Assembly (NCBI GenBank): GCA_902540545.1
Contig: CACBMY010000002.1
Coordinates: forward strand, 1 to 63,746
DNA: 63,746 bases
Reading direction: 5' to 3'
Origin: an uncultured Pelagibacteraceae bacterium
GTDB lineage: Bacteria; Pseudomonadota; Alphaproteobacteria; Pelagibacterales; Pelagibacteraceae
Both the position numbers and the translations under genes were made by a program. Positions within the stretch are counted from its first letter, which is position 1. Every line of letters starts with the position of its first letter. Below, piece by piece: positions 1-63,746 of this stretch. The notes below the pieces were generated by a model, which was given only the letters and a program-made list of their open reading frames with translations, made no database searches and was not told the origin of the DNA.

Positions 1-1
1 T

Positions 2-520
2 TCAATATTTTTTCTAAGCTCTTGTAATGGAAAACTTCCCGGTGCAGACGCAAGAAAAATTTCTCCTAACCCTGATAAAAGAGTTCAAAAAAACTTGGAG
101 GAAGGCAGAGGTTTTAGAATAATGGACTCAGTAAAAAAAGGTTCAGGTGGTGATTTTGATTTCGCCAGCTCAAATGAGCTTTGGAGAGCCTCTTTAGATA
201 CATTAGATTTTATGCCTTTAGCTTTGGCAAATTACAGCGGGGGAATAATAGTTACTGATTGGTATAGCGATAATGATGCAAGTGATGAATCTGTAAAAAT
301 TTCTATACGATTTTTAAGCAATGAAGTGAGATCAGATGCGTTAACGATAAAAGTTTTCTATAAAAAATGCTCAACTCAACAGTCATGTAAAATTACTGAT
401 AGATCTAGTTCTTTATCGAAAGAATTAACAAAACAAATTTTGAGTAAAGCAGCAGTTTATGAAAAACAAAGCAAAAGTAAAAATAAAACAAAATATATAA
501 ACGAACATCTAAAAGATTAA
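2..520 (+). CDS. DUF3576-like lipoprotein, 5'-truncated by window edge
   Basis: Open frame extends to the window start (SIFFLSSCNGKLPGADARK...) with a lipobox-like LSSC; body 'DFDFASSNELWRASLDTLDFMPLALANYSGGIIVTDWY' is typical of DUF3576. Confidence 0.75.
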   Translation, partial: SIFFLSSCNGKLPGADARKISPNPDKRVQKNLEEGRGFRIMDSVKKGSGGDFDFASSNELWRASLDTLDFMPLALANYSGGIIVTDWYSDNDASDESVKISIRFLSNEVRSDALTIKVFYKKCSTQQSCKITDRSSSLSKELTKQILSKAAVYEKQSKSKNKTKYINEHLKD

Positions 521-537
521 TCAATTAATTTATTACT

Positions 538-3078
538 GTGGAAAGATATAATTTCAAAAGTATTGAAGAAAAGTGGCAAAAATTTTGGGAAACCGGCAAG
601 CAATTTTCAAGCAAAATAGATAAATCAAAAAAAAAATTTTATTGCCTTGAAATGTTTCCATATCCATCAGGAAAAATACATATGGGTCATGTAAGAAATT
701 ATACCATAGGAGATGTTTTATCTAGATATAAGTCACTGACAGGTTTTAATGTACTACATCCTATGGGTTGGGATGCATTTGGAATGCCGGCAGAAAATGC
801 AGCTAGGGATAACAAACTTGACCCTAAAGTGTGGACCAATAAAAATATAGAGACTATGAAAAGCCAATTAAAAAAGCTTGGCTTATCTATTGATTGGGAT
901 AGAGAGATTTCAACTTGTTCTGAAGACTATTATAAACATCAGCAATTATTTTTCTTGGAGCTACTTGAAAAGGGGTTAGTTTACAGAAAAGAAAATTATG
1001 TAAATTGGGATCCAGTTGATGAAACTGTATTAGCAAATGAACAAGTTATTGATGGTAAAGGCTGGAGATCTGGAGCTGTAGTAGAAAGAAAGAAATTAAG
1101 CCAATGGTTTTTTAATATTTCAAAATTTTCTCAAGATTTACTTGATGGGCTAGATAATTTAGATAATTGGCCCAACAAGGTAAAAACAATGCAGAAAAAT
1201 TGGATTGGAAAGTCCTTCGGCTGTGAAATTAACTTTAAAATAGAGGGTGATTTACCAGTGGATAATATCAAATGTTTTACAACTAGACCCGATACTCTTT
1301 TTGGTTTTTCCTTTTTAGCTATTTCATCAGACCATGAAATTTCAAAGTTCTACAAAGATGATAAAGAATTTATAAATTTCAAAAAAGATTGTGCAAAAAC
1401 AGGAACAACCGAAGAGGCTATAGCAGTAGGTGAAAAAATAGGTTTCAAGACTGATTTACTTGCAGTTAATCCAATAAACCCCTCACAGAAAGTTCCTGTA
1501 TATTTTGCAAATTTTGTATTAATGGAATATGGATTTGGTGCTGTTTTTGGTTGTCCAGCTCATGATCAAAGAGATTACGAATTTGCAAAAAAGTATAAAT
1601 TGGAAATAAAAACAGTTGTCAGACCACATAATGAAGATGAGAATTTTAAAGTAAAAAATGAAGCTTACCCAGGTCCAGGCATTTTAATAAACTCAGAATT
1701 TTTAAATGGTCTAGAAGCCCCAAGTAAATCTGTTTTAGAAACTATTAAATTTCTTGAAAATAAAAAAATCGGAAAAAAACAGATAAATTATAGGTTAAAA
1801 GATTGGGGGGTTTCTAGGCAAAGATACTGGGGATGTCCAATACCTGTTGCATATGATGAAAATGGTAAAACAGTTCCAATACCAAAATCGATGCTACCTG
1901 TCAGATTACCAGAGAATATTGATTTAACAGTAAAAGGAAATCCTTTGGATAGTCAAGATGATTGGAAAAAAGTTGAAATAGAGGGTAGAAAAATGACTAG
2001 GGAGACAGATACTCTCGATACATTTGTTTGTTCGTCATGGTATTACTTGAGATTTTGTTCACCAAAAGAAAAATTATACGGTTTCAATAAGGAAGAAATT
2101 GATTATTGGATGCCAGTAGACCAGTATATTGGAGGTGTTGAGCATGCAATTTTACACTTGCTTTATTCACGTTTCTTTATGAGAGCTATAGATTACAAAA
2201 ACAATGATTTTAATATTAAAGAACCATTTCAAAGTCTATTCACACAAGGAATGGTTTGTCATGAAACCTATAAGGACAAAAATAATAATTGGTTGAGTCC
2301 GGATGAAGTAACAAAAATAAAAGATAAAATTGTAAAAAAAAGTGATACCAGTGAATTAGTAAAGGTTGGAGCATCAGAGTCCATGTCCAAGTCAAAAAAA
2401 AATGTGATTGATCCTGAATATATCATAAAAAACTTTGGCGCAGACTCAGTTAGATTATTTATTTTGTCTGATAGTCCTCCAGAAAAAGATGTTCAATGGT
2501 CCGAACAGGGAATGGTATCATCATATAAGTTTATTCAAAAACTTTGGGTTTTACACAACGAAATGAAAATTAAAGCTTCAAAAGAAACTAGTAAAAATTT
2601 AGATAATGATTTTGAAGAATTTACTAATCAAATAATAGCTAAAATTACACATAATTTAGAAAAATTTAATTATAATGTAATTATTGCTAATATGTACGAA
2701 GCTTATAATTTTTTAGCAAATTTTGTAAAAACAAAAAAAGATGTAAAGAATATCAAAGAAAATTACACTAAAATTTTAACATGTTTTATGCCTGTAATCC
2801 CTCACTTCATTAATGAATGTTTGGATGATCTTGGAATAAAAAATAATTTAGGATGGCCGAAATATGACAAAGAAATTTTAGATAAGAATGAAATTAACTT
2901 TGTAATTCAGATAAATGGCAAAAAAAGGATAGTTTTAAAAATAAATAAAGATTCTTCTGAAATGGATATATTAGATATAAAAAAAGAAAAAAATATGATT
3001 AAATATTTAGATAATAAGAAAATAAAAAAAGTAATTTTTGTAAAAAATCGTTTGATGAATATTTTAATAAATGAATAA
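538..3078 (+). CDS. leuS: leucyl-tRNA synthetase
   Basis: 846 aa, GTG start; HMGH ([19 protein letters not shown]) and KMSKS ([13 protein letters not shown]) motifs. Confidence 0.97.
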
Positions 3079-3523
3079 ATTCAAATTTTTAACTGTAATA
3101 TTATTTGCGTTATACAGTTGCTCGTATCAGCCAATATTAAAAAACAAGGAATATAATTTTCAATTCGTTGATATTAAATTTGATGAAAACACCAAAATTA
3201 ATAAAATAATTGCAAATCATTTATCAAGGAAAAGTTCTGGTACAAATGAATATAATATATTTTACGAGACATCTAAAAATAAAAATATTATTGCAACTAA
3301 CAAAAAAGGTGACCCGACAGTTTATAGTCTTACAATTGATATAAATTATAAAATTACTAAAAATGAATCAAATATTATAAACAATAGATTGAGCAAACAA
3401 ACTACGTATAATAATATTGACGACAAATTCGAATTGTCAAAAAAAGAGGACGATATCATTGCTTTCTTAGCTGAAGATATTTCTGACGAGATATTAAAAT
3501 CTACGTTATCTATAATTGAATGA
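3071..3523 (+). CDS. lptE: LPS-assembly lipoprotein LptE-like
   Basis: Short lipoprotein (LYSCSYQP) between leuS and holA, the conserved position of lptE. Confidence 0.65.
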
Positions 3524-4497
3524 TTTTTAAATATTTCGAACTGAAAAAGTTAGATACATCAATTTTCAATATTTTTTTATTATATGGGAAAAACACTGGT
3601 TTACAAAATGAGGTAATAAAAAAAAATTTTATAGATCGATATAATTTAGAGGTAGATTCTTATGATGAAAATGAGTTCATAAAGGATTCAGAATTAATTA
3701 TATCTGAGTTGTTAAATAAATCTTTATTCGATAATGAAAAGTTAATTATTATATCTAGAGTAACAGATAAAATTTTGAATGTTATTAAATACGTACTCGA
3801 GAAAAAAGTAAAAGATATAAAAATAATTTTAAAAAGTGGTGTTCTTGAAAAGAAATCAAAGCTTAGAATTTTCTTTGAAAAAGAAAAAAATTTAGCAGTT
3901 ACTGCCTTTTATGAAGATAACGTAAGTGATTTATTGTTATTGATAACTGACTTCTTGAGAAAAAATAATATTAAACTTTCGAGAGAGTCTATTAATTTAC
4001 TAATTCAAAGATCAAACGGCGACAGGGGAAATATTAAAAATGAATTAGAAAAAATTTATAATTATTCTACTACAAATAAAAATATTAACTTTGAAACAGT
4101 TCAAAAATTATCTAACCTAGCGGAGAATTACAGTGTTGGTCTCCTTGCTGATAATTATTTGTTAAAAGATGTAAAAAATACATCTAAAATTCTTAATGAG
4201 AATAATTACTCAAATGATGATTGTATCTTAATATTAAGAACAATATCAAATAAATCTAAAAGATTATTAAATATAATTGAAACTTTAGCAGAAATTAAAA
4301 ATATCGATAAAGTCATATCTAATGTTAGACCACCAATATTTTGGAAAGATAAAGAAAATGTTAAAAAACAAGCAAATTTATGGAAGTCCGAAGATTTAAA
4401 AAAAATATTATATCAGGTAAATGATATAGAAATTTTAATCAAAACGAATCCAATAAATTCCGTCAATATATTGTCAAATTTTATTGTAAGTAATTAG
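3520..4497 (+). CDS. holA: DNA polymerase III subunit delta
   Basis: 325 aa; 'FLLYGKNTGLQNEVIKK' N-terminus and HolA-like C-terminus; syntenic position. Confidence 0.85.
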   Translation: MIFKYFELKKLDTSIFNIFLLYGKNTGLQNEVIKKNFIDRYNLEVDSYDENEFIKDSELIISELLNKSLFDNEKLIIISRVTDKILNVIKYVLEKKVKDIKIILKSGVLEKKSKLRIFFEKEKNLAVTAFYEDNVSDLLLLITDFLRKNNIKLSRESINLLIQRSNGDRGNIKNELEKIYNYSTTNKNINFETVQKLSNLAENYSVGLLADNYLLKDVKNTSKILNENNYSNDDCILILRTISNKSKRLLNIIETLAEIKNIDKVISNVRPPIFWKDKENVKKQANLWKSEDLKKILYQVNDIEILIKTNPINSVNILSNFIVSN

Positions 4498-5345
4498 TAA
4501 TTGTTTTTAATTATATTTATAAGCCTATCTAGTTGGTCCAATCCTTTATACTCAAAAGAAAGAGTGCCTGAGTTATTTTTTTTATTTTTCAAAAATACTC
4601 TCATGCCAATTTTTTCACTTAAATCATTTTCAGTTGATATAGTATTTGCATCTTTGGATTTATAAAATCTACCTTTCTGTGATTTTAGTGATCTTACAAG
4701 ATTTTCTGTTTGTCTTACTGATAGTTTTTTTTTAATAATTTTTTCTGCTAACAATAGAGCATTTTCTAATCCGATAAGAATTTTTGCATGACCTTGAGAG
4801 ATTTTTTCGTTTCTAACCATATCAATAATTTTTTCAGGTAAAGATAATAATCGTAAAGAGTTCGATATATGTGGTCTACTTTTCCCAATAAATTGAGAGA
4901 CTTTATCTTGGTCATATTTAAAATTATCGATTAAATTTTTATAGCTTTCAGCCTCCTCAATAGGATTTAAATCTTTTCTTTGAACATTTTCAATTATTGC
5001 AAGCTCTAATGATTTGAGATTATCAGCTTCAATAACAACTACTGGAACCTCATGTAAACCCGCAGATTGAGCAGCTTGCCATCTTCTTTCTCCAGCAATT
5101 AATTCAAATTTATTGTCTTTGTCGTCAGACTTTCTAACTATCAAGGGTTGAATTATACCTCTCTCTTTTATTGAGTTTGTTAATTCAGTTAAAGCCTCTT
5201 TTTCGAATAATTTTCTTGGTTGATTTTTATTAGGTACTATTGAACTTATAGAAATCTTATCATTTGATACTTTTATATCAGTGTCGCCTAATAATGATGA
5301 CAAACCTCTCCCAAGTCCCTTTTTACTTTTAAAAGGATTTATCAT
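4494..5345 (-). CDS. parB: chromosome partitioning protein ParB
   Basis: 'KKGLGRGLSSLLGD', 'PNKNQPRK', 'ELIAGERRWQAAQSAG', HTH 'QDKVSQFIGKSRPHISNSLRLLSLP'. Confidence 0.97.
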   Translation of the reverse strand: MINPFKSKKGLGRGLSSLLGDTDIKVSNDKISISSIVPNKNQPRKLFEKEALTELTNSIKERGIIQPLIVRKSDDKDNKFELIAGERRWQAAQSAGLHEVPVVVIEADNLKSLELAIIENVQRKDLNPIEEAESYKNLIDNFKYDQDKVSQFIGKSRPHISNSLRLLSLPEKIIDMVRNEKISQGHAKILIGLENALLLAEKIIKKKLSVRQTENLVRSLKSQKGRFYKSKDANTISTENDLSEKIGMRVFLKNKKNNSGTLSFEYKGLDQLDRLINIIKNNY

Positions 5346-6142
5346 GCTGCACTCTCCACTTGTTTATCTTGTTCTAAAAATTCCTCAGTAAACTTAAAAT
5401 AAGCTTTACTACCAGGGCAGATTTTATCATATATTAATACTGGTATTCCATGAGATGGGGCCTCTGACAATCTCACGTTTCTGGGAACAGCAGTAGAGTA
5501 TACTTTTTCCTTGAAATAGTTTCTAGCCTCTATCTCAACTTGTCCTGAAAGCTTATTTCTTTTATCAAACATTGTAAGGAGTATTCCCCTTATCTCTAGT
5601 GAAGGATTTAAATTAGACTTGACCCTTTCAATAGTTTTAATAAGTTGGGTAAGTCCTTCTAAGGCAAAAAATTCTGTTTGAAGTGGTACCACTAGAGCAT
5701 CCGAAGCTACCAATGCCATAATTGTAAGCAAACTTAGGGATGGTGGACAATCAATCAATATATAATCATATGATGGCCCAGAATCATTTAAAATAGCGCT
5801 TAATTCGTCTTTTAATTTGAATGCTCTTCTACTATCTCCAGCTGTTTCTACCTCAAGGCCTGATAAATCCACATTGGATGTTATTAAATGAAGATTTTGA
5901 AAACTTGTTTCTTGTATCACATCAGAAATATCCTTATTTCCATTAAGAACACTGTAAATTGTGTTCTCTGAGTTTGTAATATTTGATAAACCAAGCCCAG
6001 TTGTTGCATTTCCCTGAGGATCAAGATCTATTACTAAAATTTTTTTTCCTTTCATGGATAACCCGGCTGCAAGATTAATTACTGTAGTCGTCTTCCCCAC
6101 ACCTCCTTTTTGATTTATTACTGAAATAATTTTTTTATCCAT
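5342..6142 (-). CDS. parA: chromosome partitioning ATPase ParA
   Basis: Deviant Walker A 'NQKGGVGKTTTVINLA'; 'DLDPQGNATTGLG'. Confidence 0.97.
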   Translation of the reverse strand: MDKKIISVINQKGGVGKTTTVINLAAGLSMKGKKILVIDLDPQGNATTGLGLSNITNSENTIYSVLNGNKDISDVIQETSFQNLHLITSNVDLSGLEVETAGDSRRAFKLKDELSAILNDSGPSYDYILIDCPPSLSLLTIMALVASDALVVPLQTEFFALEGLTQLIKTIERVKSNLNPSLEIRGILLTMFDKRNKLSGQVEIEARNYFKEKVYSTAVPRNVRLSEAPSHGIPVLIYDKICPGSKAYFKFTEEFLEQDKQVESAA

Positions 6143-6216
6143 TTTTTTTTATTAAATTTTTATTTTTAGAATTTTTTTTATGCATATTAGATAAATTTAA
6201 TCTCAAAATTTTTTTA

Positions 6217-6861
6217 TTAGACATTTTTTTTGCTTAAATTAGAAATTTTAACAATCATAGACTCGTTGTTTGTTAAACTTTTTTTTTCTTCATAATCAAA
6301 TTTCCATGTTTTAAGGGCATCATATAAAATTTTTCTTCCACTTTTACCTAAAAATAAAATAATATATTTAAAATTCTTAAAATTATTTTTTGCAATCTGA
6401 AAAATTATGGGCAATGGTTTGAATGCTCTTGAGATAATTACATCAGTACTCAAATCTCTTTCTTCAAAAATATTTTTTTGATGAATTTCTGAGTTTAAAT
6501 TAAATTTTTTTGTCATTTCTTTTAAGAAAATACTTTTATGATAACTCTTTTCATAAAAAATTAGCTTAAATATTGGGTTTTTTGCTTTCATCAAAATTCC
6601 TAAAACTATACCAGGCAGACCGGCACCAGATCCGAGGTCTGTACAAGTTTTAATATCAATTTTATCAATAAATTCAATTGTTTGCGCACTATCTTCTATA
6701 TGCCTTGAATTTATTGACTTTTCTGTGCTATTGCTAATTAAATTTATGCTCTTATTTTTTAGGATTATTGCTTTTGAATATTCCTCAAGTTCTTTTAATG
6801 TTTCACGTGAAACATTTGCAATTTTTAAACTGTCAATTTTTATAAGGTTCGAATCAATCAA
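6217..6861 (-). CDS. rsmG: 16S rRNA (guanine-527-N7)-methyltransferase RsmG
   Basis: '[28 protein letters not shown]', '[15 protein letters not shown]'. Confidence 0.93.
6799..6814. promoter_or_regulatory. parS centromere-like site TGTTTCACGTGAAACA
   Basis: Perfect 16-bp palindrome identical to consensus parS, inside rsmG (encoding NVSRET), next to parAB. Confidence 0.95.
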
Positions 6862-8729
6862 GCTATATGCTTAATAGACTTTCTTTTGAGATGAGACAAC
6901 AAAATATATACTGCAGCAGGTGTAATACCGTCAATTCTTAATGCCTGACCCATTGTTTTTGGCCTTATTTTTTTAAATTTTGACTTTACTTCATTAGATA
7001 GTCCAGAAAAATTATCATAATTCAGATTTTTCGGAATTATTAAGTTTTCATCTCTTTTGAATGCCAATATATCGGCTTTTTGTTTTTTTAAATATCCTTT
7101 ATAATGTGAATTAATTTCTAACTGCTCATCTATCTCAGATGAAACATACTTAATTTCAGGCCAAATTTCTCTTAATTTGTTCATATTCACTGATTTTTGT
7201 CCCAGTATTTGGTTTGCAGATCTACTAATCCCATCTTTTGCGATATTAATACCAAATTTCTGTGCTTTTGAGGGAGTAATCTTCAATTTATCCATTTCAG
7301 ACTGAATTTTAGATAATTGAGTGTATTTCTCATTATAAATCATTTCTCTTTCCTTGTTTACAATACCTATATTTATCCCTTTTTTTGTTAATCTTAGGTC
7401 AGCGTTGTCTGATCTTAGTGAAAGTCTATATTCAGCTCTCGATGTGAACATTCTGTAAGGTTCTGCAACGCCCTTTGTTACTAGATCATCTATCATTACA
7501 CCTATATATGCCTCCGATCTATCCAAGATAAATGGTTCTTTACCCTGAAAGGCAAGGGCAGCATTTACACCTGCTATCAATCCCTGCGCAGCTGCCTCTT
7601 CATAACCAGTAGTCCCATTAATTTGGCCGGCTAAATATAGATTTTTAATTTTTTTTGTCTCTAGTGTTAGAAAAAGTTCTCTTGGGTCAACAAAATCGTA
7701 CTCTATAGCATATCCAGGCCTGATAATTTTTACATTCTCTAAACCATTGATTTTATTACATATTTCTTGTTGAACATCTGCGGGCAGGGAGGTTGAAATA
7801 CCATTTGGGTAAATTGTGTGATCATTTAAACCCTCTGGCTCTAGAAAAATTTGATGTCTCTGCTTATCAGCAAATTTTTTTATTTTATCCTCTATGGACG
7901 GACAATATCTTGGACCAACTCCCTTTATGCTTCCAGAATACATGGCACTACGTTTTATATTTTTCGATATAATTTTGTGAACATCATTATTCGTATAAGT
8001 CATTCTACATGAAATTTGCTTATTAAGATTTTTTTTAGTCAAAAATGAAAAAAAGTATGGATCATCATCTGCGTGTTGCTCCTCTAAGTTTTCAAAATTT
8101 ATTGTACGAGCATCCAATCTTGGAGGAGTTCCTGTTTTTAACCTTCCAATTTTAAAATTATATTTTTCTAATTGCTCACTCAAACCTGTTGAGGGTTGTT
8201 CATTAAACCTACCTGCAGGAGTTTTATTTTCACCAATATGTATCAAACCATTTAAAAAGGTTCCAGTTGTTAAAATTATCTTTGATGACTTAACCTCTTT
8301 ACCTGATTGTGTTATAAAACCGATTATATCATTATTTTTAAAATTAAACCTAATTACAGGATCTGAATAAATGCTTAAATTACAGTAGTTTACAAGTTTT
8401 TCTTGCATAAATTTTTTATAAAGAGCCCTATCACTTTGAGTTCTGGGTCCTCGTACAGCCGGACCTCTACTCCTATTAAGTAATCTAAATTGTATGCCCG
8501 ATTTATCTGCCACTACACCCATGATGCCGTCTAGTGCATCAATCTCTCTAACCAAGTGACCTTTACCCAGGCCTCCGATGGCCGGATTGCAAGACATCTC
8601 TCCTATAGTATCAAACTTGTGTGTAAATAGGGCTGTGTTAACTCCTACTCTAGCTGATGCTGCTGCTGCTTCACAGCCTGCATGGCCGCCTCCTATTACC
8701 ACAACATCAAATGATAATTCATTTTTCAT
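6858..8729 (-). CDS. mnmG: tRNA uridine-5-carboxymethylaminomethyl modification enzyme MnmG
   Basis: '[22 protein letters not shown]', '[23 protein letters not shown]'. Confidence 0.98.
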
Positions 8730-8805
8730 AGTTGTAATCTATTAATGATATTAGAATTTACAAGAAAACAGTTTAAAATCTTTAAAAGGTTAGGTTTATC
8801 AGTGA

Positions 8806-10137
8806 TTATTTGCCTATGCAAAAATCACTAAAAATTGAGCCTAAAATCTCTTCGATGTCTACTTTACCCACTATAATTCCAAGATATCTAGTAGCTAACC
8901 TCAAATCTTCTGCGGCTTTATCAAAATCTTCTAAGGAATTTTTTTTCTCAAAATTTTTCAAACTCTCAAAACATTTTTCAAGGTTTATCCTATGTCTTTC
9001 TCTTGTTATAAAAATTTCTTCGGATGATATAAATTTATTTTTTAAATTTTCTTTAATTGAATTTAAAAGTTTATCTAAATTTTTTTCTTCTTTAATTGAT
9101 ATCCAAATAGGATCATATTTTTTTACCTCATTATTAATTTGATCAATACCTAAATCCATCTTATTGATAACCAATATCGATTTTTTTGATATTTTATCAT
9201 TAAAAAAGTCAGCAAAATCAGCACTTTTAGGCTCTATTACAATTATATTTAAATCAGCATTCTCAGCTTTATTTAAAGCCAACTTTATTCCTTTCTTTTC
9301 AATTTCATCTTTTGAGTCCCTGATCCCAGCTGTATCAGAAATAATAACAGGATATCCATCTAAGTTTAGGTGTGTCTCTATTATATCTCTCGTAGTTCCT
9401 GCCGTTTCAGAGACAATAGCCACATCTCTCTTTGATAAATAGTTTAACAAGGATGATTTACCTGCATTAGTGGGGCCTACTATCGAAATTTTAAATCCTT
9501 CTCTAATTCTTTCTCCTACTTTTTGATCATTTAAAATTTTCTTAATTTCTTCTCTAATACTTTTTGCTTCTGTATGAATGTTCAGTAAAATATCTCCAGG
9601 CAAATCATCTTCTGGAAAATCAATTTTAGCTTCTACTTTCGATAAAATTTTTAAAAGTCTCTCTCTTAGTGAATTAAATTTATATGAACTTTTTCCAGAC
9701 ATAATATTTACAGCCTGTTGTCTTTGGATTTCTGTTTCTGATGAAATTAAATCTGCAACACTTTCTGCTTTTAATAAATTAATCTTACCATTTTGAAATG
9801 CCAATTTTGTAAATTCACCAGCCTCTGCCAATCTTAAATTTGGTATTTTAGATAAAGAGTTCTGGATTTCTTTTATAACAGCCCTGCTGCCATGAATATG
9901 AAATTCGGCCATATCTTCACCTGTATAGCTCGCTGGCCCAGGAAACCACAGCAAAATGCCTTCATCAATTAGCTGATTATTGCTTATTTTGTTGAATTTT
10001 CTCTTAACTGCTGTCCTTGGCTTTGGGACACTTTTTCCAGTTATTTTATTTATAGCAACTCGAGTGTCTTTGCCAGATATTCTAATTACAGCAAGTCCAG
10101 AGATACCGGGTCCTGTAGAAAGAGCATAAATTGTCAT
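8806..10137 (-). CDS. mnmE: tRNA modification GTPase MnmE
   Basis: 'TIYALSTGPGISGLAVIRISG', G1 'GPTNAGKSSLLN', 'GTTRDIIE', C-terminal 'CIGK'; likely start is the second Met of the listed ORF. Confidence 0.97.
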   Translation of the reverse strand: MTIYALSTGPGISGLAVIRISGKDTRVAINKITGKSVPKPRTAVKRKFNKISNNQLIDEGILLWFPGPASYTGEDMAEFHIHGSRAVIKEIQNSLSKIPNLRLAEAGEFTKLAFQNGKINLLKAESVADLISSETEIQRQQAVNIMSGKSSYKFNSLRERLLKILSKVEAKIDFPEDDLPGDILLNIHTEAKSIREEIKKILNDQKVGERIREGFKISIVGPTNAGKSSLLNYLSKRDVAIVSETAGTTRDIIETHLNLDGYPVIISDTAGIRDSKDEIEKKGIKLALNKAENADLNIIVIEPKSADFADFFNDKISKKSILVINKMDLGIDQINNEVKKYDPIWISIKEEKNLDKLLNSIKENLKNKFISSEEIFITRERHRINLEKCFESLKNFEKKNSLEDFDKAAEDLRLATRYLGIIVGKVDIEEILGSIFSDFCIGK

Positions 10138-10173
10138 TAACAAAGTATAACAGGTATTTTTAAAAAGGGTTTA

Positions 10174-11445
10174 TTAAGATGGTTTATTCATAGAATTAAA
10201 GAACTCTGCATTATTTTTAGTATCCTTTAATTTAGAATTAATAAACTCTATTGCATCCATTGACCCCATAGGTGCAATTATTCTTCTTAAAACATTCATT
10301 TTTTGAAGATCGTTTTTTTCAAAGATCAATTCTTCTCTTCTTGTTCCAGATTTAGTTATGTCTATTGCCGGAAATATTCTTTTCTCTGATATTTTCCTGT
10401 CTAAGATGGTTTCGCTGTTTCCAGTACCTTTAAATTCTTCAAATATAACCTCATCCATTCTACTGCCTGTATCGATTAAAGCTGTGGCAATTATTGTTAA
10501 AGAACCACCTTCTTCGATATTTCTTGCTGCACCAAAAAACCTTTTTGGCCTTTGTAATGCATTAGCATCTACTCCACCTGTTAAAACTTTACCTGAACTG
10601 GGGACAACAGCGTTGTAGGCTCTTCCAAGTCTTGTTATGGAGTCTAAAAGAATAACCACATCTTTTTTATGTTCGGTTAATCTTTTTGCTTTTTCAATTA
10701 CCATTTCAGCAACTGCAACATGCCTTTGGGCGGGTTCATCAAATGTTGAGCTTATAACCTCACCTCTAACCGTTCTTTGCATGTCTGTTACTTCCTCTGG
10801 TCTCTCATCAATTAATAAAACCATTAAATAACACTCAGGATGATTTGCAGTTATGGAATTTGCTATGCTTTGTAATATCATTGTTTTTCCCGCTTTGGGT
10901 GGCGATATAATCAAGGATCTTTGTCCTTTTCCAATAGGGCTTACTAAGTCGATTAATCGAGGAGTTAAATCAACTTTTTTTTCTACTTTATTACTTTCCA
11001 TCTCCATAACTAATTGTTTGTTAGGATAAAGAGGGGTTAAGTTATCAAAAGCAATCTTATGTTTAAATTTATCAGTTTCCTCAAAGTTTATTTTACTAAC
11101 TTGAAGCAAAGCAAAATATCTTTCGCCTTCTTTAGGAGCTCTAATTGGCCCTTCTACAGTATCTCCTGTTCTTAACCCAAATCTTCTTATTTGGTTTGGA
11201 CTTACATAAATATCATCTGCACCAGGTAGATAATTCGACTCTATTGCTCTAAGAAATCCAAAACCATCTTGGAGTAATTGGAGTACACCCCCTCCTGTAA
11301 TTTCTTCTTCTTTTTCTGCAAGTTTTTTTAATATTGCAAAATATATCTCTTGCCTTCTTAAAGTACTTGCATTTTCGATGCCTAAATTTTCTGCTTCAGT
11401 GATAAGCTTTTCAGAGCTTTTTTCTTTTAATTCTTGTATGTTCAT
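10174..11445 (-). CDS. rho: transcription termination factor Rho
   Basis: '[18 protein letters not shown]', '[52 protein letters not shown]'. Confidence 0.98.
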
Positions 11446-11503
11446 AATGTGGGGATTAATTTAGATATACATAATATAATAATCCGATTAGAGGATTTCA
11501 AGC

Positions 11504-11938
11504 TTATAAAGGCTTAAAAATCACAATAAAAACGATCAAAATAAGCAATATTGTAGGTATTTCATTGATTATTCTATAAAATTTATGTGATCGATTGTTT
11601 TGATCAATTTTAAATTGATTTAAAGTTTTGCCCAAATAAAAATGATAAATGGTAAGCAACAAAACAGATGCTATTTTTATTATCATCCAAGTTTGAGCCA
11701 ATTGTTGAAAGCCTATTGAATGTATTAGAATTAAACCAAATAGCCATGAAAGTATCATGGCTGGCATCATAATATAAAAATATAATTTTCTTTCCATAAT
11801 CTTAAATACTTCTGAAGTTTTACTATCGTCTTTATTTTCTGCATGATAAACAAAAATTCTTGGAAGATATAGCAAGCCCGCCATCCAAGAAATAACAGAA
11901 ATTAAATGTAAGGATTTGAATAAAAGATAATAGTTCAT
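11504..11938 (-). CDS. hemJ: protoporphyrinogen oxidase HemJ family membrane protein
   Basis: 'LFKSLHLISVISWMAGLLYLPRIFVYH' plus multiple TM segments; next to hemH/hemE. Confidence 0.88.
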   Translation of the reverse strand: MNYYLLFKSLHLISVISWMAGLLYLPRIFVYHAENKDDSKTSEVFKIMERKLYFYIMMPAMILSWLFGLILIHSIGFQQLAQTWMIIKIASVLLLTIYHFYLGKTLNQFKIDQNNRSHKFYRIINEIPTILLILIVFIVIFKPL

Positions 11939-11941
11939 GAA

Positions 11942-12931
11942 TTAAATACTTTTTTTAATAAGATTATTTAATAACTTTATGTGATCTTCATTATCATTCA
12001 AGCAAGGTATCATATCAAAATTTTCTCCACCAGCCTCCATAAAAGTTTCTTTTCCTTGTATTAGTATTTCTTCCAATGTCTCAACACAGTCAGATGAAAA
12101 TCCAGGACATATTGCTAGGACATTTTTTATCCCTTCTTTTGGCAAATTTTCTAATGTCTTATCTGTATATGGTTGTAACCATTCTTGAGGCCCAAATCTT
12201 GATTGAAAAGTAGTTTTTATTTTAATCTTGTTAAATTTTTCAGATATTAGTCTTGAGGTTTTATGACAATAACAATGATAAGGGTCACCTTTATCAAAAT
12301 ATTTTTTTGGAATACCGTGATAAGAAGCAAGTATTAAGTCCGGTTTCCAAGTTAAATTTTCTATCTTTGTGTTAATAGAATTCACTAAAGCATCGATATA
12401 TAGCGGGTTAGATTCGTAATGAGGTACAATCTTTAGAGAGGGTTGCCATCTCATTTTCATTAATGTCCTATAAACCTCATCACATACTGTGGCTGTAGTT
12501 GCAGCTGCATATTGTGGGTATAAGGGCAGTATAACAAGATTTTCACATCCATCATCGTGTAGCTTTTTAATTCTACTTTTAATGCTTGGATTTCCATATC
12601 TCATAGCAAAATCTATAGTTAAATTTGCATTTGATAACGAGTCAGAAATTTTTTCCGTTTGTTTTTGAGTATAATATAACAACGGGGACATGTTTTCTTC
12701 TTTCATCCAAATCTCTTTGTAAGCTTTTGCCGTTTTGGATGGCCTAAAATTAAGAATAAAGATATTTAAAATTAATTTCCATAAAATAGGATTTACTTCT
12801 ATTACTCTTCTATCAGAAAGAAATTCCTTCAAGTATTTTCTAATGTCAATCCAATTTGTTGAGTCTGGTGTTCCGAGATTAATTATTAAAACACCAGTCT
12901 TTCCAAACTTTATTTTTGGATGGTTTTCCAT
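11942..12931 (-). CDS. hemH: ferrochelatase
   Basis: 'GVLIINLGTPDS', 'ASYHGIPKKYFDKGDPYHCYCHKT', 'GFSSDCVETLEEI'. Confidence 0.96.
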   Translation of the reverse strand: MENHPKIKFGKTGVLIINLGTPDSTNWIDIRKYLKEFLSDRRVIEVNPILWKLILNIFILNFRPSKTAKAYKEIWMKEENMSPLLYYTQKQTEKISDSLSNANLTIDFAMRYGNPSIKSRIKKLHDDGCENLVILPLYPQYAAATTATVCDEVYRTLMKMRWQPSLKIVPHYESNPLYIDALVNSINTKIENLTWKPDLILASYHGIPKKYFDKGDPYHCYCHKTSRLISEKFNKIKIKTTFQSRFGPQEWLQPYTDKTLENLPKEGIKNVLAICPGFSSDCVETLEEILIQGKETFMEAGGENFDMIPCLNDNEDHIKLLNNLIKKSI

Positions 12932-13932
12932 TACTTAAACTCTCTTACAATTTTAACTAATTCGTCTACCATATCAATTTGGGTCTCTGGCAAAATTCCA
13001 TGCCCTAAGTTAAAAACATAAGGATGATCTCTAAAAATTTTTAAATACCTTAATACCTCATATCTAAGTTTTTTTTTATCTGTTAATAATATTTTAGGGT
13101 CCATCCCACCTTGAATCGGTATATCAATATTTTCAATTAACTTTTCTGGTTTCGTATTATAATCTATATTAACCATATCTGGTTTAACGATTTCGCAAAA
13201 TTTTGGATAATCAGTTATTCCTCTTGGAAAACAAACAACTGGCACTCCAAGTTCTTTAGTATAATTTACTAGAGAAACAGTTGGATCATACAAATATTTA
13301 TCAAAATCTTTCTTGATTAAGCCAGCCCAGCTATCAAAAATTTGAATTATAGTTGCACCTGAATTTACTTGGTTTTTAATATGAATTTTTATGAATTTAT
13401 CTAACAACCTCAATAATTCATCGATTAATCCTGGATCATTGTAAAATATTTCTGAAAGTCCATTCTTTGGTGAAATTTTGTTAATCATATAAACAAGTAA
13501 GGTCCAAGGAGCCCCAACAAAACCAATTAAGTCTTTATTTTCCAATTTTTTACTTTTGGTTAAATTTTTTAGAAGTTTATAAATTGGAGATAACCTTTGA
13601 CTAAAAGTTAATTCATTTATACTCGATAGTACGTTTAAATCTATTTCTCCTAAATTTGGGCCAAAATTTTTTTTGAATTCTACTTTTTGTCCAAGACCAT
13701 AAGGAACCATTAAAATATCAGAAAAAATAATTGCTGCATCAAAATTAAACCTTTCAATTGGTTGGAGTGTTATTGTTTCAGAAAGATCAGAATTTAGACA
13801 TAGAGTTATAAAGTTTGTATTATGTTTTCTTATATCTCTAAATTCAGGCAAATATCTCCCTGCTTGTCTCATTAACCATATAGGATTAGTATTTGTATTT
13901 TTATTTACTAAACATTCTTTAATTGGTGTCAT
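12931..13932 (-). CDS. hemE: uroporphyrinogen decarboxylase
   Basis: 'PIWLMRQAGRYLPEFRDIR', 'VPVVCFPRG', 'NLGHGILPETQIDMV'. Confidence 0.97.
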   Translation of the reverse strand: MTPIKECLVNKNTNTNPIWLMRQAGRYLPEFRDIRKHNTNFITLCLNSDLSETITLQPIERFNFDAAIIFSDILMVPYGLGQKVEFKKNFGPNLGEIDLNVLSSINELTFSQRLSPIYKLLKNLTKSKKLENKDLIGFVGAPWTLLVYMINKISPKNGLSEIFYNDPGLIDELLRLLDKFIKIHIKNQVNSGATIIQIFDSWAGLIKKDFDKYLYDPTVSLVNYTKELGVPVVCFPRGITDYPKFCEIVKPDMVNIDYNTKPEKLIENIDIPIQGGMDPKILLTDKKKLRYEVLRYLKIFRDHPYVFNLGHGILPETQIDMVDELVKIVREFK

Positions 13933-14011
13933 TTATAAAAAGATAATTATATCTAGTTTTATTATTAGTATGATTTGTAAATAACGTAAATTACTCAAAT
14001 TCAACACTTTA

Positions 14012-14026
14012 TTAACGTTTTATTAA
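14012..14026. promoter_or_regulatory. CtrA-type binding site TTAA-CGTTTTA-TTAA
   Basis: Exact match to TTAA-N7-TTAA inside the candidate oriC. Confidence 0.4.
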
Positions 14027-14099
14027 AATATAATAATAAAAAGTCCTTTAAATATGGGATTATTTCACCAATTTAATAAATATCTAAATTGTTAATAAG

Positions 14100-14108
14100 T
14101 TATTCACA
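14100..14108 (+). promoter_or_regulatory. DnaA-box-like TTATTCACA
   Basis: One mismatch to TTATCCACA; inside the hemE-PPSR gap. Confidence 0.6.
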
Positions 14109-14212
14109 GTTATTAATATGTTAATTAAGTGATGAAAAAGATAATAAATTACAGCTATTTTATAAATTTAAAAATTTTCTTATTTTATAAATAATTTATA
14201 TACAAGTTATAC

Positions 14213-15034
14213 ATGAAAAATACACATCAAGTTTATTTGATATCAGACTCTACCGGAGAAACTCTTGATAGAATATTTATGGCTTTAAAAGCCCAATTCA
14301 ATAATTTTGATTATGATTTAAACCAATTTTCATTTACGAGAACCGAAAACCAAATCTCTACAATTTTGAATGATGCAAAAAAACAAGAGAGTCCAATAAT
14401 TTTGTATACTGTAGTCAATAGCAAATTAGCAAAATTTTTAGCAGAAGAAGCCAATAAAAAAAAGATACCCTGTTTTGGTGTTTTAGGTGATCTAATTTTA
14501 AATTTTTCGAAGATATTAAACGAAAAAGCAACCCACCAACCGAGTGCACAACATGTTTTAGATGAAGATTATTATAAGAGGATTGAAGCTATACAGTTTA
14601 CGATGAATCACGATGATGGAAATAACACAGAAAACATTTTAGAGTCCGACATAATTTTAGTTGGTGTTAGCAGAACCAGCAAAACGCCTACATCGATATA
14701 TTTGGCAAACAAAGGTTTAAAAACTTCTAATATTCCATTAGTCAATGAGATGAGCATCCCAAAAGATATTATAAAGTCTGATGGTTTATGCGTTGTTGGT
14801 TTAACCACAGAAGCAGAAAGACTTTTCGATATCAGAAGGAATAGACTAAATTCTTTGAAAAAACATGAAGCCTCGGATTATACAAATCTAGAGAAAATTA
14901 GAATTGAAGTCGATCAATCAAAAAAAATATTCAAAAAAAATAAATGGCCAATAATAGACGTAACAAGAAAATCAGTAGAGGAAACTGCAGCTTCAATAAT
15001 AAAAATATTTGAGATACAAAACAAAAATGTTTAA
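14213..15034 (+). CDS. PEP synthase/pyruvate phosphate dikinase regulatory protein (DUF299, kinase/phosphorylase)
   Basis: 'HQVYLISDSTGETLDRIFMALKAQF', 'DIILVGVSRTSKTPTSIYLANKGLKTSNIPLV'. Confidence 0.95.
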   Translation: MKNTHQVYLISDSTGETLDRIFMALKAQFNNFDYDLNQFSFTRTENQISTILNDAKKQESPIILYTVVNSKLAKFLAEEANKKKIPCFGVLGDLILNFSKILNEKATHQPSAQHVLDEDYYKRIEAIQFTMNHDDGNNTENILESDIILVGVSRTSKTPTSIYLANKGLKTSNIPLVNEMSIPKDIIKSDGLCVVGLTTEAERLFDIRRNRLNSLKKHEASDYTNLEKIRIEVDQSKKIFKKNKWPIIDVTRKSVEETAASIIKIFEIQNKNV

Positions 15035-15611
15035 AATAATTTTAGCTTCAAAAAGCAAAGTTCGATATGAAATTTTAAAAAAAAATAATATCTCTTGTTT
15101 AGTAAAGCCATCGAATATAGATGAAGATCCTATAAAAAAAAGTCTGCTTAATGAAGATGCATCACCTGAAATAATCTCTAAAAATTTAGCTGAACTAAAA
15201 GCAAATAAAGTAAGTCAAAATTTCAAAGATTTAATGGTTTTGGGTGCTGACAGCGTAATAGACCTAGGAGGAGAACTAATTTCAAAACCAGAAAATAGGG
15301 ATGAAGCACTCAATATATTAAGAAAATTAAATGGAAAAACACACGAGCTAATAAGTTCGGTCTGCATTTCTATAAACGGATCAATGATCTGGAATTATAC
15401 AGATAAAGCAAATCTATCAATGAAAAATTTTTCTGATTTAGATTTGAAAAATTACTTAAGCAAAATATCAGATGAGGCCTTATATTCCTACAATGTATAT
15501 CAAATTGAAGGAGAGGGTAGAAAACTATTTAAAACTATTGATGGGGATGAAGATACAATTATGGGTTTGCCGATAAAAAAAATAAAAAAGTATATAGAAA
15601 GCTATAAATGA
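15027..15611 (+). CDS. maf: Maf-like nucleotide pyrophosphatase
   Basis: 'KIILASKSKVRYEILKKNNI', 'GADSVIDLGGELISKP'; start trimmed from the listed ORF. Confidence 0.92.
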   Translation: MFKIILASKSKVRYEILKKNNISCLVKPSNIDEDPIKKSLLNEDASPEIISKNLAELKANKVSQNFKDLMVLGADSVIDLGGELISKPENRDEALNILRKLNGKTHELISSVCISINGSMIWNYTDKANLSMKNFSDLDLKNYLSKISDEALYSYNVYQIEGEGRKLFKTIDGDEDTIMGLPIKKIKKYIESYK

Positions 15612-16402
15612 AAAAATTTTTAGTAATTGGAAATCCTATTGATCATTCATTGTCTCCAAAACTTCACAATTATTGGTTTAAGAAATATAATATAAATGCA
15701 ATTTATGGAAAATTGGAAACCAATGATACTGATCTTGCCGAACTCTGTGAGAATGTAAGAGACGGGAGATTAAATGGTATAAATGTTACTGTGCCTTTTA
15801 AAAAGTCAATAATGCCTTATGTTGATGTATTGAGTGACCACTCTTTAAGAACAAAATCAGTGAATACTATTTCTTTAGAAAATGGAAAATTAATAGGGCA
15901 CAACACAGATATTGATGGATTTGAACTTAGTATAAAAAAAATAAATTTTGATGTAACTAATAAATCAATAGTTATTTTGGGGGCAGGTGGAGTAGTTCCT
16001 TCTATAATTTATGCACTACAAAGAATGAATGTTTCAAATATTTTTATAAGCAATAGAACGAAAGAAAAAGCTGAAGAACTAAAAAAAATATTTGATGATT
16101 TAAAAATTCTAGACTGGGGGGAATTAACTGATTTTGACATGATTATAAATGCAACCAGTATAGGTTTAAAAGAAAATGATAATTTTAGCTTTGACCTAAC
16201 AAAAACAAAAAAAAATAAATTTTTTTATGACGTTATATATGCTCCATATAAAACCAATTTTTTTAATATTGGAAATGAGAAAGATAATATTTACGAAAAT
16301 GGTTTAAAAATGTTTTTATATCAAGCTCAAAAGGCTTTTTATATTTGGCATAACATTGAACCTGAAATTAATAATGAAGTAATAGAGTTTGTAAAAAATT
16401 AA
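15608..16402 (+). CDS. aroE: shikimate dehydrogenase
   Basis: 'VIGNPIDHSLSPKLHNYWFKKY', 'GINVTVPFKKSIMPYVD', 'ILGAGGVVPSI'. Confidence 0.96.
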   Translation: MKKFLVIGNPIDHSLSPKLHNYWFKKYNINAIYGKLETNDTDLAELCENVRDGRLNGINVTVPFKKSIMPYVDVLSDHSLRTKSVNTISLENGKLIGHNTDIDGFELSIKKINFDVTNKSIVILGAGGVVPSIIYALQRMNVSNIFISNRTKEKAEELKKIFDDLKILDWGELTDFDMIINATSIGLKENDNFSFDLTKTKKNKFFYDVIYAPYKTNFFNIGNEKDNIYENGLKMFLYQAQKAFYIWHNIEPEINNEVIEFVKN

Positions 16403-16406
16403 TACA

Positions 16407-17147
16407 GTGAGATTAAAAAATAAAATTGCAATCATAACCGGAGCTGCTTCTGGATTCGGTAAAGGTATAGCTGAGAAATTTACAAAAGAAGGAGCAAAGA
16501 TAATAATGGTCGATATCAACCCAAGGTTATTAAAAAAAGTTTCAAATAATTTATCACAAGATTATTTTGTTGCAGATGTTTCAAAAAACTCAAGTTTTAA
16601 GTCATTATTTAAATATGCTTATAAAAAATACAATCAGATCGATATATTTGTTAACAACGCTGGCATAACCCATAAACCTAAATTTATGGAAATTGTAACA
16701 GAAAAAGAGTTTGATAAAGTTTTTAGCGTAAATTCTAAGTCAGTTTATTTTTGTGCAAAATATTTTGTTCCAAAAATGAAGAAAGTTAAAAGAGGCGTTA
16801 TATTGAATGTAGCATCTACCGCCGGCTTATCGCCAAGACCAAAGTTAAATTGGTATAATGCAAGTAAAGGATGGATGATAACAGCTACTAAAGCTATGGC
16901 TATAGAACTTGCGCCTTACAAAGTAAGAGTCAACGCAATTGCACCTGTAGCTGGGATTACTCCGTTGTTAAAATCATTTATGGGAGGTAATACAACAAAA
17001 AAAAAGCAAGCTTTTTTATCTACAATACCAATCGGAAGATTTTCAACACCTCAAGACATGGGAAATGCGGTATGCTTCCTGTGTTCTGATGAAGCTAGTA
17101 TGATAACAGGAATAACATTAGAAGTGGATGGCGGAAGGTGTATATAA
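16407..17147 (+). CDS. short-chain dehydrogenase/reductase
   Basis: GTG start; 'AIITGAASGFGKGIAEKF', 'NNAGIT', 'YNASKGWMITATKAMAIELAPYKVRVNAIAP'. Confidence 0.93.
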   Translation: MRLKNKIAIITGAASGFGKGIAEKFTKEGAKIIMVDINPRLLKKVSNNLSQDYFVADVSKNSSFKSLFKYAYKKYNQIDIFVNNAGITHKPKFMEIVTEKEFDKVFSVNSKSVYFCAKYFVPKMKKVKRGVILNVASTAGLSPRPKLNWYNASKGWMITATKAMAIELAPYKVRVNAIAPVAGITPLLKSFMGGNTTKKKQAFLSTIPIGRFSTPQDMGNAVCFLCSDEASMITGITLEVDGGRCI

Positions 17148-17152
17148 ATTAA

Positions 17153-17746
17153 ATGATCAGAGTTGGTATATTAGGGGCAATAGGATCTGGGAAATCTTTT
17201 ATTGCAAAACTTTTTAAATGCCCAATATTTAATGCTGATAGAGAAGTTAAAAAAATTTACAATAAAAATAAAAAATGCTTTATTAATTTGAAAAGAAAAA
17301 TTCCAAATTTTATTAAATCTTTCCCAATCAGGAAAGATGAATTAGTCAAAGCAATCAACCACGATAAAAAGAATTTATCCAAAATATCATCGATAGTTCA
17401 TCCATTAGTTAGAAAAAAAATGGTGACATTTTTAGATAAGAATAAAAAAAGCAAATTAGTTATACTCGATGTACCATTGTTGATTGAAAACAAACTAAAT
17501 AAAAAGAATGATATTTTAATTTTTGTAAAATCCAAACGTAGCAAAATTATAAATAGGCTCAAAAAAAGGGCAAACTTCAATACAAATATTATGAGAACCC
17601 TTAAGGAAAACCAGGTAATTTTGAAAAAAAAAATGAAATTAGCTAATTATATTATCGAAAATAACTCAACACCAAATATAATGAAAAATAAAATTAATAC
17701 TTTAAAAAATAAAATAATTAATGAAAGAAGTAGTTCTAGATACTGA
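17153..17746 (+). CDS. coaE: dephospho-CoA kinase
   Basis: 'VGILGAIGSGKSFIAKLF', 'VILDVPLLIENKLNKK'. Confidence 0.92.
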   Translation: MIRVGILGAIGSGKSFIAKLFKCPIFNADREVKKIYNKNKKCFINLKRKIPNFIKSFPIRKDELVKAINHDKKNLSKISSIVHPLVRKKMVTFLDKNKKSKLVILDVPLLIENKLNKKNDILIFVKSKRSKIINRLKKRANFNTNIMRTLKENQVILKKKMKLANYIIENNSTPNIMKNKINTLKNKIINERSSSRY

Positions 17747-18386
17747 AACGACAGGTTTATCTATAAAAGATGGACACCGAATTGTTGAAATCGGATGTAT
17801 AGAGCTTGATAATTTAATTCCAACAAAAAATGTTTTCCACTGTTATCTAAACCCAGAGAGACAAGTATCAAAAAGTGCGTTAGAAGTTCATGGTTATACT
17901 GATGAATTTTTAGCAGACAAAAAAAAATTTAAAGATATCGCCGAAGAATTTCTAAATTTTATAGAAGGAAAAAAAATAATAATACATAATGCTGAATTTG
18001 ACATTGGCCATTTAAATAATGAGCTTTCTTTAATAAATAAAAAAAATATTTCAAGAGAAAATGTTGTTGATACACTTGAGATAGCTAGAAATAAATTTCC
18101 AGGCTCTGGAATTAGTTTAGATGCTCTTTGTAAAAAATTCAGAATAGACAACAAGAGAAGAAAAAAACATACCGCTTTATTAGACTGCGAGCTTCTTTCT
18201 AAAGTATATATCAATCTGATTGGTCAAAAAGAGCCAATTTTTCAATTCAATACTAGCATTAAAAAAAATCAATTTATGAATAGTACCACAAATAATTACT
18301 CAAAAAAGATAATAAAAGTATCTAAAGAAGAAATCGAAAATCATAGGAAGTTTTTAAAAACTGATTTAAAAAAAAATTTTTATTAA
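17721..18386 (+). CDS. dnaQ: DNA polymerase III epsilon subunit
   Basis: 'VVLDTETTGLSIKDGHRIVEIGCIEL', 'IHNAEFDIGHLNNEL', 'KKHTALLDCELLSKVY'. Confidence 0.96.
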   Translation: MKEVVLDTETTGLSIKDGHRIVEIGCIELDNLIPTKNVFHCYLNPERQVSKSALEVHGYTDEFLADKKKFKDIAEEFLNFIEGKKIIIHNAEFDIGHLNNELSLINKKNISRENVVDTLEIARNKFPGSGISLDALCKKFRIDNKRRKKHTALLDCELLSKVYINLIGQKEPIFQFNTSIKKNQFMNSTTNNYSKKIIKVSKEEIENHRKFLKTDLKKNFY

Positions 18387-18805
18387 TTTAATTTTTTTTG
18401 ATAAAGATCTTCAAAGTCTATTTTCTTTTCTAATTTTAAATCTGGAAATCCAGAATCTTTAATAACATTTAAAAAAATTTTTTCTAAATCTGGATATATT
18501 TCATTTTGTAATTCAACTAATATAATTTTTTCCAATTCTTCTTTTTTTAATTTTTTATCATTTAATCTAATTACAGATGCATAATGAATTTCAAAAAATG
18601 ATTTTTTAGAATTATTATTCGGATCCTTATAATTTAATTTAGTAATAATTTCTAACATTTCATTTTTTATTGGATTAGTTGTAATATTCAAACCCAATGA
18701 ATATTTTGTAATATATTCTCTGCTTAGTAAAAAGGATTCCACATTAGGTATTTCAACAGATAAGTCCTTTATATATCTTAAAATTATTTCATATTTTTTT
18801 GTCAT
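18383..18805 (-). CDS. secB: protein-export chaperone SecB
   Basis: 'KYEIILRYIKDLSVEIPNVESFL' and SecB-like body; adjacent to fxsA/dnaQ. Confidence 0.85.
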   Translation of the reverse strand: MTKKYEIILRYIKDLSVEIPNVESFLLSREYITKYSLGLNITTNPIKNEMLEIITKLNYKDPNNNSKKSFFEIHYASVIRLNDKKLKKEELEKIILVELQNEIYPDLEKIFLNVIKDSGFPDLKLEKKIDFEDLYQKKLN

Positions 18806-19214
18806 CATCCTCACTTATATCTTCATAGTCACCTTCAATATAATTTTTTTTAAATTCATTGTTTTTATTTTTTTTTGTTACAAATTTACTTAAAATTAAT
18901 TTTCTTGTGAATGGAACTATAAGCAATATACCAATAAAATCTGTGGCAAATCCTGGCAATATTAATAGAAATGCAGCAAATGCAAGTGTAGCCCCTGATA
19001 TTATTTCGTAGATTGGTAATTCATTTTTTACTATTTGCCCAATTCCTGATTTAAGTGTGTTGAAACCCTCATATCTTGCATAAGCAACTCCAATAACAGC
19101 TGTTGTTAAAATTAGTAAAACTGTGTTAAATGCCCCTATTTGAGATCCAATTTTGATAAATAAGTAGATTTCTACGAGCGGGATACCGATAATCAGAATT
19201 AATACTGTGTTCAT
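18789..19214 (-). CDS. fxsA: FxsA family membrane protein
   Basis: 'LIIGIPLVEIYLFIKIGSQIGAFNTVLLILTTAVIGVAYARYEGFNTL', 'LILPGFATDFIGILLIVPFTR'. Confidence 0.92.
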   Translation of the reverse strand: MNTVLILIIGIPLVEIYLFIKIGSQIGAFNTVLLILTTAVIGVAYARYEGFNTLKSGIGQIVKNELPIYEIISGATLAFAAFLLILPGFATDFIGILLIVPFTRKLILSKFVTKKNKNNEFKKNYIEGDYEDISEDDDKKI

Positions 19215-19272
19215 TTGTCTATGATTTAAATAGCAGGTTGAAATTTTGCAGCATAGTAAATATTATAAACCT

Positions 19273-19860
19273 ATGAGTTATAGCTTTGAATACATTGATA
19301 TTATACTTCTTGCAATGATTGCAGGGTTTATTTTTCTTAGATTAAGAGGAATATTAGGTAAAAAAACCGGGTTTGAAGAAGATATTGATTCAAGTTTTGC
19401 TCATGATGCACCGCCTACTAAACAAAATGTTGATTTAAATGCAAACACATTTGATGATAATGCTAGGAAAGAGTTTGTTAAAGGAGCAAGAATTGCTTAT
19501 GAAACTATAATTACTAACTTTGCAAATGGAAAGTTAAAAGACATAAAATCATTATTAGATAAAAATGTATATCAGCAGTTTGAAGAAGCCATTAAAGATA
19601 GAGATGCGAAAAGTTATTCTTCTGAGACAACTTTCATAGGAATTAATTCAGCTGAAGTTAAAGAACATCAACAAAACAAAAATATGTTGGAAGTAACTGT
19701 TGAGTTTGTTAGTGAAATAATTTCATGTGTTAAAGACAAAGATAATAAAATAGTTTCAGGAGATCCGGAGAAAATTAAAAAAGTTTTAGATACCTGGAAG
19801 TTCTCAAAAGATAGTAGATCCAACAATCCAAATTGGTTATTAATTGATACACAAGCTTGA
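19273..19860 (+). CDS. Tim44-like domain protein
   Basis: 'ILLAMIAGFIFLRLRGILGKKTGFEE', 'FVKGARIAYETIITNFANGKLKDIKSLLDKNVYQQFEEAI'. Confidence 0.9.
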   Translation: MSYSFEYIDIILLAMIAGFIFLRLRGILGKKTGFEEDIDSSFAHDAPPTKQNVDLNANTFDDNARKEFVKGARIAYETIITNFANGKLKDIKSLLDKNVYQQFEEAIKDRDAKSYSSETTFIGINSAEVKEHQQNKNMLEVTVEFVSEIISCVKDKDNKIVSGDPEKIKKVLDTWKFSKDSRSNNPNWLLIDTQA

Positions 19861-20270
19861 CTAATAGGCTAACAGACAAAGATAAAAAAGACTGGAAAAA
19901 TTTTATAGATAGTCCTGAAAAACTTCAGAGCAAAGACATAGAACAATTAAATAATCGAATAATTTCAGAAAGATCAATTGATCTTCATGGATATACTTTA
20001 GATGAAGCTAACAAACAAATTACTAAATTTATTGAGAATTGTTATGTAAATAAAGTAAAAAAAGTAAATGTGATTACTGGCAAAGGAATGAGGTCAAAAA
20101 ATTTGGAAAATCCTTATCAATCTAAAGACTTAAGTATCTTAAAATATTCAGTACCTGAGTATATAAAAAATAATAATGATTTAATGAATAAAATTATTAA
20201 AATTGATTTTGAATCAGTTAATAGCCCCGCAAAAGGAAACTTTGATATTTTTTTAAAATCTATAAAATAA
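19857..20270 (+). CDS. Smr/MutS2-type domain protein
   Basis: '[41 protein letters not shown]'. Confidence 0.88.
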
Positions 20271-21627
20271 ACTTAGATAGATCGGTATCTTTTACTAATT
20301 CACCAATATTATCCTTTATATATTTACCATCTACGGTAATTTTTTCTCCAGCCCTATCTGTTGCTGTGAAACTTATTTCATCCAAAACTCTCTCGATAAT
20401 CGTATGTAATCTTCTTGCACCAATGTTTTCTACAGAGGAATTAACTTCACTAGCTATATGAGCAATGGTATTTATTCCATCCTCGGTAAATTCTAAATCC
20501 ACATTTTCTGTTTTTAAAAGTGCTTTGTATTGTTTTATTAAACTATTATCTGGCTCTTTTAATATTCTAATAAAATCCTCACTATTTAGAGCGTCTAACT
20601 CAACTCTTATTGGTAATCTTCCTTGTAGCTCTGGCAAAAGATCAGAGGGTTTTGCTAATTGAAAAGCTCCTGAAGCGATAAATAAAATATGATCAGTCTT
20701 AACAGGTCCATATTTTGTGCTGACAGTAGTTCCTTCTATTAATGGTAATAAATCTCTTTGAACACCCTCTCTCGATACATCTCCCCCAACTCTATCTGTT
20801 CTTGCAGAAATTTTATCTATTTCATCTAAGAAAACTATTCCGTTATTTTCAGTTGAATCTTTTGCAGATTTAATAATTTTGTCTTGTTCTATAAGTTTGT
20901 CTGACTCCTCATTTATTAAAATCTCATGAGATTCTTTAACTGTCATCTTCTTTTTTTTAGGCTTTTGACCCATAGATTTACCAAGCATGTCTGAAATATT
21001 AATCATTCCAACATTTGCACCAGGCATTCCAGGTATCTCAAATGATGGCATCTGATTAGATTCACTAACAGCTATTTCAATTTCATTGTCATCTAAATCT
21101 CCATCTCTAAGTCTTTTTCTAAAACTTTCTCTTGTTGCAACACTTGCTTTATTACCAACAAGTGCATCCAAAACCCTATCTTCAGCTAATTTTTGTGCTT
21201 GAGCATGAACTTCTTTTCTTTTCTTAACCTTCTCCATCGCAATTGCGATTTCTAATAAATCCCTTACAATTTGTTCTACATCACGTCCCACATATCCTAC
21301 TTCTGTAAATCTTGTAGCTTCAACTTTTACAAAAGGTGCTTCTGCTAATTTTGAAAGTCTTCTTGAAATTTCTGTTTTACCAACACCAGTTGGTCCAATC
21401 ATTAAAATGTTTTTTGGAAGAACTTCATCTTTCATATCATCTTCTAATGCTTGTCTTCTCCATCTATTTCTTAAAGCGATAGCAACAGCTCTTTTAGCTT
21501 TATTTTGCCCAACAACAAATCTATCTAATTCTGAAACAATTTCTCTTGGTGATAATGAATTTGCAATTGTAGTCTTCTCTTTTGTAACTTTGCCTTTTGG
21601 AAATGATGTAACATTTGATTTTTCCAT
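20260..21627 (-). CDS. hslU: ATP-dependent protease ATPase subunit HslU
   Basis: '[35 protein letters not shown]', '[20 protein letters not shown]'. Confidence 0.98.
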
Positions 21628-22142
21628 TATATTTTCTCCATACTCAAATTCTCGTTAGTAAAGACACAAATATCTGATGCAACTTTAATAGATTTTTTAG
21701 CAATTTCTTCTGCAGACATATCAGTATCCATTAATACCTTTGCGGCTGCTAAAGCATAATTTCCACCTGAACCAATCCCAATAACATCTCCTTCAGGTTC
21801 AAGAACATCACCTGTTCCAGAAATTATAAAACTTTTTTCCTTATCACCTATTGCCATTAAGGCCTCTAATCTTCTTAAATATTTATCTGTACGCCAATCT
21901 TTTGCTAATTCTACAGCAGCTCTTGTTAGGTTCCCCGCATGCTTTTCAAGCTTTGACTCTAGTCTCTCAAACAGAGTAAGTGCATCTGCTGTTGATCCTG
22001 CAAAACCTGCGATCACATTTCTTTTCTCAATTTTACGAACTTTGTTTGCAGTTTTCTTAATTACAGTATTACCCATACTAACTTGACCGTCACTGGCCAC
22101 AACTACGTCATTATTTTTTCTTACAAGTACAATTGTTGTCAT
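21627..22142 (-). CDS. hslV: ATP-dependent protease subunit HslV
   Basis: '[28 protein letters not shown]' (internal TTI). Confidence 0.97.
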
Positions 22143-22232
22143 GAGCTATAGATGGATATGAATTTAAATAGTTCAAGTCCAGGTTTAGTATTATTGATAT
22201 AATCAAAAATACCTATATACCTAATTTAAATT

Positions 22233-22823
22233 ATGAAAAGAAAAGCAAAAATAGCTAGAAAAACAAAAGAAACCAATATCAGTGTTGATCTTAATATTGA
22301 TGGCAAAGGTAAGTACAATGTTGACACAGGTATAGGTTTTTTAGATCACATGCTCGAGCAGTTATCTAAACACTCATCTATGGATTTAACTGTTAAAGCT
22401 AAAGGTGACACACACATTGACCTTCACCACACAACTGAAGACACTGGAATTGCTATTGGAGAATGCCTAAAGAAAGCATCAAAAAAATTTGTAGGTATTA
22501 AAAGATATGCTCACATTTTGTTACCAATGGATGAAACATTAACAAGAGTTGCAATAGATGTTTCTAACAGACCTTATTTGATTTGGAATGTGAAATTAAA
22601 AGTTGAAAAACTTGGAGAGATGGACACAGAATTATTTAAAGAATGGTTCCAAGCATTCTCGCAAGCTGCAGGAATTACATTGCACGTTGAAAATATTTAC
22701 GGTGACAATAGTCACCACATCATAGAGTCTTGCTATAAAGGCTTGGCAAGGACTTTAAGAGCTGCATTGGAATTAGATCCAAGGAATAAAAGTACAATTC
22801 CTTCTACAAAGGGCTCTTTATAA
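22233..22823 (+). CDS. hisB: imidazoleglycerol-phosphate dehydratase
   Basis: '[16 protein letters not shown]', '[15 protein letters not shown]'. Confidence 0.97.
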
Positions 22824-22828
22824 GATTA

Positions 22829-23455
22829 ATGGACGTCACAATTGTTGACTATAAATCGGGTAATATTAGTTCTGTAATAAACTCCTTTAAGGAAGTTGCT
22901 AAAGATAAAGTTAATATCGAAGTAACCTCAGATTTAAATAAAATTAAATCTAGTGATAAAGTAGTATTGCCAGGGCAGGGATCATTTAAGAGCTGTATAG
23001 ACGGTTTAAATAGTATAAATGGTTTGATTGATACTTTAAGTGAATTCGCTTTAAATAATAAAAAACCTCTTTTAGGAATTTGTGTAGGTCTTCAAATGTT
23101 TGCAGATGTTGGATACGAAGAAGTTGAGACTAAAGGACTAGGTTGGATTTCAGGCAAAGTATCTAAAATTGATAATCAAAACGGAAAATATAAACTACCC
23201 CATATCGGCTGGAACCAAATAAATATTGTTAAAGATAGTAAAATTTTTAAAGATATTGAGAGCAATTCTCATATGTATTTTGTTCACAGTTATGAATTTA
23301 TTCCAAATGATAATTCAGTCACAGCCGCGACAACAGATTATGCATCAAATATAGTTTGTGCAGTAGAAAAAGAAAATATATTTGGAACTCAATTTCACCC
23401 AGAAAAAAGTGATAAGTTAGGACTTAAAATAATTAATAATTTTATAAATTTGTAA
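22829..23455 (+). CDS. hisH: imidazole glycerol phosphate synthase subunit HisH
   Basis: 'VDYKSGNISSV', 'LPGQGSF', 'LLGICVGLQMF', 'GTQFHPEKS'. Confidence 0.97.
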   Translation: MDVTIVDYKSGNISSVINSFKEVAKDKVNIEVTSDLNKIKSSDKVVLPGQGSFKSCIDGLNSINGLIDTLSEFALNNKKPLLGICVGLQMFADVGYEEVETKGLGWISGKVSKIDNQNGKYKLPHIGWNQINIVKDSKIFKDIESNSHMYFVHSYEFIPNDNSVTAATTDYASNIVCAVEKENIFGTQFHPEKSDKLGLKIINNFINL

Positions 23456-23456
23456 A

Positions 23457-23588
23457 ATGAAAAATTACTTATTAATAATATTCTTTATGTTATTTGCATG
23501 CCAGAATCCAAATAATTTAAAAAAAAATAAAAAAGATAATTTAAGCAATATGAATATGTCTAGTGAAGTTAAGGTAAAGTTGAAATGA
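23457..23588 (+). CDS. small putative lipoprotein, 43 aa
   Basis: Read from the gap: [43 protein letters not shown]; signal peptide with lipobox-like LFAC; ATGA overlap with the hisA start; not in the ORF track. Confidence 0.65.
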   Translation: MKNYLLIIFFMLFACQNPNNLKKNKKDNLSNMNMSSEVKVKLK

Positions 23589-24304
23589 AAATTTTTCCTG
23601 CAATAGATATCAAAGATAAAAAGTGCGTTAGATTAATCAAAGGAGATTTTGAAAATAAAACTGAATATGAAATATCTCCTCTGGAGCAAGCTGGAAAATA
23701 TAAAGAAAATGGATTTAAAAATTTACATATAGTCGATTTGGATGGTGCATTAACCGGGGAGCCGATTAATATTAATATTATTGAAGATATTGTTGGTAAA
23801 TTTGACCTTAAAATAGAAATAGGAGGCGGAGTGAGAAATTTTGAGACTATTCAAAAATACATCGATGCTGGTGTTGAAAAAGTAATTTTGGGAAGTGCTG
23901 CCATTAAAGATAGAAGATTTTTAGAAGAAGCTTGTAAAAAATTTTCAAACCAAATTGCATTAGGTTTAGACGCAAAAGATGGTCATCTCGCAATTTCAGG
24001 GTGGACAGAGGAATCTGATAAATTAACAACCGAGTATTTAAAAAAAGTTAATGATTATGGCGTAAGCAGAATTATTTACACAGATATTAATAGAGATGGA
24101 ACTAAGAAAAGCCCAAATTTTGAAGAAACTCAAAAGGTTGCTGAGATTTCAAATTGTCCAGTAGTTATATCAGGTGGTGTTTCATCGATTAATGATATTA
24201 AAAAAGCTAAAAATTTAAATAATATTGAAGGAGTAATAGTTGGAAAAGCTATATATGATGGAGATATAAAATTAGATGAACTTGCAAAAGAAGTAGATGC
24301 TTAA
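23585..24304 (+). CDS. hisA: ProFAR isomerase HisA
   Basis: '[26 protein letters not shown]', '[14 protein letters not shown]'. Confidence 0.97.
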
Positions 24305-25049
24305 AAATAGAATTATTCCTTGTTTAGATGTTAAAAATGGCCGTGTTGTAAAAGGTATTAACTTTGTAGATCTTAAAGATGCAGGGGATCCTGTTGAACA
24401 AGCAAAAATTTATAGCGATGGTGGAGCTGATGAGATTTGCTTTCTAGATATTACTGCTTCAAATGAAAATAGAGATACTATTTATGAAGTGGTAGAAAAA
24501 ACTTCTAAGAAATGTTTTGTGCCCTTAACAGTTGGTGGAGGAGTTAGAAGTGTTGATGACATAAATAAATTACTTAATTGCGGAGCTGATAAAGTTTCCA
24601 TAAACACAGCAGCTGTTCAAAATGCAAAAGTTGTTGAAGATAGTTCTAGAAAATTTGGCTCTCAGTGCATTGTTGTTGCAATTGATGCAAAAAGAAAAGA
24701 TGATGGATGGGAAATCTTTACTCATGGGGGAAGAAATCCAACTGGCATAAATGCGTTAGAGTTTGCATCTAAAATGGAGAAATGTGGTGCTGGAGAGTTA
24801 TTAGTGACCTCTATGGATAAAGATGGAACTCAGTCTGGATATGACATTGAATTAATGCAAAAGATATCTTCTATGGTCAATATTCCAGTTATAGCATCAG
24901 GTGGAGTTGGTACATTAGATCATTTAGTAGATGGAATAAAATCAGGAGCTAGCGCTGTTTTAGCTGCATCTATATTCCATTATGGTACTTATTCAGTAAA
25001 TGAAGCTAAGCAATATTTGGCTTCAAAAGATATACCTGTTAGGATTTAG
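24297..25049 (+). CDS. hisF: imidazole glycerol phosphate synthase subunit HisF
   Basis: '[33 protein letters not shown]'. Confidence 0.98.
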
Positions 25050-25050
25050 A

Positions 25051-25323
25051 ATGTTAAAGATATTAGAAGATCTCGTTACCCTTGCAAGAGAGCGAAAAAG
25101 TAAACCTGTTGAAGGTTCATACACTAATAAGCTTTTAGAAGATAAATCTTTAGCAAAAGAAAAAGTTCTAGAAGAAATAAATGAACTCATAGAAGCTGTA
25201 GAGAAAGACACAAATAAAATTCATGAAGCTGCAGATGTTTTATATCACTTAATTATGTATCTAGAAAAAAGTGGTATAAAAATTGAAGAAGTAATGGAAG
25301 AATTAAAGAGTAGAAAAAAATAA
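25051..25323 (+). CDS. hisE: phosphoribosyl-ATP pyrophosphatase
   Basis: 'SYTNKLLEDKSLAKEKVLEEINELIEAVE...IHEAADVLYHLIMYL'; start trimmed. Confidence 0.94.
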   Translation: MLKILEDLVTLARERKSKPVEGSYTNKLLEDKSLAKEKVLEEINELIEAVEKDTNKIHEAADVLYHLIMYLEKSGIKIEEVMEELKSRKK

Positions 25324-25325
25324 AT

Positions 25326-26591
25326 TTATAATTTACTTGGCAGCCAGGTTGAGAATATTGGAAAAAGTATCATTAGTATTCCATAAATTATTCCAACGAT
25401 TGTAAATAAAGGAACCTCTTTAAAAGCTTTGGCTGGGTTTTCTTTGATCACACCTGCAGCTGTATAAATACCTACGCACACGGGGGGTGTGATCATTCCT
25501 ATTCCCGCAAATGCAACAAACACCACATAAAGGTGAAGTAGGCTTTGGTTGAATGATAATGTGATTGCTGCAAAAATCGGAACAGTTAAATAAAATACTG
25601 GAACTATTTCAATAAAGGTTCCAAGGATTAAACAGATTGCTCCAAGCATTATCCAGAATAGATTTACGCTAACACCTTTATCTGTGAAGAATGTAATAAT
25701 TTTTTGAGGAGCTTGAGTGTAAGTTAAAACTACACTTAAGAAAGTTGCAGTTGCTATAATTGCAAAAATTACAGCTGTTATGATTGCTGTTTCTCTTAAA
25801 CAGCTCATCAAAGATGAAAAAGTTAGTTCACGGTAAATTAAAAATCCAATTAGAACTGCATATACACCTGCAACAGCTGCCGATTCAGATGGAGTTAGTA
25901 TACCAGCATAAATTCCACCTAAAATTATCACTGGAGTGATCAATGCTGGTAACGCAGCGACGAAAGAAGTTACTCTTTCTTTCAAAGATGCCCTCTCATC
26001 TGTTCTAATATGCCTGCATTTAAACAAAACTAGAAGGACCATTAAAACAAGCAGAACTAAGCCTGGTATAACGCCCGCAGCAAAGGTTTTGGATACAGGT
26101 ACGTTCGTTAAAGCACTAAAAAGTATGGCAGCATTTGATGGAGGTATCAAGGCTTCTAAAAGAGCAGCTGAGGCAGCCAAGACTACTACAAATGGAGTTG
26201 GATAACCTTGTTCAATCATTTTAGGCATCATAATTGTTCCAACTGCAGTGATTGCTGCAAGTATTGATCCACAAAAAGCTGCGAAGAAACCCATCGCAAT
26301 AACCATGGCAACACCCAATCCACCTGGCCAATGACCAACTAGTGTTGTTGTAAATTTAACTAATCTTGATGCTGCCCCACCTTTTAACATAGCCATTCCA
26401 GTAAAAATAAATAGTGGGACAGCTATTAAAACGTGTTTTGTTAATGCACCAAATGAAACTTGAATTAGAACTGACCAAGGTAAATTCAACCCTGCAATAG
26501 CTGCTAATGAACTTCCTAAACCAAATACTAAAAAAATTGGAACTGAAATAACTAATGTTACAAGAGAAATAATAAAAGCCAATCCAAACAT
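25326..26591 (-). CDS. TRAP transporter large permease (DctM)
   Basis: Multi-TM; 'ALIPPSNAAILFSALTNVPVSKTFAAGVIPG', 'AFAGIGMITPPVCVGIY'. Confidence 0.94.
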   Translation of the reverse strand: MFGLAFIISLVTLVISVPIFLVFGLGSSLAAIAGLNLPWSVLIQVSFGALTKHVLIAVPLFIFTGMAMLKGGAASRLVKFTTTLVGHWPGGLGVAMVIAMGFFAAFCGSILAAITAVGTIMMPKMIEQGYPTPFVVVLAASAALLEALIPPSNAAILFSALTNVPVSKTFAAGVIPGLVLLVLMVLLVLFKCRHIRTDERASLKERVTSFVAALPALITPVIILGGIYAGILTPSESAAVAGVYAVLIGFLIYRELTFSSLMSCLRETAIITAVIFAIIATATFLSVVLTYTQAPQKIITFFTDKGVSVNLFWIMLGAICLILGTFIEIVPVFYLTVPIFAAITLSFNQSLLHLYVVFVAFAGIGMITPPVCVGIYTAAGVIKENPAKAFKEVPLFTIVGIIYGILMILFPIFSTWLPSKL

Positions 26592-27086
26592 TTATTCTTT
26601 CCCTAAAAGTTTTTTTAAATTATCTAAAATAAGCTCTAACGAAGTTAATGCTAAAATTAAAAAACCGACTGGAAATGCTAAAAACATCCACCAGATAGGA
26701 ATGTTAATTTCTAATTCCATCATCTGTCCTAAATTGTAATACATTGTTGTTGCATCAACTCCCGCCTTAAAGAAAACGCATGCAGAAATTAAAGCTATTA
26801 AATTTACAATTGTGCCAACGATATTCTTTGATTTTTCCGATAAATAGTGACTTAAAAAATCTACTTTAATATGTTGTCCTTGCTTTAATAAAGGACCAAG
26901 TAATGGAAAAACCAACCAACTCACCATTACAGGTGGTAATTCAATAAACCACGCAAATCCTGTGCCTGTGATAAATCTTGTTGTGGCGCTTAATGCTAAA
27001 GCTGCCACCATTAAAAAGACAATGAACATTGCGAGTGAAATTGCAGCTTTTGCTAGCAAATTGTTAATAGCTCGCAATGCCCTCAT
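26592..27086 (-). CDS. TRAP transporter small permease (DctQ)
   Basis: 4-TM DctQ pattern between dctM and dctP. Confidence 0.9.
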   Translation of the reverse strand: MRALRAINNLLAKAAISLAMFIVFLMVAALALSATTRFITGTGFAWFIELPPVMVSWLVFPLLGPLLKQGQHIKVDFLSHYLSEKSKNIVGTIVNLIALISACVFFKAGVDATTMYYNLGQMMELEINIPIWWMFLAFPVGFLILALTSLELILDNLKKLLGKE

Positions 27087-27114
27087 AATCTTTATAGAAA
27101 AAGTTTAACTTCTT

Positions 27115-28131
27115 CTAATTACTTTTAGCATATGCTTGTGCTGCTTCTAAAGCGTCAGCATCAATCATTTTAGCCATTGCTGGCATCACTTCATCTTTCA
27201 TAAGCTTATCAAACTTAGCTTTTTCAGCTCCTGAAAGTGTAGTAACAACTCCGCCTCTTTCTTGGAATTTTTTAAGAGTGCTTTCTCCTGTATCCATAAT
27301 TAGGTCTGTTGATCTTTTTCCAATTTCTTTACCAACATCCATTATGATTTTTTGTAAGTCTGGAGATAAACTATTAAACCAAGTAGAATTAGCCATAATA
27401 TATGCGTCCGCATAGTATTGATATGGCTTTTGAGCGTATTTTAAAAATTCCCACCAGCTATACGCCTCAATACTTCCTGGAGGACTGTTAATCGTATCAA
27501 TCATTCCAGTTTGTAATGAAGTATAAACTTCACCAGTAGGCAAAGATACTCTATTTGCACCTAAAGCATCCCACATAGGCTCTTCACTTTTTAAAAGTCT
27601 TCTAGCCTTTAGACCTTTCATAGCATCAATACCTGTTAATTCTTTAGCACTTGAAAAAGTCATTACAGGTCCAACTGGGTTATACATAACTAATGTTGAA
27701 TTAGTCTTTTTTGTTAACTCACCCCAAATCTCTTTTCCTTTTGGTGAGTTTTGGAAAAAACCTCTTTGTTGTTCCCATGAGTTAAATAATCCTGGGAATG
27801 AAGCAACATTAAAGTTTTTGTTTATTGGTGGAAAACTTACTACTCCAACAATTCCTCCAAGTTCAACTGCACCAGAAGTTACCGCTCCCATTACTTCTCT
27901 AATTCCAAATAATTGTTTAGATGGATAAACTTCGATTTTTAATTTTCCTTTTGCTCTTTTATTTACTTCATCTGCAAATATTTGTGCATGTTTTGCACTG
28001 TGGTGTTTCGGACTCCAGTGAACAGATAACCGTCCAACTATCTCTGAAAAAGCAGCTGTTGAAGTAAGAACAAATGAAAAAATAAATGTTAAGCTAATAA
28101 TAGTTTTATAAATTGATTTAAATTTATTCAT
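27115..28131 (-). CDS. TRAP transporter periplasmic binding protein (DctP)
   Basis: Signal peptide; 'LSVHWSPKHHSAKHAQIFADEVNKRAKGKLKIEVYPSKQLFG'. Confidence 0.93.
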   Translation of the reverse strand: MNKFKSIYKTIISLTFIFSFVLTSTAAFSEIVGRLSVHWSPKHHSAKHAQIFADEVNKRAKGKLKIEVYPSKQLFGIREVMGAVTSGAVELGGIVGVVSFPPINKNFNVASFPGLFNSWEQQRGFFQNSPKGKEIWGELTKKTNSTLVMYNPVGPVMTFSSAKELTGIDAMKGLKARRLLKSEEPMWDALGANRVSLPTGEVYTSLQTGMIDTINSPPGSIEAYSWWEFLKYAQKPYQYYADAYIMANSTWFNSLSPDLQKIIMDVGKEIGKRSTDLIMDTGESTLKKFQERGGVVTTLSGAEKAKFDKLMKDEVMPAMAKMIDADALEAAQAYAKSN

Positions 28132-28221
28132 TTTTCCTCTCTTTTTTTAAAAATTTATCTTATTAGTTGCATATATTTTAACAATGCAAAATTTTAAAAA
28201 ATTTAATAGAATATTTTTAAA

Positions 28222-28704
28222 ATGAAGCGCAATGGTTTCACATTAATAGAATTGCTTGTTGTGGTAGCAATTATAGGTATTCTAGCTGCGGTAGGGGTAG
28301 TTGCGTACAGTGGTTATACAAGTGGAGCAAAAAAATCAGTGGCTATTTCAAATCATCAAGCAGTGGTTAAATATTTAACTACAGAAGCATTAAAGTGTTC
28401 AATAGGTGAGAGCAAAGCTATGGACGGAGAATTAGATTGCTCAAAAAGTGGCACATCTAACTGGAAAAATGATGTAGCACAAGAAGCTGTTAAAGTTTTG
28501 AATAGAAATTTTAAGAATCCTTACACTTCATTACCTCCAGTTTCTCATGGTGGAAATATTACGAATGATAGTGACGTCGGATATCATAGATTGAGATCTC
28601 CTGGAACAACAATTAAAGTTTGGACTTGTGTTAAAACCCCTTGTGCTGGAACTGAATGTAATATTCCAAATCACCTTTGTAGCAAAGATATAACAATTAA
28701 TTAA
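28222..28704 (+). CDS. type IV pilin-like protein
   Basis: Class III signal peptide 'MKRNGFTLIELLVVVAIIGILAAVGVVAYSGY'. Confidence 0.92.
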   Translation: MKRNGFTLIELLVVVAIIGILAAVGVVAYSGYTSGAKKSVAISNHQAVVKYLTTEALKCSIGESKAMDGELDCSKSGTSNWKNDVAQEAVKVLNRNFKNPYTSLPPVSHGGNITNDSDVGYHRLRSPGTTIKVWTCVKTPCAGTECNIPNHLCSKDITIN

Positions 28705-28727
28705 TGAAAAAACGGTAAGGATAATTT

Positions 28728-29093
28728 ATGAAATATGATGAGAATAATATATTTGCTAAAATCTTAAGAAGTGAAATTCCATGTAATAAAATTTATGAAG
28801 ATGATTTTGTGTTATCTTTTTATGATATAAATCCTCAAAAAAAAATTCATGCATTAGTAATTCCAAAAGGAAAATATATTGATTTAGACGATTTCAGTAC
28901 GAATGCATCCAATGAAGAAATAATTGGATTAATGAAAGGCGTTACCACAGTTGCAAAAAAATTAGGTATCTCATCCTTTGATGGTCAAGGCTATAGAGCT
29001 CTCGCTAACATAAGTGACTATGGTGGCCAAGAAGTACCACATCTACATTTCCATTTATTTGGAGGTGAAAAAGTTGGAAAAATGGTTTCGTGA
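28728..29093 (+). CDS. HIT family protein
   Basis: 'NIFAKILRSEIPCNKIYEDDFVLSFYDINPQ', 'VPHLHFHLFGG'. Confidence 0.96.
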   Translation: MKYDENNIFAKILRSEIPCNKIYEDDFVLSFYDINPQKKIHALVIPKGKYIDLDDFSTNASNEEIIGLMKGVTTVAKKLGISSFDGQGYRALANISDYGGQEVPHLHFHLFGGEKVGKMVS

Positions 29094-29602
29094 TTACTAA
29101 AGTAGACAGAAAATATTTAGAAATTAATTCAATTGATGAAATTAATTTATCTAATAAACCAAAAAGTAATTGTAAAGTAGAAAAAAAAAACCCTCCAGAT
29201 TTTCAAATCAATAAATTTTTTTATAAGAACATCGGTAAAAGTTATCGTTGGATCGATAGATTAGTTTGGAATGATACAAAATGGATGGAATATACTAACA
29301 ATTCAAATTTGGAGACTTACATTCTTTCTGAAAATGAAGAATTAATTGGTTTTTTTGAACTTTTATTTTATCCAGAGACAAGTAAATGTGAAGTGGCTTA
29401 TTTCGGCATCCTTGATCAATTTATAGGAAAAAAATATGGTAGTTATCTTCTGTCTGAAGCATTGAAATTTGGATTTAGAAAAAACACTAAAAAAGTTTGG
29501 TTACACACTTGCTCTTTAGACCATAAACATGCTTTAAAAAACTATTTGGGAAGGGGAATGAAAATATTTAAATCCGAAACTATTAATTTAGATATTAATT
29601 AA
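29090..29602 (+). CDS. GNAT family N-acetyltransferase
   Basis: 'KCEVAYFGILDQFIGKKYGSYLLSEALKFGFRKNTKKVWLHTCSLDHKHALKNY'. Confidence 0.88.
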   Translation: MITKVDRKYLEINSIDEINLSNKPKSNCKVEKKNPPDFQINKFFYKNIGKSYRWIDRLVWNDTKWMEYTNNSNLETYILSENEELIGFFELLFYPETSKCEVAYFGILDQFIGKKYGSYLLSEALKFGFRKNTKKVWLHTCSLDHKHALKNYLGRGMKIFKSETINLDIN

Positions 29603-30149
29603 TATAATCTTGAATTTTAAATAATTTTTCATCAATCATCACATTTGTTTCTATACTGAATAATTTCGTTTCGACTGTATTTAGATAAACATCGGTTGTA
29701 GTCCATCCTTTTATTTCATAACTTTTTTTATCGAAAAAAATGTTTAATAGATTTTTGTTATGTTTGATTTCAAAAAAAAAAGTTTCATCAGTTTCTTGAA
29801 TTGTTTCCACCCTATCTAAATTATCAAGAAGAAATTTTTTATCTAAAATTAAATTAAGAGGAGTGTCTTTGAGTTGATACCGCAAATAATTTGTAATTTT
29901 TTCGCTGTTAATTACAAGCGATCTTCCGTTAGATACTAAAATTTTTTTATATATACCATCATATTTACATAAAATTTTTTTTGGATACGAAATTATACAT
30001 TTTCCTTGCTCAGTCTTTTCTCCAATTTTTTGTATAAATTTAAAAGAAATATTGTCTGTTTCCTCTAATTTATTTTTTATAAATTGCTTTGAGGATGCAA
30101 AAATATTCATTGGGTAAAGAAGAATTAATATAAAAATTAAATATTTCAC
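29595..30149 (-). CDS. lolA: outer-membrane lipoprotein carrier protein LolA-like
   Basis: Signal peptide; 'ISFKFIQKIGEKTEQGKCIISYPKKILCKYDGIYKKILVSNGRSLVI'; adjacent to ftsK. Confidence 0.82.
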   Translation of the reverse strand: MKYLIFILILLYPMNIFASSKQFIKNKLEETDNISFKFIQKIGEKTEQGKCIISYPKKILCKYDGIYKKILVSNGRSLVINSEKITNYLRYQLKDTPLNLILDKKFLLDNLDRVETIQETDETFFFEIKHNKNLLNIFFDKKSYEIKGWTTTDVYLNTVETKLFSIETNVMIDEKLFKIQDYIN

Positions 30150-32233
30150 TACTTTAAAACTTCTCTTTTTCCAACATGATTAGCTTTACTAACTTCGCCA
30201 TTTGCTTCCATTTGATCAATGATTCTTGCGGCTCTATTATATCCAATTTGTAATTTTCTTTGCAAAAATGAGGTAGATGCTTTTCTCTCAGATTTTATTA
30301 TTTCTAATGCTTCATCATATAATTCATCAGTATCAGAATTATCCTTATTTTTTTCATTAATCTCTTTTTCATCAGCAAAGTTTAAAATTTCATCAACATA
30401 GTCAGGCTCTGCTTGATTTCTTAGGAAGTTATTTACCTTATCTATTTCTACCTCTGAAACATAAGGTGCATGTATCCTTGTGATTTTGTTTGCTGAAGAC
30501 ATGTATAACATGTCTCCTTTTCCTAGAAGTTGCTCCGCTCCTTGTTCACCTAAAATTGTTCTGCTATCAATTTTAGAGGTTACTTGGAATGAAATACGAG
30601 TAGGAAAATTAGCCTTTATAGTTCCAGTTATTACGTCTACACTTGGTCTTTGAGTGGCCATTATTATATGAATTCCAGCTGCTCTGGCCATTTGTGACAA
30701 TTTTTGAATATAGTTCTCTATCTCTTTTCCAGCTACCAACATAAGATCTGACATTTCATCAACAATCACAACAATATAAGGCATCTTTACTTTGTGCTTT
30801 TCATTATAACCATCAATGTTCCTTACACCCACTTTTGTCATTAACCTGTATCTACTTTCCATTTCTTTAACTACCCAACCTAAAACAGACGCTGCTTTCT
30901 TTGCTTCTGTTATAACTGGACATAATAGATGAGGAATTCCTTCATAAGTTGAAAGTTCTAACATTTTTGGATCAATTAAAATGAACTTGCAGATATCAGG
31001 GGTATGTTTGTAAATTAGTGATAGGATAATTGTATTAATACATACTGATTTTCCTGAGCCAGTAGTTCCAGCTATTAATAAATGAGGCATCGAACTTAAA
31101 TCGCTGGTTATAGGCTCTCCAGAAATACTTTTACCAAGAGCAATGGGTAATTTTATTTCTCTTTTTTTAAAATTCTTATCTGAAATTATTTCTCTTAAAA
31201 AAACATTTTCTCTAGATATTTTAGGTAGCTCAATACCAACAGTGTTACTTCCAGGTATTGTAGCTATTCTAGCAGATTCCGAACTTGTATTTCTAGCAAT
31301 GTCTTCTGCTAAATTAATAATTTTAGAAACCTTAACTCCAGCTGCTGGTTCAAATTCATTTAGTGAAACAACTGGACCATGACTTATTTTTTTTATTTTT
31401 CCCTCAACTCCAAAATCCATTAAAATCTTTTCTAAACTCGCACCATCAATTTTTATGTCCTCATTTCTATTGTTAGATTTTTCTGATTTATTTAAAAAAT
31501 CAATTAAAGGAAGCTTTAATTTTATATTATTTTTAATAGATAATTTATCAGTATTAGAAAATAAATCTTCTTGAAACCTAGTTTCTTTCTTATTTTCTAT
31601 TTCAATTTCTTTTTGATATAAATTTTCACTACTAATTGGAATATTTTTACTTTTAAAATTTGTATTTTTAATAAATAAAAAAATTTTTGAGATATATGAT
31701 ATTTTAAAATCGCTACTTAGAAGGAAAAAAACGAAAATAAAAGAGATTAATAAGTAATAACTTATATTTGGGTTAATTTTTAAAAGATCAATAATAATAG
31801 TTTCTGAAAGTAGGTTACCAACAAATCCATTATTCCCGTTTAAAATTAGCCAATATGTTTCGGTGTGGAAAACACAAAAAAATAAAGTGGATAAAAAAAT
31901 ATAAAGGATTATAAAAAAAATGCTTTCAATCAAAATTATCAATTTTTTATTTATTGCTATTGCTATTCCGGTAAAAAATAAAGAAAATGGAATTAATAAA
32001 GTTATTAGCCCAATAGATTGAAAGAAAATATCCGCTATGTAACTTCCCCTAAAACCTAAAGTATTTTTTATCTCAGTTCCTTCAGGAAATATAAAATTTG
32101 GGTCCTCAGGATGATAACTAACAAATGAAATAAAAAGTAATATTGACATCAATATCAAAGAAATACCTAATAGTTCAGATACCCTATTCAAAGTGAAATT
32201 AGCGATTTTATTGATATAATTTTTAATACTCAT
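30149..32233 (-). CDS. ftsK: DNA translocase FtsK
   Basis: N-terminal TM segments; 'HLLIAGTTGSGKSVCINTIILSL'; C-terminal gamma domain. Confidence 0.97.
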   Translation of the reverse strand: MSIKNYINKIANFTLNRVSELLGISLILMSILLFISFVSYHPEDPNFIFPEGTEIKNTLGFRGSYIADIFFQSIGLITLLIPFSLFFTGIAIAINKKLIILIESIFFIILYIFLSTLFFCVFHTETYWLILNGNNGFVGNLLSETIIIDLLKINPNISYYLLISFIFVFFLLSSDFKISYISKIFLFIKNTNFKSKNIPISSENLYQKEIEIENKKETRFQEDLFSNTDKLSIKNNIKLKLPLIDFLNKSEKSNNRNEDIKIDGASLEKILMDFGVEGKIKKISHGPVVSLNEFEPAAGVKVSKIINLAEDIARNTSSESARIATIPGSNTVGIELPKISRENVFLREIISDKNFKKREIKLPIALGKSISGEPITSDLSSMPHLLIAGTTGSGKSVCINTIILSLIYKHTPDICKFILIDPKMLELSTYEGIPHLLCPVITEAKKAASVLGWVVKEMESRYRLMTKVGVRNIDGYNEKHKVKMPYIVVIVDEMSDLMLVAGKEIENYIQKLSQMARAAGIHIIMATQRPSVDVITGTIKANFPTRISFQVTSKIDSRTILGEQGAEQLLGKGDMLYMSSANKITRIHAPYVSEVEIDKVNNFLRNQAEPDYVDEILNFADEKEINEKNKDNSDTDELYDEALEIIKSERKASTSFLQRKLQIGYNRAARIIDQMEANGEVSKANHVGKREVLK

Positions 32234-32293
32234 GAATCAAAACAGATTTGTCACTTTGTATCATTTAATTATTACTGTTAAAATTAATTTGTT

Positions 32294-33376
32294 ATGAAAG
32301 TTTGCTTAATAGGACAAAATCTCACAAATTTAATTCTTTCTTTAGTTTTTGTTGAAAAAAAATTAAATGTCGACTTGTATATAAATAATAAAAATCGAAA
32401 TATTAAAACAAATAGAACTATAGCTATTTCAAAAGATAATTTTGATTATATAAAATCTTTAGTAAAAACCCATTTACCTCATTGGAAAACGAAGGAAATA
32501 AAAATATATATTGAAACCAAAAAAAAAAAGGAATCAATAAATTTTAAAAATAAAAATAGAGAAACATTCAATTTATTAAATTATTCTAAATTGAAAGATA
32601 TCTTGTATAAAAAAATAAAAAAAAATAAGTCTATAAATATTATTAAACAAAACCCATTCCAATCTAATTTAGTTAATAAAATAAAAAAATATGACTTGGT
32701 AATTAACAGTGAAATTAATAATATTATTTCAAAAAAATATTTTACAAACAGAATTTTTAAAAAGTATGAAAGTTGTGCTTATACATTTGTAATTAATCAT
32801 AAGAAAATTAATAATACTAATGCAATACAAATATTTACTAAAAATGGACCTTTGGCTTTTTTACCTATTTCAAATACAAAAACCTCAATAGTTTTTTCTT
32901 ATGAGGGCAAAGAAATAAATAATAACGATTTCTTAAAGTTATTTAAAAAATACAATTCATTTTATAAAATCAATAAAGTTACTGATATAGAAAAATTTAA
33001 TCTTGGATTTATGATGCTTAGAAATTATACTCATGATAATATTTTAGCATTTGGGGACGCTATTCACCGTATACATCCTTTAGCTGGCCAAGGATTTAAT
33101 ATGACTATTAGAGATATAAAAATCCTAGCTGGTATTATAGATAGTAGAATAAGTTTAGGTCTACCCATAGATTCCTCTGTCGGAAATGATTTTCAAATGT
33201 CAACTAAACATTTAAACTATTTATATGGCAAAGCAATTGACGGAATATATGAATTTTTTAAAGTTGATAATGACCTAGATAATTTAATTTCAAAGCCATT
33301 GTTAAGTATTTTAAATAAAAATCATATGTTTAAAAAGTTTTCTAATATTATTTCAGATAAAGGGCTTTATTTGTAA
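32294..33376 (+). CDS. divergent UbiH-type FAD-dependent monooxygenase
   Basis: 'NILAFGDAIHRIHPLAGQGFNMTIRDIKIL' FAD motif; divergent N-terminus. Confidence 0.78.
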   Translation: MKVCLIGQNLTNLILSLVFVEKKLNVDLYINNKNRNIKTNRTIAISKDNFDYIKSLVKTHLPHWKTKEIKIYIETKKKKESINFKNKNRETFNLLNYSKLKDILYKKIKKNKSINIIKQNPFQSNLVNKIKKYDLVINSEINNIISKKYFTNRIFKKYESCAYTFVINHKKINNTNAIQIFTKNGPLAFLPISNTKTSIVFSYEGKEINNNDFLKLFKKYNSFYKINKVTDIEKFNLGFMMLRNYTHDNILAFGDAIHRIHPLAGQGFNMTIRDIKILAGIIDSRISLGLPIDSSVGNDFQMSTKHLNYLYGKAIDGIYEFFKVDNDLDNLISKPLLSILNKNHMFKKFSNIISDKGLYL

Positions 33377-34018
33377 TTATTGAATAGTCGTATTTTCAAA
33401 TTCGTCTTTGATATAATTGTTTAAAATCTGCTCCATCTTTTCTTTTCTAATATTTACATCTAGACTTTCTAATAATATCTGTTTCTCTTCTAACGAAAAT
33501 GGTGAAGCCATAGATAGGTCATTAAGTGTCTGGCTTAAATCTTTTTTTTCTAAGTCTTTAAGATTAACTATATAACCTTGTTTTTTAAAAAACTTTTTCA
33601 TATTTTCCATTATTAAATCTAAATCAGAAAAACTAACTTCGTTGCTTTTTTTAGATATATCGTTTCTAAAATTATTATACTGCACACTACACTCTCGGTA
33701 TAATTTTTCTGTATTCAATTCAGATTTGACTTTAAATCTACAAATTCCATTTAAAATTATTAGTATTCTACCATCTTCAGTTTCATTGAAACTAGTGATT
33801 TTTCCTATACAACCAATTTCGTACAAATCAGGTTTTTTCAAAGTTCCTGATTTCTTAGGTTGTATCATACCAATCATTCTATGCTTTTTCATACTATCAT
33901 TTATCATTTGAAGATATCGCGGTTCAAAAATATTTAATGGGATATTAGTCCCAGGAAACATTATAAAATTAGATAATGGAAAGACGGGAATAGTTGTTGG
34001 TAGATCTTGTATATTCAT
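33377..34018 (-). CDS. stand-alone Lon N-terminal (LonN) domain protein
   Basis: 'TIPVFPLSNFIMFPGTNIPLNIFEPRYLQMINDSMKKHRMIGMIQP'. Confidence 0.92.
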   Translation of the reverse strand: MNIQDLPTTIPVFPLSNFIMFPGTNIPLNIFEPRYLQMINDSMKKHRMIGMIQPKKSGTLKKPDLYEIGCIGKITSFNETEDGRILIILNGICRFKVKSELNTEKLYRECSVQYNNFRNDISKKSNEVSFSDLDLIMENMKKFFKKQGYIVNLKDLEKKDLSQTLNDLSMASPFSLEEKQILLESLDVNIRKEKMEQILNNYIKDEFENTTIQ

Positions 34019-34063
34019 AATGTATCAATTATTTGTTATTTAAGCTTACTTATATTAAAAAAA

Positions 34064-35392
34064 ATGGATCTGACAACTGGACAAAATCTCATAAAACAAA
34101 AAAAATTTCCAGCAGCTTTAAAGTTATTTAAGAATTTATTAACATTAAACCCAAATAAATATGATATTTATTTTTATCTTGGTAGAGTTTATTCTGAATT
34201 ACAAGATTTTGAAAGTGGAATTAAATTCTATAAAAAATATTTAGAAAAAAATGAAAATTCTATAGGATGTATACTTAATTTAGCAATTTTATACCTTAAT
34301 ATTGGAGATAAAAAAAATTCAGAAAATAATTTTAGAAGATTATTAGGGATTAATAGAAGTTACATTTATGCATACTACGGATTATTTTCCTTATCCGAAA
34401 ATCATTTAAAAGAAGAAGACTTAAACTATTTAGCTAATATTTTAAATGATAATAAAATTAGTAAAAGAGATAGGAGCTTAATAAATTTTATTTTTTCAAA
34501 AAAAGAAAGAGAAAAAAATAATTTAAAAAAAGAATTAAATTTTCTTCAACAATATCATACGCTATCATTTGAAAACAATGCTACGTATAACAAACAGTCT
34601 TTATTTTACTATGAAAGGGTTTTGAAAAACTTCCACGAAAAGATAACTTTTATTAATAGTACTAATAACGTTTATCAAAAAGCACAACCAATATTTGTAA
34701 TTGGTTTACCAAGATCAGGATCAACTCTTATAGAATCTTTGATTTCAACAAATGAAAAAAAAATTAAATCATATGGAGAAAGTAATTTCTTTAATATTGC
34801 AATTTTTGATCAAATTAGAGATAAAATATTTAATAAAGAATATGATGCTGATAAAACTTTTTTTAAAATTGATTTATCTTTAGTTAAAAAATCTATCAAT
34901 GAGAGATATGATTTAAATAGTTATAAAGAAGAGGATATAGTATTTATAGATAAGTCTTTAGAAAATATTTTTAATATTGAAGTTATTCTAAAAATATTTC
35001 CTAATGCTAAATTCATACATACCAAAAGAGATATAAAAGACTCCATATTATCAATATATTTTTCAATGTTGCCAGAATTATCGTGGACACTTTCTTTAAA
35101 AACAATAATTAATTATATTGGATTATATCAAAATACAATTTCTTATTATAAAAAAAAATTTCCTGAAAGAATATTTGAAGTAGATTTAAATGAATTAACA
35201 TCTAATTCTGTAAAAATCTCCCAAGACGTTTATAAATTTTGTGAGTTAAATTGGAATGATCAAATATTAAATTTTTATAAAAGAAAAGATTTATTTAGTA
35301 AAACTATTAGCTCTTCACAAATAAGAAAACAGATAAGTCAAACTAATCAATCTAAATACGACAAATATTATTTTCTTCTAAATAAAGTTTAG
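34064..35392 (+). CDS. TPR-repeat sulfotransferase
   Basis: N-terminal TPRs; PAPS-binding-like 'PIFVIGLPRSGSTLIESLI' and 'KFIHTKRDIKDSILSIYF'; start trimmed. Confidence 0.9.
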   Translation: MDLTTGQNLIKQKKFPAALKLFKNLLTLNPNKYDIYFYLGRVYSELQDFESGIKFYKKYLEKNENSIGCILNLAILYLNIGDKKNSENNFRRLLGINRSYIYAYYGLFSLSENHLKEEDLNYLANILNDNKISKRDRSLINFIFSKKEREKNNLKKELNFLQQYHTLSFENNATYNKQSLFYYERVLKNFHEKITFINSTNNVYQKAQPIFVIGLPRSGSTLIESLISTNEKKIKSYGESNFFNIAIFDQIRDKIFNKEYDADKTFFKIDLSLVKKSINERYDLNSYKEEDIVFIDKSLENIFNIEVILKIFPNAKFIHTKRDIKDSILSIYFSMLPELSWTLSLKTIINYIGLYQNTISYYKKKFPERIFEVDLNELTSNSVKISQDVYKFCELNWNDQILNFYKRKDLFSKTISSSQIRKQISQTNQSKYDKYYFLLNKV

Positions 35393-36687
35393 TAATTTTT
35401 CCTAAAATTTATTTGATCTTTTATTGTTTCAGATATGAAATTTGATTTTATTTCTTTACTAAATACTTGAGTATAGGACTTATCTTCTATTAAACACGCG
35501 TATGCTAACCAATTTCTAATAATTAAAATATCTGATAAATTTATCTTATTAATCGTTGGTCCAATGACTTTTTCATTTTTCATGTGTTCATTTTGAAGTC
35601 TTTCGTCTAATAGATCTTCTTTTTTTTTCCAATTATTCTGATATTTAAATTTTTGTTCACCATTGTAATTAATTTCTTCATACTCGGGATATTCTTTATA
35701 AAACTCTGTACATCCATGTTTAATTTTAATTTTCTTAATAATTATGCCTGATTCTTTAATTTCATTTGAAAACAATTCAATTAATTCACGTGCTTCATTT
35801 AAACCAGTACAAAACACATATCCTTTGTAATTTCCAATCACTTTATTTCTAGTCTCTACTACACATTTTCTTATATTATTATTTTTTAGATTAATTTTGT
35901 TAAAAATAAAAAAAAGTTTGATAAGATTAATTACGTTTATTACATCAATTTGAATTTTATAACAGTCGAAACAATACTTCGGTATTATTTTATATTTATT
36001 AAATACTTTAAAATGTCTATCACAATTCAAATCGACTGTATTTCTTCTAAAAATTTGTGTTTCTTTATAATCTAAATTTAAATTATCTAATTTATCAAAA
36101 TTTTGATCAATAAATTTTTTAATATTTTTTTCATCAAATTTTTTTTTAAGATTTAATTCATTGTTTATATTTAAAATTTCTTTGTTTAAATTTAAAAAAT
36201 AATAATTTTTTGTTTCTTTAGGAATATAATAGTTAAAAATATCAATTAAATTTTGTTTAATTAAATCATTATTGTCTATATTTAGTGCTTTTAGAAAATA
36301 TTCTATCGCTTTTTCGTAATTGCCAATATTTTTGTAAGAAATGCCTAAACTTTTAAAAGCATTAACTGAATTATCTTCATATATAGATAATTTTTCAAAA
36401 AAATTAATTGCTTCTTCAAACTTTCCTGTATTATATAGTGCTACTCCAATGTTATTTAACACAACTAAATCTTTACTGTCATTTTTTAGAATTTTTTTGA
36501 AATATTCGATTGATTTCATCCAATTCTTTTTTTTAAAATAAATTGAACCAAATAATTTATTCTCTAAATGTATTTCATCAGAATTTGATTGAATTTTAGA
36601 AAGTAAATTTAAAGCTGTATTATAATTTTTTCTTTTAATTTCATTAATAATATTGTTATATTTTGATAATTTATTTGTTCTTGTCAC
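35389..36687 (-). CDS. TPR protein with uncharacterised Cys-containing C-terminal domain
   Basis: N-terminal TPRs ('VLNNIGVALYNTGKFEEAINFFEKL'); C-terminal region with NCDRH, YCFDCYKIQI, KCVVETRNKV, YVFCTGLNEA, KHGCTEFY. Confidence 0.8.
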   Translation of the reverse strand: MTRTNKLSKYNNIINEIKRKNYNTALNLLSKIQSNSDEIHLENKLFGSIYFKKKNWMKSIEYFKKILKNDSKDLVVLNNIGVALYNTGKFEEAINFFEKLSIYEDNSVNAFKSLGISYKNIGNYEKAIEYFLKALNIDNNDLIKQNLIDIFNYYIPKETKNYYFLNLNKEILNINNELNLKKKFDEKNIKKFIDQNFDKLDNLNLDYKETQIFRRNTVDLNCDRHFKVFNKYKIIPKYCFDCYKIQIDVINVINLIKLFFIFNKINLKNNNIRKCVVETRNKVIGNYKGYVFCTGLNEARELIELFSNEIKESGIIIKKIKIKHGCTEFYKEYPEYEEINYNGEQKFKYQNNWKKKEDLLDERLQNEHMKNEKVIGPTINKINLSDILIIRNWLAYACLIEDKSYTQVFSKEIKSNFISETIKDQINFRKNY

Positions 36688-36842
36688 TTCTTATAATTTT
36701 TATAATTAATATATTGAACACCCCCATAATAACATCATTTTAAATTTCATAACAATCCATATAAGCATGTTAAAATAATAAATTATTTAGACACTTGCTT
36801 AAATTTAAAAAAACAAATAGTTTTATTCCAAATATATAATAA

Positions 36843-36917
36843 GCGGGCATAGCTCAGTGGTAGAGCGTCTCGTTGCCAACGAGAAGGTCGTGGGTTCAAG
36901 TCCCATTGCCCGCTCCA
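36843..36917 (+). tRNA. tRNA-Gly (anticodon GCC), CCA encoded
   Basis: Acceptor gcgggca/tgcccgc; anticodon stem tctcg/cgaga with loop ttgccaa; T-loop gttcaag; 3' tcca. Confidence 0.97.
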
Positions 36918-36933
36918 TTTAAGGATTTATATT

Positions 36934-37272
36934 ATGAGTGATTTAGCAAGTAAAAAATGTATACCATGTGAAGGTAATATCCCACCATTTAACACAAAAG
37001 AAATTCATAAGTATCTAAAACAAGTCGACGGATGGGAGGTCATAGAAGATAAAATCGATGGATTTCATTTAATAAAAAGTTTTAAATTTGATGATTTTTT
37101 ACAAAGTCAAGAATTTGTAAATAAAGTTGGTGAAATTGCCGAAACTGAAGGACATCACCCTGATCTATGGTTTGGATGGGGCTATGCAAAAATTAAAATA
37201 TTTACTCATGCAATTAAAGGTCTTGCGGAGAGTGATTTTATTCTAGCTGCTAAAATAGATAAGATAAACTGA
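36934..37272 (+). CDS. phhB: 4a-hydroxytetrahydrobiopterin dehydratase
   Basis: 'GWEVIEDKIDGFHLIKSFKFDDFLQSQEFVNKVGEIAETEGHHPDLWFGWGYAKIKIFTHAIKGL'. Confidence 0.93.
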   Translation: MSDLASKKCIPCEGNIPPFNTKEIHKYLKQVDGWEVIEDKIDGFHLIKSFKFDDFLQSQEFVNKVGEIAETEGHHPDLWFGWGYAKIKIFTHAIKGLAESDFILAAKIDKIN

Positions 37273-38832
37273 TTAGTGATTAAAGTGTCTTGTTTTTGAA
37301 AACACTAAAATAGTATTTGTTTGATTAGCAAATTTAATAATTTCTTTGTCATTCTTTGAGCCTGAAGGTTGAATGACAGCTGAAATTCCTGCCTGCACCA
37401 ATTTTTCTATACCATCTACGAATGGGAAAAAGGCATCAGATGCTGCTAAAATTTCATCTTCTTCGTTGATTTTTTGAAATTTTTTCATTTTATCAATAGC
37501 TATTTTGCAACTATCTAATCTACTTGGTTGACCAGAACCTATGCCTATCGTTTTGTAATTTTTCGTAATGACTATCGCATTTGATTTTACACTTCTGCAT
37601 ATATTAAATGCAAAAATAAGTTTATTTAAAGTTTTATCTGTAGGTTTTAATTTGGATACTATTTTAAAATCTTTCTTCGAAAAATACAGAGTATCTGGAT
37701 CTTGAACTAAAATAGAATTAAATTTATTTATAAAATTAAATTTGAAATTTTTTTCAACATTACTTGAATCAATTAGCCTTAGGTTTTTTTTCTTTTTTAA
37801 AAGTTTGACAGATTTTTTGTCAAATCCATTTGCAACTATTACCTCAAAAAAATTTTTATTAATTTCTTTAGCTAAACTAATATTTAATTTAAAGTTACAT
37901 GATACAATACCACCATAGGCACTAATTGGGTCACTTTCTAAAGCCTCTTTAAAAGATTTGATTTTGTTTGGATCAATGGAGACCCCACATGGATTAGCAT
38001 GCTTAATTATTGCTAAACCTTTGTTTTTTGGTAAAGTCTTAGATATATTTAAAGCTGCATAAAGATCGTTATAGTTGTTGTAACTTAGTTGTTTTCCGCT
38101 GACTTGAATAATTTCCTTTTTGTTATTTTGTGAATATATAGCTGCCTTTTGATGAGGGTTTTCACCATATCTTGTCTTCTCAACTAATTTTCCAGAAAAT
38201 ATATTCTTATTAGGAAAAAGGTTTTTAGATTTCTGATTGAAATAATTAAAAATTTTTGATTCGTAATATGCGGTTTCCATGAATGCTTCTTCAGCTAATT
38301 TTTCTCTAAAATCTAAGTTCGTTGATCCTCTATTTTTATTTAATTCAATAGCTAAATCCTCATACTGTTTTGAGTTACTTAGAACTACCACATCATTGTA
38401 ATTTTTTGCGGCTGATCTAACCATTGTTGGCCCTCCAATGTCTATATTTTCGATTATATTTTTGTGACCAGAATTATTTAATAAAACATTTTCAAATGGA
38501 TAAAAATTTATAACTACTAAATCTATATTTTCATAATTATTAATTTTCATTTCTTTTTGATGTTTTTGGCTCTGCCTAACATTTAAAATGCCGGAATGAA
38601 TTTTTGGATGTAAAGTTTTTACTCTTCCATCTAATAACTCTTTTGAATTTGTAAATTTAGATACCTCTAAGCATTTAAAACCCATACCTTTAATTTTTTT
38701 ATATGTTCCGCCAGAGCTTATAATTTTAATATTATACTTTTTTAATAAACTTAATAATTGTCTTAAATCAGATTTATCTGACAAGGAAATTAAAGCAGTC
38801 TTAATTTTTACTGAATTTTTTCGAATACCCAT
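37273..38832 (-). CDS. purH: bifunctional AICAR transformylase/IMP cyclohydrolase
   Basis: 'ALISLSDKSDLRQLL', 'DGRVKTLHPKIHSGIL', 'IKHANPCGVS', 'ASDAFFPFVDGIE'. Confidence 0.97.
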   Translation of the reverse strand: MGIRKNSVKIKTALISLSDKSDLRQLLSLLKKYNIKIISSGGTYKKIKGMGFKCLEVSKFTNSKELLDGRVKTLHPKIHSGILNVRQSQKHQKEMKINNYENIDLVVINFYPFENVLLNNSGHKNIIENIDIGGPTMVRSAAKNYNDVVVLSNSKQYEDLAIELNKNRGSTNLDFREKLAEEAFMETAYYESKIFNYFNQKSKNLFPNKNIFSGKLVEKTRYGENPHQKAAIYSQNNKKEIIQVSGKQLSYNNYNDLYAALNISKTLPKNKGLAIIKHANPCGVSIDPNKIKSFKEALESDPISAYGGIVSCNFKLNISLAKEINKNFFEVIVANGFDKKSVKLLKKKKNLRLIDSSNVEKNFKFNFINKFNSILVQDPDTLYFSKKDFKIVSKLKPTDKTLNKLIFAFNICRSVKSNAIVITKNYKTIGIGSGQPSRLDSCKIAIDKMKKFQKINEEDEILAASDAFFPFVDGIEKLVQAGISAVIQPSGSKNDKEIIKFANQTNTILVFSKTRHFNH

Positions 38833-40433
38833 TTAATTTCCGAATTTATATCGTTTGTTTTGCCTGATAAACATATATTTTGGTTTTCATTAGATAAATT
38901 TTTATTACCGAAATATATACCTGATTCAAGATTAATAATCTCACAGTCACTCGAAAATTTCCATCCAGAATTTTCAATTTCAATTAGTATAGTTTTGTTA
39001 TCCAAAGTTTTTGTTAATTTAACACCTGGCTCCATATGAAACCTAATATCATATTTTCTGGACTCTAATTTGTTTTTTGAAATTATTTTATCTGTTCCTA
39101 TCAATTTATCTTTTTCTACAAAATATTCTAAAGATCTTTCATGTAAAATTCCAAATTTTTTTAAAAAACCATTATGAGATGCTTTGATCAACCAATAGTT
39201 TTTTTCATTAACAATATTTTTTTCACTAATTTTTAAACCATTTTCTAATATCTTATAGCTTGTGCTATTTCTAAATGAACAACTTGAATGATTATCAATT
39301 ATAAGTGTTGAATGGGCTGCAGTAGATTTTGAAATTAGGTTTAGTTTACTTTTATAATCCTGAAAATACCCAGAATTTGTAATTAATTTTTTATCTTTGT
39401 AAAAGAATTCAAATGAAAGCGCTCCGCTTTGATAATTTTGTGAAAATCTTTTCTGGGGAGAATTTCCAACATCCATAGAAAGAATACAATTTTTATTTTT
39501 CAAAATAGCGTATCCTCCAACTTCATTATTCGAATTTTCAAACTTATATTTATAAAGAGATAAATATTTATTGAATTCTTTTAAGTCATTTTGATGATTC
39601 CCATTAAAAAGCAAACTTTGTCCAAGTTTTGAGAATATTGCATAAGATTTTCCGAGATAAAAGATTATTTCATCAAGGTAATCAGGAATATTATTAAAAG
39701 ATTCCTTTAATAATTCTCTTACAAGAACAAAATATTTTAAATAAAAATTTAACTGTCTAATACTCCTTGTTTTTGGAAAATAATCATCGTCAAAAGAGTT
39801 AATAATAATTTCTCTTAATAATTCTAAACCATAATTTAAAAATTTTTCGTTTTCATATGATAGTCCTGTGATTATTATTGCAGTACAGCCTAATAATTTG
39901 TCATCAACAGATTGTGATTTACTTATTTCATTTATTAAATGATTAATTTGTTTGTTTATAGAAAAATTAAATTTTTTTTTAAATTTGTCGTCGCTTTTTT
40001 CATATGTTAATTTAGAGTTCGATATCCAAGATATTATTCTTTTTGATAAAATATCAAGCTGCCATGTTAATGAATTGTAATTTTCATTTTTTTCGATCCA
40101 TTTAGCAATTATAGATTGTGTAATATTTGGAGAAGATTTTAAATCAATGCTAAACAACCAATAAAAATTATTTAGTTTATTTAAATTATTCCCACTTAAT
40201 AATTTATTTTTCCAAATATTCTCTTTTTCTAATTCCTCAATTTTAACCTTTTTTTTATCATATTTAATCAAGCAACTAAGAATACTTAGACTTGGTCTGT
40301 AGGAAATGTTGTTTATTTCAATTTTTGAAATTTTATTATTATAAAGATTTGATTTTAAGTATAATTTTCTTATTTGATTTTTAGAAGAGTAAAAAAATTC
40401 ATTTATTGAAATTAAAGAATTTTTTAAATACAT
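38808..40433 (-). CDS. heparinase II/III-like family protein
   Basis: 'DGRG'-less but typical 'FNGNHQNDLKEF...AAHSTLIIDNHSS'; rpe-heparinase-purH neighbourhood. Confidence 0.8.
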   Translation of the reverse strand: MYLKNSLISINEFFYSSKNQIRKLYLKSNLYNNKISKIEINNISYRPSLSILSCLIKYDKKKVKIEELEKENIWKNKLLSGNNLNKLNNFYWLFSIDLKSSPNITQSIIAKWIEKNENYNSLTWQLDILSKRIISWISNSKLTYEKSDDKFKKKFNFSINKQINHLINEISKSQSVDDKLLGCTAIIITGLSYENEKFLNYGLELLREIIINSFDDDYFPKTRSIRQLNFYLKYFVLVRELLKESFNNIPDYLDEIIFYLGKSYAIFSKLGQSLLFNGNHQNDLKEFNKYLSLYKYKFENSNNEVGGYAILKNKNCILSMDVGNSPQKRFSQNYQSGALSFEFFYKDKKLITNSGYFQDYKSKLNLISKSTAAHSTLIIDNHSSCSFRNSTSYKILENGLKISEKNIVNEKNYWLIKASHNGFLKKFGILHERSLEYFVEKDKLIGTDKIISKNKLESRKYDIRFHMEPGVKLTKTLDNKTILIEIENSGWKFSSDCEIINLESGIYFGNKNLSNENQNICLSGKTNDINSEIKWVFEKIQ

Positions 40434-40434
40434 C

Positions 40435-41094
40435 TTACATTGATTTTAGAGTTTCTATATTTTTTTTTATATCGCCGTTGTTTTCTTTGAATATGGTTGT
40501 TCCAGAAACTAATATATTTGCTCCAGCTGCTAAAACTTCTTTTGAATTAGAAAAATTTATTCCACCATCGACTTCAATATCAAATTCTAAGTTGTTACTT
40601 TTTTTTATTTGATAAAGTTTTTTAATTTTTTCAATGACTTCTGGTATAAATTTTTGACCGCCAAAACCTGGATATACGCTCATAATTAAAACTAAATCAA
40701 TTTCGCTTAAAATTTTTTCTATGACGTCTATTTCTGTGTTTGGATTTAAAGATATACCTACTTTCTTCTTTAATTGTTTTATCAAATGAATTGATTCAAT
40801 CAAATTATCTGTGGCTTCAGGGTGAATTGTTATTATATCAGATCCAGCTTCAGCAAAATTTTTAATATATTTATGAACTGGCGATATCATTAGATGCACA
40901 TCAAAAGGCAATTTTGTATAGTTACGAAGTGTTTTTATTACTGGAGGGCCAATTGTTATATTGGGAACAAAATGTCCATCCATTACATCAACATGAATTA
41001 AGTCAGCACCACTTTCCTCTAATCTTTTAATCTCCTTACCCAATTGGCTAAAATCTGCTGAGAGTATTGAAGGCGAAATTTGTATATTTTTCAT
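40435..41094 (-). CDS. rpe: ribulose-phosphate 3-epimerase
   Basis: 'ISPSILSADFSQLGKEIKRLEESGADLIHVDVMDGHFVPNITIGP'. Confidence 0.97.
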   Translation of the reverse strand: MKNIQISPSILSADFSQLGKEIKRLEESGADLIHVDVMDGHFVPNITIGPPVIKTLRNYTKLPFDVHLMISPVHKYIKNFAEAGSDIITIHPEATDNLIESIHLIKQLKKKVGISLNPNTEIDVIEKILSEIDLVLIMSVYPGFGGQKFIPEVIEKIKKLYQIKKSNNLEFDIEVDGGINFSNSKEVLAAGANILVSGTTIFKENNGDIKKNIETLKSM

Positions 41095-41141
41095 TAATAA
41101 ATAAAAACTAGTACTATCAATTTTTGAATATATTTGAATTA

Positions 41142-41477
41142 TTATTTACCAAATATTTTATAAATTTCTGCAGCTATTTCGCTTTCTAATGGAAACGATA
41201 ACATTCCCATTACAGAATAACCCATTAAATAAGGCATTAAATAAAATCGAAACATGTAAAAAAACCACGCAACATAAAGTGGAACTAATGGTCCAATAAT
41301 GAAACTGGGAGTTATGAATTTAAAAATTTTAATAATTGGATTTGTATATTTAACAAATACTTTCATAAAAAAAAATTCAGAATCTTCTTTTTGAAAAATA
41401 TTCATTGCAGATCTTCCAATTAAAGTCCACATGATGATACCCAAAATGTAGTCTATTACTAAAATATATAATGGCAT
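41142..41477 (-). CDS. small integral membrane protein, possibly YggT-related
   Basis: Hydrophobic segments; 'VKYTNPIIKIFKFITPSFI...PLYVAWFFYMFRFYLMP'. Confidence 0.55.
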   Translation of the reverse strand: MPLYILVIDYILGIIMWTLIGRSAMNIFQKEDSEFFFMKVFVKYTNPIIKIFKFITPSFIIGPLVPLYVAWFFYMFRFYLMPYLMGYSVMGMLSFPLESEIAAEIYKIFGK

Positions 41478-41483
41478 TTATTT

Positions 41484-41512
41484 GAAAAAAATGGGGGCGA
41501 ATATCGCCCCCA
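41484..41512 (-). terminator. intrinsic terminator of the symporter operon
   Basis: 9-bp perfect stem TGGGGGCGA-ATA-TCGCCCCCA followed on the minus strand by TTTTTTTC. Confidence 0.88.
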
Positions 41513-41523
41513 AAAAGTTTAAT

Positions 41524-43362
41524 TTAGTGTTGCTTACCAAGTATTGTCTTACCTGATGGAACACGAACTTCGTCTACCATTTGCTGTGTAGCTTTATCTG
41601 GTTCTTCAGTCATTAAACTTACTACAACCATTACAACTAAACAGACCGACGCTCCGATTATACCGAAACGTAAATGGTCAATACCTAACCAAGGTGCATT
41701 ACCCATAAACTTAGGATACACATAAATTAGATAAGCGGTTCCTGATGCAAGACCTGCTATCATACCTGCTATTGCTCCTTGTCTCGTTGCTCTCTTCCAC
41801 CATACACCAAGTATTAATGGGAAGAACAATCCTGACATTGCAAAGTCAAATGCCCAAGCAACTGCACCAAGGATACTAGTAATCCTCATCGATGCAATGT
41901 ATGCTCCAGCGGCACCAATAACTATTAGAAGTGCTCTAGCAACTAACAATCTTTTTCTTACATCCGCTTTTGGATCAATGATTTTGTAATAGATATCATG
42001 TGATAAAGCGTTTGCGATAGCAAGAATTAGACCATCAGCTGTTGACATCGCAGCAGCCATTCCTCCTGCAGCAACTAGTCCAGAGATTACGTATGGTAAT
42101 CCAGCAACTTCTGGAGTTGCTAGTACAACTACGTCACCTCTCATAAACCATTCGTTTAACTGAAGAACACCATCTCCGTTAAAGTCTGCAATGAAGGCTT
42201 GTTTTACATTAATCCAAGCATTTACCCACTCAATTTGCATAATTTCAGCAATTGGTTTTCCAATAATACCTGTTGGTAAGTTTGGATCTATTAGTGAGAT
42301 TTTGGATAATGTTGCAAGCATTGGCGCTGAAGTATAAAGCAATGCAATAAAGAATAGTGACCATGCCACTGATTTTCTTGCAGCTTTAACACTTGGAGTA
42401 GTGAAGTATCTCATCAAAATGTGAGGTAAAGAAGCTGTTCCTACCATCATACATAGTGCTAATGAAATAAACTTCCATGCAGCCATTCCACCTTCTGGCA
42501 CACCTGCGTGTGATACAGCGATAGATTTTAGACCACCTGGTACACCTGCAGCTTTGACATCTGCAGCAGCATTTTTAACTAATCCAAATTGCGACTCAAG
42601 TTCACCTAATCTAGCCACTTCCTCACCTAACATAAAGTGTGGAAAGAAACCAAATCCTGATTTGTTACTAATCCAGAATACTGGAATTAAGTAAGCAATA
42701 ATCAATACTATGTATTGTGCAACCTGTGTCCAAGTTACTGCTCTCATTCCGCCTAGCATTGAACAAAGTAAAATACTTACTAGTCCAACCCAAACTCCTA
42801 ATTCAAATGGAATACTTAGTGCTCTTGATGCAATTGTTCCTGTTGCGTTAATTTGAGCTGTTACATAAGTGAAAGAAGCCAATGTTAAAACAACTACAGC
42901 ACAAAACCTTGCAAAGTTTCCGCCATATCTTGTTCCAATGAAATCTGGCACAGTGTAACATCCAAATTTTCTTAAGTATGGTGCTAAAAGTGATGATACT
43001 AAAACGTATCCCCCAGTCCATCCGACTAAGAAAGCCATATAAGTATAACCACCAAAGTAAATACCACCAGCCATCGCAACGAATGATGCACCTGACATCC
43101 AGTCAGCTGCAGTTGCCATTCCGTTAAAGACTGTTGGCACCTGTCTTCCAGCAACATAATAAGCGTCTACTTGTACAGTTCTAGATAAATACCCAATCAA
43201 GGCATATATACAAACTGTAAAGGCGACAAACAAAATACCAATTGTTTTAGCGGTCATACCTGCTTGCTCTGCTATGGCCATCAATATGATGAATACAATG
43301 AAGCCCCCAGTATATGTTCCGTAAATTTTTGGTAGGTTGTCAATAAAATTGCCTTTAAACAT
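41524..43362 (-). CDS. sodium:solute symporter, acetate permease (ActP)-like
   Basis: 'AVQVDAYYVAGRQVPTVFNGMATAADWMSGASFVAMAG'-type SSS signature. Confidence 0.93.
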   Translation of the reverse strand: MFKGNFIDNLPKIYGTYTGGFIVFIILMAIAEQAGMTAKTIGILFVAFTVCIYALIGYLSRTVQVDAYYVAGRQVPTVFNGMATAADWMSGASFVAMAGGIYFGGYTYMAFLVGWTGGYVLVSSLLAPYLRKFGCYTVPDFIGTRYGGNFARFCAVVVLTLASFTYVTAQINATGTIASRALSIPFELGVWVGLVSILLCSMLGGMRAVTWTQVAQYIVLIIAYLIPVFWISNKSGFGFFPHFMLGEEVARLGELESQFGLVKNAAADVKAAGVPGGLKSIAVSHAGVPEGGMAAWKFISLALCMMVGTASLPHILMRYFTTPSVKAARKSVAWSLFFIALLYTSAPMLATLSKISLIDPNLPTGIIGKPIAEIMQIEWVNAWINVKQAFIADFNGDGVLQLNEWFMRGDVVVLATPEVAGLPYVISGLVAAGGMAAAMSTADGLILAIANALSHDIYYKIIDPKADVRKRLLVARALLIVIGAAGAYIASMRITSILGAVAWAFDFAMSGLFFPLILGVWWKRATRQGAIAGMIAGLASGTAYLIYVYPKFMGNAPWLGIDHLRFGIIGASVCLVVMVVVSLMTEEPDKATQQMVDEVRVPSGKTILGKQH

Positions 43363-43619
43363 TAATCATCCTCCTTTTCGGTAAAACCAAACTCTTCATC
43401 GATTTTTTCCTGTCGATTTGCAAACCAAAAAATAAGGACTACAAATGCAATGATGGAACCTTGCGCACACATGTAATACGCTAATGGATATCCCATAAAA
43501 CTTGAAGTGTTTAGGTCAGAACCAAACATGAAGATAAGATAACCGAAAACGAACCAAATAATTAAAGTAATAATCATCAATCCTTTGGTTTTTTCCCAGT
43601 GCTTTTCTTTGTTTGACAT
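43362..43619 (-). CDS. DUF4212 sodium/substrate symporter small subunit
   Basis: Two-TM 85-aa protein directly upstream of the symporter. Confidence 0.9.
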   Translation of the reverse strand: MSNKEKHWEKTKGLMIITLIIWFVFGYLIFMFGSDLNTSSFMGYPLAYYMCAQGSIIAFVVLIFWFANRQEKIDEEFGFTEKEDD

Positions 43620-43730
43620 TATTTTAATCCTCCCTATAGGTTAAAGATATAATTCATACTCATTTAAAGTAATAATTAAAGAGTAAAAAATGGCATATAT
43701 TTATAGTAAAAGTGGTAATATTGGATCTAA

Positions 43731-44360
43731 ATGGGCATTAAATACAAATTAAAGCTCAAAGATTTAAAATTTGAGTATTTAAAGGAATATTTCATTCCAT
43801 TCTTAAAATATTTCAAAAAAACAAAAAAAATCGAAAATTATTCTGATTTAAAAGAATTCATTCAAAAAAAATCTGCATGGGTAAGTCAAGTAACTCTATA
43901 TGGATATCTTAAAACAAGAATGGGAGCAAAATATGTATTGATGTTTGAGGATGAGATATTTTTAGGTTCAATTAACAAAGCTAAATGGAATATTTACTCA
44001 ATTGCTTTACAAGATTTAACTTTTTATACCATCTCTTTTTTAAAAAATATCAGAAATCAACATGACATCGAAAAAGCAAATGAAATCTATTTTCAAATTT
44101 TGGATAATGAACTTCAAAAAAATGAAATGCCAAATGAAATATATGAAAATGCAAAAAAAAAATTTCTTGAGAGATATGAAAAAATTAATTGGAATGAATA
44201 CCATGAGTCATTACCCTTTAATACTAGTGCATTGTCTTTATATGAATGGTCGCCTATAGCTGAAGAACTAAAATCTTTAGACAAAAAAATAGTTTTGAAC
44301 TCTATGATCTTGAAATGGGATAATGTTAAAAAGGAATTTATCGAATTAATAAATTTTTAA
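43731..44360 (+). CDS. conserved hypothetical protein
   Basis: 209-aa ORF; '[31 protein letters not shown]', no confident family. Confidence 0.7.
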
Positions 44361-46378
44361 GTATTTTTTCTATTTTCAACTAAACTTTTTACTACACTTG
44401 GATCTGCCAAGGTTGTTGTATCACCTAATTGATCATGCTCATTGGCTGCTATTTTCCTAAGTATTCTTCTCATAATCTTACCTGATCTAGTTTTTGGAAG
44501 TCCAGGTGAAAATTGAATTAGATCTGGTGTAGCTATTGGACCAATTTGTTTTCTAACCCAAAGTTTTAGATCTCTTTCTAAATCTAAAGTTGATTCTTCT
44601 CCTACATTTAGAGTAACGTAACAATACAAACCATTACCTTTAATATCATGAGGGTATCCAACGACAGCAGCCTCAGCAACTTTTGGATGAGCGACAAATG
44701 CACTTTCTATTTCGGCAGTTCCAAGATTATGTCCAGAAACAATAATTACATCATCAACTCTTCCTGTGATCCAGTAGTATCCATCTTTATCTCTTCTGCA
44801 CCCATCACCTGTAAAATATTTGCCATCAAATTGTGAAAAATAAGTATCAATGAATCTTTGATGATCCCCATATACAGTTCTCATTTGACCTGGCCAAGAT
44901 TGTGCGATACATAAACGACCCTCTGCTTCTCCCTTTAAAACTTTTCCATCTTTATTAACTATTACTGGTTTAATACCATAAAATGGTTTTGTTGCTGAAC
45001 CTGGTTTTAAATTTATAGCTCCTGTTTGTGGACTGATTAATATTCCACCCGTTTCCGTTTGCCACCAAGTATCAACAATTGGACAGTTCGAATCTCCAAC
45101 AGTTTTATAATACCATTCCCAAGCTTCTGGATTGATTGGTTCACCCACGGTTCCTAATAATTTCAACGATTTTCTTGATGTTTTTTTAACAGGCTTATCA
45201 CCTTCTCTCATTAAAGCTCTTATTGCTGTTGGAGCTGTGTAAAAAATATTCACTTTATATTTATCAACGATTTGCCACCATCTTGAACTATCAGGATAAG
45301 TTGGAATTCCTTCAAACATTATAGTTGTTGCTCCATTGGATAACGGCCCATAAATAATATAACTATGACCAGTTACCCAACCAATATCAGCTGTACACCA
45401 ATAAATATCTTTAGGTTTATAATTGAATATATATTGATGCGTCATTGATGCGTAAACCATATACCCACCGGTTGTATGCATCACCCCTTTTGGTTTTCCC
45501 GTTGATCCTGAGGTATATAAAATAAATAAAGGATCTTCTGCATTCATTTCTTCAGGCTCACATTTATTTGAAACTTTCTTTGTTAATTCGTGGTACCAAA
45601 CATCTCTTCGTTCATCCCAATTTATTCTATTGCCTGTTCTTTTAACAACAATACATTTTTTTACGTTTGGGCAATTTACTAAAGCTTCGTCAGCAATTGA
45701 TTTTAGAGGTATTATTTTTCCACCTCTTATACCTTCATCTGCAGTAATAAGATAATCAGATTCACAATCGTTTATTCTTCCAGAAATACTATCTGGAGAA
45801 AATCCTCCAAAGATTATTGAATGCACTGCTCCTATTCTTGCACATGCCAGCATTGTATATGCAAGTTCTGGTATCATGGTTAAATAAATTGTTACTCTAT
45901 CACCTTTTTTAACTCCTAATTCTTTAAGGCCATTTGCAGCTTTAGAAACTTCTTTGTGTAATTCTTTATAAGAAATTTTCTTTTGAACTTTTGGATCATC
46001 ACCGACCCATATAATTGCAGTTTTGTCCTTATTTTTTTTTAAGTGTCGATCAATACAATTCGCTGATGCATTTAAAGTACCGTCGTAAAACCATTTTATT
46101 TTAACATCCGAACTGCTATATTTAACATCTTTAATTTTTGTATATGGCTTTATCCAATTAATTCTTTTTCCTTCTTTTTTCCAAAATCCATCATTATCTT
46201 TTATTGAAGCTTTATACTTTTTTTCATACTGAGATTTATTTACTAAAGCTTTACTAATCCAATCTTTCTTTGTTTTGTATATAAGTTCTTTTTCTTGTTT
46301 TGGTGCAAAAGACTTTATCTTAGATTTCTTTTTAGTGATTATTTTTTTCTTTTTTTTTTTAACTTTTTTTTTTGGCAT
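44357..46378 (-). CDS. acs: acetyl-CoA synthetase with lysine-rich N-terminal extension
   Basis: '[23 protein letters not shown]', '[13 protein letters not shown]', '[17 protein letters not shown]'. Confidence 0.96.
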
Positions 46379-46390
46379 GGATTATACTTA

Positions 46391-46804
46391 TCAGATACTA
46401 CCCATCTTCAAAATAATTTTCCAGCATTTAGTGTCAATTGGCATAACAGACAGTCTGCTTTGTTTTATTAGTGCAATATCTTTTAAATCTTTATTTTTTT
46501 TAATGTTTTCAAGGGAAACTGGTCTTTTTAGTTTACTTTTATACTTAACTTTTACTGCTACAAATCGCTTCTCTTTATCTGTTGGGTCGATAAATGCTGT
46601 TTTAATTACTTCAACTATTCCAACGATTTCTTTACCAATATTTGAATGGTAAAAAAAACAAAGATCACCCTTCTCCATTTTTTTTAAATTGTTTGCTGCT
46701 TGATAATTTCTAACACCATCCCAGTTGGCACCTTTTGCGCCTACTTTTAATTGTTGATCTATGGACCAAACATCAGGCTCTGATTTGAGCAACCAATACT
46801 GCAT
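46391..46804 (-). CDS. EVE domain protein
   Basis: 'YWLLKSEPDVWSIDQ...WDGVRNYQAANNLKKMEKGDLCFFYHSN'. Confidence 0.95.
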   Translation of the reverse strand: MQYWLLKSEPDVWSIDQQLKVGAKGANWDGVRNYQAANNLKKMEKGDLCFFYHSNIGKEIVGIVEVIKTAFIDPTDKEKRFVAVKVKYKSKLKRPVSLENIKKNKDLKDIALIKQSRLSVMPIDTKCWKIILKMGSI

Positions 46805-46878
46805 AATTAAATATTGTTTTTTAATAATCTTAACATTTAAATTATTATTAGTATTATTAATCTAAAATCTAATAATTT

Positions 46879-49047
46879 ATGATCAATTTATTAAAAAGTG
46901 CAATTCATTGCTACCAAAATAAACAATCTGATAAAGCAGAAAAAATTTGTCTAAAAATATTAGATGAGAACCCAAATAATTTTGATGCAATAAATTTATT
47001 AGCAGTGATAAGTTTTCAAAATAGAAATTTTAGCAAATCCATAGAGTTATTTAAAAAAGCTTGTAAAATAAATCCAAATAGAGCTGATTTATATAATAAT
47101 TTATCAATTGCTTTTTTGCAGGAAAAAAAACTTAATGAGGCTATACAATCTTGGGATGAGGCTACAAAATTAAAACCAAATTTTTTTCAGGCTTATTTTG
47201 GCAAGGGTAATGCATACAATGATTTAAAAGATTATCCTAATGCAATAAATAATTTTAATAAAGCTATAGAAATAAAAAAAGATTATAAAGAAGCTTATAA
47301 TAATCTTGGAAGCTTGTATGCAAAATTAAAAGATTATGAAAATGCTAGAATAATTTTTAAAAAAGCAATTTCTATTAAGCCAGTCCACTTTAATGAACAT
47401 AATAATTTGGGTAATATTTATTTTGAAATTAAAAGATATAATGAAGCAATTGAGAATTATGATTTAGCATTAAAAATAAATCCAGATTTTGCTTTAACTT
47501 ATTATAATAAAGCTAAAGTTTTACAAAAAATTAATTTAATAGAAGACTCAGTAATAAATTATAAAAAAGCAATAAGCCTAAATAAAAATTATTCTGAAGC
47601 TTATAAAAATCTTGGGAATATTTATTTAGATTTAAAAACGTTGGATAAATCAATATATAATCATGAAAAAGCTTTAAAAATTAATCCAAGAATTAAATTT
47701 TTGTCAGGGACTATATTTCAATCAAAATGTGGATTATGTGACTGGGATAATTTCGAAAACAACAAAAAAATATTAGAAAAAGAAATTTTGGATAGAAAAA
47801 AATCTGCAAGTCCTTTTTCTGTCCTTTTGCTTTATGACTCTCCGTCCTTACAAATGCAAGCATCAAGTATATATTTAGAAAGTGAATTTGAAAAATCAAA
47901 ATCATTAAAAAAAGAGAGAGACCAAAACAAAAAAATTCGAATAGCTTACTATTCATCTGATTTTCATAACCATGCTACTATGTATTTAATGGCTAATTTG
48001 TTTGAACTTCATGACAAATCAAAATTTGAGATATATGCATTCTCTTTTGGTCCAGATGATAATTCGAAAATAAGAAAAAGAGTAATAAAATCTTTTGACA
48101 AGTTTATTGATGTAAAAGAAAAAACAATTCAAGAAATTGTTAAAATATCAAGAGAGTTAAATATAGATATTGCCATAGATTTAAAAGGTTTTACTAAAGA
48201 CAATAGATTTGAACTTTTTATTGAGAGATGTGCTCCGATACAAATTAGTTACTTAGGTTTCCCTAGTACAACTGGATCTGATTGTATTGATTATTTAATT
48301 GCTGATAAGATGGTAATTCCAGTTCAAAATAAAAAATATTACTCTGAAAAAATTATATATCTACCTAATACATATCAAGTAAATGATTCCACTCTAAGCA
48401 TTTCAGAAAAAGAATTTTCTAGAAAAGAATTTGGATTACCTGAAGATAGTTTTGTTTACTGTTGTTTCAACAACACATATAAAATTCTTCCTGAAATGTT
48501 TCATACATGGATTAAAATTTTAGATAAAGTTCAAAATAGTGTCTTATGGTTATTAGTTGATAATGATATTGTAAAAAATAATCTAAAAAAAATATTAGTT
48601 TCAAAAGGAATTGATCAAGATCGTTTGCTTTTCGCAAATAGAATGATGCATTCGGAGCATCTTGCCAGATTAAAGCTGGCAGACTTATTTTTAGACACAT
48701 ATCCTTGTAATGCACACACAACAGCGAGCGATTCTCTTAGATCGTGTCTTCCAATCATTACACTTAGAGGAAATTCTTTTGCAAGTCGTGTAACTTCAAG
48801 CTTATTATCATCTGTTGGTTTAGATAAACTTATCACTAATACTAAACAAGAATATGAAGAATTAGCTGTAAAAATTGCGACTGAAAATGATTATTTTATT
48901 AAGATAAAAAATGAATTAAAAAATAATATTAAGACCAAGCCTCTATTAAATACTAGAATGTTTACAAAAAATTTAGAGAAAGCATATTTTAATGTCTACG
49001 AAAATTATATTAATAATAAAATACCAGAAACTATTGAGATTAATTAA
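46879..49047 (+). CDS. TPR protein with O-GlcNAc transferase/SPINDLY-like glycosyltransferase domain (GT41)
   Basis: About 7 TPRs; 'IRIAYYSSDFHNHATMYLMANLFELHDKS', 'QISYLGFPSTTGSDCIDYLIADKMVIP', 'LFLDTYPCNAHTTASDSLRSCLPIITLRGNSFASRV'. Confidence 0.93.
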   Translation: MINLLKSAIHCYQNKQSDKAEKICLKILDENPNNFDAINLLAVISFQNRNFSKSIELFKKACKINPNRADLYNNLSIAFLQEKKLNEAIQSWDEATKLKPNFFQAYFGKGNAYNDLKDYPNAINNFNKAIEIKKDYKEAYNNLGSLYAKLKDYENARIIFKKAISIKPVHFNEHNNLGNIYFEIKRYNEAIENYDLALKINPDFALTYYNKAKVLQKINLIEDSVINYKKAISLNKNYSEAYKNLGNIYLDLKTLDKSIYNHEKALKINPRIKFLSGTIFQSKCGLCDWDNFENNKKILEKEILDRKKSASPFSVLLLYDSPSLQMQASSIYLESEFEKSKSLKKERDQNKKIRIAYYSSDFHNHATMYLMANLFELHDKSKFEIYAFSFGPDDNSKIRKRVIKSFDKFIDVKEKTIQEIVKISRELNIDIAIDLKGFTKDNRFELFIERCAPIQISYLGFPSTTGSDCIDYLIADKMVIPVQNKKYYSEKIIYLPNTYQVNDSTLSISEKEFSRKEFGLPEDSFVYCCFNNTYKILPEMFHTWIKILDKVQNSVLWLLVDNDIVKNNLKKILVSKGIDQDRLLFANRMMHSEHLARLKLADLFLDTYPCNAHTTASDSLRSCLPIITLRGNSFASRVTSSLLSSVGLDKLITNTKQEYEELAVKIATENDYFIKIKNELKNNIKTKPLLNTRMFTKNLEKAYFNVYENYINNKIPETIEIN

Positions 49048-49056
49048 TTTAATTGT

Positions 49057-50130
49057 TTATAGTTTTACTCCAGCACCTTTCAAAAATTTTGCATTTATAT
49101 CCAGAGGCATTCTTGGATTTGCTTTTAAACTCAATTCATCAAATTGATTATTTTTAAACCTTTCTAGACCCGCCATTGCTATCATAGCTGCATTATCACC
49201 ACACAGTTTAATGTCGGGATAAATTGCTCTAAAATTATTTTCCTCACTTACTTCATTTAATTTATTTCTAATTCCTGTATTAGCTGCAACACCTCCAGCA
49301 ATTACAAAATTATATTTTACCTCCTCATTTATTTTTTTAAATTCTTCAAATGCTTTTTTTGTTTTTACATACAGTATTTCCTCTATTGTTTTTTGAAAAG
49401 ATGCAGCTAAATCAACCTTCTCTTTTTCCAAATTTATTTCTTTCGAAATTTTCAAAATAGCAGTTTTCAACCCAGCAAATGATAGATTGCAACCACCTTT
49501 ATTTATAATCGGTTTAGGTAGTTTAAATTTATATGGATCTCCCTTCTCGGCAAATTTTTCAAGTTTTGGACCACCAGGAAATTCTATTCCTAAAATTTTA
49601 GCAGTCTTATCATATGCCTCTCCAAGTGCATCATCAATTGTTGTTCCTAATCTTCTGTATTTTCCTAATCCATTTACACTGAGATATTGGCTATGACCGC
49701 CTGAAATTAAAAGAAGCAGATAAGGGTATTCTAATTTTTGTTGAAGTTTTGGGCTTAAAGCATGACCTTCTAGATGATTAATTCCTATAAAAGGAACATT
49801 TAAAGAGGAAGATAAAGCTTTTCCAAAATTTAAACCAACACTAAGACAAATAATCAATCCTGGACCGACGGTAGATGCAATAGCTGAAATCTTTCCTAGA
49901 CTAATACCACTCTCTTCAAAAGCTTTTCTTGCTATTAAATTAATTTTTTCAACATGAGACCTTGCTGCAAGTTCTGGAACAACACCACCAAATTCTTTGT
50001 GAATATCAAATTGGCTCGATACTATATTCGATAAAATTTTTGGTATTCCACTCTCTTGATCTTGAATAATTGAAATTGCTGTTTCATCACAACTTGTCTC
50101 AATTCCTAATATTATTGGATTTTTAGTCAT
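49057..50130 (-). CDS. tsaD: tRNA threonylcarbamoyltransferase TsaD
   Basis: 'ILGIETSCDETAISI', 'GINHLEGHALSP', 'LLISGGHSQYL'. Confidence 0.97.
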   Translation of the reverse strand: MTKNPIILGIETSCDETAISIIQDQESGIPKILSNIVSSQFDIHKEFGGVVPELAARSHVEKINLIARKAFEESGISLGKISAIASTVGPGLIICLSVGLNFGKALSSSLNVPFIGINHLEGHALSPKLQQKLEYPYLLLLISGGHSQYLSVNGLGKYRRLGTTIDDALGEAYDKTAKILGIEFPGGPKLEKFAEKGDPYKFKLPKPIINKGGCNLSFAGLKTAILKISKEINLEKEKVDLAASFQKTIEEILYVKTKKAFEEFKKINEEVKYNFVIAGGVAANTGIRNKLNEVSEENNFRAIYPDIKLCGDNAAMIAMAGLERFKNNQFDELSLKANPRMPLDINAKFLKGAGVKL

Positions 50131-50188
50131 AAATTTTTTTTTATAATTAATACAATTAAACTATAAGAATGTAATAAAAATAAGTTTT

Positions 50189-51100
50189 ATGAAAAGAACA
50201 AATATAGTTATTGGAACTCGCGGAAGTAAGTTAGCAATGATTTACGCAGAAAATGTGAAAAATGAACTAAAAAAATACTTTCCAAACAAGATTGAATTAA
50301 AAAAAATAGTAACAACAGGTGATCAAAAACAAGATGAAAGATTGTCAGAAATAGGTGGCAAAGGATTATTCTCAACACAAATTGAAAAAGAGTTAATTAA
50401 CAAAAGCATAGATATTGCTGTTCATGCACTCAAAGATATGCCTTCTATAGAAACAAACAATTTAATAACAAATAATTTTTTAAAAAGAAATTCTCCCAAT
50501 GAAATCTTAATTAGTAAAAATAACATAAAATTTGAAGATTTAGAACCTGACTCTGTAATCGGAACTTCATCATATAGAAGAGAGTATCAGCTTAAAAAAA
50601 AAAGATCTGATCTAAAATACAAATTAATTAGAGGAAATGTTGATACAAGAATTCGAAAATTAGAAAAAGGTGATTACGACGCAATACTTCTCTCAAAAGC
50701 TGGAGTCGACTCGTTAAAACTTGAGCACAAAATTTCACAAGAATTTAGTATTGACGAACTTATACCCTGTGCTGGACAAGGAATTATAGCAATTCAATGT
50801 AGAGAAGACGATAATGAGATTAAAAAATTACTTGAGAATATTAATGATCAAGACACAAGAACTGTTGCAAATGCAGAAAGAGAAGTTTTAAAAGTTCTTG
50901 AAGGAGATTGTGACACCGCAGTCGGTGTATTTGCAAAATCAAATGGTGAAAAAGTAGATTTATTATCTGAACTATTTTCTGTGGATGGAAAACATAGGTA
51001 TTTTATAAAAAAAAGTGTTAAAAAAGATAATATTAATTCTACTAGTAGAATGGTGGGAGAAGAGCTTAAATTACAATCAAAAGGTTCTTATAAAAAGTAA
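50189..51100 (+). CDS. hemC: hydroxymethylbilane synthase
   Basis: 'IGTRGSKLAMIYAENV', 'HALKDMPS', 'LEGDCDTAVGVFA'. Confidence 0.96.
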   Translation: MKRTNIVIGTRGSKLAMIYAENVKNELKKYFPNKIELKKIVTTGDQKQDERLSEIGGKGLFSTQIEKELINKSIDIAVHALKDMPSIETNNLITNNFLKRNSPNEILISKNNIKFEDLEPDSVIGTSSYRREYQLKKKRSDLKYKLIRGNVDTRIRKLEKGDYDAILLSKAGVDSLKLEHKISQEFSIDELIPCAGQGIIAIQCREDDNEIKKLLENINDQDTRTVANAEREVLKVLEGDCDTAVGVFAKSNGEKVDLLSELFSVDGKHRYFIKKSVKKDNINSTSRMVGEELKLQSKGSYKK

Positions 51101-51101
51101 A

Positions 51102-51800
51102 ATGCATATTTTATTAACCAGACCATTAGATGATAGTAAAGAATTAATTTTAAAATTTACTTCGATGAAACATAAAGTTTCACACTTACCCTTATTACAA
51201 ATAAAAAAAATAGATACACAAGAAATAGATTTTAGCCAATTCAAAGGTGTTATTTTTACGAGCGCTAATTCTTTAAAAAATTTAAATATTTCAAAAATAG
51301 ATAAAAAAATAATTTGTTTTTGTGTTGGTCTTGCAACAGAAAGAAAGGCAAAAGAAGTAGGCTTTCAAAATATTTTCTGTGCTGAGGGTAATGTAAATAA
51401 TCTTAAAGAATTAATTTTACAAAACTTTGACCCAAAGATTGGACCAATGGCCTACATTAGTGGTGAAATTGTTTCTTATAATCTTGATAAAGATTTAATT
51501 TCAGAAAATTATGTCATAAAGAGAATTATAAATTATACTGCAGTACCTAATGAAAATTTAAGTGATGACTTTCTAAGAGATATCAAATCTTCTGTGCCAG
51601 AAATTGTTTACATATATTCTGAAAATAGTGCGAAGACATTTTTTACGTTAATAAAAAAATATAATTTAGATAATATTTGGATGGAAACTAACCTAATGTG
51701 TATGGGTGAAAAAGCATCATCAGCATTGAATGACATAAAATGGAAAAAAATTTTTCTTTTTAACCCTGGTGAAGAGGAGTTTTTGCTATATAAAATTTAA
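51102..51800 (+). CDS. hemD: uroporphyrinogen-III synthase
   Basis: 'ILLTRPLDDSKEL', 'VIFTSANSL'; directly after hemC; start trimmed. Confidence 0.85.
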   Translation: MHILLTRPLDDSKELILKFTSMKHKVSHLPLLQIKKIDTQEIDFSQFKGVIFTSANSLKNLNISKIDKKIICFCVGLATERKAKEVGFQNIFCAEGNVNNLKELILQNFDPKIGPMAYISGEIVSYNLDKDLISENYVIKRIINYTAVPNENLSDDFLRDIKSSVPEIVYIYSENSAKTFFTLIKKYNLDNIWMETNLMCMGEKASSALNDIKWKKIFLFNPGEEEFLLYKI

Positions 51801-51802
51801 AA

Positions 51803-52888
51803 ATGGACGTTTTAAATAAACTAAATGAGTTATTTTTATCTGTATGGAAGCAGGGAATTCTTGGTGTAGATTTCTTTCAGATAATAGTGGGTCTTGGAAT
51901 ATTTGTATTATTTTTAATATTTAGAGGTCTAATTAGCAAACTCGTAATAAAAAAATTAGAATTAATTTCAAAAAGAACAACCAATAAATTAGATGATACG
52001 TTTGTAAAATCCATGGAGGGCCCTGCTAGGTTTCTTCCAATTGTTCTTGGTGTCTTTTTTGCCAGTTACTATATGTCATTTGATAATGAGACTAGGGGTT
52101 TCATAGATAACGTTAACAGAACTTTAATAACAATTTTAATATTTTGGATAATACATCAGATAATTGAGCCTATATCATATATTTTAAGTGGATTAGATAA
52201 AGTCCTGACAAAAGAATTAATAGGCTGGATTATAAAGTCTCTTAAAATTTTAATTTTTATTTTAGGTGCAGCCGCTGTTCTTGAGTTATGGGGAATCAAA
52301 ATTGGACCAATAATTGCAGGATTAGGTTTATTTGGAGTAGCAGTAGCATTAGGCGCACAGGATTTATTTAAAAATTTAATCTCCGGAATTTTAGTTTTAG
52401 TTGAAAAAAGATTTAGAATTGGTGATTGGATTAAAGTTGATGGAGTTATCGAAGGAGTTGTTGAGAACATTGGATTTAGATCAACTGTTATAAGAAAATT
52501 TGATAAATCACTGGCAATTATTCCTAATTTTCAATTTGCGGAAAATGCAGTGATAAATAACACAAGAAAGACTAACTGGGCTATTAGTTGGATAATAACT
52601 CTTCAATATGACACTACTATTGATCAATTGAAAACAATAAGAGACGAAATTGAAGATCACATAAACAAAGGTGACGATTATGACCAATCTGTAGGAGTCG
52701 CTGTAAGAATTGATAAATTTTCAGATAGCTCGATTGATATGTATGTTAGATGTTTTACAAAAACAAATAGTTGGACTAATTATTTAAAAGTAAAAGAAAA
52801 TTTGGCACTTGAAATAAAAAAAATTGTTGAAGGCAAGGGAGCTGCCTTTGCATTTCCAAGCCAGTCTATCTATGTTGAAAAAAAATGA
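51803..52888 (+). CDS. MscS-family mechanosensitive channel
   Basis: 'GPIIAGLGLFGVAVALGAQDLFKNLISGILVLVEKRFRIGDWIKVDGVIEGVVENIGFRSTVIR'. Confidence 0.95.
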   Translation: MDVLNKLNELFLSVWKQGILGVDFFQIIVGLGIFVLFLIFRGLISKLVIKKLELISKRTTNKLDDTFVKSMEGPARFLPIVLGVFFASYYMSFDNETRGFIDNVNRTLITILIFWIIHQIIEPISYILSGLDKVLTKELIGWIIKSLKILIFILGAAAVLELWGIKIGPIIAGLGLFGVAVALGAQDLFKNLISGILVLVEKRFRIGDWIKVDGVIEGVVENIGFRSTVIRKFDKSLAIIPNFQFAENAVINNTRKTNWAISWIITLQYDTTIDQLKTIRDEIEDHINKGDDYDQSVGVAVRIDKFSDSSIDMYVRCFTKTNSWTNYLKVKENLALEIKKIVEGKGAAFAFPSQSIYVEKK

Positions 52889-53175
52889 TCGCTATATTTT
52901 ATTTAGCTCTTCAAATTTTAAAACTTTATTCATATGTTGTAATTGCCAATGTCGTTATAAGTTGGTTGGTTGCTTTTAATGTAATAAATACAAGCAATCG
53001 GTTTGTATATTTAATATTAGATTTCACTTATAAAATGACAGAACCAATTTTAATGAGAATTAGAAGATTTTTACCTAACCTTGGTGCATTTGATATTTCT
53101 CCTATCGTACTTCTTTTGTTGATATGGTTCATAGAAATGTGTATGAAACTCTACATTGCACCACTAATATTTTAA
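52885..53175 (+). CDS. YggT family protein
   Basis: 'LYSYVVIANVVISWL...ILDFTYKMTEPILMRIRRFLPNLGAFDISPIVLLLLIWF'. Confidence 0.92.
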   Translation: MIAIFYLALQILKLYSYVVIANVVISWLVAFNVINTSNRFVYLILDFTYKMTEPILMRIRRFLPNLGAFDISPIVLLLLIWFIEMCMKLYIAPLIF

Positions 53176-53178
53176 TAA

Positions 53179-54024
53179 ATGATTTTAATTGATGGAAAAA
53201 AAGCTGCTGCCGATTTAAGAGAAGAGCTCAAGAAAGAAGTCTTATCTTTAAAAGATAAGCATAACAAAGTACCAGGTTTAACAGTTGTATTGATCGGTGA
53301 TTTAGCACCTAGTCAAATTTATGTTAGAAATAAAGAGAAATCTGCCAATGAAGTGGGCCTTAAATCAGAGGTGATTAGATACCCTGAAAGTGTTGAAGAA
53401 AGTGAAGTTTTAAAAAAAATCGATGAACTTAATAATGACGATTCCGTTTCAGGAATTTTAGTTCAGCTCCCACTTCCTAAACATATTGATAAACAAAAAG
53501 TTATAGAGGCAATTATGCCAGAGAAAGATGTAGATGGATTTCATCCCATGAATGTAGGTAATCTGTCCTCAGGTTATGAAAGTTCTATTCCATGCACTCC
53601 TTTAGGTTGTTATTTATTAATAAAAAAAATTGAACCAAACCTTAATGGAAAAAAGGCTGTAATTGTCGGAAGATCAAATTTAAATGGCAAGCCAATGACA
53701 CAGTTGTTGTTGAAAGAAAATTGCACAGTTACAATTACTCATTCAAAAACAACTGATCTTAAAGGTGAATGTTTAAAAGGAGATATTATAGTTGCTGCTG
53801 TTGGGATCCCTGAGCTTGTAAAAGGTGATTGGGTTAAAAAAGATGCAATTGTGATTGACGTTGGTATTAATAAAACTGAAAACGGCCTAGTTGGCGATGT
53901 TGCATTTGATGAAGTATCAAAAGTTGCAAAAGCATTAACCCCAGTTCCAGGTGGAGTCGGACCTATGACTATTGCATGTTTGCTTAAAAATACAATTGAA
54001 TGTTTTAAAAGAGCGAATAAATAA
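53179..54024 (+). CDS. folD: methylenetetrahydrofolate dehydrogenase/cyclohydrolase
   Basis: 'GILVQLPLPKHID', 'PEKDVDGFHPMNVG', 'TPVPGGVGPMTIA'. Confidence 0.98.
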   Translation: MILIDGKKAAADLREELKKEVLSLKDKHNKVPGLTVVLIGDLAPSQIYVRNKEKSANEVGLKSEVIRYPESVEESEVLKKIDELNNDDSVSGILVQLPLPKHIDKQKVIEAIMPEKDVDGFHPMNVGNLSSGYESSIPCTPLGCYLLIKKIEPNLNGKKAVIVGRSNLNGKPMTQLLLKENCTVTITHSKTTDLKGECLKGDIIVAAVGIPELVKGDWVKKDAIVIDVGINKTENGLVGDVAFDEVSKVAKALTPVPGGVGPMTIACLLKNTIECFKRANK

Positions 54025-54030
54025 AATTTA

Positions 54031-56568
54031 CTATTGATTTCTTATTAATGGATAAACTTTAGGACTTAAGTATTTAAGATTAGTTAGCATAATTAAAATC
54101 AAGGTCACAGCTCCTATAGAGGCACCAAGGTAAATTAAAACTTTAAAATCAAATTGCCAAACTAATTCAAAAATATTCTCCATAATAAATTTTGATCCAA
54201 TTACTGCAAAAAAAATTGCAATTAATATTACTGACATAAAAATAATTATAAATTCTATCAAAGATGAAAATATAATTTCTTTTTTTGAAAAACCTAAAAT
54301 TTTAAATACAAGATTTTGGTACTCTTTTACTTTTCCTTGGACCATTATAGCACTTGAGATAACAATCAATCCAATGACAATTGTTACACCAGAAATTAGG
54401 GTTACAGCTATGAAGACTTTATTTAAAACTAATGTTACTTTGTTTAAGTAATCAGCAATTTTTATCATAGACAAACTAGGTAATACTTCTAACATTTTGG
54501 TTTCATCAAAATTATCTGGATTTTTAAATTTAGCAGTTGCTAAATATTCATGAGGAATTTTTTTTGCAAATTGTGGATTAAATAACATGGCAAAATTAAT
54601 ACTTAGATCACGATAATCAACTTCTCTAAAATTAACTATTTCTCCATCAATTTCTCGACCATAAATGTTTAAAGTAAAAATATCCCCCAACTCAATATTA
54701 AAATCTTTAGCCACTTTTGCATCAAGTGATATCTGAAGTTGGTCAGGTTTAGATAAATCCCACCATTCTCCTTTTAAAATTGGGTTATCTTTTGGTATAT
54801 TTTCAACCCAAGAGGATCTTCTTTCACTTCCAATTACCCAATAGCTATCATTATCTGGTTTAATATAGCTATTTGGATTCACACCATTAATTTTTACAAT
54901 TCCGGAAGAAACCATAGGCACTATTTCAATGTTCGCATCAGGGTTCATTTTGTAAACACCTTGTTCAAATTTTTTCTTTTCACCTTTTTGAATTCCAACA
55001 AAAAAATAATCAGGTGCAATATCTGGAATAGATCTTGCAATTTCTCTTTTAAAATTTGTTCCAACTAAAGCTAAAGTTAATAATAAAGTTACACCTAAGC
55101 CTAAAGACATAATTGTAATAGGCGTGATACTTTTTGTTTGAGTTATATTTTTTATCGATACTTTTAAAGAGATATTTGAAATAAAATTAAACTTTTTCAG
55201 TAAATAAATTATAATTTTAGAAAGTAAAAAAAATACAATGAGACATACAAAAAAAGCCAGAAAATAACCCAAGCTATATGAAGGTCTTTCAGATCCTAGT
55301 GTAAACAATAAAACTAAAAATGATAACAAGATAAAACTCAAAATAACTGACTTTTTTGAGTAATAAAATTGCAGGTTTTGGAATACATTTCTAAATAGGT
55401 TTGATGCTTTAACTTGATCAATTGAACTTATTGTTGGTATTGAAAAAATTATAAGAACTAACAAACCTACAATAAATATTTTTATAAAATTAATTAAAGA
55501 GAATTTCGGATAAACATTTAATCCCAACCCATCAGATAAATATTTATCTGCAATTGGCACAATTAAAAAACTTGAGCCATAAGAAATTACAGTAATAATA
55601 AATAATAATATTAATAATTGAAGATAATAAAGTGTTTTTATATTCCCTGAATAAAATCCTACAGCTTTTCTTACAGCTATAGACATATTATTCTGGTTTA
55701 TAAATGACAACAATGTATTAGCGATACCTATTCCAGCAATTAACATTGCACTAATTGAAACTAAAGAGAGAAATTGGGAAAAATTATTAATTATCCTTTT
55801 TAAGCCACTAGCTGAATTTTCTGGAAATCTAAGTTTTACTTTTTGGTCATCTTTAAAAATATCTTTGATCTTACTTTCTATTTTTTCTGGATCATCACTT
55901 GGTTTAAACTTTACTTTATATTCATAATTTAAAAAACTACCTATTCCATTTAGTTTTAGTATCTCTAAAGTTTGTTTTCCTGCTAATGCCCAATCTCCAA
56001 AAGCTACAAACCCACTTACATCTGGTACAGATTTTATAATTCCAACAACTATGAAGCTTTGATCTTGTACCTTAACTTTGTCATTTATTTTTATCTTTAA
56101 GGTTTTCGATAAACTTTCATTAATCAAAATTGTCTTGGGTTCTTTTTGCATTCTTTCATAAGCATCTTCTGGCTCATAAACAACTTCACCGTATAACGGA
56201 TATTTTTCATCAACTGTTTTAATTCTTGTAAATATCGATTTATTTTTTTCTCTGCCTGTCGTAGAAAGCATCGTACTGAACTCTATCATTTGTGAGACAG
56301 TTGAAAATTCCTTTACTTTATTGACTAAAGTAAGATCCCCCTGATTACGGTTATAATCGATTTCGAGATCTCCACCCAAAAGAACTTTTGCATTATCATT
56401 AAGCTCTTTTTTTAAACTATCTTCGATTGTAAAAATAGCACTTAAAATAAAAAGACTGATAAACAGCGTTACAATAATGCTTGAAATTTTTTTATAATTT
56501 CTGCTTAAATCCTTTAAAGCATATTTGAATATTAAACTTGACTCCGAAGGATTATTTAATTTTTCCAT
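54031..56568 (-). CDS. ABC transporter permease (YbbP-like, FtsX domains)
   Basis: 845 aa; two FtsX-type permease blocks; partner ATPase adjacent. Confidence 0.9.
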   Translation of the reverse strand: MEKLNNPSESSLIFKYALKDLSRNYKKISSIIVTLFISLFILSAIFTIEDSLKKELNDNAKVLLGGDLEIDYNRNQGDLTLVNKVKEFSTVSQMIEFSTMLSTTGREKNKSIFTRIKTVDEKYPLYGEVVYEPEDAYERMQKEPKTILINESLSKTLKIKINDKVKVQDQSFIVVGIIKSVPDVSGFVAFGDWALAGKQTLEILKLNGIGSFLNYEYKVKFKPSDDPEKIESKIKDIFKDDQKVKLRFPENSASGLKRIINNFSQFLSLVSISAMLIAGIGIANTLLSFINQNNMSIAVRKAVGFYSGNIKTLYYLQLLILLFIITVISYGSSFLIVPIADKYLSDGLGLNVYPKFSLINFIKIFIVGLLVLIIFSIPTISSIDQVKASNLFRNVFQNLQFYYSKKSVILSFILLSFLVLLFTLGSERPSYSLGYFLAFFVCLIVFFLLSKIIIYLLKKFNFISNISLKVSIKNITQTKSITPITIMSLGLGVTLLLTLALVGTNFKREIARSIPDIAPDYFFVGIQKGEKKKFEQGVYKMNPDANIEIVPMVSSGIVKINGVNPNSYIKPDNDSYWVIGSERRSSWVENIPKDNPILKGEWWDLSKPDQLQISLDAKVAKDFNIELGDIFTLNIYGREIDGEIVNFREVDYRDLSINFAMLFNPQFAKKIPHEYLATAKFKNPDNFDETKMLEVLPSLSMIKIADYLNKVTLVLNKVFIAVTLISGVTIVIGLIVISSAIMVQGKVKEYQNLVFKILGFSKKEIIFSSLIEFIIIFMSVILIAIFFAVIGSKFIMENIFELVWQFDFKVLIYLGASIGAVTLILIMLTNLKYLSPKVYPLIRNQ

Positions 56569-57217
56569 CTTTGATTTTAATTTTTCGTTTTGCTTTGTCT
56601 GCTAATTTTGGATCATGTGTCACCATTATTAAAGAAGACCCTTCTTCTTTGACGTATTTAAATAAAATTTCAGAGATCATTATAGAGTTTTCGGTATCTA
56701 GGTTACCAGTTGGTTCATCAGCTAAAATCAAATCTGGTTTCATTGCAATAGCTCTTGCAATCGCCACACGTTGTTGCTCTCCGCCAGATAATTGACTTGG
56801 AAGATTATTAAATCTATGTTTTAGACCAAATCGATCTAATAAACTTTTTGCTTCTTTCTCAGGATTTTTAAATTCATTAAGTTCAAGTGTTAAAGCTACA
56901 TTTTCAACAGCTGTATAATTTGGAATTAAATAGAAAGATTGAAATATAATTCCTATATTTTGCTTTCTAATTTCAGATACTTCGTCTTCATTAAGATTAG
57001 TTATTTCCCTGTCTTGAAATATAATTTTCCCTGAGGTTGGACGTTCTAGTCCACCAATTAACATAATCAAGCTTGTTTTTCCTGACCCACTTTCTCCAAC
57101 CACAGACACAGTTTCTTTTTTTTTTATAGTTAAATCAATATTTTTTAAAACATTGATATTGTCCTTCCCAGTTTGGTATTTGAGATTTATTTTTTTTAAT
57201 TTAAGAAGTGTATTCAT
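56552..57217 (-). CDS. ABC transporter ATP-binding protein (YbbA-like)
   Basis: 'VSVVGESGSGKTSLIMLIGGLERPTSGKI', 'LSGGEQQRVAIARAIAMKPDLILADEPTGNLD'; start at second Met. Confidence 0.94.
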   Translation of the reverse strand: MNTLLKLKKINLKYQTGKDNINVLKNIDLTIKKKETVSVVGESGSGKTSLIMLIGGLERPTSGKIIFQDREITNLNEDEVSEIRKQNIGIIFQSFYLIPNYTAVENVALTLELNEFKNPEKEAKSLLDRFGLKHRFNNLPSQLSGGEQQRVAIARAIAMKPDLILADEPTGNLDTENSIMISEILFKYVKEEGSSLIMVTHDPKLADKAKRKIKIKDGKIK

Positions 57218-57824
57218 GAATAAAAGTTTATTTATAAAAATATTGTTATTCTTTCTAGTGCACATAAATGCAAGTGCAATAGAAAAGGTTATACTATTCG
57301 GTGATAGTCTAATGTCGGGTTATGGTCTACCTAAAGAACAACACTTATCTTTGGTTTTAGAAAGTAATCTCGTTAGAAGTGGTTTAAATATTAAGGTTAT
57401 AAATGGAAGTGTGTCAGGAAGCACTTCTTCTGGTGGATTGAATAGAGCAGAATGGAGTTTATCAGAACCCGGTATTGATTTAATCATCCTTGGTCTTGGG
57501 GCAAATGATATGCTTAGAGGAATTCAACCAGACGAAACTGAAAGAAATTTAGAAGAAATAATCAAAATTGCTAATAGTAAAAAAATAAAAATTATAATAG
57601 CTGGGATGGTTGCACCAACAACTCATGGAACTAAATATAAAAAAAATTTTGATGCCATTTATCCTAAATTGTCAAAAAAATATAATTTACCTTTAATTCC
57701 ATTTTTGCTAGAGGGTGTTGCTCTTGATCCAAATCTAAATCAACAAGATGGTATACATCCTAACAAAGCTGGAACAATAGTTATAAGTAAAACAATTCAA
57801 GATATTATTTCAAAAAATTATTAA
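57216..57824 (+). CDS. arylesterase / TesA-like GDSL hydrolase
   Basis: 'VILFGDSLMSGYGLPKEQHLSLVLE', 'LGANDMLRGI', 'DGIHPNKAG'; start trimmed. Confidence 0.93.
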   Translation: MNKSLFIKILLFFLVHINASAIEKVILFGDSLMSGYGLPKEQHLSLVLESNLVRSGLNIKVINGSVSGSTSSGGLNRAEWSLSEPGIDLIILGLGANDMLRGIQPDETERNLEEIIKIANSKKIKIIIAGMVAPTTHGTKYKKNFDAIYPKLSKKYNLPLIPFLLEGVALDPNLNQQDGIHPNKAGTIVISKTIQDIISKNY

Positions 57825-57830
57825 TCGGAT

Positions 57831-58832
57831 ATGAAGAAAAAATATCATCATTTATCAAATGGCACATTTCGAAATCCTGAAGGATCAAAGATGATAGATA
57901 TGAATTTCAATTGGTCTTTTAAGGTCTTTAACAAAGAAAAAAAAAAATTAGATATGACTTTTCCTGAGAGTAATATTATTAAAAGAGAAAAAGTTTTATT
58001 GGATTTAAATAATTTCCAAAAAGAAGATTATGTAGCGTGGATAGGTCATGCAACATTTTTATTAAAATTAGGGGAAACAACAATAATAACAGATCCAGTT
58101 TTTTCAAAAAATGCAGGACCTTTATTTTTTGGGCCAAAGAGGTTTACCGAACCAGCATTAAAACTTAGTGAGATACCAAGAACAGATATTTTTCTACTAA
58201 CCCATAATCATTATGATCATCAAGATATGAAAACAATAATGAGATTTCCTTATAAAGAATCTAAAGTCCTGGTACCTTTAGGACTAAAAAAATATTTTAA
58301 AATTAATAGATTTAAAGATGTAAATGAAATGGATTGGTATGATCAAAGAAGAATAAATCAGAATTTAAAAATTACTTTTTTGCCATCAGTCCACTGGTCA
58401 AAAAGGAGTTTAACGGATACTAACAAAACTTTATGGGGTAGCTATTTGATTGAATACAAAGGAAAAAAAATATTATTTTCATGTGATACTGGCGTTGGAA
58501 AAATATATAAAGAATTGGGAGATAAATACGGTCCAATTGATTTAACATTTATTAACATTGGCGCATATAATTTTTATCCTATGGCTTCAATTAAAGATTC
58601 TTCTGCTTACCACACTAACCCTGAAGAAGCACTTGGACTAGCTAAAGATTTAAAAAGTAAAAAAGTAATTGGAATGCATTGGGGAACTTTTGTTTTATCA
58701 TTAGAACCAATATTAGAGCCACCTTTAAGGTTTAAACAAAATGCAGAAAAATTTGGATTTAAAAAAGATGAAGCAATCATTTTTAAAATCGGTGAGTTTA
58801 AGTTATTTAAAGAACTTTTTGATACTAACTAG
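57831..58832 (+). CDS. MBL-fold hydrolase (NAPE-PLD-like)
   Basis: 'WIGHATFLLKLGETTIITDPVFSKNAGP', 'LLTHNHYDHQDM', 'PSVHWSKRSLTDTNKTLWGSYLIE'. Confidence 0.92.
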   Translation: MKKKYHHLSNGTFRNPEGSKMIDMNFNWSFKVFNKEKKKLDMTFPESNIIKREKVLLDLNNFQKEDYVAWIGHATFLLKLGETTIITDPVFSKNAGPLFFGPKRFTEPALKLSEIPRTDIFLLTHNHYDHQDMKTIMRFPYKESKVLVPLGLKKYFKINRFKDVNEMDWYDQRRINQNLKITFLPSVHWSKRSLTDTNKTLWGSYLIEYKGKKILFSCDTGVGKIYKELGDKYGPIDLTFINIGAYNFYPMASIKDSSAYHTNPEEALGLAKDLKSKKVIGMHWGTFVLSLEPILEPPLRFKQNAEKFGFKKDEAIIFKIGEFKLFKELFDTN

Positions 58833-59889
58833 AATTTTCCATCAACCACAATCCATCTTGATTTAAAAAATATAGTTTACCATTTATAGGATGAATTTGT
58901 ATGTCTCTGATTCTTCCAATTTTATTTTTAAATATTATTTCCTCTTTTACGTTTGATAAATCATTAAACTCTAATTTTCTTAAAGACTTATCTTTAAGAG
59001 AAGTAATTAATGCATGACCATTCCATTCTTTAAATTCATTACCTTTATAAATTGTGATTGCACTTGTGGCTATAGATGGAACCCAATATTGAATGGCTTT
59101 TGTAAAACCAGGTTTCCATTTTGGTCCTATTGGTATACCTGAATAATTTGTGCCACCCCATCCAAGAATTTTCCATCCATAGTTTTCACCTTTCTTCGCT
59201 TCACCAAACCAATCGCCTCCTTTTGCACCATGATTGCTCATATAAATTTTTCCATCAAAAGGTGATAAAGCTAAACCTTGAGGATTTCTTACACCAATTT
59301 GATATATTTCAGGTAGCCAGTCTGATTTCCCCTCAAAACGAGGATTGTCTTTCGGAATGCCACCATTTAGATAAATTCTAATTATACTTCCTGGATGTTT
59401 ATTTCCATCTTGAGCAATCATTCCCCCACCTCTTTCACCCGCAGAAGCAAATAAATAATTGTCTTTAATTACCAGTCTTGAACCAAAATGATAAGGCGAG
59501 TCAATTGGGGGATTGGCTTGAAAAATATTTTTAAAATTTAATTTATTTTTATTAAATTTTGCACGTGCAATTGAAGTACTAGTCTTCCAATTATTTCTAT
59601 TTTCTGTGTATGAGATGTAAATGTAATCTTCATGATACAGAATATCCAATAATCCTCCCTGTCCATATTCTACAAAATTTAAGTTATGACCAATTTCATT
59701 TATCTCTCTTGTAGAAATATTAACAAATTTTATTTTGCCACCTTTCTCGGTAATAATCATTTCATTATCATTAACGAATGACGAACCCCAAGGTGCTTCT
59801 AATTCAACAATTTTATTAAAATTAAAATTTTTACTAAATGAATTAGTTGAGAATAATATTAAGGATAAAAGAAATAATAATTTCCTCAC
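58825..59889 (-). CDS. PQQ-dependent sugar dehydrogenase-like (glucose/sorbosone dehydrogenase family)
   Basis: Signal peptide; 'GGLLDILYHEDYIYISYTENRN', 'GVRNPQGLALSPFDGKIYMSNHGAKGGDW'; GTG start proposed at 59889. Confidence 0.85.
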   Translation of the reverse strand: MRKLLFLLSLILFSTNSFSKNFNFNKIVELEAPWGSSFVNDNEMIITEKGGKIKFVNISTREINEIGHNLNFVEYGQGGLLDILYHEDYIYISYTENRNNWKTSTSIARAKFNKNKLNFKNIFQANPPIDSPYHFGSRLVIKDNYLFASAGERGGGMIAQDGNKHPGSIIRIYLNGGIPKDNPRFEGKSDWLPEIYQIGVRNPQGLALSPFDGKIYMSNHGAKGGDWFGEAKKGENYGWKILGWGGTNYSGIPIGPKWKPGFTKAIQYWVPSIATSAITIYKGNEFKEWNGHALITSLKDKSLRKLEFNDLSNVKEEIIFKNKIGRIRDIQIHPINGKLYFLNQDGLWLMENSS

Positions 59890-59890
59890 T

Positions 59891-60601
59891 CTATGAAAGT
59901 TTTGATCTACCACCATCGACTGCAATAATTTGTCCTGTAACCCAAGAGCTGTCTTCAGTTATTAAAAATTTTGCAAGCGAAGCTGAGTCTTTACCTTCTC
60001 CAAGTCTTTTTAATGGATGGGCTTTTGCTATACCATCAGCTAAAACTTTATTTTTAAGCATTGGCTCTGCAATTTTTGAATTAGTTAAACTTGGAGCAAT
60101 GCAATTTACTCTTATATTGGGAGCAAATTCTGCTGCTAAAGAAACAGTTAATCCTTCAACAGCTGCTTTAGTTGAAGCTATAATTGCATGATTTGTAAAA
60201 CCCCTTTGAGCAGCAACTGTTGAAAACAAAACAATCGATCCTTTATTTTTTTTTAAACTTTCTTGATAAACTTTAATTAAATCTACTGCGGAATATAAAT
60301 TTAGTTTCATACATTTTGTAAAATCTTGTTCTGAAACCATTCTCAAAGGCTTTAAATCAATTGAACCAACACAATAAGCTACACCTTTGATATCATCTAT
60401 TTCGGACTTAATTTTTTCAACAAATCCATTTTCTAAAACATCAGAGACTGTATATTTACAATTTAGTTTTTCAGATAAAGATTTTGTTCTTTCTTCATCC
60501 CTACCAACTAAATGCACTTCTTTACCGGCTGTATGTAACTGTTCGGCCAAATTAGATCCGATAGATCCTGTCGCACCTACTACTAAATATTTTTCTGACA
60601 T
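59891..60601 (-). CDS. SDR family oxidoreductase
   Basis: 'YLVVGATGSIGSNLAEQL', 'ASTKAAVEGLTVSLAAEFAPNIRVNCIAPSLTNS'. Confidence 0.94.
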   Translation of the reverse strand: MSEKYLVVGATGSIGSNLAEQLHTAGKEVHLVGRDEERTKSLSEKLNCKYTVSDVLENGFVEKIKSEIDDIKGVAYCVGSIDLKPLRMVSEQDFTKCMKLNLYSAVDLIKVYQESLKKNKGSIVLFSTVAAQRGFTNHAIIASTKAAVEGLTVSLAAEFAPNIRVNCIAPSLTNSKIAEPMLKNKVLADGIAKAHPLKRLGEGKDSASLAKFLITEDSSWVTGQIIAVDGGRSKLS

Positions 60602-60628
60602 AAATTTTTAAAGAGTTATATATAGTTA

Positions 60629-62119
60629 ATGAAATTATTTTTTCTACTTGGAAATCAGCTTTTCTCGGAAAAATATCTTGAAAAGTACATAAAAGACCAC
60701 ATTTTCTTTATGGCTGAAGATTATCAGCTTTGTACATACGAAAAGCATCATAAACAAAAGATATTATTGTTCTTATCTTGCATGCGATCTCACGCAGATA
60801 GACTAAAAAAAAATAGATTTAAATTAGAATATTCTTCGATCGAGGATAAATCTTTCAAGCTGGATTACACAGAAAAATTAAAAAAAATAATTAAAACAAA
60901 AAAAATTAAAGAAATTTCAAGTTTCGAAATTGAGGATAAGTTTTTTGAAAATAAAATTACCAATTTTTTAAAAAAGGAAAAAATTAAATGGAATATTATT
61001 CAAACACCAATGTTTTTAAATTCTAGAGAAAAATTTAAAAACTATTTATCGAAATCAAAAAAACCTTTTATGGCAGTTTTTTATAAAGAGACTAGAAGAG
61101 ATTTGGATATACTCATGAAAAAAGATGGTAATCCAGAAGGAGGCAAATGGAGTTTTGACGAAGAAAATCGAAATAAACTTCCAAAAAATATATCTATACC
61201 CAAATTTCCTAAAATTACTGAGACTGCTCATACCAAAAAACTAAAAATTTTAATTGATAAAAATTTTAAAAGTCACCCAGGTAATACGAAAGACTTTTGG
61301 TTTGCTACGGAATATGATGATGTAATTAAATTATTAAATTTTTTTATTAAAGAAAAATCAAATTTATTTGGGGATTATGAAGATGCAGTTGATCAGAAAG
61401 ACAATATATTATTTCATAGTGCTTTAAGTCCTTACATCAATTTAGGTCTTATAACTCCAGAATTTATAATTAAAAAAGTTTTAGATTTTCACAATAAAAA
61501 TAAAATAAAACTAAATTCCTTAGAGGGTTATATTCGTCAAGTAATCGGGTGGAGAGAATTTATGAGGGGAATATATCAAAGCTATTCAAAAGAAATGGAA
61601 ACTAGAAATTTTTTTAAACAAAATAGAAAAATGAAAAACTCATGGTACGAAGGAACAACAGGATTACCACCTCTAGATTATGCTATTAAAAATGCAGTGA
61701 ATTATGGTTGGTCACATCATATTGAAAGGTTAATGATCTTATCAAACATAATGAATTTATGTGAAGTTAAGCCAACGTATGTTTACAAATGGTTTATGGA
61801 AATGTTTGTGGATTCCTCTGACTGGGTAATGGTCCCGAATGTTTATGGAATGGGGCTTTTCAGTGATGGAGGAATCTTTGCAACAAAACCATATATTTGC
61901 GGCTCCGCTTATTTCATGAAAATGATGGATTTTAAAAAAGGAGAATGGTGCAATACCATGGATGGTCTTTATTGGAGATTCATAAATAGAAATAGAGCCT
62001 TCTTTTTAAAAAATCCTAGACTTTCTATGATGGTTAGAATTTTCGATAAAATGAAATCTGATAGAAAAAAATTAATTTTAGCTGAGGCAGAAAAATTTAT
62101 TAAACAAAATACTGCATAG
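60629..62119 (+). CDS. cryptochrome/photolyase-related protein (FeS-BCP / prokaryotic (6-4) photolyase type)
   Basis: 'FFLLGNQLF', 'GYIRQVIGWREFMRGIY', 'GWSHHIERLMILSNIMNLCEVKPTYVYKWFMEMFVDSSDWVMVPNVYGMG'. Confidence 0.93.
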   Translation: MKLFFLLGNQLFSEKYLEKYIKDHIFFMAEDYQLCTYEKHHKQKILLFLSCMRSHADRLKKNRFKLEYSSIEDKSFKLDYTEKLKKIIKTKKIKEISSFEIEDKFFENKITNFLKKEKIKWNIIQTPMFLNSREKFKNYLSKSKKPFMAVFYKETRRDLDILMKKDGNPEGGKWSFDEENRNKLPKNISIPKFPKITETAHTKKLKILIDKNFKSHPGNTKDFWFATEYDDVIKLLNFFIKEKSNLFGDYEDAVDQKDNILFHSALSPYINLGLITPEFIIKKVLDFHNKNKIKLNSLEGYIRQVIGWREFMRGIYQSYSKEMETRNFFKQNRKMKNSWYEGTTGLPPLDYAIKNAVNYGWSHHIERLMILSNIMNLCEVKPTYVYKWFMEMFVDSSDWVMVPNVYGMGLFSDGGIFATKPYICGSAYFMKMMDFKKGEWCNTMDGLYWRFINRNRAFFLKNPRLSMMVRIFDKMKSDRKKLILAEAEKFIKQNTA

Positions 62120-62247
62120 TGAGAAAAGAAAATTTACCCACAAAAATTTGCCCTGTATGTAAGAGACCTTTTACTTGGAGAAAAAAATGGAAATTAAACT
62201 GGGATAAAGTGAAATATTGTTCAAAGAAATGTTCAAAAAATAACTAA
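62119..62247 (+). CDS. DUF2256 family small zinc-ribbon-like protein, 42 aa
   Basis: GTG start overlapping the previous stop: MRKENLPTKICPVCKRPFTWRKKWKLNWDKVKYCSKKCSKNN*; not in the ORF track. Confidence 0.9.
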   Translation: MRKENLPTKICPVCKRPFTWRKKWKLNWDKVKYCSKKCSKNN

Positions 62248-62478
62248 TTAACAACAAGAGCAGCTTCTCTTTTTCTCTGGTTTTTTTGTTTCAATCACTT
62301 CTTCTTTAGGGGCTGATTGTTCAAGAATTTTTGCTGCTTCAGCTTCTTTCTCTTTTAATATTTTATTTTCAATGTATGCGTAAAGAGAGTTGAAACCTAA
62401 TTTTGAAGCTTTCTTTTCTTCGTAATTCCTTCTGCCTTTAAGATTTTCAATAATTTCAAGAACTTGCGGGTTATTCAT
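62248..62478 (-). CDS. small hypothetical protein with C-terminal CSCC
   Basis: 76-aa ORF filling the space between DUF2256 and the photolyase-like gene; ends KKRSCSCC. Confidence 0.65.
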   Translation of the reverse strand: MNNPQVLEIIENLKGRRNYEEKKASKLGFNSLYAYIENKILKEKEAEAAKILEQSAPKEEVIETKKPEKKRSCSCC

Positions 62479-62519
62479 ATTATTGTTATCTCATAATTTT
62501 TATAATTTACAATAGTTCT

Positions 62520-63662
62520 TTAAAAAAATTCTTTAATTATAGTCGGTATATACTTTTTGAAATTAAAAAAACCTTTATTGCAATATTTCCAAGAACTTCG
62601 GTCTAAATTACGATATAGAAATTTTATATTATTTATTCCTTGAGAAGTTAAAAAATCTAAGTTTTCTCCAACACAAGGATATAAAAAATAACTATTCTCA
62701 ATTGTTTTAAGGTTGCCAATATCAATAATTTCACAATCCAAAGATTTTTCATCCAACCTTCTTTTTTGATCCTGAATTAAATCAGTCTTAAATTTCACTG
62801 TTTTTTCACTAAGTTTAATATTTCTACTGTCGTTATTATTATTAACTAAATAAATCTTTTTAAATTTATGGTCTTTGAAATCAGTCAACTCAAAAGAAAG
62901 ATTATTATCAAAAATAATTAAATTTTGCTCATCCAAACTTACTGGATTACTAAAATCTTTTAAGACAGCCTTGTATATTTTTTCGCTAACTTTAGGTGGT
63001 GCATTTTCATTTAAATTAATGTTATTAAATCTGTTATTAGTAAATTTTTTTATATTCCATTCACTTGCCAAATAATGCTTACCTTGTGTTTGTATCCCAG
63101 CAACCCATCTCCATCCCAATGTATTAGATGCTGCATCTCCATCATAGAGATGCTTCATAAAAAATTCAGCTCCTAATTGCCAAGGTAAATTTAAAGTAAA
63201 AATCCAGATACTGGCAAACCACATTCTTGTATGATTATGAAGGTAATTAAATTCTTTTAATTCTTTGATCCATTCATTAAAACATTCTATATTTGTATTT
63301 CCATCAATGGCATTTAAATAATCTTTATTATCTTTGTATTTTTCTCTTATAATTTTTAGTTCAATTATGTAATCTGTCCATACATTAGGTCTTAATTCTA
63401 ACCATCCTTTCCAATAAGTGCGCCACAAAACCTCCTGAATAAATTTTTCATTTTTAGAAAATGAAAATTTCTTTAAGACTTTTTCTATAACTTCTAACTC
63501 ATTTAATATTCCATGAGATATATATGGAGAAATACAAGATATATTTAATCTTTTATCTGGACCAAAATCAAAATTTCTCAATCTTGAATAATCAGAAAGA
63601 TTATTTTCAACAAAATTATCTAGTTTATTGGTGGCTTGCGCCCGACTTGGTTCAAAATTCAT
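62520..63662 (-). CDS. photolyase FAD-binding-domain protein lacking the N-terminal antenna domain
   Basis: 'ISPYISHGIL', 'EVLWRTYWKGWLE', 'YLHNHTRMWFASIWIFTLNLPWQLGAEFFMKHLYDGDAASNTLGWRWVAGIQTQGKHYLAS'. Confidence 0.9.
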   Translation of the reverse strand: MNFEPSRAQATNKLDNFVENNLSDYSRLRNFDFGPDKRLNISCISPYISHGILNELEVIEKVLKKFSFSKNEKFIQEVLWRTYWKGWLELRPNVWTDYIIELKIIREKYKDNKDYLNAIDGNTNIECFNEWIKELKEFNYLHNHTRMWFASIWIFTLNLPWQLGAEFFMKHLYDGDAASNTLGWRWVAGIQTQGKHYLASEWNIKKFTNNRFNNINLNENAPPKVSEKIYKAVLKDFSNPVSLDEQNLIIFDNNLSFELTDFKDHKFKKIYLVNNNNDSRNIKLSEKTVKFKTDLIQDQKRRLDEKSLDCEIIDIGNLKTIENSYFLYPCVGENLDFLTSQGINNIKFLYRNLDRSSWKYCNKGFFNFKKYIPTIIKEFF

Positions 63663-63668
63663 GATATT

Positions 63669-63746
63669 TTATTTTAATTTTTTTTTATGAAAATTAATAA
63701 ATCTTTCAACATTTGACTTATTAAAAGTTTTATTTTCCTCAAATGA
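63669..63746 (-). CDS. C-terminal end of a CDS truncated by window edge
   Basis: Open frame ...SFEENKTFNKSNVERFINFHKKKLK* on the minus strand; product not identifiable. Confidence 0.5.
   Translation of the reverse strand, partial: SFEENKTFNKSNVERFINFHKKKLK

Follow-up and report, generated by a model that had tools for sequence, protein, structure and literature searches.

Where replication of the SAR11 chromosome begins is a question with practical weight, since SAR11 bacteria rank with the most abundant of the surface ocean and growth there is commonly estimated by comparing read depth between origin and terminus. We addressed it using a 63,746-nucleotide stretch of DNA from an uncultured Pelagibacteraceae bacterium (hereafter, the window), in which an initial annotation had placed a candidate origin between hemE and the PPSR gene. 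A literature search found no paper describing a SAR11 oriC; DoriC may list predictions for cultured strains. As set out below, we consider it very probable (roughly 0.93) that this gap is the chromosomal origin, oriC, with a predicted mode of initiation in which a DnaA-box/trio element opens the DNA toward hemE.

The hemE-PPSR gap and its flanking genes

The annotation had described about 280 bp of very AT-rich, non-coding DNA between two divergent blocks of genes, and this description is borne out. The gap spans exactly 280 bp, both of its flanking genes are supported by Pfam matches (Table 1), and its AT content is 85% as compared to 71% for the whole window. All of the genes from parB to hemE are on the minus strand and all of those from PPSR to dnaQ are on the plus strand, an orientation that fits replication forks departing both ways. 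The nearest named relatives, as judged by PPSR, are Pelagibacteraceae single-cell genomes and MAGs (94% identity), which makes the source organism a Pelagibacter or something very close to it, and the Bac_DnaA_C domain of the source genome's DnaA is intact in Pfam. A search of the gap for structured RNA produced no Rfam match at E ≤ 1, and the accessible part of a study of P. ubique intergenic RNAs contains nothing on the hemE-PPSR gap.

Table 1. Coordinates of the candidate origin and associated features in the window.
Feature	Positions	Strand	Basis
Candidate oriC, entire hemE-PPSR intergenic gap	13933-14212		280 bp, 85% AT; four DnaA boxes; gap conserved; skew switch close by in relatives
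hemE, left flank	12931-13932	-	Pfam URO-D
PPSR (kinase/pyrophosphorylase, COG1806 family), right flank	14213-15034	+	Pfam Kinase-PPPase
AT-rich stretch, hemE start to triplets	13933-13959		Sequence; putative role from box-trio layout of PMC8287927
DnaA-trio-like triplets TAT TAT TAG TAT	13960-13971	+	Three-base register in relatives
Anchor DnaA box TTATTTACA (reads TGTAAATAA on plus)	13976-13984	-	At most one mismatch to TTATNCACA in 60/67 close relatives
Two box-like repeats, TTATTAACG / TTATTAAAA, 11-bp spacing	14009-14028	+	Mostly one to three mismatches in relatives
DnaA box TTATTAACA, one mismatch	14090-14098	-	One mismatch in 59/67 close relatives
DnaA box TTATTCACA, exact TTATNCACA	14100-14108	+	At most one mismatch in 54/67 close relatives
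Conserved block ATATGTTAATTA / ATGTTAATTA, right half of gap	14117-14128		Almost invariant in 67 relatives
DnaA box TTATATACA, one mismatch	14196-14204	+	One mismatch in 48/67 close relatives
parS centromere site TGTTTCACGTGAAACA, inside rsmG (gidB) reading frame	6799-6814		Perfect match; palindrome; 7.3 kb from gap
parB and parA	4494-6142	-	Pfam ParB domains and ParA-type AAA_31

Conservation of the gap

We then compared the locus with those of relatives, which were sampled as 20-kb stretches. Wherever hemE and PPSR were both found at a Pelagibacteraceae locus, the gap between them measures 254-289 bp. The same hemE(-)-gap-PPSR(+) arrangement is present in 26/26 loci with both genes across the class, where the gaps measure 312-887 bp, such that the Pelagibacter gap is shorter than every one of the 26. 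PPSR was not found in the 16 genomes of a sister family that were first searched, and at the 17 loci read from this family a 265-281 bp gap remains between hemE and maf. In this family, which belongs to the same order (L088-L103, L111), maf directly follows the origin gap. Genus g5 presents the converse case: between rho and PPSR there remains a 353-bp gap, which contains a TATTAG-4 nt-TGTTTATAA element as well as three or four boxes (G041, G044). The hemE found in this genus (L104, L105, L129, L130) sits within a heme gene cluster elsewhere in the genome and not beside the origin; it shares only about 30% identity with the hemE typical of SAR11, which may reflect replacement or relocation of the gene. 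Because a similar gap persists both where PPSR is missing and where hemE is no longer adjacent, it is the gap itself, rather than just a shared promoter, that is conserved. Either neighboring gene is dispensable; the gap is not.

DnaA boxes and other sites in the gap

The annotation had credited the gap with few recognizable DnaA boxes, a view that the counts overturn. Four sites in the gap match TTATNCACA with at most one mismatch, as compared to 0.59 in dinucleotide shuffles (P = 0.002), and the box at 14100 is an exact match, for which the probability by chance is 0.013 in the same shuffles. Among window intergenic stretches of at least 150 bp, no other holds more than two boxes, and the runner-up has its two in 400 bp. 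For the complete genome of one relative, G012, 58% was read; in that portion the gap shares the highest box count with two much longer stretches and has the highest box density of 99 stretches. The mean for 38 same-genus gaps is 4.2 boxes versus 0.8 in shuffles.

Alignment of 67 close relatives reveals strong conservation at approximately 13954-14017 and 14085-14128 and a third conserved block at the start of PPSR, while the DNA between these blocks varies freely. The two boxes that the annotation had named, TTATTCACA at 14100-14108 and TGTAAATAA at 13976-13984, are both present where it had placed them. The letters of the latter vary among relatives, where it is found as TTATCAACA, TTATCTACA, TTATTAACA, or TTATCCACA, the last of these being a perfect box that is present in some. 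The two box-like repeats to its right are possible weak DnaA sites, judging by their sequence. Despite its near-invariance, the block at 14117-14128 is a poor fit to a DnaA box, with two mismatches.

A DnaA-trio-like array beside the leftmost box

From left to right, the first conserved block consists of TAT TAT TAG TAT, four bases, TGTAAATAA, and CG. The published sequence rule for the basal unwinding system (BUS) of bacteria calls for a DnaA box with at most two mismatches and, no more than 16 bp away, at least three 3'-NAN-5' triplets (PMC8287927). In the window, TTATTTACA has two mismatches to TTATCCACA and is separated by a 4-nt spacer from four triplets. Since box and triplets together agree with this rule, we take 13976-13984 to be the anchor box. 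Thus, the annotation had the position of this box right, but its description of the box as the weaker of the two does not stand, as the box anchors a conserved DnaA-trio array. By analogy with the published layout, the AT-rich stretch between hemE and the triplets is the probable start of DNA opening.

The three-base register is evident in 34 same-genus genomes, in which the first position is T in 99%, the middle position is A in 86%, and the last position is T or G in 89%, with a constant spacer of 4 nt between triplets and box. All four central A residues are kept in 75 of 78 further named loci. Written as three triplets followed by four bases and a box, the pattern has a single occurrence in each of three sequences, namely the window, 777 kb of G012, and 400 kb of G048, and in all three it falls at the gap; in this form it fails to pick up G046 and G043, whose gap was split by the boundaries of the stretches. 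Loss of the motifs in related genomes was what the annotation had said would count against an origin, and boxes and triplets are conserved alike. Beyond the genus, the register is absent from several gaps, and TAG repeats adjoin box-like sequence in several sister-family gaps. A strict test for four triplets beside a box is passed by 6/26 class-level gaps versus 0.1 in shuffles, and further class-level gaps resemble the box-trio layout by eye, so the element may be ancestral.

Strand skew and the position of dnaA

Because the source genome is a draft in 48 contigs, strand skew was measured in relatives only. Skew was computed per gene on the coding strand, and the axis was taken as the point where leading- and lagging-strand genes must swap. 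In G012, the third-position G-C axis and the fourfold A-T axis both fall at 1260-1270 kb, with the gap at 1262 kb and the opposite point at about 590 kb; fourfold-site G-C skew in this genome gives no usable signal at the gap. When four complete genomes are pooled, the fourfold A-T switch maps to -5 kb from the gap (support from -15 to 0 kb) and the third-position G-C switch maps to +10 kb, with a position of exactly 0 disfavored by 4.6 log units. A switch at dnaA is rejected in the same pooled set by 24 log units (A-T) and 11 log units (G-C), values that overstate the strength of the result because neighboring genes and related genomes are not independent. The A-T signal comes mostly from G012 and G046, and G048 by itself carries no usable skew signal. 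In G046, the gap occupies 335453-335736. One 7.5-kb stretch of G012 that seemed low in GC and free of ORFs was discarded, as it contained a masked run of 5000 N.

The check that the annotation had proposed, cumulative GC skew, gives a divided answer. The raw minima of GC skew and purine excess lie 28-33 kb from the gap, to one side or the other, whereas the orientation-corrected switch lies within about 10 kb of it in the four pooled relatives. Since gene orientation governs the raw minima, these were not used for location. Together with the conserved motifs of the gap, the corrected switch supports the annotation's reading of the gap as oriC. An origin at the gap places about 63% of genes, and 81% of those within 10 kb of the gap, on the leading strand. 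The dnaA gene is located on the hemE side of the gap, at a distance of 60-64 kb in seven complete genomes of the genus. The 244-bp gap upstream of dnaA (18% GC) holds only one one-mismatch box.

Sites for segregation and cell-cycle control

In the window, parS lies close to parAB, and its distance from the candidate origin is similar to that in Caulobacter. Four relatives carry parS-like sites with at most one mismatch on the same side of the gap, at distances of 6.9-9.8 kb, and none were found elsewhere in the stretches that were read from relatives.

CtrA-type sites (TTAA-N7-TTAA) number 0.6-0.7 per gap versus 0.3 expected, and none is kept across the aligned relatives. The one in the window's gap was rejected as a CtrA site, given its overlap with the 11-bp box-like repeats and its lack of conservation in relatives. 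With fewer than one such site per gap and with Pelagibacter reported to lack ctrA (PMC2877005), control of this gap by CtrA appears unlikely. CtrA sites vary even among accepted hemE/COG1806 origins (PMC1914354). The IHF motif WATCAANNNNTTR shows no excess in the gaps, a result in which a diverged site could be missed. GANTC is a methylation motif tied to the SAR11 cell cycle, and GANTC methylation has been reported in Pelagibacter, with a gradient from ori to ter in Ca. P. giovannonii NP1 (PMC9516812). This motif is scarce in the origin gaps, with 0.04 per gap versus 0.21 expected in 78 named loci and 0 versus 0.35 expected in sister-family gaps; its scarcity is suggestive only.

Discussion

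From the layout of the gap, we infer the following order of events. DnaA would bind the box at 13976-13984 in double-stranded form and, with assistance from the boxes at 14090-14108 and 14196-14204, build a filament running leftwards, which would engage the TAT/TAG triplets at 13960-13971 as a single strand. The AT-rich DNA would thereby be opened toward hemE, helicases would load at the opened DNA, and forks would depart both ways. Sister origins would then be segregated via parS (6799-6814) and ParAB.

Any divergent gene pair needs promoters, and AT-rich intergenic DNA is common in this genome, so the gap might be merely a shared regulatory region for hemE and PPSR in which the boxes are due to chance or serve transcription. 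We regard this as very improbable, given that a gap of similar size persists where maf has taken the place next to it and also between rho and PPSR in the genus whose hemE is in a heme gene cluster elsewhere; the excess of boxes (P = 0.002) and the strand-skew switch mapping to the gap count against it as well. Promoters may well coexist with an origin. Many bacterial origins adjoin dnaA, and the short, low-GC gap upstream of dnaA could be counted in favor of an origin there, with the hemE-PPSR gap as a relic. That arrangement is the least probable of all those considered here, in view of the distance of dnaA from the gap in all seven complete genomes, the rejection of a skew switch at dnaA, and the single one-mismatch box found upstream of it.

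An alternative that deserves more weight, though we still consider it unlikely, accepts the gap as the origin but holds that the triplets are not functional DnaA-trios and that the other boxes and the AT-richness accomplish opening. The triplets are rich in TAT as compared to a TAG consensus, NAN is easily satisfied in AT-rich DNA, the register breaks down in several gaps beyond the genus, and only 6/26 class-level gaps pass the strict test. On the other hand, the register and its constant spacer hold across 34 genomes, with 75/78 named loci in agreement, TAG repeats lie beside box-like sequence in several sister-family gaps, and the six class-level gaps that pass exceed the 0.1 of the shuffles.

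The hemE/COG1806 origin of Caulobacter has been mapped by experiment and that of Rickettsia has been predicted (PMC1914354), and the annotation's statement that the Caulobacter origin has the same flanking order agrees with that report. Caulobacter crescentus Cori (hemE-CC0001/COG1806) resembles the SAR11 gap in its flanks, divergent order, AT-richness, and cluster of DnaA boxes (PMC1914354). Cori is 404 bp, however, as compared to 280 bp, and it carries one IHF site in addition to five CtrA sites (PMC1914354), neither type of site being clearly conserved in the SAR11 gap; we do not treat the missing IHF site as decisive for class membership. The Rickettsia prowazekii oriC (hemE-RP001) is likewise similar in its flanks and in belonging to a small AT-rich genome, the origin being 82.6% AT (PMC1914354), but its gap is 384 bp, and Rickettsia retains a ctrA that complements Caulobacter, whereas Pelagibacter is reported without one (PMC2877005). 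In the Wolbachia/Ehrlichia/Anaplasma origin (hemE-COG1253), one ancestral neighbor is kept (PMC1914354), a situation also seen in genus g5 and the SAR11 sister family; in SAR11, however, no new partner arrived, the gene next in line having closed up after the neighbor was lost or relocated. The SAR11 gap shares with the BUS of Bacillus subtilis and other bacteria (PMC8287927) a box, a short spacer, and triplets on the expected strand. It differs in that its triplets are mostly TAT rather than TAG and in that Pelagibacter has a single box with a 4-nt spacer. The classification of the SAR11 gap as a short, compact member of the known hemE/COG1806 class of alphaproteobacterial origins is well supported by these sequence comparisons. 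What seems to be added here is a fine map with a box-trio opener, a gap that outlasts either neighbor, and the 60-64 kb offset of dnaA.

We tentatively suggest, at slightly less than even odds, that the SAR11 origin is unusually small for a free-living alphaproteobacterium: a DnaA-centered module, some 280 bp long and kept as a unit, that has few GANTC sites and receives no input from CtrA or IHF. Such a module would comprise one box-trio opener and three or four further boxes, and either neighbor could be lost. If this is true, control of initiation rests on DnaA itself and not on a CtrA/CcrM circuit at the origin.

Some tools, such as GRiD, assign fragments that carry dnaA to the origin (PMC7852909), and dnaA has served as the starting point for aligning SAR11 genomes (PMC12421898). 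In the same-genus genomes compared here, this commonly used proxy sits 60-64 kb away from the candidate origin. A defined 280-bp origin with an opening module would also provide a small target for in vitro study of how a streamlined cell initiates replication without CtrA.
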